Source: a virus. From it: DNA of 36,646 bases. The notes under the pieces are model-generated. The model had not been told where the DNA came from. It was given only the letters and a program-made list of their open reading frames with translations, and searched no databases. The DNA lies in IMG/VR virus record IMGVR_UViG_3300005264_000096, positions 1 to 36,646 of that record; one strand, written 5' to 3'. A program made the translations under genes and the position numbers. Of the stretch, positions 1 through 36,646 are shown piece by piece (position 1 is the stretch's first letter; each line of letters begins with the position of its first letter).

Positions 1-104
1 ATAATTTTTTCAACTTTTGAAAATCTAATAAATTCATTAGTAAAATAAAAAAACATGAAAGTTAAAATTACAAAAGTAGAATTTAGAAAAGAGGTTGAAA
101 CAAA
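1..104. repeat. Left copy of the 104-bp terminal direct repeat
   Basis: Bases 1-104 are identical to 36543-36646. The repeat runs through the 3' end of the last rightward gene and the first 50 bases of the gene starting at 55, so it is coding sequence carried across a junction. This is what a circular or circularly permuted genome looks like when an assembler leaves an overlap. A true packaged terminal repeat is possible but less likely inside an operon. Confidence 0.95.
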
Positions 105-450
105 GTTCGGAGTAATGCAATCCTTTAATGCTGAATACAACGATAAGCGAGGAGGGTTTATGTGTAAGAGCAAAGAAAACCCGACTTTTGAGGCGGGCAA
201 AGAATATGACATTGTAGAGACTGAAAGAGAATATAAAGGCAACACGTATTATAATATAAAATTAATACCAAAGCAGGGCGGTAATTTTGGGCGAGCTATA
301 AAGCGAGAACAGAGTAAATACAGCGGTTTTGCTATGTCATACGCAAAAGATTTGGTAATTGCCGAAAAAATAGAGCTTAAAGAAATTGCAAATTACACTA
401 AAAAAATGTTTGCTTTGATGGTTGAACTTGATAAAACTTTAGACGCATGA
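55..450 (+). CDS. Unknown early protein, possibly OB-fold-like (131 aa)
   Basis: I do not recognise the family with certainty. Residues 1-75 are rich in alternating beta-type segments (for example GKEYDIVETEREYKGNTYYN), which is reminiscent of small OB-fold nucleic-acid-binding proteins. Residues 85-131 look helical. The gene is second in the rightward early operon and its stop overlaps the ATG of the exonuclease gene (ATGA at 447-450). A role in single-strand DNA binding during recombination is inference from fold impression and context only. The start ATG at 55 follows an A-rich leader and lies inside the terminal repeat. Confidence 0.6.
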   Translation: MKVKITKVEFRKEVETKFGVMQSFNAEYNDKRGGFMCKSKENPTFEAGKEYDIVETEREYKGNTYYNIKLIPKQGGNFGRAIKREQSKYSGFAMSYAKDLVIAEKIELKEIANYTKKMFALMVELDKTLDA

Positions 451-1049
451 TCTATAATGTAGAGCAAGACAGTCCAGCATGGGACGAGCTAAGAGCAGGG
501 AGAGTTACAGGAACAAGGTTTCAAACCCTTGTTTCTGGAATGAAAACAAAAGGGTATCAAGATTTAATACTTGATATTACAGGCGAAATATTAACAGGCG
601 AAAGAGAACCTTCCTTCTCAAATGATATAATGCAAAGAGGCATTGACCTTGAACCAGAGGGAGCGCTGGAGTATGAGAGAGTTACAAAGCAAGATGTCGA
701 GCTAATCGGATTTGTAACTAAAGACGGAGATCTTGAGGAATGGACAGGGGTAAGCCCCGATAGACTTATAAAAAATGACGGAATACTTGAAATAAAATGC
801 CCTTTAAGAAAAACTCATTTAAAATATCTTAAAGGTCAAAAATTGCCTACGGAATACAAACACCAAGTTCAGTCTCAAATGTGGGTAACAGGGCGTAAAT
901 ATGTTGATTTTATGAGCTTTTACCCTAAATTAAAACCCTTTATTATTCGTGTTTATCCAGATTTAGAACTATTTGCAGACTATGAGGAGAGGATGACCAT
1001 TTTAATAAAAGATGTTAAAGAACTTATTAAAACATATAAATCTTTATAA
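447..1049 (+). CDS. YqaJ-type phage recombination exonuclease
   Basis: The 200-aa protein has the ordered motifs of the lambda-exonuclease/YqaJ family. These are an N-terminal W-x-x-L-R-x-G-R-V-T-G segment (residues 12-22), RGIDLEPEG (64-72), SPDRLI (103-108, with the metal-binding Asp), EIKCP (115-119, catalytic Glu and Lys) and HQVQSQMW (139-146). Such enzymes digest one strand of a duplex end processively so that an annealing protein can pair the exposed strand. It lies in an early operon beside a Rad50-like ATPase and a possible single-strand binding protein, which fits a phage recombination module. No RecT/Erf-type annealing protein was recognised beside it. Confidence 0.88.
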   Translation: MIYNVEQDSPAWDELRAGRVTGTRFQTLVSGMKTKGYQDLILDITGEILTGEREPSFSNDIMQRGIDLEPEGALEYERVTKQDVELIGFVTKDGDLEEWTGVSPDRLIKNDGILEIKCPLRKTHLKYLKGQKLPTEYKHQVQSQMWVTGRKYVDFMSFYPKLKPFIIRVYPDLELFADYEERMTILIKDVKELIKTYKSL

Positions 1050-1468
1050 TGGAAAATATTGAAAAAATACGTATTGAGCTGAATTGGTACGGTAAGAACG
1101 GAGACACGGCAAGCATTGAAAAATTGCTAAAATTGCAGGATAATCTTGCAATCCGCTCTTACTTCCTAGCCGACGAATTAGGCGGAATTAAAACGGAGTA
1201 TAACCATGCTTATTTTAGCAGAAAGATTGAGTTTAACAAGGCAAAAGCTGGCTTTTTGAATAATAGAAAAATGACACTAGGAGCGTCGGAAATAGAGGCA
1301 ATTCTGGACGTTGAAGACATTCAAAAACAAGAGATTGAACTTGAAAGTTTAGGCTATAAATTAGAGTTGTTACTTCGTCAGGTTAATAGAGTTATACAAG
1401 CGACACAACAAAGAATTTCTTTTTTGAAACAAGAAAAAGAAAGTACACGAAAACAAAACACAACGTAA
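1049..1468 (+). CDS. Unknown helical protein following the exonuclease (139 aa)
   Basis: No family was recognised. The sequence is strongly helical and charged. Residues 85-135 (DVEDIQKQEIELESLGYKLE onward) have the spacing of a coiled coil ending in a basic tail. Its start overlaps the stop of the YqaJ gene by one base and its stop overlaps the next start by one base, so the three genes are probably translationally coupled. Its place directly after the exonuclease makes a recombination partner conceivable, but nothing in the sequence proves it. Confidence 0.65.
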   Translation: MENIEKIRIELNWYGKNGDTASIEKLLKLQDNLAIRSYFLADELGGIKTEYNHAYFSRKIEFNKAKAGFLNNRKMTLGASEIEAILDVEDIQKQEIELESLGYKLELLLRQVNRVIQATQQRISFLKQEKESTRKQNTT

Positions 1469-1926
1469 TGAATGATAAAAAAATAATTAAAATTGCTGAG
1501 GAATTCAGCCTACATGTAAGCATCGTAAAAAGCATTATAAACGAATATATTTATACTCCTTATAAAGACGGCTTAGTCCTTGAAAACACTTTAAAAATGG
1601 TGTTAGAACATTTAGGATTGAATAAAGAAGATATTTTAAATAAGAGTAATAAACCGCATATAGTAAGAGCAAAGAGAATTTATGCAACAGCAGTTGTCCA
1701 ATATTTCAAGGAGATGTACGGAGAAGATTTTATATTTATTTTTAGGACATTAAATAGAATTCCTCTTTACAATGCAATTGCCGAAAGCATTAATTTGAGC
1801 CGTTTTACAATTTTCCATTATGTAAATTACACAGCTGACAACTACGATGCTGTCAGAGATATGGATATTTTTTATAAATGGGTAGAAGATAATAATTTAA
1901 AAATTGGAGACCATGAAGGATTATAA
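1468..1926 (+). CDS. DnaA domain IV-like DNA-binding protein without an ATPase domain
   Basis: The 152-aa protein lacks Walker motifs, but residues about 46-130 follow the pattern of the DnaA C-terminal DNA-binding domain. A helix like VLEHLGLNKEDILNKS precedes HIVRAKRIYATAVVQYF, which corresponds to the conserved basic-helix stretch of DnaA. After an insertion comes IAESINLSRFTIFHYVNYTA, at the place of the DnaA signature helix-turn-helix (GGRDHTTVLHA in E. coli). Small proteins with only this domain are common in Bacteroidota mobile elements. Two TTATTCACA sequences, which match the DnaA-box form TTATNCACA, lie at 35300 and 35353, so binding at the phage origin is a reasonable inference. 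Family assignment is moderate. Confidence 0.55.
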   Translation: MNDKKIIKIAEEFSLHVSIVKSIINEYIYTPYKDGLVLENTLKMVLEHLGLNKEDILNKSNKPHIVRAKRIYATAVVQYFKEMYGEDFIFIFRTLNRIPLYNAIAESINLSRFTIFHYVNYTADNYDAVRDMDIFYKWVEDNNLKIGDHEGL

Positions 1927-2122
1927 ATTTAGAGCATTTAGAAATGTGATAATTAGGAAATTGTCAAGAGCCGAAAACAGAGAATTATTTTTTGACAAAC
2001 TAAGCGAGATTAAAACAATGTCGGAGACTGAACTTGATTTTAGATTTGAAGCATTTTTAATTGATATAGTCCCCTCTGAGCATGATAAAGTCTATGAGAG
2101 AAAACTATACTATAATAGTTAA
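1913..2122 (+). CDS. Unknown small helical protein (69 aa)
   Basis: No family was recognised. The ATG at 1913 is preferred over an upstream TTG at 1904, because it is a standard start and overlaps the preceding stop by 14 bases, as is usual in this operon. The product begins MKDYKFRAFRNVIIRKLSRA, is charged and helical, and ends just upstream of a decamer-type promoter. It is probably the last gene of the first early transcription segment. Confidence 0.55.
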   Translation: MKDYKFRAFRNVIIRKLSRAENRELFFDKLSEIKTMSETELDFRFEAFLIDIVPSEHDKVYERKLYYNS

Positions 2123-2167
2123 AAAATGTTAAATTGTTGTAAATGCAAAAAATAAACGATACATTTA
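2116..2167 (+). promoter_or_regulatory. Promoter with phased GTTAA decamers upstream
   Basis: Decamers TAGTTAAAAA (2116-2125) and ATGTTAAATT (2126-2135) abut a -33 box GTTG (2136-2139). Twenty bases later comes TACATTTA (2160-2167), one base from the Bacteroidota TAnnTTTG -7 element. The layout matches the promoters at 5459, 10379 and 13503. The predicted start near 2174 lies inside the longest form of the next gene, which argues that the gene also or only starts at 2188. Confidence 0.55.
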
Positions 2168-2469
2168 CAAATAATCTAAAAAAAAAGATGAAGAAAAATG
2201 AAGTAATAATGTTAGCCGAAATTGTCACAGGATTTGATAATATTGAAGTAATCAATATTGAAGACAAAGGAGGTTATTTAGAACTAAAATATAAAGGGTT
2301 TGGAAATGAAGTGAATAGGTTTATAATTTCTGAAACAGGGAAAAGTGTTTATTTTGGACATTGGAGTTTTGAAGATAAAGCTTTAAACCAATTCGGACAT
2401 CAAAAAGCAATTGAATACCTACAAAGTAAATATTCAAATTTATTGAAAGCAGTTAGTACGTTAGATTAA
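2143..2469 (+). CDS. Unknown protein (108 aa; possibly starts at 2188)
   Basis: No family was recognised. After a basic N-terminus the protein has a mixed beta/alpha pattern (GGYLELKYKGFGNEVNRFII, then a Trp-rich turn SVYFGHWSFED) and a C-terminal helix. ATG codons exist at 2143 and 2188. A promoter whose -7 box is at 2160-2167 would start transcripts after the first ATG, so translation from 2188 (MKKNEVIMLAEI) is plausible for that transcript, giving 93 aa. Readthrough from the upstream operon could use the longer start. Confidence 0.6.
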   Translation: MQKINDTFTNNLKKKMKKNEVIMLAEIVTGFDNIEVINIEDKGGYLELKYKGFGNEVNRFIISETGKSVYFGHWSFEDKALNQFGHQKAIEYLQSKYSNLLKAVSTLD

Positions 2470-2485
2470 TCTAAAAGATACAACT

Positions 2486-2629
2486 ATGAAAAAGATTATA
2501 ATTATTTTAGTGGTTTTGGTTTTTTGTTCGTGCCAAATTCCAACAATGCCAGAACAACAGACAGGCGGTAAAACGTGCGATACAACGGCACGAGACACGA
2601 AGGAGAGAGATACAACATGGTTTTATTAA
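2486..2629 (+). CDS. Small predicted lipoprotein (47 aa)
   Basis: The ATG at 2486 opens a short frame ending at TAA 2627-2629. The product has a classic short signal: two lysines, a hydrophobic run IIIILVVLVF, then CSC, after which the chain is polar (QIPTMPEQQ, then Thr/Asp-rich). Cys16 is the likely lipidation site, with Ser at -1. The mature peptide would be about 32 residues, anchored in a host membrane. Small phage lipoproteins include Rz1-type spanins and superinfection-exclusion proteins. No partner spanin was recognised here, so the role is open. Confidence 0.65.
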   Translation: MKKIIIILVVLVFCSCQIPTMPEQQTGGKTCDTTARDTKERDTTWFY

Positions 2630-2647
2630 CATTAAAAAGCGGTAAAA

Positions 2648-3943
2648 ATGAAAATTAAAAAAATTGAAGTAAAAAACTTTAAAGCAATTGGCGAAACAAT
2701 AGCCGATTTTGGAGGATGCTCTGCAATAATAACAGCAGGTAATAATAAAGGCAAAACCTCTCTTTTGCGAGGGCTTACAGACAGACTAAGAGGAGAGAAA
2801 CCCGAAATTATTTTAAAAGAGGGTACAGAAAAAGGTTTTACTACTATGGAGCTGACAGACGGCTCAAAAATAAAGTGGTCTTTTACTGGCAAAACAGAAA
2901 GTTTTAGTTATACAACCGTTGAGGGGTTTGTAATCAAGACAGGGGTTTTAAAAACTATTGGAGAGCGTTATTTTGGTTTAAAATTTGACATTGATAAATT
3001 TTTAATGTCAACACCAAAGGCACAAGTTGTAACACTCCAGAAACTTGTCGGACTTGATTTTGAAGAGGTAAACGACCGATTTAATAGAGCTTATTCGGAC
3101 AGAACCGAAAAAAACAGAGTATTAAAAGGATTAAAAGAGAATTCCTTAACGCCTCCCGAAGAGATTGCAAAACCAAATATTGAAATTCTAAAAGCGGAAT
3201 TAAAAGCGGTCAGAGAAAAAAACGACCTTCTTAGCTCAGAGTATCAGAAAGAAAACAAAACGCATCTTGATAGACTATTGAAATTCAATGCAGAACAGCG
3301 AAGGAAAGCCTTATTTGAAAAAGAAACCCGATACATTTTAAATAAGATGCAAGGGGAGACCAGAGGCGATTTAATCCAGTTCATTAAATTTGACGAGTTT
3401 ACCAAATACGTTGATGAACTCCCAAAAGCAGAGGACGAAATGATAATTAAAAATTTACAAGCTCCACAACTTGAAAATTTAACAGAATTAGAGGCTAAAA
3501 TCGACACCGCTTATCAAAATTTGACATATTACAACAACTATGTTAGAGATTTAACGGCTTATGAAAGTTGGGTAAGTGTTGGGAAACTTGCAAAAATAGC
3601 GGTTGAAAATGCTGATAAACTTGTAAAAGATATTGAGCAAGAGAAAAAAGATATGATAAACTCCGCTAATATTCCTCCAGAGTTTGAATTTGGAGACGAT
3701 GGGATTTTATACAAAGGGTTACCACTTTCAAATAATCAAATGTCAAGCAGCAGCAAATATATTGCAAGTTTGAAACTTGGAGCAATGGCTCTAGGCGAAG
3801 TTAAAGCAATGCACTTTGACGCATCTTTTTTAGATAGGGAAAATTTAGAAAAAGTTCAAGCGTGGGCGGATGAAAATGATTTACAGTTATTAATCGAACG
3901 CCCTGACTTTGACGGTGGAGAAATTGAATATCAAATAATATGA
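2648..3943 (+). CDS. Rad50/SMC-like ABC-type ATPase
   Basis: The 431-aa protein begins MKIKKIEVKNFKAIGE, the usual start of RecF/Rad50/SMC ATPases. Next comes a Walker A-like AGNNKGKTS at residues 30-38, in which Ala replaces the first Gly. Residues about 170-345 are charged and helical and form a short coiled-coil insert. A serine-rich stretch SNNQMSSSSKYIASLKLG (about 361-378) occupies the position of the ABC signature. The Walker B region MHFDAS (388-393) has Ala-Ser where a catalytic Glu is usual. Such proteins are found with phage exonucleases in end processing or recombination. The altered Walker B may reduce ATP turnover. Confidence 0.78.
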   Translation: MKIKKIEVKNFKAIGETIADFGGCSAIITAGNNKGKTSLLRGLTDRLRGEKPEIILKEGTEKGFTTMELTDGSKIKWSFTGKTESFSYTTVEGFVIKTGVLKTIGERYFGLKFDIDKFLMSTPKAQVVTLQKLVGLDFEEVNDRFNRAYSDRTEKNRVLKGLKENSLTPPEEIAKPNIEILKAELKAVREKNDLLSSEYQKENKTHLDRLLKFNAEQRRKALFEKETRYILNKMQGETRGDLIQFIKFDEFTKYVDELPKAEDEMIIKNLQAPQLENLTELEAKIDTAYQNLTYYNNYVRDLTAYESWVSVGKLAKIAVENADKLVKDIEQEKKDMINSANIPPEFEFGDDGILYKGLPLSNNQMSSSSKYIASLKLGAMALGEVKAMHFDASFLDRENLEKVQAWADENDLQLLIERPDFDGGEIEYQII

Positions 3944-4602
3944 AATTAACATTATTTGTAATATCGACAATAGGCATTTATTTTGCATATATTTGTTGGC
4001 AGTATTTGCCTATTTTATCGGTAGTTGTTTTATTAATGTTGCAAAACATATTATTAATATATAAATTTGAGAAAATGAAAACAATAAAAATTACAGACAA
4101 AATGTATAGTTCCTTAATGGAGTTATCAAAAGAGATTAACAGCCAAGACCACAGGAGTATGAGCATGCCTTATTTTTTCCAAGTTCAAACTGAAAAAGGA
4201 GTTGTTGCACTGGAGGGGTGTGGGGATACTGTTTATTGGGTTGACTCTGACGGTTTGGAATTACGAACAAAAGAAGACATAGAAGAGTATATAAAAGATT
4301 ATATTTCAGATGAATTTGGAGATAAAACAGCAGAAGAAATATCCCTTTATTTTATTGATAAAATAAAGGGGAAAGAGGCTGATTGGCTTTTAAATAAAGA
4401 TTTTAGGCGAGTAGATATAGTCTTTGAAAAAAGATATGAGAACTCCTTTTTCACAGCAAAGGCATGTCAAGAAAATATTAATGCAAATAAGCATCATTAT
4501 AACAAACCTGTAACATATCTTAATGGTGCATTTCGCAACCCAGAAATGGAGTTAGTTATGAAATTTCTTTGTGAGTTAAATGGAGGAACGCTCCATAAAT
4601 AA
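3940..4602 (+). CDS. Phage protein with two N-terminal membrane segments (220 aa)
   Basis: Residues 1-43 contain two hydrophobic stretches (LTLFVISTIGIYFAYICWQY and ILSVVVLLMLQNILLIY), so the N-terminus should be membrane-inserted. From Met46 (base 4075) the sequence is a soluble acidic domain starting MKTIKITDKMYSSLMELSKE. It ends with a conserved-looking segment containing HHYN and LVMKFLCELNGG. I recall free-standing proteins resembling this soluble part in Bacteroidota phages, so an internal start at 4075 is possible. The ATG at 3940 overlaps the ATPase stop (ATGA), which supports the long form. Function unknown. Confidence 0.65.
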   Translation: MKLTLFVISTIGIYFAYICWQYLPILSVVVLLMLQNILLIYKFEKMKTIKITDKMYSSLMELSKEINSQDHRSMSMPYFFQVQTEKGVVALEGCGDTVYWVDSDGLELRTKEDIEEYIKDYISDEFGDKTAEEISLYFIDKIKGKEADWLLNKDFRRVDIVFEKRYENSFFTAKACQENINANKHHYNKPVTYLNGAFRNPEMELVMKFLCELNGGTLHK

Positions 4603-4621
4603 ACATTATTAAGTTTAGAAA

Positions 4622-4927
4622 ATGAGTAGGCTTCAGAGAAAGCGTGGACGTAAATCAAATTATGTTCATGCTTTAAACAAAAACGAAGACTGGATAGAAG
4701 TCAAACGGCTTGTTCTTATAAGAGATAGAAACTGCCGTATTTGCTCCTCAAAGTTATATTTAGAAACGCACCATTTAACATATTACGCTGATGGAAAAAG
4801 TATTGTAGGTAAAGAAATAAACCATTTAGATAAAATGCTGTTACTTTGTGCAAAATGTCATAAACTTGTTCATAAGGATAAAAAACACCCTATGAACCCA
4901 AAAAATTATAAAAATGGAATTTTTTAA
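4622..4927 (+). CDS. HNH endonuclease family protein
   Basis: The 101-aa protein has a basic N-terminus and a compact zinc-bound HNH core. Cys38 and Cys41 (NCRIC) come first, then the His50-His51 pair (LETHHLTYY), then Cys76 and Cys79 followed by His80 and His84 (CAKCHKLVH). The beta-beta-alpha metal core with two CxxC knuckles is typical of phage HNH nucleases. Many of these nick or cut DNA during packaging or replication. It lies about 3.5 kb before the terminase genes, within the early operon, so a direct packaging role is less clear. Confidence 0.8.
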   Translation: MSRLQRKRGRKSNYVHALNKNEDWIEVKRLVLIRDRNCRICSSKLYLETHHLTYYADGKSIVGKEINHLDKMLLLCAKCHKLVHKDKKHPMNPKNYKNGIF

Positions 4928-5054
4928 AGAAATTAAGGAGTATTTACTCCTCAGAAATTTAAGTGATAAATATGATATAATGTTTACCGTATTCGTTTAC
5001 GGAGTAGTACTAGGCTTTATTTCAATTATAATACTTTTAACACAATTAAAATAA
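4914..5054 (+). CDS. Small single-span membrane protein (46 aa)
   Basis: The ATG at 4914 overlaps the end of the HNH gene by 14 bases and the frame ends at TAA 5052-5054. Residues 1-22 are charged (MEFFKEIKEYLLLRN), and residues 23-43 are a strongly hydrophobic segment (MFTVFVYGVVLGFISIIILL), ending in TQLK. This is a typical one-pass membrane peptide. A holin-like or exclusion role is possible, but its place in the early operon and its small size do not decide it. Confidence 0.6.
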   Translation: MEFFKEIKEYLLLRNLSDKYDIMFTVFVYGVVLGFISIIILLTQLK

Positions 5055-5182
5055 TGGAAAACAAAAAAGATTACAACGAAGAAAACGACCTCCGAATAGT
5101 AGAGAGTCTAAAGTCAACAGCTAAGGAGACACAAGAGGCACAAGACCGCCTCGACACAAACAAATCACAGGGAAGTAAATGA
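5054..5182 (+). CDS. Small acidic/charged protein (42 aa)
   Basis: The frame opens at 5054, overlapping the previous stop (TAATG), and closes at TGA 5180-5182, overlapping the next start (ATGA). The product begins MENKKDYNEENDLRIVESLK and is hydrophilic and helical, with no recognisable domain. Tight coupling on both sides is the main reason to call it a real gene. Confidence 0.5.
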   Translation: MENKKDYNEENDLRIVESLKSTAKETQEAQDRLDTNKSQGSK

Positions 5183-5445
5183 AGTATGTAAAACCGTTTT
5201 TAAACGGAAGAGAGGCGGAGTATTGGCATAATCGAAATTGTGCCGTTTGCTCGACTAAATGCCATTTTAAAAAGAATATGGAATATGGTGTTATAATTGG
5301 AGAGATAACAATTGCAACTGCTGAATTTATAGGCTATACGCAAAAAGAAGGTAATCACATTGAAATAAAGGACTGCAAAAACAAAGATAATTACCAGAAA
5401 AAAAAGAAAAATACAGAAAATAAAAATGGCTTAACTCTATTTTAG
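5179..5445 (+). CDS. Small cysteine-containing protein, possible zinc knuckle (88 aa)
   Basis: The N-terminal half has a Cys-x2-Cys-x3-Cys arrangement (NCAVCSTKCHFKK, residues 20-32) with nearby His residues, suggesting metal binding. The middle (VIIGEITIATAEFIGYT) looks like beta strands. The C-terminal tail is lysine-rich (NYQKKKKNTENKNGLTLF). The last 15 codons of this tail and the promoter after it are duplicated at 10315-10457. No family was recognised. Confidence 0.6.
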   Translation: MKYVKPFLNGREAEYWHNRNCAVCSTKCHFKKNMEYGVIIGEITIATAEFIGYTQKEGNHIEIKDCKNKDNYQKKKKNTENKNGLTLF

Positions 5446-5538
5446 GCAAAATTATCAAATGTTAAAAGATGTTAAGAAATGTTAATTTAGTTGCACACGT
5501 AAAATAAAAGTTGTTTATTTGTGTAGAATTTAATTATT
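5391..5538 (+). repeat. Source copy of a duplicated gene-tail plus promoter segment
   Basis: This segment covers the lysine-rich 3' end of the preceding gene, its stop, three phased decamers and a promoter. It matches 10311-10457 at roughly 84 percent by eye with one single-base indel. The copied portion includes the coding tail, which shows that DNA rather than only a regulatory motif was duplicated. Confidence 0.85.
5459..5521 (+). promoter_or_regulatory. Promoter with three 10-bp-phased decamers
   Basis: ATGTTAAAAG, ATGTTAAGAA and ATGTTAATTT (5459-5488) are perfectly phased decamers placed directly upstream of the -33 box GTTG (5490-5493). Twenty bases later the -7 box is TTTATTTG (5514-5521). 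The site should drive the gene at 5572. Position just upstream of -33 is typical for an activator or an UP-like element. Confidence 0.7.
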
Positions 5539-5571
5539 AACAGCCGTCATTGGCTTAAAAAAGTAGAAATT

Positions 5572-6399
5572 ATGAGAAATGCAGATTATCAAAAAGTAGT
5601 AGGATTAAGAAAGAAGTATAAAAGTATTGAAACAATGCTAAGGCACGCAAGTGCTGAACAGCGTGTTATACTAGAGAAACAAGAGCGAAGATGGAAAAAT
5701 CGCATTACAAAAGACTTTCCTAAGTCTTTTTGTGATAATCTTATTAAGAATAAAATGCAAGAAATTGCAAATGCTATGCCCGACGAGGGCTACAGCATGG
5801 GTTCGGTTGTAAAAGTATCTTTTGCTACCTTAACAGTAAGAGATGACAGGACAGAGACTTATGCAAAATCTTGCTCTTACAGACCCACACACGGGGCTGT
5901 AACTTATAAGTTAACAGCTGACGAAATAAGAAATATTTCAATAATTGGTGGTATAGTAACATATATATATCCAAAACAAAGAAATAAAGTAAAAAAATGT
6001 TACTGGTATGCTGGTGTTGGGTCGAAGAATAGATTTTCTTATGAAAAAGTAGAGGGGTTTGTTTTTGCTGATTTTCACTCTAAAAATAAAGAACTTGCAA
6101 AAATTGGCGGTCTTGCAAATATTGCAAGAAAAAAAAACAGAATAAAATTGGCAAAAGAGCAAGCAAAAGAGCAAGCTCTATACCAAAAAAAATACAGGAA
6201 AGCATTAAGGTCAGAGTATTCTTATCAAGATAGCCTTAACGCAGGCAACTGCGAAGTTGGTACAAAAGCCTTTATTTTAAGGCTAAAACTTGACGAAGAG
6301 AAGAATTACAGAGGCTCTTTTTTGTTAAAAAAAGCTAAAGAAAAAAGCACAAGTGCTGTATATTTTATTGAAAAAATGATAAATAATAATATATGTTAA
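5572..6399 (+). CDS. Unknown 275-aa protein
   Basis: No family name is offered. The N-terminal 70 residues are helical and basic (SIETMLRHASAEQRVILEKQ). The middle holds beta-type segments with KVSFATLTVRDD and an aromatic stretch KKCYWYAGVGSKNRFSYEKV. The C-terminus has SLNAGNCEVGTKAF, a motif I recall from uncharacterised Bacteroidota phage and conjugative-element proteins. A basic Lys/Arg-rich helix (residues 180-215) suggests nucleic-acid contact. The gene has its own decamer promoter and is followed by a perfect hairpin, so it is probably a one-gene unit. Confidence 0.65.
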   Translation: MRNADYQKVVGLRKKYKSIETMLRHASAEQRVILEKQERRWKNRITKDFPKSFCDNLIKNKMQEIANAMPDEGYSMGSVVKVSFATLTVRDDRTETYAKSCSYRPTHGAVTYKLTADEIRNISIIGGIVTYIYPKQRNKVKKCYWYAGVGSKNRFSYEKVEGFVFADFHSKNKELAKIGGLANIARKKNRIKLAKEQAKEQALYQKKYRKALRSEYSYQDSLNAGNCEVGTKAFILRLKLDEEKNYRGSFLLKKAKEKSTSAVYFIEKMINNNIC

Positions 6400-6410
6400 T
6401 ATATCTAATA

Positions 6411-6442
6411 AAGTCTAAGGCTGAGCAAAAAGCCTTAGACTT
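6411..6442. terminator. Perfect 12-bp hairpin after the 5572 gene
   Basis: AAGTCTAAGGCT (6411-6422) pairs without mismatch with AGCCTTAGACTT (6431-6442) across an 8-base loop. No run of T follows on either strand, so it may act as a Rho-dependent, processing or 3'-end-stabilising element rather than a classic intrinsic terminator. Confidence 0.55.
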
Positions 6443-6471
6443 AGTAAAAAAGAACAGTTTTAAATTAAATT

Positions 6472-6495
6472 TTGTTCGCTTTTTTTGGCGAACAA
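6472..6495. other. 8-bp hairpin upstream of the ASCH gene
   Basis: TTGTTCGC (6472-6479) pairs with GCGAACAA (6488-6495), with a T-rich loop. It lies 28 bases before the ATG at 6523, where it could sit in the mRNA leader or mark the upstream transcript end. Confidence 0.4.
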
Positions 6496-6522
6496 TTTAC
6501 GTTTTTACAAAAATCAAATAAG

Positions 6523-6834
6523 ATGGCAGAAAAAAAAGATTTATTCCTAAGAATAAAAAGATGTTGGCTTGACAAAATATTGTCAGCCGAAAAAACAATT
6601 GAGTACAGAGATTTTAAAGATTTTTATATTAGTCGGCTCTGTATTATCAAAGATGGCGAAATAGTGGACGTTAAAAAGTTCGATACTATAACCTTAGTTG
6701 CAGGGTATAGAAAAGATGCACCAAAAGCAACCTTTGAAAGTAAAGGTGTATTTATAGCTGTTGACAAAGAGGGCAACCCGATTGAATTTGAGATTGAAAT
6801 CGGCAAGTTAATAAGTAAATCAAATATTGATTAA
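6523..6834 (+). CDS. ASCH-domain (PUA-like) protein
   Basis: The 103-aa protein beginning MAEKKDLFLRIKRCWLDKIL has the ASCH/PUA-like hallmark: a strand, then W-x-D-K-I-L-x-x-E-K-T-I-E-Y-R at residues about 14-30. Strands follow, with the conserved DTITLVAGY segment. ASCH proteins are small RNA- or nucleoside-binding beta-barrels, and some are N4-acetylcytidine amidohydrolases. Phages often carry them as single genes. The ATG at 6523 is chosen because the longer frame would start at a TTG inside a hairpin. Confidence 0.72.
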   Translation: MAEKKDLFLRIKRCWLDKILSAEKTIEYRDFKDFYISRLCIIKDGEIVDVKKFDTITLVAGYRKDAPKATFESKGVFIAVDKEGNPIEFEIEIGKLISKSNID

Positions 6835-6857
6835 TTAAAGATTTATTTGTATATTTG
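6826..6857 (+). promoter_or_regulatory. Bacteroidota-type promoter before the IbrA/IbrB-like pair
   Basis: ATTG (6826-6829), 20 bases and a perfect TATATTTG (6850-6857) form a consensus-like promoter without decamers. It overlaps the 3' end of the ASCH gene and lies 30 bases before the ATG at 6888. This gives the next genes a transcription start independent of the early operon. Confidence 0.7.
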
Positions 6858-6887
6858 AGCTTTATTTATTAACTAAAAATCAATATC

Positions 6888-7019
6888 ATGCCAGAAGGAG
6901 GAAAATTTGGAGTGAAAAGAGCTACTGCAAATATCAGTAAGTTCTTGAAAAAAACACAATTTGACCACGGAAAAGGCTCAACATTTACACGAGCAAGTAC
7001 ACGACAGAAACATCAGTAA
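6888..7019 (+). CDS. Small basic protein before the PAPS-reductase-like gene (43 aa)
   Basis: The ATG at 6888 opens a frame ending at TAA 7017-7019, and the TAATG overlap couples it to the next gene. The product (MPEGGKFGVKRATANISKFL onward) is basic, Gly/Thr/Ser-rich and ends QKHQ. No family was recognised. The strong promoter and the coupled stop/start support a real gene. Confidence 0.6.
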   Translation: MPEGGKFGVKRATANISKFLKKTQFDHGKGSTFTRASTRQKHQ

Positions 7020-7702
7020 TGATAAAAGCGGTAAAAATCATTAACGAGGTAAAAAATCAGACCAATAGTATTATATTATTTCATTCAGGAGCTGGAAAAG
7101 ATAGTATAGCACTATTGGACTTGTTATATACTCGTTTTGATAAGGTTGTTTGTGTTTACATGTACATAATCAAAGACTTAGAACATATTAATAAATATAT
7201 CTACTGGACTAAGCGGAATTACAAAAACATTGAATTTATACAGTTCCCACATTTTGCGGTTTCCTCCTATGTCAAGGGTGGATTTATGGGTATAAAGAAA
7301 AACCCAAAGCAAAAATTATACACTCTTTCAGATATAACAGAAAGAGCAAGATTAAAAACTGGTATAGAGTGGGTCTGTTATGGTTTCAAGAAGACAGACA
7401 GTCTAAACAGGCGGTTAATGCTTAATGGTTATGAAATGGGAGGAATAAACAGACCAACAAGAAAGTTTTACCCTTTATCAGATTATAAAAATGGCGATGT
7501 TTTGCGATACATCAAAAATAGACGATTACCAACACCAATAAATTACGGAGGAAATCATCAAAGCTCAGGAACTGCATTAACAGATCTTAATTTTTTATTA
7601 TACTGTAAACGAAAGTTCCCAAATGACTACAATAAGATAATATCAACATATCCAGAAACGGAGCATAAAGTGGTAAGTTATGAAACAAGAGGAAATTACT
7701 AA
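7019..7702 (+). CDS. PAPS-reductase-like PP-loop protein (IbrA-type)
   Basis: The 227-aa protein has a PP-loop at residues 23-29 (SGAGKDS, in IILFHSGAGKDSIALLDLLY), the nucleotide-binding motif of PAPS reductases and ATP pyrophosphatases. Further matches are the basic RARLKTG and Arg-rich NRRLMLNGYEMGG segments, and YPLSDYKNGDVLRYIKNRRL, which resembles the W/Y-P-L-x-D-W-x-x-x-D-V motif of the family. It overlaps a ParB-like gene by 23 bases. This pairing is that of IbrA/IbrB, known as regulators of immunoglobulin-binding protein genes in E. coli and common in phages. DndC-like sulfur chemistry is another possibility. True sulfate reduction is unlikely. Confidence 0.8.
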   Translation: MIKAVKIINEVKNQTNSIILFHSGAGKDSIALLDLLYTRFDKVVCVYMYIIKDLEHINKYIYWTKRNYKNIEFIQFPHFAVSSYVKGGFMGIKKNPKQKLYTLSDITERARLKTGIEWVCYGFKKTDSLNRRLMLNGYEMGGINRPTRKFYPLSDYKNGDVLRYIKNRRLPTPINYGGNHQSSGTALTDLNFLLYCKRKFPNDYNKIISTYPETEHKVVSYETRGNY

Positions 7703-8390
7703 ATTTCAAAATACAAATCAATCAAAGGTTTTAAGGAGCAGTATAAAATTTGCATCCTACAACCCTCGTACTATTTCAGAAAAAAGTTTAAAAGCCTTAA
7801 AGGCTAATATTAAGCGTATTGGTTTACTTGGTGGAATAGTCATAAATAAAAAAACAAGCAATATAGTATCTGGACACCAAAGGGTTACAGCTTTAGACCA
7901 ATTAAACAAGTATAAGGAGGAAACAAAAGAAAATGATTATACTTTTATTGCTGAGATTGTGGAACTTGATGAAATTGCAGAAAAAGAACAAAATGTCTTT
8001 ATGAATTCGACATCAGCACAAGGAGAGTTTGACAATGAGAAATTAAGCTTATTACTTCCAGACATCGACTATAAGAATGCAGGACTTGACGACTACGACA
8101 TCGGAATTATTGCAGCTGAAAGCCCAAATATAAACTTTGGCAACAATTCGGAGGTAGAAGAGGATATACAAGAAATGGATAAACCCTTTGAAGACCGAAA
8201 AGAGGCAATAAAAGAAAAAAAGCAAAAAGCACAGGAAAAAATAGAAAACGACATGAACGAGGGAGACCCTTATTTCACCGTAACATTTGATAGTTACCAA
8301 AACAAAGCGGAATTTCTTGAAACTCTGGGCTTTAACGCTCAGGATAGGTATATAAAAGGAGAACTTTTATTTGATAAAATAAGCGAATAA
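7680..8390 (+). CDS. ParB/Srx-fold protein (IbrB-type)
   Basis: Residues 20-75 carry the ParB N-terminal fold: SYNPRTISEKSLKALKANI, then GGIVINK, then IVSGHQRVTAL, in which SGHQR (64-68) matches the conserved G-x-R/H-R nucleotide-binding box. The middle (ELDEIAEKEQNVFMNSTSAQ) matches phage ParB-like proteins, while the C-terminal third is an acidic/basic helix plus a small domain. The start at 7680 overlaps the PAPS-reductase-like gene, so the two are probably co-translated and act together. Current knowledge of the fold points to CTP/ATP binding and DNA association. It is unlikely to be a plasmid partition protein because no ParA is present. Confidence 0.8.
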   Translation: MKQEEITKFQNTNQSKVLRSSIKFASYNPRTISEKSLKALKANIKRIGLLGGIVINKKTSNIVSGHQRVTALDQLNKYKEETKENDYTFIAEIVELDEIAEKEQNVFMNSTSAQGEFDNEKLSLLLPDIDYKNAGLDDYDIGIIAAESPNINFGNNSEVEEDIQEMDKPFEDRKEAIKEKKQKAQEKIENDMNEGDPYFTVTFDSYQNKAEFLETLGFNAQDRYIKGELLFDKISE

Positions 8391-8414
8391 TTACAGGAAT
8401 AAAACGGTATCAAA

Positions 8415-8861
8415 ATGGCATATTCAGACGAATTTAAAGACAAATTTATACAAGTATATACAGAAGTAGGATTTAGCGTAACAAAGGCGGTTAAAATCGC
8501 TAAAATTGACTGGAAAACACACTTCCAATGGATGAAAGATGATAAAAAGTATAATAAGCGTTTTAATGAGGCAAAAACGGAGGCTTTAGATGTTTTACTA
8601 GAAGAGTCAGAGCATACACATAGAATTTTACGCCTTGGAATACCTAAGAAAAATGAAGAGGGTAAATTGGTAGGCTGGGAGGAAAGACCAGATGGCAGGG
8701 CTATTGAGTGGTTTCTTTCAAAACGTTCTCCTGATTATTCCGATAAATTAACCTTACAACACACGTCAGATGAGAATTTTGCAGACGTTATAAAAAATAT
8801 ATTAAGTGGAACTCCTACCGAAACAACTACAAGCGACAAAGACGACATTACAAGCGATTAG
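8415..8861 (+). CDS. terS: Terminase small subunit
   Basis: The 148-aa protein starts with a helix-turn-helix-like region (DKFIQVYTEVGFSVTKAVKI, then DWKTHFQWMKDDKKYNKRF). A helical oligomerisation region (EALDVLLEESEHTHRILRLG) and an acidic tail follow. This is the architecture of phage small terminases, which bind pac/cos DNA and recruit the large subunit. Its 3' end overlaps the large-subunit gene by 56 bases in another frame. Confidence 0.8.
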   Translation: MAYSDEFKDKFIQVYTEVGFSVTKAVKIAKIDWKTHFQWMKDDKKYNKRFNEAKTEALDVLLEESEHTHRILRLGIPKKNEEGKLVGWEERPDGRAIEWFLSKRSPDYSDKLTLQHTSDENFADVIKNILSGTPTETTTSDKDDITSD

Positions 8862-10242
8862 CGGACTAACAGATGTTGCATTATTACTTTATGGAGGCGC
8901 TATCCGTGGCGGAAAAACTTATTGGGCTTTGATTACAGCATTAATGTTATGCGAAATTTACCCAGGATCAAGATGGGCTGTTGTCCGTAAAGATTTACAG
9001 CGAATACAGGAGAATACAATCCCCTCCTTTAATAAAATATTAGAAGAAAACCCTTTTTTACATGGGACTTTGAAATATTCCCCTTACATTAATTATACTT
9101 ATTACAATGGTTCTAAGATACTTTTCAGAGGTGAAAACCTAGACAGAGACCCCGATTTAGACAAATACAAAGGTTTTGAGACGAACGGTTTTATCTTTGA
9201 GGAGATGAACGAAATTTCTTTAAAAATGCTTTGGAAAGGTTTCGAGCGTGCTGGTAGTTGGATTATTCCAAACATAGAGACACAACCAAAACCGTTTATA
9301 ATGGGAACTTGTAACCCCACCCAGCAATGGGTAAAGGAGTTGATTTATGACCCCTACGAGGCTGGAACTTTGCGAAAAAATTGGGTTTATATTCCTGCTA
9401 AAATAACAGATAACAACAAACTCCCACAAACTTATATTGATAGCCTTAAAAACCTACCACGTTATGAATATATGGTATATGTTGAGGGTAATTGGAATGT
9501 AAGGCTAAAAACAGGAGGCGAGTTTTTTAAAGCATTTGAGGTTGAAAACCATATTAAAAACATTTACTACGATGATAAGGAGTTAATCCACGTTTCAATT
9601 GATAGTAATGTTTTACCGTATATTGCGATTTCATTATGGCAAGTAAAAAAGACGGTAAACGGCTATAAGCTTAAAAAGTTTGATGAAATACCAGCCGAAT
9701 ATCCGCATAACTCCGCCCGAAAAGCAGGTAAATTATTGATTGAATATTTAAAGAAAATAAACTATAACCAAAAAATAAAGCTGTACGGAGATAGTACGAC
9801 TAAAGCAAGAAATAATATAGACGATGAGAATAGGAGCTTTTTTACATTATTTAACAAACCTCTAAAAGATGCAGGCTACACGGTCGAAGACAAATTTTTC
9901 TCTGCAAACCCTCCAGTATCGGCAACTGCTGAATTTATAAACGAAATATTCGAGAATGAAATTTACAGCACTTCGATAGAAATAGGAGAAAACTGCAAAA
10001 AGACTATTTCCGATTATATAGAAATAAAAGAGGACAAAGACGGAGGAATGTTAAAAAAACGAACAGTAAACCCTGAAACAAAGGCTAGTTATGAGCTGTA
10101 CGGTCATTTTCTTGACACAGATAGGTATTTTATTTGCAAGGTGCTAGAGCATGAATTTAACCGCTTTAGATTGCGTTTGACTAATTACAAAGATGAGACC
10201 ATTCCAGACATGCCCGAAAGCTTTATTTTAGGAGGAATATAA
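8806..10242 (+). CDS. terL: Terminase large subunit
   Basis: The 478-aa packaging motor has the full set of motifs. Walker A is GGAIRGGKT (30-38), Walker B is FIFEE (129-133), and the coupling motif is GTCNP (167-171). The RNase H-like nuclease has acidic residues Asp266 (VSIDSNVL), Asp329 (LYGDSTT) and Asp437/439 (FLDTDRYF). The start is a GTG at 8806, since no in-frame ATG lies before Walker A. It translocates DNA into proheads and cuts the concatemer. The packaging mode cannot be decided from the sequence, although circular permutation would fit headful packaging. Confidence 0.9.
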   Translation: MELLPKQLQATKTTLQAISGLTDVALLLYGGAIRGGKTYWALITALMLCEIYPGSRWAVVRKDLQRIQENTIPSFNKILEENPFLHGTLKYSPYINYTYYNGSKILFRGENLDRDPDLDKYKGFETNGFIFEEMNEISLKMLWKGFERAGSWIIPNIETQPKPFIMGTCNPTQQWVKELIYDPYEAGTLRKNWVYIPAKITDNNKLPQTYIDSLKNLPRYEYMVYVEGNWNVRLKTGGEFFKAFEVENHIKNIYYDDKELIHVSIDSNVLPYIAISLWQVKKTVNGYKLKKFDEIPAEYPHNSARKAGKLLIEYLKKINYNQKIKLYGDSTTKARNNIDDENRSFFTLFNKPLKDAGYTVEDKFFSANPPVSATAEFINEIFENEIYSTSIEIGENCKKTISDYIEIKEDKDGGMLKKRTVNPETKASYELYGHFLDTDRYFICKVLEHEFNRFRLRLTNYKDETIPDMPESFILGGI

Positions 10243-10314
10243 GATTTTTTAAACATTTATAAATAAACAAGTTAGTCAACTTCTCCCACCGTGGAGATAA
10301 AAAATAAAAGAACC

Positions 10315-10365
10315 ATGAAAAAAAAGAAAAATACAGATAATAAGAATAACTTAACTCTATTTTAG
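10315..10365 (+). pseudogene. Orphan copy of a gene tail (16 codons, MKKKKNTDNKNNLTLF)
   Basis: An ATG at 10315 opens 16 codons ending at TAG 10363-10365. The peptide is almost the same as the last 15 residues of the protein ending at 5445. It is most simply a remnant carried with the duplicated promoter. Expression as a micro-peptide is possible but unsupported. Confidence 0.55.
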
Positions 10366-10378
10366 ACAAAATTATCAA

Positions 10379-10440
10379 TTATTAAAGTATGTTAAAATAT
10401 GTTAAATAGTTGCACACGTAAAATAAAAATTGTTCATTTA
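10379..10440 (+). promoter_or_regulatory. Decamer-type promoter with weakened -7 box, ahead of cassette block A
   Basis: Decamers TTATTAAAGT, ATGTTAAAAT and ATGTTAAATA (10379-10408) abut GTTG (10409-10412). Twenty bases on, the -7 position is TTCATTTA (10433-10440), two changes away from the parental TTTATTTG at 5514. It points into the first cassette block and would act like an array promoter, though probably a weaker one. Confidence 0.55.
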
Positions 10441-10469
10441 TGTAGGGCTTAATCATTAACATAACTGCA

Positions 10470-10546
10470 TATAACGACCTATGTATAGTTTGAAAGCCAT
10501 GCGATAAACCTTAATTGGCTTTTTAACTATACATTTTGTTATAGCC
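10470..10546 (+). repeat. attC-like site A1
   Basis: The 5' box TATAAC (10470-10475) is followed by a 19-base arm (10481-10499) that pairs at 17 of 19 positions with 10516-10534, around a 16-base loop. The 3' box is GTTATAGCC (10538-10546). Outer AAC/GTT boxes, a long imperfect stem and a two-base internal mismatch all match attC architecture. It precedes the first cassette gene. Confidence 0.75.
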
Positions 10547-10565
10547 AGTTATTAAAATAAAAAAG

Positions 10566-10763
10566 ATGGAAAAAATGACGATTAAAGAAAATATAATTGC
10601 AACAATAAGCGATTTATGTAGTGATTTTTTATACTATGACAGAAAGGAAGATGAAGATTTAAGTATGAAACAGCTAAATAAAGCCGTTGCTGATGGAGAA
10701 GTGACTGTTGATGAAATGGTCTCTGAGTTTAGAAAAAATTTAGAGAATACATTCAAGGCTTAA
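10566..10763 (+). CDS. Small acidic phage/cassette protein (65 aa)
   Basis: The product runs MEKMTIKENIIATISDLCSD, then FLYYDRKEDEDLSMKQLNKA, with a C-terminal helix VTVDEMVSEFRKNLENTF. I recall short phage proteins with the same DFLYYxRKEDEDL and EITVDEIV layout, but no function. It is the sole gene of cassette 1, bounded by GTTATAGCC and GGCTATAAC. A second ATG at 10575 would give 62 aa. Confidence 0.65.
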   Translation: MEKMTIKENIIATISDLCSDFLYYDRKEDEDLSMKQLNKAVADGEVTVDEMVSEFRKNLENTFKA

Positions 10764-10765
10764 TT

Positions 10766-10838
10766 GGCTATAACGTTTAGCGTATGCGGTCGTTGCCGTA
10801 ATTGAAACACGAATTATTAATATAAAAACTAATTAAAT
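10766..10838 (+). repeat. Decayed attC-like site A2
   Basis: GGCTATAAC (10766-10774) is the exact complement of the cassette 1 start box. The following sequence can form only a weak stem around TGCGG...CCGTA, and no GTT box precedes the next gene. The 3' half of the site appears lost, leaving cassette 2 without a start box. Confidence 0.5.
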
Positions 10839-11195
10839 ATGGAAAATAAAACTTCAAATAAAAAAGAAATTAAGGCAATGCCGTATGACGCATTGTTATG
10901 CCCCGTTGATTTATTTCGCTATTTTGTGAAAAAACAATATGAGGGAGTAGAAATAAGTAACGAAGATATAGATGAATTACGAATTGAATTTGCGAAATAC
11001 TTACACAAATTAACCCTAACCGATAAGCAAAAGGAAAACATATTGCCTAAAAGTACTTTTGATGTGATATTAAATGCTGAACATCCATTAAAAATGCACG
11101 GATTTGAAGTTGCTTATGTTTTTCATTTTGCAACATTCATTAAAAAAATGCAAGAAGAAGCAAAGAAACAAGGTTATTCTCCTAATGGGGCATAA
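10839..11195 (+). CDS. Unknown cassette protein (118 aa)
   Basis: No family was recognised. The protein is helical and mixed-charge (DLFRYFVKKQYEGVEISNED; EVAYVFHFATFIKKMQEEAK), with no signal or membrane segment. Its TAA stop lies inside the 5' box of the following attC-like site (GCATAAC, 11190-11196), the tight packing usual for integron cassettes. No promoter is evident in front of it. Confidence 0.6.
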   Translation: MENKTSNKKEIKAMPYDALLCPVDLFRYFVKKQYEGVEISNEDIDELRIEFAKYLHKLTLTDKQKENILPKSTFDVILNAEHPLKMHGFEVAYVFHFATFIKKMQEEAKKQGYSPNGA

Positions 11196-11260
11196 CGGCA
11201 TACTTACTTAAACTGAAAAATGTTTTTACATTTTTTTGTTTTAAGCAATATGTTAAGGGC
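11190..11260 (+). repeat. attC-like site A3 (first 68-bp direct-repeat copy)
   Basis: The boxes are GCATAAC (11190-11196) and GTTAAGGGC (11252-11260). The arm at 11204-11222 pairs imperfectly with 11229-11248 (TTACTTAAACTG and its partner CATTTTTTTGTTTTAAGCAA), with unpaired bases in the stem. Bases 11193-11260 recur at 11689-11756 with one mismatch. Confidence 0.8.
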
Positions 11261-11283
11261 ATTAATTTTTAATTTACATATTT

Positions 11284-11691
11284 ATGAGCAGAGTTTTAGC
11301 AATAGGAAATAATAATGCAGGTTCAAGAACTGCAATCGAAGCAATAAATAATTTAAAAAATCACGGACACGAAGTAGTTGTCTTAAAAAACGAAAAAGAT
11401 ATGAATACAGACCATGTGAAAAATTTGCCTTTGTTAGCTGCAATATCAATGTTTGAACAATTAGGCAGAAATGATTATGACAATAGAAGCGGATTAGATA
11501 ATCAAGAGCAGGAAATTTACGCTTACGGAAATATATCATTAATCAAAGAATATAATTTAATTATTGCTAAAAAATCAAAACTATCAAAAAGAAAAAGAGA
11601 TATTGTTGTAAGTCGTTTAGCTTACGAACTCAAAAATAATAATATTTATGATTACGAGAAAGAGCAAGTTGTAGGTTACAGTTGTTCTTAA
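11284..11691 (+). CDS. Unknown cassette protein (135 aa)
   Basis: Residues 1-38 (MSRVLAIGNNNAGSRTAIEA, then VVVLKNE) read like a beta-alpha-beta start with a Gly/Asn-rich loop. The remainder is helical and basic. No catalytic motif was recognised. The gene lies between two almost identical 68-bp attC-like repeats in direct orientation, and its TAA falls inside the second one. It is therefore a self-contained cassette that homologous or site-specific recombination could excise cleanly. Confidence 0.6.
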   Translation: MSRVLAIGNNNAGSRTAIEAINNLKNHGHEVVVLKNEKDMNTDHVKNLPLLAAISMFEQLGRNDYDNRSGLDNQEQEIYAYGNISLIKEYNLIIAKKSKLSKRKRDIVVSRLAYELKNNNIYDYEKEQVVGYSCS

Positions 11692-11756
11692 CGGCATACT
11701 TGCTTAAACTGAAAAATGTTTTTACATTTTTTTGTTTTAAGCAATATGTTAAGGGC
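11684..11756 (+). repeat. attC-like site A4 (second 68-bp direct-repeat copy)
   Basis: The boxes are GTTCTTAAC (11684-11692) and GTTAAGGGC (11748-11756), and arm 11700-11718 pairs with 11725-11744. The core 11689-11756 differs from 11193-11260 only by G for A at 11702, while the outer 5' box instead matches its own cassette's start box at 7 of 9 positions. Confidence 0.8.
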
Positions 11757-11817
11757 TTCTTCTTTTATCCGAGCCAAAAAAAATATTTTAATTATTAACT
11801 ATATAAAATTTAAAATC

Positions 11818-12273
11818 ATGAATATTGAATATGTAGAAAACGGTGTTAATTTCGGTGAAACTTTTGTATCACTTGACGAAATTACAAAAAAAGTAAATAA
11901 AGTAAAAGTAAAAAATCAAAAACTCAGTTTAATGACAATTGAGTGGGATGGAGGAAGAGGTTTTGATGGTTGTTGTGAGCAATATACAGATAGTATAGAA
12001 AATCTTAAAAGAATAAAAGAAATTCTAATTGGAAAAACTATTAATTTTGGAGAAATTGCAGGCAAACATTCAGAAATATATGGAGAAATGGAGGAATGCG
12101 ATTTTAATATAAGTGAAGAAAATAAAGATGTTACAGATTTTTTATCAAAGCACCCATCAGGACATGAATATGACCATTCTTTTTTACATACTTTTAACGA
12201 TTGGCTATATGATGCAGATGAAGATGAAGTTTCAGAAACTGAAAAAACAGATTTTTTAAAAATATTGAAATAA
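11818..12273 (+). CDS. Unknown acidic cassette protein (151 aa)
   Basis: The ATG at 11818 is chosen because the longer frame from 11716 would start inside the attC-like hairpin. The product (MNIEYVENGVNFGETFVSLD onward) is acidic, with two cysteines in GFDGCCEQY, His-containing HPSGHEYDHSFLHTF and a very acidic tail (DADEDEVSETE). It resembles small immunity- or antitoxin-like cytosolic proteins in composition only. The flanking boxes GTTAAGGGC and GCCCTTAAC are an exact complement pair. Confidence 0.6.
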   Translation: MNIEYVENGVNFGETFVSLDEITKKVNKVKVKNQKLSLMTIEWDGGRGFDGCCEQYTDSIENLKRIKEILIGKTINFGEIAGKHSEIYGEMEECDFNISEENKDVTDFLSKHPSGHEYDHSFLHTFNDWLYDADEDEVSETEKTDFLKILK

Positions 12274-12280
12274 AATATTA

Positions 12281-12378
12281 GTTAAGGGTAGTGGCTTTGC
12301 TATTGCCCTTAACGAATAGTGTTTGTGGTGAAAATTTGTTTTTCACAAATTTATAACATCAAAAACAATGTTATACGC
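12281..12378 (+). repeat. attC-like site A5 with an extra minimal box pair
   Basis: GTTAAGGG (12281-12288) and GCCCTTAAC (12305-12313) bracket AGTGGCTTTGCTATTG, which also occurs (with one extra T) at 33525 beside array B. The main palindrome follows: TTTGTGGTGAAAA (12322-12334) pairs with TTTTTCACAAA (12339-12349), leaving extrahelical bases. The 3' box GTTATACGC (12370-12378) starts the next cassette. The short bracketed piece looks like an empty cassette or partial site. The 238-bp gap here holds no gene. Confidence 0.7.
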
Positions 12379-12437
12379 TTTATTTTCAATCGTATAGCAT
12401 TATAAAGAAAAATAATCTAAAAACAAACACTAAAACA

Positions 12438-12469
12438 TTTGATTTAATAAATAAATTGTTTTATATTTG
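12438..12469 (+). promoter_or_regulatory. Cassette-internal Bacteroidota-type promoter
   Basis: TTTG (12438-12441), 20 bases and TATATTTG (12462-12469) are a full match to the Bacteroidota promoter pattern, 43 bases before the ATG at 12512. Cassette 5 is thus expressed independently of its position in the array. Confidence 0.75.
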
Positions 12470-12511
12470 TAACATCAAAAGCAATCAAGCTGACATGTAA
12501 AAAAAGAAATT

Positions 12512-12931
12512 ATGAAAAATCAAGAAATTTATTTAGGAAATGGCTGTTTATATGCAAGATTTGAAAACAATACACTTTCGTTTGAGGGTAGCAAAATTAC
12601 TACATCTCAGGTGGTAGGAATTGAGGAATATACCTTGTTAAAAGGTGGTGCGTTAATTAAAAATGAATGGTCTAAGCCGTTTGATGCTGTTGGTGGTGGA
12701 ATGCAGGAAAACCAAACACTTGAAGTTTTTTTGAAAAAATCAGAAACTTGCATAGTTTTATGTAATGCTCAAAATCAAATAGATAGTTATATTCAATTTA
12801 AAAATGAGAATGGAACTTTGAAATTTAAAGTTATAGCTGAAGAATGTTATTATACTAATGAATTTCAGGGTATTATTGAGAATAAAATAATAAGCGAAAA
12901 AAAATTTAGAAAATATATAGAAAATATATAG
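12512..12931 (+). CDS. Unknown protein paired with a small XRE regulator (139 aa)
   Basis: No family was recognised. The first half is beta-rich (YLGNGCLYARFENNTLSFEG; VVGIEEYTLLKGGALI) and has a Gly-rich turn AVGGGMQEN. The second half ends in a basic helix (NKIISEKKFRKYIENI). It is followed after three bases by an HTH gene, under a strong promoter of its own. The pair could be a toxin/antitoxin-like or defence module, but no toxin motif is visible. Confidence 0.6.
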   Translation: MKNQEIYLGNGCLYARFENNTLSFEGSKITTSQVVGIEEYTLLKGGALIKNEWSKPFDAVGGGMQENQTLEVFLKKSETCIVLCNAQNQIDSYIQFKNENGTLKFKVIAEECYYTNEFQGIIENKIISEKKFRKYIENI

Positions 12932-12934
12932 AAA

Positions 12935-13159
12935 ATGCAAATTAAAAAACTTAGAAATAAAAAAGGGATTACACAGCAAGAGCTTGCAAATCGTTTAGAT
13001 AAGAAATTTCAATACATTTCCAATATTGAAACTGGAAAGCGAAATGTTAGCCTTGAAATGTATTCAGAAATATGCATTGCATTAGGTTATACGGAACTTG
13101 AAACACTTCAATTAATAGCCAATAAACTTGGTTATTCGTGTGTTTTGAGTTGCGTATAA
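12935..13159 (+). CDS. XRE-family helix-turn-helix regulator (74 aa)
   Basis: Residues 4-58 are a canonical Cro/CI-type HTH: IKKLRNKKGITQQELANRLD, then FQYISNIETGKRNVSLEMYS, including the QQELA and ISNIETGKR recognition segments. It shares the cassette promoter with the gene before it and probably represses that promoter. Its TAA lies inside GCGTATAAC, the cassette's closing box. It is the only clear HTH repressor in the window, yet it sits in accessory DNA, so it need not be the phage's own lysogeny repressor. Confidence 0.85.
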   Translation: MQIKKLRNKKGITQQELANRLDKKFQYISNIETGKRNVSLEMYSEICIALGYTELETLQLIANKLGYSCVLSCV

Positions 13160-13245
13160 CAGGATGCTTTATTTACCGCCATTGTACTAATAACGCTATA
13201 ATTATATGAGTATGTGCGAGTTAATAGGGTTTGACAATTATAAAA
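13157..13245 (+). repeat. 89-bp inverted repeat, copy at the distal edge of array A
   Basis: Bases 13157-13245 match the reverse complement of 32024-32112 at 88 of 89 positions, G for A being the only difference. The match begins inside the closing box of the last cassette and runs through a start of coding sequence (MSM-C/Y-ELIGFDNYK). Both arrays end against this sequence. Confidence 0.95.
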
Positions 13246-13277
13246 AAATATGCTACGAGAAACAAGAAAGAAAATAG
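13206..13277 (+). pseudogene. Truncated copy of the 32063 gene (23 codons)
   Basis: An ATG at 13206 gives MSMCELIGFDNYKKICYEKQ and stops at TAG 13275. The first 13 residues match the protein that starts at 32063 on the other strand, except for Cys in place of Tyr. After the 89-bp repeat ends the frames diverge and stop early, so this is a broken 5' fragment. Confidence 0.6.
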
Positions 13278-13447
13278 CTATGTTTATTTGCAAACTGCTG
13301 AAAGTAGATGTAATAATAAGCCTAACACCTGAGGAAATGGCGAAAGTTTGGGAGGAATTAGATTCAACAGCAGTTGAGCAAAATGAAAACACGTCAGCCG
13401 ACTGGGCAGGACTTACAGGAATACATAATAATACAGATTATTTTTAA
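13250..13447 (+). CDS. Unknown small protein (65 aa)
   Basis: The product begins MLRETRKKIAMFICKLLKVD, a basic amphipathic N-terminal helix, followed by SLTPEEMAKVWEELDST and a polar tail. It has no recognised family. Its ATG lies within the truncated gene fragment, so translation could depend on readthrough from the array. A strong terminator follows at 13463. Confidence 0.45.
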   Translation: MLRETRKKIAMFICKLLKVDVIISLTPEEMAKVWEELDSTAVEQNENTSADWAGLTGIHNNTDYF

Positions 13448-13462
13448 GCCCCTATATTTATT

Positions 13463-13493
13463 AAAACCGCTCAATAAATGAGCGGTTTTTTTA
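13463..13493 (+). terminator. Intrinsic terminator after array A
   Basis: AAAACCGCTCA (13463-13473) pairs with TGAGCGGTTTT (13479-13489) around a 5-base loop and is followed by further T residues. It closes the array transcript before the next decamer promoter. Confidence 0.85.
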
Positions 13494-13502
13494 TATTATC
13501 AA

Positions 13503-13565
13503 ATATTAAGATATGTTAAGAAATGTTAATTTAATTGCACATGTAAAACAGAAGTTGTATATTTG
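13503..13565 (+). promoter_or_regulatory. Decamer-type promoter with perfect -7 box
   Basis: Decamers ATATTAAGAT, ATGTTAAGAA and ATGTTAATTT (13503-13532) lie directly before ATTG (13534-13537), with TATATTTG at 13558-13565 after 20 bases. The 13-base core TTGCACATGTAAA closely resembles that at 5491 and 10410. It drives the short gene at 13608. Confidence 0.75.
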
Positions 13566-13607
13566 TGTAACAAAAGAAAAAATATTTACAAACATAAAAT
13601 TAGAAAC

Positions 13608-13808
13608 ATGGAAAATTTAATTAAAAATATAACAGAAAATATAAAATTAAGAAAAGATACATTAACCCAAATCAATAAAAAAAACGGTGGAAATGTAGAT
13701 AATTATTCTAGGATGGAATTAAAAAGGTGTGCAATGATTATTAAGCAAATCAAAAAGAGAGAAACGAATATAATCGAATTAAAAAGGGGTTTTATGAAAA
13801 GGGTATAA
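13608..13808 (+). CDS. Small basic coiled-coil-like protein (66 aa)
   Basis: The ATG at 13608 is chosen, because the longer frame begins with a TTG inside the -7 box. The product (MENLIKNITENIKLRKDTLT onward) is Lys/Asn/Ile-rich and helical, with heptad-like spacing and a basic end (RGFMKRV). It stands alone between a strong decamer promoter and a terminator. A regulator or antirepressor is possible, but no DNA-binding motif is clear. Confidence 0.6.
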   Translation: MENLIKNITENIKLRKDTLTQINKKNGGNVDNYSRMELKRCAMIIKQIKKRETNIIELKRGFMKRV

Positions 13809-13841
13809 TACGTTTTAATCAAAAGAGATGTTTATAAAAAT

Positions 13842-13872
13842 ACTACTTAAATTATTTGAGTAGTTTTTTTTT
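13842..13872 (+). terminator. Intrinsic terminator before the structural operon
   Basis: ACTACTTAAA (13842-13851) pairs with TTTGAGTAGT (13855-13864), with one G-U pair, and eight T residues follow. It isolates the small gene at 13608 from the morphogenesis genes. Confidence 0.85.
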
Positions 13873-13894
13873 GTTATTAAAAACTGTATATTTG
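13870..13894 (+). promoter_or_regulatory. Possible late promoter for the structural operon
   Basis: A perfect TATATTTG (13887-13894) lies 15 bases before the ATG at 13910. A TTTG at 13870-13873 is too close (13 bases) for the normal spacing, so either the -33 box is degenerate or a phage-specific activator is needed. Decamers are absent. Confidence 0.5.
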
Positions 13895-13909
13895 TTAAAA
13901 ATTTAAAAT

Positions 13910-14620
13910 ATGTTTATTTTACAAAAGGATTTTTACGAAATATATACAGAAATAGCCTTCAAAAAATTGATTAGTAATAATTCTGCAATTTGGGGAAGTA
14001 ATCTAAAGACGGTAATTGAAGACGTAAAAGGCTATTTACGCAATAGATATGACGTGAGCAAGGTATTTGCTCCTTTAAATTTGTTTGATTTAACAGAGAC
14101 ATACGCAATTGATGACAGATTGTATATTGATGCTGAGACATACAGCGAAAAGACGTATATCTTAAATGAGCTTACAAGTTTTGAAGACAATATTTATTAT
14201 TGCAATACACCAATTACGGCAGGAGAACCGTTTGATGTATCAAAATTCACTTTAATTGGTACAAAGGATGACATTTTTACTTGCACCGCAGAAAGTACAG
14301 GAAATTACCCAACTGATACTGATTATTTTTCAAATATAGACAGCCGAAATGCCAAAATAGTTGAAATTGTCTGTGATATAATTCTGTATAATTTACTTAA
14401 CAGACTTAATTCAATTGATATACCAGCTAACAGGAAAGAACGGTATGATGGGAATGATGGCAAACAGTCGGGCGGAGCTATTGGCTGGCTTAAATCTGTA
14501 TCAAAAGGTATGATTGAGCCAGACCTTCCACTTTTAGAAACAGCACAGGAGGATGGAACAGGGAACATTGTATTACATGGTAATTCAAGCGAAACAATAG
14601 AAAAATATACAACGATATGA
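13910..14620 (+). CDS. Head-tail joining protein, Mu gp36-like (DUF1320)
   Basis: The 236-aa product has the C-terminal signature of this family: VEIVCDIILYNLLNRLNSID, IPANRKERYD and GAIGWLKSVSKGMIEPDLPL. These correspond to the helix-bundle connector fold that sits under the portal in Mu-like phages. It opens the structural operon and overlaps the next gene by ATGA. It is longer than many gp36 homologues because of an inserted beta-rich region (residues 70-125). Confidence 0.68.
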   Translation: MFILQKDFYEIYTEIAFKKLISNNSAIWGSNLKTVIEDVKGYLRNRYDVSKVFAPLNLFDLTETYAIDDRLYIDAETYSEKTYILNELTSFEDNIYYCNTPITAGEPFDVSKFTLIGTKDDIFTCTAESTGNYPTDTDYFSNIDSRNAKIVEIVCDIILYNLLNRLNSIDIPANRKERYDGNDGKQSGGAIGWLKSVSKGMIEPDLPLLETAQEDGTGNIVLHGNSSETIEKYTTI

Positions 14621-14847
14621 ATTCAACGGAGATAAAAGAGATATTCCCAAATGCTTTACTAGAATTAAGGCGTTTAGGTTATTCGGTTTCTTATATTCCG
14701 ATAAAAAACAAGTTCCTTCTTAACTCAAAAGCAAATAGGCAAACACTCAAATTTGAAGAGATGCAAATTATGGAGGAAAGATATAAACCAAGCCGTACAG
14801 GGCAATTACAAGGATTGCAAAGGGGCTTAAATGACGATATAAAATGA
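14617..14847 (+). CDS. Unknown small structural-operon protein (76 aa)
   Basis: No family was recognised. It is a basic, helical protein (PNALLELRRLGYSVSYIPIK) ending in an Arg/Gln-rich tail (SRTGQLQGLQRGLND). Coupled ATGA overlaps at both ends tie it to the connector and portal genes, so a minor head or connector role is likely. Confidence 0.55.
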   Translation: MNSTEIKEIFPNALLELRRLGYSVSYIPIKNKFLLNSKANRQTLKFEEMQIMEERYKPSRTGQLQGLQRGLNDDIK

Positions 14848-16094
14848 ATTTAAAGTTTTGGCAAAGACCAATAGCGGAGGTTGTAAATGAAGTGCAAACT
14901 CAGAACGTACAGGAGGAACTTATAAAAGAACCTTTAGAACGTGTACGAGGGAGTTTAAAGTATTGGGGCGAAGCTGTGGACGATGCGGAAAACCCATTCA
15001 TGCCCGAAAGTATAAGGTATCAAAATTTACTTAATATTTATAGGAATATAGAATTAGACCCTCATATCTCTGCAATTACGGAAACAATTTTAAACAGAAT
15101 TGCACAAACTCCTTTTCAAGTTACGGATAAGAGCGGAGAAATTGACGAAGAAAAAACGGCTTTTTTTAAAACTTCTTGGTTCTTAGAATTAGTAAAATAT
15201 ATTATTGATGCTGATTATTGGGGTTTCTCCTTAATTCAAATTACAGACATTAAGGACGGCAAAATAAAAAAAATTGAAAACATTAACCGTTTTTACATTC
15301 GACCAGAGGCGGAGGGCGTGGCTCAAAACCTTTGGCAAGATGATATATTTGCAAAATACAATGAAGCACCATTGGACAAGTGGACTTTATTTATTAAGTC
15401 TCCTAAGCATTTAGGGCGTTTTAATACGGTTGCAAAATCGTTTATTTTAAAAAGAGAAGTACAGCAGTTTTGGGCGGTTTATAACGAATTGTTTACAACT
15501 CCATACTATACAGTAAAGACTAATTTTAACGATAAAACACACAGAAATAACTTAATAAATTGGTTACAAGCTCGGAAACATTCAGGGTTTGCGGTTGTGG
15601 GTACAGATGATGAAATAAGCAGTATAGCAGGTGGAGGCACTGGCTACGTTTCTTATGAGGCGTTTAAGAAAGATACTAATCAAGATATGAGTAAGGCGTT
15701 TTTAGGCTCTACAATGGTGCTTGAAGATGGCAGTTCAAGAAGTCAAGCGGAGGTACACGACAATAATACAGAGAGTTTTATCAGAGCGAAAGCGGTTTGG
15801 ATTGAAAACATAATAAACGAGGAGTTAATCCCTAAAATGCAGGGATTAGGTCTTGACATTTCAGTAGATTATACTTTTAAATGGGTTTATGCTCAAAAAA
15901 TGACCTCTAAGGATTGGACGGAAATCATTGCACAACTTTCTCCTCATTACGATTTTGAAGAAAAAGAAATAACTGAAAAAATCGGAATGAGGGTTGACAA
16001 AAAAGAGCAAACAGAGGTAAATATAAACCAGAATCAAAAAACAAAATTAGAAAACGTATTTAATCACTTATACAATGCAAGCACGAACGATTAA
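14844..16094 (+). CDS. Portal protein, DUF935/Mu gp29-like
   Basis: The 416-aa protein follows the DUF935 layout: an early conserved region YQNLLNIYRNIELDPHISAI, a wing with the YIIDADYWGFSLIQI motif, then FNTVAKSFILKREVQQFWAV. Next come the Gly-rich and acidic GTDDEISSIAGGGTGYVSYE and the C-terminal stem AFLGSTMVLEDGSSRSQAEV. It forms the dodecameric DNA entry ring of the head. The length is slightly below that of Mu gp29, with most of the difference at the C-terminus. It overlaps the next gene by 20 bases. Confidence 0.82.
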   Translation: MNLKFWQRPIAEVVNEVQTQNVQEELIKEPLERVRGSLKYWGEAVDDAENPFMPESIRYQNLLNIYRNIELDPHISAITETILNRIAQTPFQVTDKSGEIDEEKTAFFKTSWFLELVKYIIDADYWGFSLIQITDIKDGKIKKIENINRFYIRPEAEGVAQNLWQDDIFAKYNEAPLDKWTLFIKSPKHLGRFNTVAKSFILKREVQQFWAVYNELFTTPYYTVKTNFNDKTHRNNLINWLQARKHSGFAVVGTDDEISSIAGGGTGYVSYEAFKKDTNQDMSKAFLGSTMVLEDGSSRSQAEVHDNNTESFIRAKAVWIENIINEELIPKMQGLGLDISVDYTFKWVYAQKMTSKDWTEIIAQLSPHYDFEEKEITEKIGMRVDKKEQTEVNINQNQKTKLENVFNHLYNASTND

Positions 16095-16914
16095 CGAAAT
16101 ATTAACGGAGGTATTGGCTGAAAAGGCTACTATGCCAGAATTGGCGATTTTAACAAATCCAAGTAATGCCTCTATATGGTATAATTTACTTGCTATGTTT
16201 TCGGTTGAAGTTAACATAATGGAGAATTTAGCCGACCAATTAATAGAAGATGTTGAAAGTCGGGTTTTTGAAATTCCATCGGGTACTATTTTATGGTATG
16301 CCGTAGAAACTTTGAATTATCAATTTGGCGACAGTTTAAGTATTATTGACGGTCTCCCCCAGTATGCAGTAATTGACGACACAAAAAGAGTTGTAAAACA
16401 ATCGGCATGTACAGAGCAGTCGGGAGCTTTAATCGTTAAGGCAGGGAAAACAGACGGGAGCGGTAACACTATACCGTTAATTGCCTCGGAATTATCGGGG
16501 TTACAGCAATATTGGTTAGAAAAAAGGTTTGCAGGGGTTAATTTGTCCGTTATTTCAATTAATGCCGACTTAATAAAGTCCTATGTTGACATCCAAATAG
16601 AAGGACAACTCCTTAGCTTAACAGGCGAAAGTTTAACAGATGCAGGGGTTTACCCTGTTATTGATGCCGTGAAAGAATACTATAAAGACATTGATTTTGG
16701 CGGAGAATTTCGGGTTATGGACTTAGTCGATGTAATACAAAATGTAAAAGGTACTAAAAACGTTGTTGCAAAAAGCATTCTTGCAAAACCTTATACAGGC
16801 GGAACGTGGGCGGAGATTATGGACGACAACGAACAAAATTATATTTCATTGGCTGGCTATTTGTCAGAAGACCCAACGGACACATTAAGCACAACATTAA
16901 ACTATTATATATAA
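16075..16914 (+). CDS. Baseplate protein, probably J/gp47-like
   Basis: The 279-aa product begins with a helical N-terminus (MQARTINEILTEVLAEKATM). Its beta-rich body has VIDAVKEYYKDIDFGGEFRV and DLVDVIQNVKGTKNVVAKSI near the C-terminus. That arrangement resembles baseplate J proteins, which build the wedge of contractile tails. The following gene would then be the gpI position. The pair is oddly placed between the portal and gpF genes, away from the hub and spike genes at 27-28.8 kb. Assignment is moderate. Confidence 0.5.
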   Translation: MQARTINEILTEVLAEKATMPELAILTNPSNASIWYNLLAMFSVEVNIMENLADQLIEDVESRVFEIPSGTILWYAVETLNYQFGDSLSIIDGLPQYAVIDDTKRVVKQSACTEQSGALIVKAGKTDGSGNTIPLIASELSGLQQYWLEKRFAGVNLSVISINADLIKSYVDIQIEGQLLSLTGESLTDAGVYPVIDAVKEYYKDIDFGGEFRVMDLVDVIQNVKGTKNVVAKSILAKPYTGGTWAEIMDDNEQNYISLAGYLSEDPTDTLSTTLNYYI

Positions 16915-17441
16915 TGTTTACTACTGATAAATACGATATTGATACAGAGGCGGTGTTTTTACGGCTTTCTCCTAGTTTTTGGCTTATTACTCCCGAAACT
17001 GGAGAAGATAAAGTCGTTTGGTCTGATTATTTAAAACTTGTTTCAACTATGTTAAAGAACATACAAGAAGAACTTTTGAATAATGCGAATAAGTTCCATA
17101 CATTTTTAAGTTACACAGGACAACATTTGTCTTTAGAGAAATTGCTCAATGATAATTTTGACAATTCTTTAAGGCGAATTTTTATAACAGAAAATAACAT
17201 TTCAATATCAAATTATATTTGGTATTTACAAGGAGAAACAGACCCCGACAATAAAGTTTGGTACACACAAGGAGAAACAGACCCAAGTCCTAAAGATTGG
17301 TACACAGAAATAGAGTTAAGCAGTATTTTAAACTTTACGGTAAATATTCCAACAACATTAACAATTAATGAAAACGAATTAAGAGCATTAATGGCAAGTT
17401 ATGTCGTTAATGGCTATGATTTTAATATAATATATTTCTAA
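16914..17441 (+). CDS. Probable baseplate/tail accessory protein, gpI position (175 aa)
   Basis: The ATG at 16914 overlaps the preceding stop (TAATG). A longer frame from 16806 lies over the upstream gene and is rejected. The protein has an acidic N-terminus (DKYDIDTEAVFLRLSPSFWL), helices, then a repeated unit W-Y-x-Q-G-E-T-D-P followed by a third partial unit, and a beta-type C-terminus. The repeats come from a 39-bp tandem duplication at 17218-17295. The family was not recognised, and the gpI suggestion rests on position. Confidence 0.5.
   Translation: MFTTDKYDIDTEAVFLRLSPSFWLITPETGEDKVVWSDYLKLVSTMLKNIQEELLNNANKFHTFLSYTGQHLSLEKLLNDNFDNSLRRIFITENNISISNYIWYLQGETDPDNKVWYTQGETDPSPKDWYTEIELSSILNFTVNIPTTLTINENELRALMASYVVNGYDFNIIYF
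17218..17295 (+). repeat. Two tandem 39-bp units inside the 16914 gene
   Basis: Units 17218-17256 and 17257-17295 both encode a 13-residue W-Y-[LT]-Q-G-E-T-D-P repeat. A partial third unit starts at 17296 (DWYTEIE). The units share the run ACAAGGAGAAACAGACCC. Confidence 0.85.
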
Positions 17442-17442
17442 C

Positions 17443-18141
17443 ATGAACAATAAACTCACATTTACAGGCGGAGAGCCTAACATGAACGAAGACGATTTTT
17501 TAAGAATACAAAAGGCAAATCAAAGATTTATACATAATATGTTTGCGGATTTTGGCGATTGTATTATAGAGGGATGTAGGTCTAACATATCTGGAGGAGA
17601 CATTGACCTTGAGAGTGGTTACATATTACTTGATGGCGAAGTTTTAAGAGTTAGTGGCGGAATAGTATCAGGTACAGGCAAGGCATATTGGCAATTTGAA
17701 AAATCCACAACTTACGATACTGGCGGAGACAAAACTTTTTTAGACGGAACACCACGCCAAACATGGGAGATAAACAGGGCTTTCCCTGTAAATGTTGATA
17801 CGGTAACAACACTTAATATTGAAGAGGCAGAGAGACTATTCCCATCCGAGACATGGATAACTCCAACTCTTACAACTAACTGGGGTAATACAGACCTTCA
17901 ATATAAAAGAGATAAAAGAGGGATTGTACATATATCGGGGAGAGTTACAAGATTTTCAGCCTCTTCCAAAGTAGCGTTTACTTTACCAGAAGGACACAGA
18001 CCAAGCAAAGACCTATATTTTGGGGCGGTTACAGAGGGGAGTTCTCCTATTCCTACAAATTTTAAAGTTTTACAAACTGGTGATTTTGAGATAGGAAACT
18101 CTAATATAGGCGACTTTATTATAGACATAAGATTTGAATGA
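17443..18141 (+). CDS. Tail fibre or baseplate-associated fibre protein (232 aa)
   Basis: The N-terminal 70 residues (MNEDDFLRIQKANQRFIHNM; GGDIDLESGYILLDGEVLRV) resemble the short attachment part of phage tail proteins. The C-terminal 90 residues (WITPTLTTNWGN, RGIVHISGRVTRFS, FTLPEGHRPSKDLYFGAV) match the common tip-domain pattern of host-recognition fibres. It follows the probable gpI, the usual place for a fibre gene. It overlaps the next start by ATGA. Confidence 0.68.
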   Translation: MNNKLTFTGGEPNMNEDDFLRIQKANQRFIHNMFADFGDCIIEGCRSNISGGDIDLESGYILLDGEVLRVSGGIVSGTGKAYWQFEKSTTYDTGGDKTFLDGTPRQTWEINRAFPVNVDTVTTLNIEEAERLFPSETWITPTLTTNWGNTDLQYKRDKRGIVHISGRVTRFSASSKVAFTLPEGHRPSKDLYFGAVTEGSSPIPTNFKVLQTGDFEIGNSNIGDFIIDIRFE

Positions 18142-19115
18142 TAATACCTAAACCATATAACGGAGAAAGCAGAGGGGCATTTTTAATTAGATGCACCTCT
18201 ACACTTGTTGGAGAGGGAACAGATGAGCGTGAATCTTCAACAATCTGTAAAAGCCAATTTGACAAAGTGGAGTTTTCTCCTACTGTTTTTTTAGGAGAGA
18301 TTGCTCTTTTAAATGCTATTTACAAGGGTTTAATAAGTCCGAAAATGCTACCAGCTAACTTATACGAATTTCATTATAAAAATATTTATAGTGCTGTTGG
18401 CAAAGGATTTGGATTTGCGGAGGATTTTAAAAAAGGTTCACAGCGATATAAAACAGCTTTAGCATTTATGCAAAATGTAAGTTTCTTTTCGGGTGCAAAA
18501 ACATTTCAACAAACATCATTATTAAGTCAATTAGTGTTTAATGATAACGGAACAAAAAGACCGTTTTCGGAGTTTAAAGCATTAACAAGACTAATAAATG
18601 ATGAATATAATAAAGACTACCTTAGAACCGAACAAAACACAGCTTATTCTTCAGCTCAAAGTGCGGAGGAATGGCAAGAAACACAAGACTATAAAAAAGA
18701 TTTACCATATTTAAGATATGTAACAGTTGGAGACGAAAGAGTAAGATATGAACATAGACTTTGGGACGGAATTACAAGACCAGTTGACGACGATTTTTGG
18801 AACACTCACTACCCTCCTAACGGCTGGAATTGTCGGTGCATTGTTGTACAATTAGCAGAGGGCGAAAAAACGAACTTAAAAAAACATTTAGAAGAATATA
18901 ATAAAAGAGTTCCAGAGAAAGAAAAAGTAAAATCAATGAATAATCCGTCTAAGGTCTTTGCAAATAATGCAGGCAAAAGCGGATTTATATATAATAATCA
19001 GCATTCATATTTTAAATTCCCAAACGAATATAAAAAGAGTGCATTAAAGAATTTTGGTTTTACTATTCCGAAGGACGGAGAGGTTAAAGAAGTATTAAAA
19101 ACAGTAATAAAATAA
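18138..19115 (+). CDS. Mu gpF-like head morphogenesis protein
   Basis: Residues about 190-240 carry the gpF signature: LRYVTVGDERVRYEHRLWDG, then an aromatic HYPPNGWNCRC. These are the conserved D-x-R-V-R-x-x-H and P-P-x-G-x-N-C-R-C motifs of the minor head protein family. The N-terminus has a second short phage motif (PKPYNGESRGAFLIRC, later ICKSQF), often found fused to head proteins. It acts in prohead assembly near the portal. Confidence 0.85.
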   Translation: MIIPKPYNGESRGAFLIRCTSTLVGEGTDERESSTICKSQFDKVEFSPTVFLGEIALLNAIYKGLISPKMLPANLYEFHYKNIYSAVGKGFGFAEDFKKGSQRYKTALAFMQNVSFFSGAKTFQQTSLLSQLVFNDNGTKRPFSEFKALTRLINDEYNKDYLRTEQNTAYSSAQSAEEWQETQDYKKDLPYLRYVTVGDERVRYEHRLWDGITRPVDDDFWNTHYPPNGWNCRCIVVQLAEGEKTNLKKHLEEYNKRVPEKEKVKSMNNPSKVFANNAGKSGFIYNNQHSYFKFPNEYKKSALKNFGFTIPKDGEVKEVLKTVIK

Positions 19116-19117
19116 TT

Positions 19118-19657
19118 ATGGCATTTGTTATAAATTTACCGGGTATAATTCCGAGTTTAGAAGATTTTAAACAATCCGCACCTATTGGCGTGTCTCCTTT
19201 GGGTACGCCTATATTTGATGATGTTTTTTTTCCTGCTGGTAGTTATGGAGGGATAGAATATGAAAGTTTAAGAGTTCAATCGGCTGTCATTTCTGTATCA
19301 CAAAGCAAAAACATAATAAAAACAAAAGTAGCAGGGAGAGATGGAACAATAAAAGAATATGTTTCTCTTGACGATTTTAATATTTCTATAAATGCAAAGA
19401 TTACAGAACTTGCAAATATATTTCCAGCCGACCAGTTGACGGCATGGAAGGAGCTTGCAAAAGTATCTAAGAATATAGACATTATAAGTAAATTGCTTAA
19501 TGATTATTTTGATATATTCAAGGTTGTTGTGGAAAGTTTCACCGTTAATCCTGTACAAGGGAGTTTAAATGAAGTTAATTTATTAATTGAGCTTGTATCG
19601 GATGAAGATATTAATTTAAACGATTTTGCAGAAATAAATACAAGCCAATACTTATGA
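19118..19657 (+). CDS. DUF6046-like tail protein (179 aa)
   Basis: The middle of the protein (VISVSQSKNIIKTKVAGRDG, then TIKEYVSLDDFNISINAKI) and the later IDIISKLLNDYFDIFKVVVE match what I recall of DUF6046, a Bacteroidota phage family linked to the tail or baseplate. The beta-then-helix layout fits a baseplate or tail-tube adaptor. Its stop overlaps the next start by ATGA. The name rests on recall, not a search. Confidence 0.55.
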   Translation: MAFVINLPGIIPSLEDFKQSAPIGVSPLGTPIFDDVFFPAGSYGGIEYESLRVQSAVISVSQSKNIIKTKVAGRDGTIKEYVSLDDFNISINAKITELANIFPADQLTAWKELAKVSKNIDIISKLLNDYFDIFKVVVESFTVNPVQGSLNEVNLLIELVSDEDINLNDFAEINTSQYL

Positions 19658-20064
19658 TAAAAAAAACAAGAGGGAGTTTCCTCAACTTATCAAAATATAA
19701 TGCAATCAGGGGCGTTATTCCTGTACTTTTAGCAAATACGGTTAAAAATCACTTTATTGCAGGGTTTGCCAAAGGAGGGAGACAAACAGATGCAAGCCGT
19801 AGCGGTTGGAAAAAACGGAAAGAGGGAGCAAGACGAAATAAAGGGCGTGCATTATTGATTGATACAGGAAGTTTGAGAAGAGATATTCAAAAGCGAATTG
19901 TAACACATGATAGAATAGTCGTAGGTACAAGAAACGTACCTTATGCAATTTATCACAACGAGGGAACTACTGATATGCCACAAAGGGAAATAATAGGAGT
20001 ATCAAGCGTATTAGATAAGAAATGCAGGAAAATAATTAGAGACCAACTAAAGAAAGCATTATGA
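19654..20064 (+). CDS. Virion morphogenesis / tail completion protein, Mu gpG-like
   Basis: The 136-aa product contains FAKGGRQTDASRSGWKKRKE, ALLIDTGSLRRDIQKRIV and VGTRNVPYAIYHNEGT. These are the W-x-x, L-x-D-T-G-x-L and Y-A-x-x-x-x-x-G motifs of the phage virion morphogenesis and HK97 gp10-like families. It completes the head-tail interface. The gene is coupled to both neighbours by ATGA overlaps. Confidence 0.78.
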   Translation: MIKKTRGSFLNLSKYNAIRGVIPVLLANTVKNHFIAGFAKGGRQTDASRSGWKKRKEGARRNKGRALLIDTGSLRRDIQKRIVTHDRIVVGTRNVPYAIYHNEGTTDMPQREIIGVSSVLDKKCRKIIRDQLKKAL

Positions 20065-20528
20065 GGAGCGTAAAATCAGAATTATATTTGTTTATAAAGA
20101 CCTTAATAAATGGAGGCACTTATGAAAATACTATTTCAGAGGGTATTCCAGAAATTCAACACTTTGCGTTTTGGAATTCTGAATTAACTACCAACACAGT
20201 AGGAGAAACAAAAGATATATTAAACTTTAATCTTCATATTATAAGCCCAAAACTAACGGCAGAAAGCGGAGAAGATGACTATTTAGACCAAACAGACCTT
20301 GCAAATAATATTTATTTGATGTTGCAAGATGCTAGATTTTCAAGAATAGGAAACATAAAAAAAATCGACGAACGCCCCGACAATGATAGTTCTGTTTTGA
20401 TGGATTGGGTTATTAGCTTTGAGGTAGAGGCTACAAATTGCACGGTTTCGACTCTTGTAGATGCTAATGATACGGAGGTTAACCCATCTGCTCCTGTTGA
20501 AAAAGAGCTAATTATAAATATAGATTAA
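20061..20528 (+). CDS. Probable tail terminator/head-tail protein (155 aa)
   Basis: Position right after the gpG-like gene, a length of about 150 aa and an alternating beta/alpha pattern fit Mu gp37-like tail terminators. Examples are HFAFWNSELTTNTVGETKDI, then LNFNLHIISPK, then VISFEVEATNC. No signature motif was identified. It is the last gene before a promoter at 20536. Confidence 0.45.
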   Translation: MRSVKSELYLFIKTLINGGTYENTISEGIPEIQHFAFWNSELTTNTVGETKDILNFNLHIISPKLTAESGEDDYLDQTDLANNIYLMLQDARFSRIGNIKKIDERPDNDSSVLMDWVISFEVEATNCTVSTLVDANDTEVNPSAPVEKELIINID

Positions 20529-20535
20529 AATAATA

Positions 20536-20594
20536 TTTGCATAAAAGCAAAAGAAAGTATAAATTTGTTAAAAATTGTTAAAACATGTTAAAAC
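20536..20594 (+). promoter_or_regulatory. Protease/capsid promoter overlapped by three phased decamers
   Basis: TTTG (20536-20539), 20 bases and TAAATTTG (20560-20567) form a near-perfect promoter. Decamers TTGTTAAAAA, TTGTTAAAAC and ATGTTAAAAC (20565-20594) run from the end of the -7 box over the predicted start site to the ATG at 20585. Elsewhere the decamers are upstream of -33. Here a bound protein would block initiation, so the site looks like an operator. Confidence 0.7.
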
Positions 20595-21715
20595 ACGGCA
20601 AAATAATTGAGAATGCAGGAGAAAAGGGGGCAATAATGCACCTATTCGGACATATCGGAAACGATATAAACGGAGATGTATTTGCTCAAGAATTAAAATA
20701 TTTGTCAAATAGTGGCATAAAGAATTGTAATATCAAGATTAATTCAGTTGGTGGCAATGTTTTTCAAGGTTATTCTATCCTTGCAGGAATTGAGGAAATG
20801 AAAGCTAAAGACATTGAAATAACAACTTCTAACGTAGGAGTTGCTTACTCAGTCGCTAGTATTATTCTCTCCGCAGGAGTAAAAAGAGAAACTTATGATT
20901 ATGCAACTGCAATGATACATGACCCATTTTTCAGAAACCAAGAAACGGAGAAAAACGAACTTTTAGGAAAAGTAAAAGACAGTTTACGAATGGTATTAGT
21001 CAATAATACTAACATGGAGGACGAAGTCGCAAAAGATTTAATGCAAAAAGAAACTACATTTAATTCTACTGAAATGAAAAAAGCAGGATTAATTGATAAA
21101 ATAATCAAAACAGGGCGGAATGTTAATAAAAATGTAAGTAACTCAATGGAGTTAATGAACGCTTGCACAGAAATCTATAATTTAAACAATAACAAAAAGA
21201 GCATGAAAAAAGTAACTGATGTATTAGGCATGAATGCCGAAGCAAACGAAGACGCAATTTTCAACTCTGTTTCAACATTAATTGAAAAAACCAAAACGGT
21301 TGACAACTTAATGAACGAAAAAACTGTTTTGTCTTCAAAGGTTGATGCCTTGGAAAGTGAAGTACAAACGTTGAAGTCGGAGGCAGTAAGGAAAGATGCA
21401 ACTCTATTAGTAGAAAATTCCATTAAAGATGGCAAATTGAAAGAAACGGCAAAAGCTGTTTGGATTGAAAACGCTGTAAAAGATTTTGACGGAACAAAAA
21501 GCCTTTTAGAGGGTTTAAATATCGTTCCTGAGTCAATCAATAACGGTCTTGAACAAGACCTAAAAGGAGACGAAAGTCTTGCAAAGAAATACGCTGAAAT
21601 GATTGAAACTCCTGAGCTTATGGATAGTTTGCCGAAAGATGAACTAAAGAAAATGGAGGAAGCTTATTTTAGAGGGAACACTCAAAAAGTAGAAACGGAA
21701 AAAGTAACTAATTAA
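20585..21715 (+). CDS. ClpP-like prohead protease fused to scaffold
   Basis: Residues 1-175 are a ClpP-type serine protease: KINSVGGNVFQGYSILAGIE, nucleophile Ser89 in GVAYSVASIILSAG, catalytic His112 in AMIHDPFF, and an Asp in AGLIDKI near 167. Residues about 210-376 are acidic and helical with a coiled coil (NEKTVLSSKVDALESEVQTL) and form the internal scaffold. This protease-scaffold fusion directs capsid assembly and is then degraded. The operator-like decamers overlap its start codon. Confidence 0.85.
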   Translation: MLKHGKIIENAGEKGAIMHLFGHIGNDINGDVFAQELKYLSNSGIKNCNIKINSVGGNVFQGYSILAGIEEMKAKDIEITTSNVGVAYSVASIILSAGVKRETYDYATAMIHDPFFRNQETEKNELLGKVKDSLRMVLVNNTNMEDEVAKDLMQKETTFNSTEMKKAGLIDKIIKTGRNVNKNVSNSMELMNACTEIYNLNNNKKSMKKVTDVLGMNAEANEDAIFNSVSTLIEKTKTVDNLMNEKTVLSSKVDALESEVQTLKSEAVRKDATLLVENSIKDGKLKETAKAVWIENAVKDFDGTKSLLEGLNIVPESINNGLEQDLKGDESLAKKYAEMIETPELMDSLPKDELKKMEEAYFRGNTQKVETEKVTN

Positions 21716-21726
21716 AATTAAACGAA

Positions 21727-22728
21727 ATGGCAGAAGTAAGATTAATTGTCTTTCAAAAAATGTTGGAGAAAAAACTTTTTCCAGATAATACTTTTTTGAA
21801 ATATTCAAAGAATGCAGGGCAACCGTCCGCAAAATCAATTGAAATACCACAAAGTACAGGAGGAGCTGAAAGTGTAATTGGAGGCGTAAATGCTGATTAT
21901 TATGATGAAACAAGTAACCTTGACAATGCCACGGCATTAACTCCTGTTATTAGAGTAAACGACAAAAAGACGTATTCTAATATTATTATGAGACCACCTA
22001 ACCCTATCGTTTTTGAAACGTTACAGGATGAAGAGTTGACTTATAACAAAGCAAATCAAGTTGCTGAGGAAGAAACTGATGAGCTAAATACAGGTATTGC
22101 AAATTACGTTCTAACGCAATGGCAACCAACTGTACAAGCAAATATTATTCCTACTACTGGACTTGATAAAGCAGGAACGGAGCAACAAAGGACAGCCGCT
22201 ACTGGAGCAGTAGGTGGATATGCAACACTTGTTAAAAAGTTCGCTTATGCTGATTTGATGGCCCTTGAAAAAGCTATTAAAAAGCAGAATTTGACAGGCG
22301 GAAGTTGGTATGCGTTACCAACCGTAGAACTTTGGGATGACCTTAAACAAATTGTTGAAATCGTAGATTACGAAAAAACAGGAAACGAAACAATGCTTAA
22401 GAAAGGTATTGTAGGCAAATGGGGGAGTGTTAACTTCTTAGACCCACGCCAGAACGACCGCTGGGAGGCAAACGTCATGTACGATTTAACCTCAACACCA
22501 GTAGGCGTTGCCTATGGCGGTGCATTGAATGCAAATTGTGTGTCTGCTCTTATGGTGTGGAATGATAAATATGTAGAAAGAAACCAAGGAGGAATTAAGT
22601 TTTTCTCTCGCAAAAATGACCCTGTATATATGGGAGATTTAGTAAACTGGGGTGTAAGAGTAGGAGGCACAAGCCGAAGACTTGACGAAAAGGGCGTAAT
22701 TGCTGTTTACGAAGCACCAACAACATAA
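21727..22728 (+). CDS. Major capsid protein
   Basis: The 333-aa product follows the protease/scaffold and precedes a strong terminator, the usual place for the capsid gene. Features are an N-terminal region MAEVRLIVFQKMLEKKLFPD, an E-loop-like acidic/polar segment (residues 45-75), ILRP-like SNIIMRPPNPIVFE, and a C-terminal domain with GVAYGGALNANCVSALMVWN and DLVNWGVRVGG. An HK97-like fold is expected. The start lies 12 bases after the protease stop, giving strong coupled expression. Confidence 0.82.
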   Translation: MAEVRLIVFQKMLEKKLFPDNTFLKYSKNAGQPSAKSIEIPQSTGGAESVIGGVNADYYDETSNLDNATALTPVIRVNDKKTYSNIIMRPPNPIVFETLQDEELTYNKANQVAEEETDELNTGIANYVLTQWQPTVQANIIPTTGLDKAGTEQQRTAATGAVGGYATLVKKFAYADLMALEKAIKKQNLTGGSWYALPTVELWDDLKQIVEIVDYEKTGNETMLKKGIVGKWGSVNFLDPRQNDRWEANVMYDLTSTPVGVAYGGALNANCVSALMVWNDKYVERNQGGIKFFSRKNDPVYMGDLVNWGVRVGGTSRRLDEKGVIAVYEAPTT

Positions 22729-22730
22729 AG

Positions 22731-22761
22731 GGAAAGCCTCTTCGGAGGCTACCTTTTTTTT
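22731..22761 (+). terminator. Intrinsic terminator after the capsid gene
   Basis: AGCCTC (22735-22740) pairs with GAGGCT (22745-22750) around a TTCG tetraloop, with outer GG/CC pairs, and eight T residues follow. It could limit transcription from the capsid unit into the tail genes. Confidence 0.9.
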
Positions 22762-22782
22762 ATTCATATTAAATTTATAAAA

Positions 22783-23067
22783 GTGGAAAAAATAGACGAA
22801 AAAATGTTAGTAGCTAGAGCAAAGAAACTTTACTTTGACAAAAACTCAAAAATAAAACATGTATTTGTTGATGCTTTTGGGCGTTTCTCATACAACAAGG
22901 GCAATTTGCTTGAAATCAACTCAATTACAAAAGCGGAGGTTTTTAAAATTGATAAAAACTCTATAAAATCGATTAATACCTCTGAGGTAAACGATTTTTC
23001 AAACGAAGATACTATCAAAAAAGTTTTCGGTAAAAAAGTTGATGAAAAAACAATCCAAAAAAAATAA
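22783..23067 (+). CDS. Unknown small protein between capsid and sheath (94 aa)
   Basis: The frame opens with GTG at 22783; an ATG at 22804 would give 87 aa. The product is Lys-rich, with a beta-like centre (HVFVDAFGRFSYNKGNLLEI) and a basic tail. A small head-completion or tail-initiation role is possible from its position, but no family was recognised. Confidence 0.6.
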   Translation: MEKIDEKMLVARAKKLYFDKNSKIKHVFVDAFGRFSYNKGNLLEINSITKAEVFKIDKNSIKSINTSEVNDFSNEDTIKKVFGKKVDEKTIQKK

Positions 23068-23073
23068 TTAATT

Positions 23074-24267
23074 ATGAAACAGGATATTAACGTTATCATA
23101 CAAGACGGAGGGTTAGGACGTGTTGCATCAGGTAAAGACTGGGCAACTGGCTTAATTTTTCAGTCGGCAACTCTGCCGTCTGGTCTTATAGCTGATACAC
23201 CAATACACATAAATACTCTGAAAGATGCGGAGGCAAAAGGTATAACGGTTGCGTTATTTCCTGTTGAGCATTATCATTTAGAGGAATTTTTCAGAGTAAC
23301 GAAAAAATTTAAAACAGCGGTTTGGGTTTCCGTGATGTTTTCAAATATTGCAACTGGTACTTATGACGGAACAGTTATAAAGACTATGCAAGATGCTGAA
23401 AACGGAGCATTGAGACAGATTGGAGTTTATTTGATAGATCCATTTGCAACTGATATTATCACAACCTCAGATACTATTGCGGAGGCTTTAAACGTTGCAG
23501 GTTTTCCTGTTTCTGTTTATGTTTCGGCAGATGTTGCAGACCATTCGGCGTTAACAGATGCAAGGAGCTTAAATAAAAAATGGGTTTCGACTATCTTAGC
23601 ACAGGACGGAAACGGTAAAGGTTCGGCTCTCTATACAACAGAAGGTTATTCAATCGGTACAATTGGGGCAGTGTTAGGGGCTACGGCTTCGGCAAATGTA
23701 CACGAGCGTATCGGCTGGGTAGAAAAATTTGATATTTCGGGAGATACGGAACTGCAAACGTTGGCTTTAGTTGATGGGTCATTAATTACTCCAGCATTGG
23801 ACGTAATGATTGACCAACTAAATGACTATGGTTATACTGTAATGGTTTACAGGAGAGTTGCAGGTTCTTATATCTACACGGATGCGGTAACGGCTTCGGC
23901 TGAAATGTCTGACTATACAGAACAGAGATTTAACAGAACAATAGGGAAAGCAAAAAGACTAATTTTAACAGAGTTAGCTCCGATGCAAAATGCTCCTATA
24001 TATGTTAACCCTACAACTGGTAAAATGACAGAAAAAACAATTTCAGTAATTAAAAACACTGTATTGTCTGCATTAAATCAACTTGCTATTAATCAAGAAC
24101 TTTCTTTTGATTTTAATACAGGGAGAATACCTGATGATAGTGTAACAATTGACCCCGACCAAGACGTTTTAACAACAAATAAAATTGTCATAAATGCTTC
24201 TGTTGTTCCTGTTGGAACTGCTGGAGAAATGGACATAAATTTATCATTCACTACCTCAATCGCTTAG
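23074..24267 (+). CDS. Contractile tail sheath protein (DUF2586)
   Basis: The 397-aa protein matches the DUF2586 sheath pattern. It begins MKQDINVIIQDGGLGRVASG, has a middle domain of repeated beta/alpha units (for example VSVYVSADVADHSALTDARS; SIGTIGAVLGATASANVHER) and ends with VPVGTAGEMDINLSFTTSIA. It polymerises around the tail tube and contracts on infection, which makes this a myovirus-like particle. A tube gene follows four bases later. Confidence 0.82.
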   Translation: MKQDINVIIQDGGLGRVASGKDWATGLIFQSATLPSGLIADTPIHINTLKDAEAKGITVALFPVEHYHLEEFFRVTKKFKTAVWVSVMFSNIATGTYDGTVIKTMQDAENGALRQIGVYLIDPFATDIITTSDTIAEALNVAGFPVSVYVSADVADHSALTDARSLNKKWVSTILAQDGNGKGSALYTTEGYSIGTIGAVLGATASANVHERIGWVEKFDISGDTELQTLALVDGSLITPALDVMIDQLNDYGYTVMVYRRVAGSYIYTDAVTASAEMSDYTEQRFNRTIGKAKRLILTELAPMQNAPIYVNPTTGKMTEKTISVIKNTVLSALNQLAINQELSFDFNTGRIPDDSVTIDPDQDVLTTNKIVINASVVPVGTAGEMDINLSFTTSIA

Positions 24268-24271
24268 AAAA

Positions 24272-24697
24272 ATGGAAAATCAATGTATGGTTAACGGAGT
24301 GGCATACTCTTACAAAGATGCAAAATTGACTATTGCAGGGCTGGAGATGTTCTCAGTATCGAATATAGTAGGAAAAGTAACACAGGAGAAAACAAACAAT
24401 TACGGTTCTGGCTCTTTGCCTGTTTCGAGAGGAAGAGGAAAGAAAGAATTTGAATGTTCGTTTGAATTATCAATGAAAGACACGGAGAAGTTACAAAAAC
24501 TAAGCCCGACAGGCTTATTAATTGACTTGCCAACTACAAACGCAATAGTTCATATTGACAATGGAACGGATAAAACAGAGTTTGTTATGTCATTTTTCGA
24601 GTTTAACGATGACGGTTTAGAAACTGCATTAGATGATAAGGAGATGAAACGAACTTATGCAGGCATCTGCGGAAATATAATTAAAACAGTATTATAA
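24272..24697 (+). CDS. Tail tube protein
   Basis: The 141-aa protein directly follows the sheath gene. It is beta-rich with the layout of small myovirus tube proteins: KLTIAGLEMFSVSNIVGKVT, a loop with Gly/Arg (SRGRGKKEFECSFEL), then IVHIDNGTDKTEFVMSFFEF. Tubes form the channel through which DNA passes. Position and size are the main evidence. Confidence 0.75.
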   Translation: MENQCMVNGVAYSYKDAKLTIAGLEMFSVSNIVGKVTQEKTNNYGSGSLPVSRGRGKKEFECSFELSMKDTEKLQKLSPTGLLIDLPTTNAIVHIDNGTDKTEFVMSFFEFNDDGLETALDDKEMKRTYAGICGNIIKTVL

Positions 24698-24698
24698 C

Positions 24699-25079
24699 AT
24701 GGAAAAAGCGGTAATTAAAAAAGTGGTAAAAACACAGGAAGAAATTTTGGAGGATAGATTTGAAAAAGCTAAATCCAAATATGAAGAGGCGATAGTTAAC
24801 CACGAAAAAAGAGGAATTCACACGCATATTTTTATATGTGAGACAGGAGAGACTTGTATATTAAGAAGTCCGACAGTTCGAGAAAGCACAAAAGTAATGC
24901 CTTATATTTTAGGTTTCAATGTAGATATTGACTTAGGAAAGGCAGGAGTAGAGATAATTGAGACTTGTTGGATTGCTGGAGATGATGCCATAAGGGCAAA
25001 AGAAGATTTACTTTACGAGGTTGCAATGTCTGTTGTTCCTTTAATAGAGGTTAAAATTGCGGATGTAAAAAAAAATTAA
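24699..25079 (+). CDS. Tail assembly chaperone, short form
   Basis: The 126-aa product lies between tube and tape measure. It has a basic coiled N-terminus (VVKTQEEILEDRFEKAKSKY) and a helical body (KVMPYILGFNVDIDLGKAGV; DLLYEVAMSVVPLIEVKIAD). It ends in KK followed by a stop within a run of nine A residues. The position corresponds to lambda G, T4-like or Mu gp41 chaperones, which bind the tape measure before tail polymerisation. The short form is made when ribosomes do not slip. Confidence 0.75.
   Translation: MEKAVIKKVVKTQEEILEDRFEKAKSKYEEAIVNHEKRGIHTHIFICETGETCILRSPTVRESTKVMPYILGFNVDIDLGKAGVEIIETCWIAGDDAIRAKEDLLYEVAMSVVPLIEVKIADVKKN
25067..25075 (+). promoter_or_regulatory. Slippery A9 run for programmed -1 frameshifting
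   Basis: Nine consecutive A residues precede TTAA, which contains the zero-frame stop at 25077-25079. A-AAA-AAA is a known efficient slippery heptamer in bacteria. The frame gained encodes a full domain ending exactly at the next gene. Confidence 0.78.
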
Positions 25080-25273
25080 AAAAACCGCTTTTTGATGATG
25101 ACGGAGCTAGCGATATATTTTTACAATATGATGCTTTGCTCCGTTTTTATTTTCACATTAACCCCGAAACATTAAGCGAGGAGGATTATATTTTAAGATG
25201 TAGAGAATTAATATATGTCCTAGATTTTGATGGAAAAAGAAACAGCACAAATGGAATGTTAAAAATGTTTTAA
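25073..25273 (+). CDS. Frameshift extension of the tail chaperone (G-T type)
   Basis: The -1 frame entered at the A run 25067-25075 reads on for 66 codons (KLKKPLFDDDGASDIFLQYD onward, ending MLKMF). It stops at TAA 25271-25273, one base before the tape measure ATG at 25274. It has no start codon of its own before 25255. Slippage would give a 191-aa G-T-like fusion from 24699. A stem ACGGAGC (25101-25107) with GCTCCGT (25138-25144) lies downstream, but it is far from the slip site. This is a standard arrangement in tailed phages. Confidence 0.8.
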   Translation, partial: KLKKPLFDDDGASDIFLQYDALLRFYFHINPETLSEEDYILRCRELIYVLDFDGKRNSTNGMLKMF

Positions 25274-26926
25274 ATGACTACAATTGAATATCAGATACTA
25301 TTGCAAGACAAAATGTCTAATATTTTAACTAAAATTAACAATAAGTTAGGAGGATTAGATAATAGATTAAAGAAAACAGGCAATAACACAACTAAATTAA
25401 AAAACCGTTTTGCTGGGCTTAGTAGCTCTTTAGGGGCGATGCTTCCAGCTCTAGGAGTTGCTGGTGTTGTCATGGGTATTGGCAAAATTGGCGGTGCAAT
25501 AATAAGCCTAGGGGCTGACATGGAGCAAACAAAAGTATCTTTCTCTGTTATGTTGGGTTCTATGGATAAAGCGAATAAAATGGTGGATGACATAAACGCA
25601 TTTGCTAACGTTACTCCTTTTGAAAATGATACACTTTTTGAGACGACTAAACTACTTTTAAACTATGGAGTAGCACAGGATAAAATGATGCCTACCTTAA
25701 AAAGGTTGGGCGATGTCTCGGGCGGTTCTGCGGAGAAAATGCAAAGGCTGGCTTTAGCTTATGGTCAAGCTCGCTCATTAGGGAGGTTGCAAGGTCAAGA
25801 CATGAAACAAATGATTGAAGTCGGTTTTAATCCACTTTCTGAAATGGCACGAACCACAGGAAAGAGTATTGCGGAGTTATCTAAGATGATGGGTAAAGGT
25901 CAAATTTCTATCAAAATGCTTGACGATGCTTTTATTTCTGCGACCTCTAAGGGCGGAAAGTTCAATAATATGATGGAGAAACAGAGCCAGACTTTTACAG
26001 GGAAAATGTCAACCTTTATGGGTAAATTAAAAATGATAGGAATAACAATTGGCACGAAATTAATACCAATTTTAAGTAAATTCTTAGATATTCTTATCAA
26101 AGCTGTTGACTGGGTGGGTACATTATCGTTTAATTTTAGCGATTTTAATGTAGGATTAAAAGACCTTACAAAAACACTAGGGTTTTTAAATAAAGAATTC
26201 GAGCTAAAAGGTGCAAATAAGGGAGCTGGAGGACTTAAAAAAGCTTCTGACATGATAGGCTCTTTTTCTGAAAAACTACGCTCTGGAGCTATGGCAGGAT
26301 TAAAAGGAGCAATAAAATACTTTGTTTGGTTAGAAACTAAAATATTTCAAGCTTATACGGTTGTTGTCCGATTTTTCAAAGCGTTTGACTATCAAACTGG
26401 TTTTGATGCTTTTAGGGATAAAATAATGAAAGTTTTTAATCTTGTTTCAAATAAAATTAATTACATGAGTGAAAAACTAGATGTATTTAAGGAGAACAAC
26501 AAAGAGACGTTAAAATGGATTGCCGATTTATGGGATAAGGTGTTTGGATATATTGGCGAGAAATGGGATAAATTAGTAGAAAAATTTAGTTTAAAAGGCA
26601 CAAGATTTGAGGGGATATTTGATTTTGACGAAAACGGCACAGGCAAAAATATAAAAAAAATACTAGACAAAAGCAGAGCAAAGTCTTCTAAAGTTAAGAA
26701 TATTTTCAGCGAGCCAGCCACAGGCGGAACTGTAAAAGATGCACAGAACCAAATCAATAAAATAACTGGTTCAGCTCCAAAAGTTTTTAATTTGAATATT
26801 ACAAAAATGGTAGAGAATTTCTCTGTAAACACTACGAATATGCAACAAGGAGGTGCTGAAATAAAAGATTATTTCCTAGAACTATTACAGGGTGCTTTAG
26901 TTGACATTCAAACAAATGTAAGGTAA
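25274..26926 (+). CDS. Tape measure protein
   Basis: The 550-aa protein has the expected order. An N-terminal helical segment comes first, then hydrophobic helices (GAMLPALGVAGVVMGIGKIG and GGAIISLGADMEQTKVSFSV). The conserved phage tape-measure domain FANVTPFENDTLFETTKLLL, GLGDVSGG-like LGDVSGGSAEKMQRLALAYG and GRLQGQDMKQMIEVGFNPLS follows, then a long helical tail. It sets tail length and is probably injected with DNA. Its short length suggests a tail of roughly 80 nm if the usual about 0.15 nm per residue applies. Confidence 0.88.
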   Translation: MTTIEYQILLQDKMSNILTKINNKLGGLDNRLKKTGNNTTKLKNRFAGLSSSLGAMLPALGVAGVVMGIGKIGGAIISLGADMEQTKVSFSVMLGSMDKANKMVDDINAFANVTPFENDTLFETTKLLLNYGVAQDKMMPTLKRLGDVSGGSAEKMQRLALAYGQARSLGRLQGQDMKQMIEVGFNPLSEMARTTGKSIAELSKMMGKGQISIKMLDDAFISATSKGGKFNNMMEKQSQTFTGKMSTFMGKLKMIGITIGTKLIPILSKFLDILIKAVDWVGTLSFNFSDFNVGLKDLTKTLGFLNKEFELKGANKGAGGLKKASDMIGSFSEKLRSGAMAGLKGAIKYFVWLETKIFQAYTVVVRFFKAFDYQTGFDAFRDKIMKVFNLVSNKINYMSEKLDVFKENNKETLKWIADLWDKVFGYIGEKWDKLVEKFSLKGTRFEGIFDFDENGTGKNIKKILDKSRAKSSKVKNIFSEPATGGTVKDAQNQINKITGSAPKVFNLNITKMVENFSVNTTNMQQGGAEIKDYFLELLQGALVDIQTNVR

Positions 26927-27945
26927 TGGTAGGAGTTTTAACCCAAAATATAACAGTATATAAAAAAGGAAAATTAGTGTTTACATTCCCTTTTATTACG
27001 TCTTGCAATATTAGTTCAAGCCGTGAGAATTTTACCGATACGGCAATTCTTGAATTTCCACGAAAAACATACACCGACAATAGAACTGTATTAGATTTTA
27101 TAAATGTAGGAGACAGTATAAAAATAGAATTAGGATATTCTGGTTATTTAGAAAAAACCGTTTTTGAAGGTTACATTTCAAAGATTAAAAATGATACTTC
27201 AATTATTATAAAAGTGGAGGATGACGCATTTATTTATAAAAGTCAAATAATAGAGCCAAAAGTTTTTAAAAAAACTACTTTAAAGGAGATATTAACCTTT
27301 TATTATAAGGGTGTTTTTGTTACAACAAATGCGGATATTGGCACGTGGATTGTGAACGAAAATGTAACTTTAATTGATATGTTTGATGAACTCCGCCAAA
27401 AGTTGGGCGTTCTTTCTTATTGGCAAAATGGCATCTTATACGTAGGGGCGGAGATTGAAAAAAGGGCTTCTAAAATTGTTGTTTTTGACATAAATAAGAA
27501 TGTACCGACTGATACAGATAACATCCAATTAGAAGGTAGCGATGATATAGGAGTTATTTCTTGTGGTATTAGTACGCAAAAGAACGGCAAAACGATTAAA
27601 AGATATGCTTATTATAAAGATGCAGCACATACGGAGATAATAACAACATCAATAAAGCCTTTAGGTTCAATTAATACAATGAAAAGACCTAATTTAACAC
27701 AGTCTAAGCTTGATTACTGGATTATTAGGCGTTTACCAAATCTTTACACCAATATAAACCTAGGAGACATTACAACATTTGGCATTCCTGTTTTTGAGCA
27801 TGGAGATTTGGCAAAAGTAATTAACTCTAAAGATAAGGGCGTTAACGGAGTATATGACATTGTAGGAGTTGACAAAACATTTGACACTTCAACAGGATAT
27901 AAACAAACCGCTAAAATAGGTCTTAAAATAAAAAATATTTCTTAA
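26926..27945 (+). CDS. Baseplate hub protein (late control D / Mu gp44 type)
   Basis: The 339-aa product starts with beta-rich domains (TFPFITSCNISSSRENFTDT; IKIELGYSGYLEKTVFEGYI). A conserved TTLKEILTFYYKGVFVTTN region follows, and the C-terminus contains LGDITTFGIPVFEHGDLAKV and NGVYDIVGVDKTFDT. This is the layout of gp27/D-type hub trimers that hold the spike. It overlaps the tape measure stop by one base and precedes the spike gene. Confidence 0.78.
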   Translation: MVGVLTQNITVYKKGKLVFTFPFITSCNISSSRENFTDTAILEFPRKTYTDNRTVLDFINVGDSIKIELGYSGYLEKTVFEGYISKIKNDTSIIIKVEDDAFIYKSQIIEPKVFKKTTLKEILTFYYKGVFVTTNADIGTWIVNENVTLIDMFDELRQKLGVLSYWQNGILYVGAEIEKRASKIVVFDINKNVPTDTDNIQLEGSDDIGVISCGISTQKNGKTIKRYAYYKDAAHTEIITTSIKPLGSINTMKRPNLTQSKLDYWIIRRLPNLYTNINLGDITTFGIPVFEHGDLAKVINSKDKGVNGVYDIVGVDKTFDTSTGYKQTAKIGLKIKNIS

Positions 27946-27954
27946 ATTTGGGCT

Positions 27955-28449
27955 ATGATTAAGGACGTTATAAATAATTTTATTGAAAATTGGGCGAATA
28001 AACAGGAGATTTACTTGAAATTGGGGACAGTTACAAGCGTTTCGGAGGCTGATTTTTCTTTTATTATGAAACCAAACACAGGAGACGGAGCGATTGAGGT
28101 TGACATGACAACCCAAGGCTCTAATAATTCGGCTTTTGTTGTAGTTCCTGCGGTCGGCTCTGTTGTTTTGGTTGGTTATACTAACAATTCAGATGCTTAT
28201 GCAGTCTCTATTGAAACAGCGGACAAAATTATATTTAACGGAGGTCAAAACGATGGATTAATTAATATTGCAGACCAAACAACGAAATTAAATAAATTAG
28301 TTACAGAAGTTAAAGCATTGAAAAACGCATATAATACACATACTCACACAGTTTCGGGAGCGGTTACTCTCGTTCCTTTAGTCCCTTTTACAGGAAATTT
28401 TACGAAATTTAATAAAAGTGATTACGAAGACGAAAAAATAATGCACTAA
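27955..28449 (+). CDS. Baseplate spike protein (Mu gp45/gpV-like)
   Basis: The 164-aa protein has an OB-like first half (LKLGTVTSVSEADFSFIMKP; SAFVVVPAVGSVVLVGYTNN). A helical connector (LNKLVTEVKALKNAYNTHTH) and a C-terminal beta segment follow. The HTHT motif is typical of membrane-piercing spikes and their tips. Its place between hub and wedge genes agrees with this. Confidence 0.75.
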   Translation: MIKDVINNFIENWANKQEIYLKLGTVTSVSEADFSFIMKPNTGDGAIEVDMTTQGSNNSAFVVVPAVGSVVLVGYTNNSDAYAVSIETADKIIFNGGQNDGLINIADQTTKLNKLVTEVKALKNAYNTHTHTVSGAVTLVPLVPFTGNFTKFNKSDYEDEKIMH

Positions 28450-28778
28450 TGGAAGAAAACGACATATTAATAGAGAATACAGATGTTGCAGTACTAAATG
28501 GAGACTTTGACATACAAGACTGTAATAATCAAAACTTAAAGCACCTGATTATAGCAGTACCGAGCAATTATGTAATTTCGCCAAAAGTGGGAGCTTCTGT
28601 TTATACGTTTCAAAATATGCCAGTTACAGACCCAAGAGAATTATTTGCAAAAATATCTAATGAATTAAAAAATGACGGATATAAAACGCCTGTTTTCGGA
28701 GGTTCAAGCGATTTAGAAAGCACAGACTTAGAAGTTTCAGCAATAAGGATTAAAACACCTATAAGGAATATAATATGA
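28449..28778 (+). CDS. Baseplate wedge protein, W/gp25-like (Mu gp46 position)
   Basis: The 109-aa product follows the pattern D-V-A-V-L-N-G-D-F-D-I-Q-D, then NLKHLIIAVPSNYVISPKVG, then a helix RELFAKISNELKNDGYK. Small gp25/W-like lysozyme-fold wedge proteins have the same layout, with no catalytic role. Start and stop overlap both neighbours. Identification is by pattern and order. Confidence 0.62.
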   Translation: MEENDILIENTDVAVLNGDFDIQDCNNQNLKHLIIAVPSNYVISPKVGASVYTFQNMPVTDPRELFAKISNELKNDGYKTPVFGGSSDLESTDLEVSAIRIKTPIRNII

Positions 28779-29938
28779 TAAGCACAGTAAAATATAATCA
28801 AAATATATTTGATGCCTGTATTGATAAATATGGGAGTATTGCGTATGTCGCTCAGTTTATCAAAGAAAATTCTTTAAAATATGATAGCTTAATAGTACAA
28901 GGGCAAGAACTTATAACGCAGGAGAAAGGGAATGAAAACGTAAAAGATTTTTATTCAAGGAATAAAATTGTTCCTGCACGAGGGCAGTATATACCACCAC
29001 CCCCTCCTCCCCCCTCTCTTAGTTTTTGGGTGGTCGGCAGTACATCTTTTGACCCAGTAATAGTAGCATCTGAAATAGCAGAATTTGATTTTGGAGATGG
29101 AACAAGTGAAACAACAACAAACAGCCCTACACACGTTTACGCAGATACAGAAGACTATTTAGTTAAGATTTATTTAAGTGATTTGGGGTTGATAACTCGA
29201 TTAAATTTAGTTGGAGATAAATTAAAGGGGATGTTAGATGTATCACTACTAACTAATTTAGATGTCCTATATTGCTATAATAATCAATTAACAGATTTAT
29301 CAAGTAATGTTAATTTAACTCGTTTAATTTGCCATTCTAACCAATTAACAGAATTATCAAGTAATATTAATTTAACTCGTTTAACTTGCCATTCTAACCA
29401 ATTAACAGAATTAGATTTATCAAGTAGTATTAATTTAACTTATTTAGAGGCCCAGACTAACAAATTAACAGAATTAGATTTATCAAGTAATGTTAATTTA
29501 ACTTATTTAGAGTGTTCATCTAACAAATTAACACCCCCTGATTTATCAAATAACGTTAATCTACGTACTTTGAAGTGTTCATCTAACCAATTAACAGAAT
29601 TAGATTTATCAAATAACGTTAATCTACGTACTTTGAAGTGTTCATCTAACCAATTAACAGAATTAGATTTATCACAATTAACTAATTTAACTCAGTTGCT
29701 TTGTTACACAAATCAGATTTCAATATTAGATTTACAAAGCCCTAAACTAAATTACATTGATTTTAGGAGCAACAATATGACCTCAGCACAAGTTGACCAA
29801 GTTTGGATTAACTTAGACAACAGCACAACACAAATAGATGGTTATGCAGATGGAGGAGGCACAAATGATGCCCCAACAAGTGCAAGTCAAACAGCACGAG
29901 ATAATTTAACAGCTAACGGCTGGACATTAATTTTATAA
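28775..29938 (+). CDS. LysM-like / PKD-like / leucine-rich-repeat tail protein
   Basis: The 387-aa protein appears modular. Residues 9-48 (FDACIDKYGSIAYVAQFIKE, then LIVQGQELI) resemble a tail LysM/gpX-like anchor. A seven-proline linker (74-80) is followed by a short PKD-like beta domain with FDFGDGTSE (104-112). About eight 21-residue leucine-rich repeats (161-330) match N-L-x-x-L-x-C-x-x-N-x-L-T-x-L-D-L-S. The C-terminal cap (QVDQVWINLDNSTTQIDGY, then TARDNLTANGWTLIL) is also seen in Bacteroidota LRR proteins. Placement after the wedge gene and the LRR suggest receptor binding or adhesion at the tail tip. Confidence 0.75.
   Translation: MISTVKYNQNIFDACIDKYGSIAYVAQFIKENSLKYDSLIVQGQELITQEKGNENVKDFYSRNKIVPARGQYIPPPPPPPSLSFWVVGSTSFDPVIVASEIAEFDFGDGTSETTTNSPTHVYADTEDYLVKIYLSDLGLITRLNLVGDKLKGMLDVSLLTNLDVLYCYNNQLTDLSSNVNLTRLICHSNQLTELSSNINLTRLTCHSNQLTELDLSSSINLTYLEAQTNKLTELDLSSNVNLTYLECSSNKLTPPDLSNNVNLRTLKCSSNQLTELDLSNNVNLRTLKCSSNQLTELDLSQLTNLTQLLCYTNQISILDLQSPKLNYIDFRSNNMTSAQVDQVWINLDNSTTQIDGYADGGGTNDAPTSASQTARDNLTANGWTLIL
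29255..29779 (+). repeat. 63-bp leucine-rich-repeat units with identical tandem copies
   Basis: Units of 21 codons (two are 19) follow one another. The copies at 29540-29602 and 29603-29665 are identical in DNA and the identity continues to 29674. The earlier units at about 29310-29500 share long runs such as TCTAACCAATTAACAGAATT. The two short units lack the LD of ELDLS, consistent with in-frame deletion. Confidence 0.88.
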
Positions 29939-29940
29939 AA

Positions 29941-30378
29941 ATGGAACATACACTACTAGAAAATGATTTTGTACTTGTTTACAAAAATCAAAACATATTA
30001 AATCGGAGTTTTCACGAAAGCGGAAAACTTGTAAAATCGACAAACGGCGAGGTAAACTATTTTATTTCAAAAGATGAAAATCTTGTAAATGATTTTATTT
30101 TGCAACACAATTTAAAGCCGATTTTCGAGGGCGGAGCGTGGGATTTTGACAGCAAATTCCGTTTTAAAATTTCGCAAATTGAATTAATTGAAGACGATAA
30201 TTTATTTCAATTATTGACATACGCAAAAAGCAGCAATGAAATAAAATACAAAATATATGCAAGTGAAATTGTCATTTATGTAAATTACTTTTTTCAGCCT
30301 CATTTAGATTTAATTTTGCAAAAAAATATTGAGATTGAAAAAGCGGAAGGAGTTGAGGATATTATAATTAACAAATAA
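29941..30378 (+). CDS. Unknown tail-associated protein (145 aa)
   Basis: No family was recognised. It has a beta-rich N-terminus (FVLVYKNQNILNRSFHESGK), acidic loops and a C-terminal helix (PHLDLILQKNIEIEKAEGVE). Location right after the LRR protein suggests a fibre chaperone or a second adhesin component. That is inference. Confidence 0.55.
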   Translation: MEHTLLENDFVLVYKNQNILNRSFHESGKLVKSTNGEVNYFISKDENLVNDFILQHNLKPIFEGGAWDFDSKFRFKISQIELIEDDNLFQLLTYAKSSNEIKYKIYASEIVIYVNYFFQPHLDLILQKNIEIEKAEGVEDIIINK

Positions 30379-30397
30379 CTAAATAATAATTAATATC

Positions 30398-31120
30398 ATG
30401 GGAAAATACAACAAAATAGACATTGCTTTAGGCTTAAAGCCTAATATTAGTACTGTTTACAAGTACGGAGCTGGTAAGGTCGGAACTTCTTTTAGTCCTA
30501 TTTGGGATAATGGAGGAGCTTATAATTGGATAACGACAGCTACAAAATTACAGGTTGTCTCTTCGGACACGGACGATGTAAACGGAGGGGCAGGTGCTTG
30601 GACTATTAAGATTTACGGTCTTGATGAAAATTGGAACGAAATATCAGAGACTATCGAACTAGACGGAACGTCTGCCGTTGAAACCGCAAATACTTATATT
30701 AGATGTTATAGGGCAATAATAATGTCAGGGGGTACAAGAATAGGACTTGCTGGAGATATAACCATTTACGAAACAGGAAGCCCCTCCAAAATAGTTGCAT
30801 CGGTGTTGGAGGAAAAAAATCAAACACACATGGCAATTTATACAATCCCTGCAAACAAAACGGCATTAATTGCGAATGCAGATGCAAACGCAGGTAAAGG
30901 AAAAGAGGCAGAGGTTGAATTATTGATTAAAGAAAACATTATAGGAGATGAGGTTGATTTGGTAAAAGCAACTAGGTATATTTATCAAAATTCATTCTCA
31001 AGAGTTTATAATTCCCCTCGTAAATTGAAAGAGAAGACGGATATATGGGTTAGGGGTAAGTCAGCATTAGGGCCTGTAAATTTATCAGCAAGTTTTGAAA
31101 TTTGCCTTTTTGATATTTAA
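30398..31120 (+). CDS. Virion structural protein, head-fibre/decoration-like (240 aa)
   Basis: The middle of the protein (GGAGAWTIKIYGLDENWNEI, then SETIELDGTSAVETANTYIR, then GDITIYE) matches a pattern I recall from many virion structural proteins annotated as capsid or tail fibre. It is a beta-sandwich with the conserved G-L-D-x-x-W-N-E-I-S-E-T. The C-terminal half is also beta-rich (IPANKTALIANADANAGKGK). It could decorate the head or form part of a fibre. Confidence 0.65.
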   Translation: MGKYNKIDIALGLKPNISTVYKYGAGKVGTSFSPIWDNGGAYNWITTATKLQVVSSDTDDVNGGAGAWTIKIYGLDENWNEISETIELDGTSAVETANTYIRCYRAIIMSGGTRIGLAGDITIYETGSPSKIVASVLEEKNQTHMAIYTIPANKTALIANADANAGKGKEAEVELLIKENIIGDEVDLVKATRYIYQNSFSRVYNSPRKLKEKTDIWVRGKSALGPVNLSASFEICLFDI

Positions 31121-31134
31121 AAAAAGAGTAGGAG

Positions 31135-31839
31135 ATGACACAAGAAATATTGATAACGTTAATTACAGCATTCTTAGGAAGTGCAACGACTATATTAACA
31201 TTTTGGATAAAAACCAAAAATGATAATAAAAAATTGTTATTAGTCGTTGCAAATGAGAATAATAAGATATTAACGGAGGTCTCAAAAAATGATAAGATGC
31301 AGACTGAACGATTAGAGTATCAGTCTGCCCAACTTCAACGTTTAGAAAATAGAATAAAAGGAGTTGAGGCAAAAGTTAACAATTTGCAAGTAACAAGCTC
31401 GTTAATTCAAAATGATGTCGCAGAAAATAAAGAACTACACAAATATAGCCGTTTTTATGGAGACCTAGCAACAGAAATAGATGACGAGCATATATCATGT
31501 ATTGATGAGTATGGAATTAAAAGGCGAACTCCTACTTATGACGAACTCGGAGCAATAAAAGAAGCCATAAAAGACGTGCTTTTCACTGTTATTAAGAAGA
31601 ATTTTAATGTAGCAAACAGACGTTATATAAATGATTTATTTGATATTAAATTAAATGCAATAATAAATAACGATTATAATGATTTAAAACAGTCGTTTAT
31701 ATCATTTTCCTCTACGATTTACAATATTTGCAACAAAAAAGAAAACGGAGTAAGAAGGCTTGCTATGACAGAGAAAACAAAAGAATTTATACAAGAGGTG
31801 TATTCTGTATATATAGGAATAAAAAAAGAGGCTATTTAA
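31135..31839 (+). CDS. Membrane-anchored coiled-coil protein, possible holin or lysis factor (234 aa)
   Basis: Residues 4-24 are one hydrophobic helix (EILITLITAFLGSATTILTF). A charged coiled coil (about 30-100; RLEYQSAQLQRLENRIKGVE) and a helical C-terminal domain follow. It is the last gene of the late operon, a common site for lysis genes, but no holin family is clear and no endolysin was found next to it. The TTTAAA around its stop lies inside a two-way terminator. Confidence 0.5.
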   Translation: MTQEILITLITAFLGSATTILTFWIKTKNDNKKLLLVVANENNKILTEVSKNDKMQTERLEYQSAQLQRLENRIKGVEAKVNNLQVTSSLIQNDVAENKELHKYSRFYGDLATEIDDEHISCIDEYGIKRRTPTYDELGAIKEAIKDVLFTVIKKNFNVANRRYINDLFDIKLNAIINNDYNDLKQSFISFSSTIYNICNKKENGVRRLAMTEKTKEFIQEVYSVYIGIKKEAI

Positions 31840-31848
31840 AGCCTCTTT
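31825..31848. terminator. Two-way terminator between converging operons
   Basis: AAAGAGGC (31825-31832) pairs with GCCTCTTT (31841-31848) across an 8-base loop. It has T-rich flanks when read leftward and TTT when read rightward. The stop codons of both converging genes (31837-31839 on + and 31836-31838 on -) lie in the loop. Confidence 0.85.
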
Positions 31849-32063
31849 AATCTATGTTTTAAACTTTTCAAAGAATAAAATTTCCGCTTGTTATCTTTCA
31901 CTAAGTAATACCCTTCTATTTTATTTTTGAAACTCCGTTTTATTTTTCGTTCAGAAATATACTTAAATTTACATAATTTATCTTTAATTTTATATGCTTT
32001 TCGAGATAAAGTTTTGTCCTTTATTTTATAATTGTCAAACCCTATTAACTCGTACATACTCAT
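31836..32063 (-). CDS. Small basic protein beyond array B (75 aa)
   Basis: The product (MSMYELIGFDNYKIKDKTLS onward) is very basic and ends LKSLKHRLKRL, suggesting RNA or DNA contact. No family was recognised. Its first 13 codons and leader lie in the 89-bp sequence repeated at 13157-13245, where a truncated copy exists. It is last on the leftward strand and ends in the shared terminator. Confidence 0.55.
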   Translation of the reverse strand: MSMYELIGFDNYKIKDKTLSRKAYKIKDKLCKFKYISERKIKRSFKNKIEGYYLVKDNKRKFYSLKSLKHRLKRL

Positions 32064-32112
32064 ATAATTATAGCGTTATTAGTACAATGGCGGTAAATAA
32101 AGCATCCTGTTA
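32024..32112 (-). repeat. 89-bp inverted repeat, copy at the distal edge of array B
   Basis: It matches the reverse complement of 13157-13245 with one difference. Reading along the minus strand it begins inside the closing box of the last cassette (GCACTTAAC, shared only from TAAC) and ends 40 bases into the small basic protein gene. Confidence 0.95.
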
Positions 32113-32119
32113 AGTGCAA

Positions 32120-32446
32120 CTAAGCAACCGATATATTAGACAATTCTTCTTCTAATTCTTCAATTCTTTTTTCTGCATTATTTAAGTCCTCACTTAAATC
32201 AGTTAATTGGTCGTTTGCTTTATCTCTCATTTCAGAATTTAAGTCTCGCAATTCTTCGATATTTGTTTCTACTTCTTCTGTAAAAATAAGTTTAAAGTAT
32301 TTATCAGTCATTTCCGATTTGTAATCATCGGAAATATTTGGTTGTATGTCGTCTATTAAATCGCCTAAATACTGCTCAACCCATTCTGATATTGAGTTTA
32401 AATTGGCATTTATTGTTGGACATGTTTGTTTGAAGTCTAGTTCCAT
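32120..32446 (-). CDS. Unknown acidic coiled-coil cassette protein (108 aa)
   Basis: The start at 32446 is chosen, because the longer frame from 32524 would run through the cassette leader and start box. The product begins MELDFKQTCPTINANLNSIS. It has an acidic helical body, and a clear heptad coiled coil lies at the end (DLNNAEKRIEELEEELSNIS). No family was recognised. It is the last cassette of array B. Confidence 0.6.
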   Translation of the reverse strand: MELDFKQTCPTINANLNSISEWVEQYLGDLIDDIQPNISDDYKSEMTDKYFKLIFTEEVETNIEELRDLNSEMRDKANDQLTDLSEDLNNAEKRIEELEEELSNISVA

Positions 32447-32509
32447 TTTTTGATATATTTTATAATAGTTTGTATTTTGATATTTATAAGCCTGAAAAGT
32501 AAAAATAAA

Positions 32510-32581
32510 GCACTTAACAGGCAATTTGAAGTCAGTTTTGCGAAAAGCAAAACCGCCTCAATATTGCTATTCGTTAAGTGC
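32510..32581 (-). repeat. attC-like site B2
   Basis: On the minus strand the 5' box is GCACTTAAC (forward 32573-32581) and the 3' box is GTTAAGTGC (forward 32510-32518). Arms at forward 32520-32541 and 32547-32568 pair over about 20 bases (GGCAATTTGAAG..GTTTTGC with GCAAAACC..ATTGCT), with one bulged base and a 5-base loop. This is the clearest attC-like palindrome in the window. Confidence 0.85.
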
Positions 32582-32583
32582 AA

Positions 32584-32910
32584 CTAAAACGGAAACACAC
32601 CAGACCATTCTTCCAATAAATCTAAGGTTGCTCCAACAAACTCAGAATTATTTTTTACTAAATTTTGAGTTTTATATAAAAGTCTTAATTTTCTTTCTGC
32701 CGTTTCAGTCAGTGGTAGTTTTTGGTTTTCAATAATTGGAGTATTTACAAACCGTAATCTTTCTGCGAAAACTGTAATTATATCGCCTTTTTCGGTTTGC
32801 ACTATTGCTACGCTTTCATTATCTGCATCAAATCCAAATTTATGAACAAATACAACAATATCTTCTTTCATGTCTAATACTTTTTGTAAAATCGCTTTTC
32901 TTAATTCCAT
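32584..32910 (-). CDS. Unknown cassette protein (108 aa)
   Basis: The product (MELRKAILQKVLDMKEDIVV, then FVHKFGFDADNESVAIVQTE) has an alpha/beta pattern with a small beta-sheet core (GDIITVFAERLRFV) and a C-terminal helix. No family was recognised. The stop lies three bases before its closing box, and a leader of about 60 bases separates the start box from the ATG. Confidence 0.6.
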   Translation of the reverse strand: MELRKAILQKVLDMKEDIVVFVHKFGFDADNESVAIVQTEKGDIITVFAERLRFVNTPIIENQKLPLTETAERKLRLLYKTQNLVKNNSEFVGATLDLLEEWSGVFPF

Positions 32911-32972
32911 TTTAATAAATATTTTAATAGTTAATAATTCTTTTTATTTATAGCCTGAAAAGTGAAAATAAA

Positions 32973-33054
32973 GCACTTAACAGGCAATTTGAAAACATTA
33001 AAAAAATTAAAAAGAAATTTTTTAAACGTTTCAATATTGCTATTCGTTATATTT
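32973..33054 (-). repeat. attC-like site B3
   Basis: On the minus strand the 5' box is AAATATAAC (forward 33046-33054) and the 3' box is GTTAAGTGC (forward 32973-32981). The arms (forward 32982-33007 and 33018-33043) pair imperfectly through AT-rich sequence. The outer parts GGCAATTTGAAAAC and GTTTCAATATTGCT are the clearest. The preceding gene's stop codon lies inside the 5' box. Confidence 0.78.
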
Positions 33055-33472
33055 AACTCAAAGACCGCTCATATTCTTCTTTTGTGGCAGGTATGAAATT
33101 TTCTAACTTATAATGACTACCAAATAGTTTTTCATTTGTATTTGCTCGCCAATATTCTCTCCCTTTCCATTTTAGTAGCTCCCAATCTGGTTTTACAACT
33201 TGCGTTTCTGATTTTATATAAGTAGGTAATTCCTCTCGTTTTCGTTCTTCCCACCAATTTAATTTTTGAAAAAGATGTGGATACATTTCTAAATTAACAA
33301 CTTTTAATCCTGATAAATTATTAATTTTACATCTTTTTAAATTTGTTAGAATTTCAGAAACTTCAATTTCTGTATCTTTATATTTAATTCGTTCCAAAAT
33401 ATCATTTTTTTTAAAAATACTATTTGGATATTCTGCAATAATTTTAAATCTTGGACTTAATAAATTTTCCAT
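33053..33472 (-). CDS. Unknown cassette protein (139 aa)
   Basis: Residues 1-45 look like a small beta domain (RFKIIAEYPNSIFKKNDILE). A hallmark-like segment follows (NLEMYPHLFQKLNWWEERKR), then a beta/aromatic C-terminus (WKGREYWRANTNEKLFGSHY). I recall similar Y-P-h-L-F-x-x-L-x-W-W-E-x-R proteins in flavobacterial phages and prophages, with no known function. The box pair GTTATATTT and AAATATAAC encloses it. Confidence 0.62.
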   Translation of the reverse strand: MENLLSPRFKIIAEYPNSIFKKNDILERIKYKDTEIEVSEILTNLKRCKINNLSGLKVVNLEMYPHLFQKLNWWEERKREELPTYIKSETQVVKPDWELLKWKGREYWRANTNEKLFGSHYKLENFIPATKEEYERSLS

Positions 33473-33502
33473 ATTTTTATTTGTATTAAAATGATTATCA
33501 AT

Positions 33503-33690
33503 AAATATAACATAGCTTGGTGTCAGTGGCTTTTGCTATTGGTTTGTAAATTTACTTAGTTCTTATTTTTTACTTTTTGCTGTAAAAGCTTAATAATAAG
33601 AAACATAACATTTGCTTAAAACAAGCGTGAAAAACGCCAGTTTTAGAGCAGTTGCCGTTAAGGTTAATTAACGTATATTCGTTATAAATA
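33503..33690 (-). repeat. Composite attC-like region B4 with a possible empty cassette
   Basis: The region ends on the minus strand with GTTATATTT (forward 33503-33511). A first palindrome lies at forward 33613-33652 (TTGCTTAAAACAAGCG with CGCCAGTTTTAGAGCAG), bounded by CATAAC (33605-33610) and GTTAAGG (33658-33664). A further GTTATAAAT lies at 33682-33690. Between the two sites about 90 bases have no gene. AGTGGCTTTTGCTATTG at 33525 recurs at 12290 with one T fewer. The whole 222-bp gap holds only these structures. Confidence 0.65.
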
Positions 33691-33695
33691 ATTTC

Positions 33696-34088
33696 TTAGT
33701 TGATTGTAACAGGAAACCTTAATGGATTATCAGCAAAACTAATCTCGTCATGTTTGTCAATTGTTTCGGTTGAGAAAAACATCACATTGTGATTATTACC
33801 GACTTCAATAGGATAACAATTGTCTAGTTTCATTTTTGTAAAAGAATATTGCAAGCAAGAAATTTTAGTGTTTATTATATTGCCGAAAAATAAAACAGAT
33901 GCGTAATAATTCCATCTAATAGAAAATTCAACTCCTCTATTTTCAAATAGAATAGTTTTATAAAAGTTTTGAGATTTTTTAGCTAATTTAGAATCTTTAT
34001 TTTTAATAACTTTCACATTATCAAAATGTTTCTTTATAAACTTAACTGTTTTTTTGAATGATTTATTTTGATTTATTATAGTTCTCAT
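33696..34088 (-). CDS. Unknown protein at the border of array B (130 aa)
   Basis: The product starts basic (MRTIINQNKSFKKTVKFIKK) and continues with beta-rich aromatic sequence (GVEFSIRWNYYASVLFFGNI). No family was recognised. It begins only four bases after the preceding leftward gene, with no start box, so it belongs to the leftward operon rather than to a cassette. The array follows its stop. Confidence 0.55.
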   Translation of the reverse strand: MRTIINQNKSFKKTVKFIKKHFDNVKVIKNKDSKLAKKSQNFYKTILFENRGVEFSIRWNYYASVLFFGNIINTKISCLQYSFTKMKLDNCYPIEVGNNHNVMFFSTETIDKHDEISFADNPLRFPVTIN

Positions 34089-34092
34089 AATT

Positions 34093-34644
34093 TTATATTT
34101 TAGTCCAATTATTTAAAACCTCATTTATTTTTTTCTTTACTTTTTCGGGCATTGGAACAAAGTTCCCGTTTTCTAATTTTTCTTTAAAATCTTTGTTTTT
34201 TTGCTCAATTTTCAGTCTTTCAATTATCGTAATTCTCCGACTTGTATAATCTGCAAACGCTTGTAAAATGTACAAACCGCTTAAATTTCCGTATATTTTG
34301 CCGTGTTTCATTAATTTCATTTCTTTGAAAATCAAATAAATATCCGACAATTTTAAATAAAAATAATCATCTAAAATCAATAGAGCCGTCTCCTCTATCT
34401 GCTCAATTGACATTTGTTTTGTTATATCGTTATTCACAAATTTATTATATTTCAAAATCCACATTGATAAATAATCAATAGTAGCTTTTTCTCCTATATT
34501 TTGGCTCATATTAGCAACGCTTAAAGAATTTGATATAATTGCATGTTTTATTGTTTTTATTTCGTGTCGCATGCTTAAAATAGCGTTATCATGTATTAAT
34601 GCGACTTTATCCGTGTTTGTTTTATATTTTTCCATACTTCTCAA
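34093..34644 (-). CDS. Replication-associated phage protein, possible helicase-loader-like (183 aa)
   Basis: This helical protein has the segment YFYLKLSDIYLIFKEMKLMK, then HGKIYGNLSGLYILQAFADY. It resembles the K-L-T-D-x-x-x-F-x-x-x-x-K-x-G-x-Y-G-x-x-Y-G pattern I recall from proteins next to replication genes in Bacteroides phages. The basic C-terminus fits DNA or helicase contact. The gene overlaps the end of the initiator-like gene. A second ATG at 34635 would give 180 aa. Function is inference from order. Confidence 0.5.
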   Translation of the reverse strand: MRSMEKYKTNTDKVALIHDNAILSMRHEIKTIKHAIISNSLSVANMSQNIGEKATIDYLSMWILKYNKFVNNDITKQMSIEQIEETALLILDDYFYLKLSDIYLIFKEMKLMKHGKIYGNLSGLYILQAFADYTSRRITIIERLKIEQKNKDFKEKLENGNFVPMPEKVKKKINEVLNNWTKI

Positions 34645-35299
34645 TCAATTTTTTTTCTAATGGGTGTATATCTGTTTCTTTTAATTTAGGTTCATTTTTT
34701 TCGCTCCATTTTTCTTTATTTGTAAACCAAACACCCAGCCTCCTAGAAATTGAAAATGATCTCTCTTTTTCAAATCTCATTTTCTTATCTGTGTCTCCGT
34801 GTTCCGTCCAGTAAGCGTAAAAATTATTCAGTTCTCCTTTTTCTTGAAACTCTGCTTTATCAATAATCGCTTTTTCCATATTTTCAAAAATTACTTTACT
34901 TTTATTTAGGGGTGTTACAGGAGCGTTACGTACACTTTTGTAATGCGTTACATTTTTGCCAACTTCTTGGTTTTTACGCCATTCAGAAACACGTTTTTTT
35001 GTCTTTTCCTTTTTTATTTTGTATTTTTCTGCAACTTTTAATACATTTTCGTTAAAAACTTTACCTTTTTGATTAAAAAGTAATTCAATTTCAAATAAAA
35101 ATGAATAAATTTTCAATAATTTTTTACCTTTTATTTTTAATTGGAATAATAGAATTTGCTCTGAAACAGGACTCTCTGCAAATGCAATTTTTTCTAATAT
35201 TGCAAAAAACAATCCAGTTCCTTGATAACCAAAATTGATAAACAACTCTGTTATTTTTTCGTCCTGCATTGCATTACTATCATGTAAGAAGTATTTCAT
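34622..35299 (-). CDS. Replication-initiator-like protein, DUF4373-type N-terminus (225 aa)
   Basis: The N-terminus (MKYFLHDSNAMQDEKITELF, then INFGYQGTGLFFAILEKIAF) is the winged-helix domain found at the start of many Bacteroidota and Firmicutes phage replication proteins (DUF4373/Lin1244-like). A basic linker (KKTKKRVSEWRKNQ) and a C-terminal region FYAYWTEHGDTDKKMRFEKE, with the Y-W-x-E common to primosomal phage proteins, follow. It probably binds the origin and recruits host replication factors. The 106-bp gap just upstream carries two DnaA-box-like sequences. Confidence 0.68.
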   Translation of the reverse strand: MKYFLHDSNAMQDEKITELFINFGYQGTGLFFAILEKIAFAESPVSEQILLFQLKIKGKKLLKIYSFLFEIELLFNQKGKVFNENVLKVAEKYKIKKEKTKKRVSEWRKNQEVGKNVTHYKSVRNAPVTPLNKSKVIFENMEKAIIDKAEFQEKGELNNFYAYWTEHGDTDKKMRFEKERSFSISRRLGVWFTNKEKWSEKNEPKLKETDIHPLEKKLIEKYGKI

Positions 35300-35405
35300 T
35301 TATTCACATTTTTTTATTTCACAATTTTAAAGAAAAGAAGAGAGGTAAGGATTGTGAATAACCTTTTACAAGTTGTACGGCTCAACCTCTCCGCAAAGAT
35401 AACAA
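35300..35405. other. Candidate replication origin / structured leader
   Basis: TTATTCACA (35300-35308) and its complement TGTGAATAA (35353-35361) match the DnaA-box form TTATNCACA in inverted orientation. An AT-rich stretch lies between them. Next, GAGAGGT (about 35341) can pair with ACCTCTC (about 35388), and GTACAACTTGTA is near-palindromic. Read leftward, the stem is followed by a pyrimidine-rich run, so an attenuator for the initiator gene is an alternative. Confidence 0.5.
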
Positions 35406-35624
35406 TTATTTTATTAATCCTTGTTTTATAAGCTCTTTTTTTTGAGCCTCAAACGTTTTTTTTACGCAAAGCTCTAATCCTAAGGATTTTAATTTTGAGT
35501 TTAACTTCTTGATATTGTTTAGTATATAAGGCTTTGCAAAGTTCCCTTTATATCCGAATGTGGCGGAGAACTTTGTCCATGTTTTAAATTGTTCTTTTAC
35601 TTCCTTGTTTATTTCGTGTATCAT
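35406..35624 (-). CDS. Small basic protein downstream of NinG (72 aa)
   Basis: The product (MIHEINKEVKEQFKTWTKFS, then ATFGYKGNFAKPYILNNIKK) is basic and helical. No family was recognised. It overlaps the NinG stop by ATGA and precedes the origin-like region. A DNA-binding accessory role is only a guess. Confidence 0.5.
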   Translation of the reverse strand: MIHEINKEVKEQFKTWTKFSATFGYKGNFAKPYILNNIKKLNSKLKSLGLELCVKKTFEAQKKELIKQGLIK

Positions 35625-35995
35625 TTGTATTTATTTATAATGTTTAATAACTCGCTTTTACTCCATTTAAAATCTGCGTTTTTTTTGTACATTTCTGCAA
35701 TTCCTACCAATTTATCAAATTCTTCAATTCCTATTTTTTTAATAAGGTTTTCGGTGTAGGATTGTTTTATTTCGGGTTTAACCTCCATAAACGTATTGCA
35801 CTCTCTACATTGTCCGTGTACATTATTAGGATTGTATTTTAAAACAGGATAACTTCCTCCGCTAAAATAATGTCCAGCATCTGTAAATGGTCTTCCGCAA
35901 GAAATACAACCGCTGTTCTGGTCTCGCTCCCTTATTGCTTTATTGAATATATAGGACGCTTTTTTTTGCATCCAAGATAATGAGTTCCGTTTCAT
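35621..35995 (-). CDS. ninG: NinG/Rap-family recombination nuclease
   Basis: The 124-aa protein has the zinc and HNH-like motifs of lambda NinG: GCISCGRPF (Cys30, Cys33), AGHYFSGG (Gly41-His42), KYNPNNVHGQCRECNTFM (His60, Cys63, Cys66) and a C-terminal helix. Lambda NinG (Rap) is a structure-specific endonuclease acting on D-loops and Holliday-like junctions. It is first in the leftward operon, behind the divergent promoter region. It is shorter than lambda NinG, lacking part of the N-terminus. Confidence 0.85.
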   Translation of the reverse strand: MKRNSLSWMQKKASYIFNKAIRERDQNSGCISCGRPFTDAGHYFSGGSYPVLKYNPNNVHGQCRECNTFMEVKPEIKQSYTENLIKKIGIEEFDKLVGIAEMYKKNADFKWSKSELLNIINKYK

Positions 35996-36093
35996 ATTAT
36001 AATAATTAAAATTACAATTACAAATATTGCAATCGCAAATATTTTATTCCGTTCTTGCCTCCATTATTGACATTTTAAGTTACTTATTAAATG

Positions 36094-36145
36094 CAAATGT
36101 ACAAATTATGTTTTATAATAATAATAAATTAACATATTTTAACAC
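36094..36145 (-). promoter_or_regulatory. Leftward promoter with phased decamers
   Basis: Read leftward, decamers GTGTTAAAAT and ATGTTAATTT (forward 36136-36145 and 36126-36135) are followed after 24 bases by a perfect TACATTTG (forward 36094-36101). The -33 region is not a clear TTTG, as in activator-dependent promoters. It should drive ninG and the genes after it. The 36000-36090 stretch holds no supported gene. Confidence 0.65.
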
Positions 36146-36157
36146 AAAACATGTATT

Positions 36158-36220
36158 TAGTTAAAATATGTTAATGAATGTTAAAATGTTTTGAGTTATT
36201 AACTTTTATATTTAATATTG
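36158..36220 (+). promoter_or_regulatory. Rightward early promoter with phased decamers
   Basis: TAGTTAAAAT, ATGTTAATGA and ATGTTAAAAT (36158-36187) precede TTTG (36190-36193). TAATATTG (36213-36220) lies 19 bases on. With the leftward set it forms a back-to-back control region resembling a genetic switch. It starts the operon that continues across the junction into the exonuclease genes. Confidence 0.65.
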
Positions 36221-36242
36221 TGAACAATTAAAAATTAAAAAC

Positions 36243-36590
36243 ATGAACAATCCATTTGAAAATGCAGAGTTAATTAAGATAGAGGGGGGTTTTGAATATT
36301 CCGACCTTCTTTTATTAGAAGATTTCGGGAAATTAACTTTTTCGGAATTATTTGAAGAAATAAGAAATATAGAAATTCCGTTTCGAGCCGATTTTTTGAT
36401 ATTGAAAGATGTCAAAATAGAGTGCGTAAGCAAAGAACAAAAGTTTTTTGAGTTATCTATTAGCTTAGAATACTTTTTTGAGTACGAAAGTAATTTCAAA
36501 GGCTCAATTGAGGAACACAACACAAGTTGGGAAATAAACAATATAATTTTTTCAACTTTTGAAAATCTAATAAATTCATTAGTAAAATAA
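36243..36590 (+). CDS. Unknown first gene of the rightward early operon (115 aa)
   Basis: The product (MNNPFENAELIKIEGGFEYS onward) is acidic with an alpha/beta pattern. Long alternating hydrophobic segments occur (FRADFLILKDVKIECVSKEQ; KFFELSISLEYFFEYESNFK). No family was recognised. As the first gene behind the divergent decamer promoters it could be an early regulator or anti-host factor. The last part lies in the terminal repeat. Confidence 0.6.
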   Translation: MNNPFENAELIKIEGGFEYSDLLLLEDFGKLTFSELFEEIRNIEIPFRADFLILKDVKIECVSKEQKFFELSISLEYFFEYESNFKGSIEEHNTSWEINNIIFSTFENLINSLVK

Positions 36591-36646
36591 AAAAACATGA
36601 AAGTTAAAATTACAAAAGTAGAATTTAGAAAAGAGGTTGAAACAAA
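36543..36646. repeat. Right copy of the 104-bp terminal direct repeat
   Basis: This is an exact copy of bases 1-104. The ATG at 36597 is the start codon of the gene annotated at 55, so the partial reading frame here is the same gene and not a second one. Removing one copy gives a 36,542-bp circle in which the rightward early operon is continuous from 36243. Confidence 0.95.

Follow-up and report, generated by a model that had tools for sequence, protein, structure and literature searches.

Integron cassettes with reversed attC polarity at a recurring attI-like site in a phage genome

How might a phage without an integrase of its own acquire and exchange integron gene cassettes? Integrons are the main known bacterial system for stockpiling and shuffling single genes. 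The question is raised by a circular phage genome of 36.6 kb, the full 36,646 nucleotides of which form the window analysed here. We find that this genome carries two integron cassette arrays (Table 1). Our main reading, to which we give a probability of roughly three in four, is that these are genuine integron cassettes at a phage attI-like site, in a mirror-image platform that a host IntI would fill in trans.

Across the two arrays, eight attC-type sites with AAC and GTT boxes flank short gene units. An earlier note on this DNA had described five co-oriented units parted by imperfect palindromes with a 5' AAC and a 3' GTT box, and these were borne out at 10538 to 13160. A second region that it had pointed to (31800 to 33800) is a real array too, on the minus strand, and the boxes of all three of its intact units are exact. 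In seven of the eight units, the start (GTTnnnnnn) is the exact reverse complement of the unit's own end (nnnnnnAAC) over 9 nt. The claim that boxes covary with cassette starts thus holds for units 1, 2, 4 and 5 of array 1 but not fully for unit 3, the only failing unit of the eight, in which the start box GTTAAGGGC and the end box GTTCTTAAC match incompletely. Stop codons in or near the 5' box had also been expected, and units 2, 3 and 5 do have the stop codon within their AAC box. The attC hairpins have an unpaired spacer and extrahelical bases. Given the imperfect boxes of unit 3 and of the remnant leading array 2, some cassettes may be immobile.

Table 1. Coordinates of the two cassette arrays and their parts in the window.
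Feature	Position	Strand	Remarks
Array 1	10467-13160	+	five units, spanning 10538-13160, all in one orientation
attC0, left end of array 1	10467-10546	+	AAC 10473-10475, GTT 10538-10540
Cassette unit 1	10538-10774	+	exact box pair GTTATAGCC/GGCTATAAC
Unit 1 ORF	10566-10763	+	65 aa
attC1	10766-10903	+	long, 138 nt
Cassette unit 2	10895-11196	+	exact box pair GTTATGCCC/GGGCATAAC; stop codon in box
Unit 2 ORF	10839-11195	+	start within attC1; in-frame GTG at 10926 falls in unit 2
attC2	11188-11260	+	92% identical to attC3
Cassette unit 3	11252-11692	+	box match incomplete; ORF 11284-11691, 135 aa
attC3	11684-11756	+	92% identical to attC2
Cassette unit 4	11748-12313	+	exact box pair GTTAAGGGC/GCCCTTAAC
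Unit 4 ORF	11818-12273	+	151 aa; weak phrog_5848 match
attC4	12305-12378	+	AAC/GTT boxes
Cassette unit 5	12370-13160	+	exact box pair GTTATACGC/GCGTATAAC; two ORFs
Unit 5 first ORF	12512-12931	+	
Unit 5 second ORF	12935-13159	+	HTH_3 regulator; Pfam PF01381, E=2.9e-17
attI-like phage site ending array 1	13158-13212	+	AA|C-N19-CATTGTACTAATAACGCTATAA
Truncated start of 75-aa phage gene copy	13205-13245	+	same gene as after array 2
Array 2	33665-32109	-	three intact units and a remnant
attC-type site, left end of array 2	33601-33665	-	followed by ORF-less remnant to 33511
Cassette unit A	33511-33046	-	exact box pair GTTATATTT/AAATATAAC; ORF 33472-33053, 139 aa
attC-type site between units A and B	32973-33054	-	
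Cassette unit B	32981-32573	-	exact box pair GTTAAGTGC/GCACTTAAC; ORF 32910-32584, 108 aa
attC-type site between units B and C	32510-32581	-	
Cassette unit C	32518-32109	-	exact box pair GTTAAGTGC/GCACTTAAC; ORF 32446-32120, coiled-coil-like
attI-like phage site ending array 2	32057-32111	-	
75-aa phage gene (MSMYELIGFDNYKIKD...)	31836-32063	-	after attI-like site in several phages

Both arrays end at one site, AA|C-N19-CATTRTACTAAWAACGCTRYAA, and the two array ends are 95% identical over 101 bp. Every unit had been thought to end in an attC, with the palindrome after the last unit as a further one; after unit 5, and likewise at the end of array 2, this palindrome is instead the conserved phage site. 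Four other phage types also have this site, which with its fixed 19-nt spacing ends every array (two in the window, one each in G002, G005 and L148, and three within the single genome G004). The cassette in front differs from copy to copy, and in most cases its AAC box is an exact pair for the start of that cassette. The motif was found neither in 395 Bacteroidota genomes nor near 78 chromosomal intI genes, and the best candidate in chromosomal intI neighbourhoods, at 11 bits versus 35 to 57 for the phage sites, was rejected. The conserved site at the array ends would behave like an attI. No empty docking site was seen; its sequence is predicted only, as ...TAGTTTTGTGGAAATTTAA|CGAAAATCTTTACACACCCTCATTATAC... 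for the best-resolved locus. The 75-aa gene beside the site has no match in Pfam or PHROG, and the AlphaFold model of its product (pLDDT only 56) was too poor for use. We rejected this gene as an obligatory partner of the site, as it is missing from two of the three sites in G004, has decayed in L148 and is cut short at array 1.

The earlier note was right that the window encodes no integrase. No tyrosine recombinase match (PF00589 or TIGR02249) was found in the window, G002, G004 or G005, and G001 and G003 have no PF00589 match either. Dependence on a host integrase in trans is plausible, because genuine IntI proteins occur in 105 of the 395 Bacteroidota genomes sampled. The earlier note had suggested a search for the attC sites next to an intI gene, and none was located there: the sole exact match among 84,980 species genomes is in a Bacteroidales MAG, on a contig of 18 kb that resembles a mobile element and has no recognised integrase, and plasmids and isolate phages gave no hit. 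This MAG has nine tyrosine recombinase matches, none above the IntI cut-off. Its IntI-like frame (contig C29), below that cut-off and with no adjoining array, was discarded as a source. The 3' part of unit B is 83% identical to a gene on MAG contig C96.

Another recombinase, either XerCD of the host or a phage or plasmid enzyme that escaped recognition, might move the cassettes in place of an integron integrase. The lack of an intI linked to these attC sequences, the sub-threshold recombinase matches of the attC-bearing MAG and the difference between the attI-like motif and chromosomal attI sites would all fit such an enzyme. We nevertheless consider it unlikely, as no recombinase common to the phages was found and the box, spacer and extrahelical architecture is that of a known IntI substrate. 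Moreover, phage attC sites are recombined by IntI1: five of six tested recombine with attI1 in vivo (Qi et al. 2023, PMC9892861).

Near-identical phages differ solely between boxes. In L151 and G004, the left flank agrees at 59 of 60 positions up to TTTAA|C and the right flank at 60 of 60 from AA|C; between these conserved flanks, L151 has five cassettes and G004 two, with unrelated contents. G003 and G004 are identical at 2975 of 3000 positions to the right of AA|C and at 7 of 20 to its left. Gain or loss exactly at the boxes of related phages, a check that the earlier note had itself set, is therefore seen in both pairs. The arrays could still be fossils, put together in some other setting and nowadays passed on solely via homologous recombination through conserved flanks, given that phage genomes are mosaic and that two homologous crossovers in the flanks could have exchanged the whole array between L151 and G004. 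This we regard as quite unlikely, because it explains neither the exact AA|C joins of differing last cassettes and boxes in unrelated phages nor why the boxes of a unit match each other. The cassettes of the related phages include DNA methyltransferases, and the system may thus supply counter-defence genes.

In most attC sites, the base that follows AAC in the recombining R' box is G, and the extrahelical bases are located on the arm opposite that box (Bouvier 2009, PMC2727003). By these marks, the recombining box here adjoins the ORF end. Classic attC orientation had been assumed, whereas polarity relative to the ORFs is reversed in all 27 phage-type sites when these are set against 31 intI-adjacent sites from Bacteroidota chromosomes. 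The phage-type sites have AAC-G (27/27), T-GTT (27/27) and a longer 5' spacer (26/27), and their extra bases favour the 3' arm (12 vs 3, with tied counts in 12 of the 27). The chromosomal sites are the mirror image for the same four marks (31/31, 31/31, 30/31 and 29/31), and these controls are far less AT-rich than the phage attC sequences. This systematic comparison overturned a by-eye reading of the extrahelical bases as classic polarity.

The same data bear on whether these are ordinary CALINs in classic orientation, in which attC belongs to the preceding gene and is cut at the G|TT opening the next unit, the constant end being a degenerate last attC. As in classic cassettes, the AAC box does come after the ORF, with a stop codon in or near it. 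However, CALIN genes read away from attI, whereas all 27 phage-type sites are mirror-imaged in every polarity mark against the chromosomal controls. Last cassettes that differ from one another also share one downstream sequence, with the join exactly at AA|C, and the G003/G004 and L151/G004 pairs contradict the classic arrangement, which we therefore hold to be highly improbable.

Single 9-nt box pairs (23 versus a shuffle mean of 15.5) are not significant in an AT-rich genome, and we therefore counted linked units whose ends bear an attC-like hairpin and compared them with dinucleotide shuffles. The window has 15 such units (shuffle mean 0.10, maximum 1; none of 40 shuffles reached 15), G004 has 17 (mean 0.33; 0/40) and G002 has 7 (mean 0.25; 0/40). 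The cassette array, the attC architecture and the tailed-phage identity that the earlier note proposed are all upheld. Rfam gave no match, and a covariance model built on alignment A1 was dropped when RNAalifold returned no base pairs. Intrinsic terminators have a GC-rich hairpin followed by a T-run; here the 3' arms close in a T-GTT box, in line with the earlier view that the palindromes are not simple terminators. That the hairpins between genes serve as terminators or RNA regulators, with boxes paired by chance, is barely credible: 9-nt single pairs are frequent in AT-rich DNA, but shuffling yields no linked units flanked by hairpins, no T-runs lie 3' of the 3' boxes, and gene turnover halts at the boxes. 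The junction pairs already refute this reading.

We propose that folded single-stranded cassettes would enter the docking site (AA|C, 19 variable bases, then CATTRTACTAAWAACGCTRYAA) singly by attC × attI recombination, the inserting enzyme probably being a host integron integrase acting in trans. The crossover at AA|C would be the canonical G|TT on the opposite strand. By attC polarity, the docking site occupies the position of attI in a chromosomal integron, with the cassette genes facing it and not pointing away. Transcription would therefore come from a phage promoter at the opposite end of the array. The locus resolved best has a promoter motif of Bacteroidota type (TAGTTTTG), the end of which lies some 12 nt ahead of the left AA|C; this is a motif match only, and a weak one at the window's own arrays. 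Accessory-gene cassettes could thereby be swapped between near-identical phages, presumably to the phage's benefit. The inverted genes of both arrays beside a recurring docking site suggest that certain phages maintain a landing pad of their own, on which the host's integron enzyme can place genes. We see an even chance that this amounts to a phage-owned integron platform, with a dedicated multi-copy attI, inverted-gene cassettes and a far-end promoter, which exploits host integrases across unrelated Bacteroidota phages and swaps accessory, probably counter-defence, genes. If so, phages would be active players in the cassette economy, not accidental carriers.

The arrays resemble a class 1 integron (attI1-Pc-cassettes) in joining a promoter, a docking site and exchangeable promoterless genes, but differ in the far-end promoter, the genes facing the docking site and the lack of an integrase gene. 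Sedentary chromosomal Bacteroidota integrons share the AAC/GTT boxes, the unit-level complementarity and the side on which attI lies with respect to attC polarity. Unlike the phage arrays, they encode intI, have other attI sequences and GC-richer attCs, and their genes read away from attI in roughly nine in ten units. Relative orientation within the integron is also altered in 'reverse integrons', of which Treponema denticola has one; in these it is intI that has changed direction, and not the cassette genes with respect to attC. With the reversal described here, the accepted idea that attC strand choice serves to point genes toward the integron promoter can be tested directly, as polarity would be retained while genes and promoter were turned round.

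Phage-borne cassettes are already known (Qi et al. 2023, PMC9892861). The CALINs of that study are likewise integrase-less arrays in lytic phages, one with a Bacteroidota host, and like our related phages they carry methyltransferase cassettes. It reports neither a phage attI-like site common to unrelated phages nor junction-exact turnover or systematic gene inversion, and these three features appear to be new. The same study reports 'divergent' attC directions in Polaribacter phage P12002L. Two P12002L sites also look flipped by eye, one at about 30055-30005 and one after 30952, on the minus strand.

The window carries two integron cassette arrays, whose units each run from a GTT start to an AAC end. 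The nine-base ends of a unit are exact reverse complements of each other in seven of the eight. Box-paired units ending in attC-like hairpins number 15 in the window, against a mean of 0.10 (maximum 1) over 40 shuffles; the counts are 17 against 0.33 in G004 and 7 against 0.25 in G002, two related virus contigs. Box pairs and hairpin counts together uphold the earlier claim of a five-unit, single-orientation array with attC architecture. An Rfam search returned no match. A promoter-like repeat (TTGCACRyGTAAAA...) occurs twice, once before array 1 (10380-10445) and once behind it (13504-13560).

Cassette arrays of the window and related virus contigs
Feature	Position or IMG/VR record	Strand	Description	Found via
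Array 1	10467-13160	+	five units, five attC-type sites	
Array 2	33665-32109	-	three intact units, three attC-type sites, one remnant	
G002	3300033146_002002			gene 31836-32063
G003	3300019758_000196			gene 31836-32063
G004	3300019754_000002		circular	gene 31836-32063
G005	3300019764_000020			gene 31836-32063
L148	3300005264_000202			attC-derived pattern

Every array ends in an attI-like docking site: after the last unit come AAC, exactly 19 bases, and CATTRTACTAAWAACGCTRYAA or a close variant. This site is present at both window arrays, in G002, G005 and L148, and at three separate places in G004; a pattern built from it recovered two further contigs, L150 and L151. Its AAC box pairs with the start of the preceding cassette for at least six bases beyond GTT in all cases but two (five at G004 15685, four in L151), and these preceding cassettes differ from site to site. 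The motif was not found in 395 Bacteroidota genomes by exact pattern search, nor near 78 chromosomal intI genes, and no empty docking site was seen. In G004 and L151, the site is followed closely by a tRNA-like sequence (L021 14290-14370, L151 2505-2585).

Cassettes turn over at exact junctions. The four contigs recovered with the gene that follows array 2 all carry different cassettes directly before its homologue. G003 and G004 are identical at 2975 of 3000 positions right of AA|C and at 7 of 20 left of it. The left flanks of L151 and G004, which end in TTTAA|C, agree at 59 of 60 bases and the right flanks, from AA|C onward, at 60 of 60; between these flanks lie five cassettes in L151 and two in G004, unrelated in content. 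This places the breakpoint at AA|C on either side, and inter-unit sequence thus moves with the unit after it rather than the one before. In L002, which has a similar terminase, terminase and next gene stand without insertion where the window has array 1.

Classic attC sites recombine at the R' box, with G after its AAC on the cut strand in most sites and extrahelical bases on the opposite arm (Bouvier 2009, PMC2727003). We compared, in the gene frame, 27 phage-type sites (23 from phages, four from L045, a Bacteroidales MAG contig) with 31 attC sites of eight chromosomal Bacteroidota integrons that have both intI and attI in position. In the chromosomal controls, A or C follows the first AAC and C precedes GTT at all 31 sites, the 3' spacer is longer at 30, and the extra bases lie in the 5' arm at 29. 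Phage-type sites bear mirror-image marks: G follows AAC and T precedes GTT at 27 of 27, the 5' spacer is longer at 26, and extra bases are more often in the 3' arm (12 versus 3, the rest tied). The attC is therefore reversed relative to the genes, whose direction is secured by homology for D12 and N6_N4 methyltransferases (G004 and G005) and for an HTH_3 regulator, the one cassette product of the window so identified. Linked units occurred at 35 of 78 surveyed intI loci; of the genes with an assigned direction in arrays 5' of intI, about nine in ten point away from it (tally of listed counts). Chromosomal arrays thus have reversed genes only in a minority of cases, whereas they are universal in phage-type arrays. 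Junction and polarity evidence are independent and agree that the docking site occupies attI's place relative to attC polarity. A conserved basic protein of 75-80 amino acids (31836-32063 and relatives; decayed or absent at some sites) is encoded in the position that intI would take relative to attI.

After insertion at AA|C, the docking site would follow the last gene; the genes then read toward it, and expression is predicted from the opposite side of the array. The left junction in G004 and L151 is directly preceded by TAGTTTTG, which fits the Bacteroidota -7 motif, and leaders at the start of some units (window 12370-12505) have their own TAnnTTTG motif. Profile searches found no gene for the recombining enzyme in the phages, as the earlier note had held for an integrase gene. 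Genuine IntI, over the curated cut-off, is present in 105 of 395 sampled Bacteroidota genomes (about 27%), and attC sites carried by phages are substrates of IntI1 (Qi 2023). The most economical proposal is that a host IntI, acting in trans, would insert the cassettes.

Lytic phages with integron cassettes, one a Bacteroidota phage, are already published (Qi 2023). In the open-access literature, we found no paper on a phage attI-like site common to unrelated phages, on junction-exact cassette turnover in phages, or on arrays whose genes are systematically inverted. The Polaribacter phage P12002L also seems to carry flipped attC sites, which would tie the finding to a cultured system.

The window, 36,646 bases long, is a complete circular assembly, given its 104-bp terminal repeat. 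Genes for a terminase, a Mu-type portal and a Clp-type protease mark it as a tailed phage. A probable Bacteroidota host is suggested by a single bacterial match, by the AT-rich DNA and by TAnnTTTG promoter motifs. L045 (C96, 17,999 bp) is an unrelated mobile-element-like contig that also has flipped cassettes; it has an endolysin-like gene, no tailed-phage hallmarks were recognised in it, and part of window unit B is 83% identical to it. Two unrelated phages share one attC spacer, identical at 63 of 63 bases, with unrelated cassettes on either side of it (G002 13400-13462 and L148 5431-5369). At 7019-8390 of the window, a ParB-like gene comes after a PAPS-reductase-like one (weak Pfam match), an IbrAB-like pair of a kind common in phages. 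Leucine-rich repeats in a probable tail-associated protein (28775-29938) also yield false attC-like matches.
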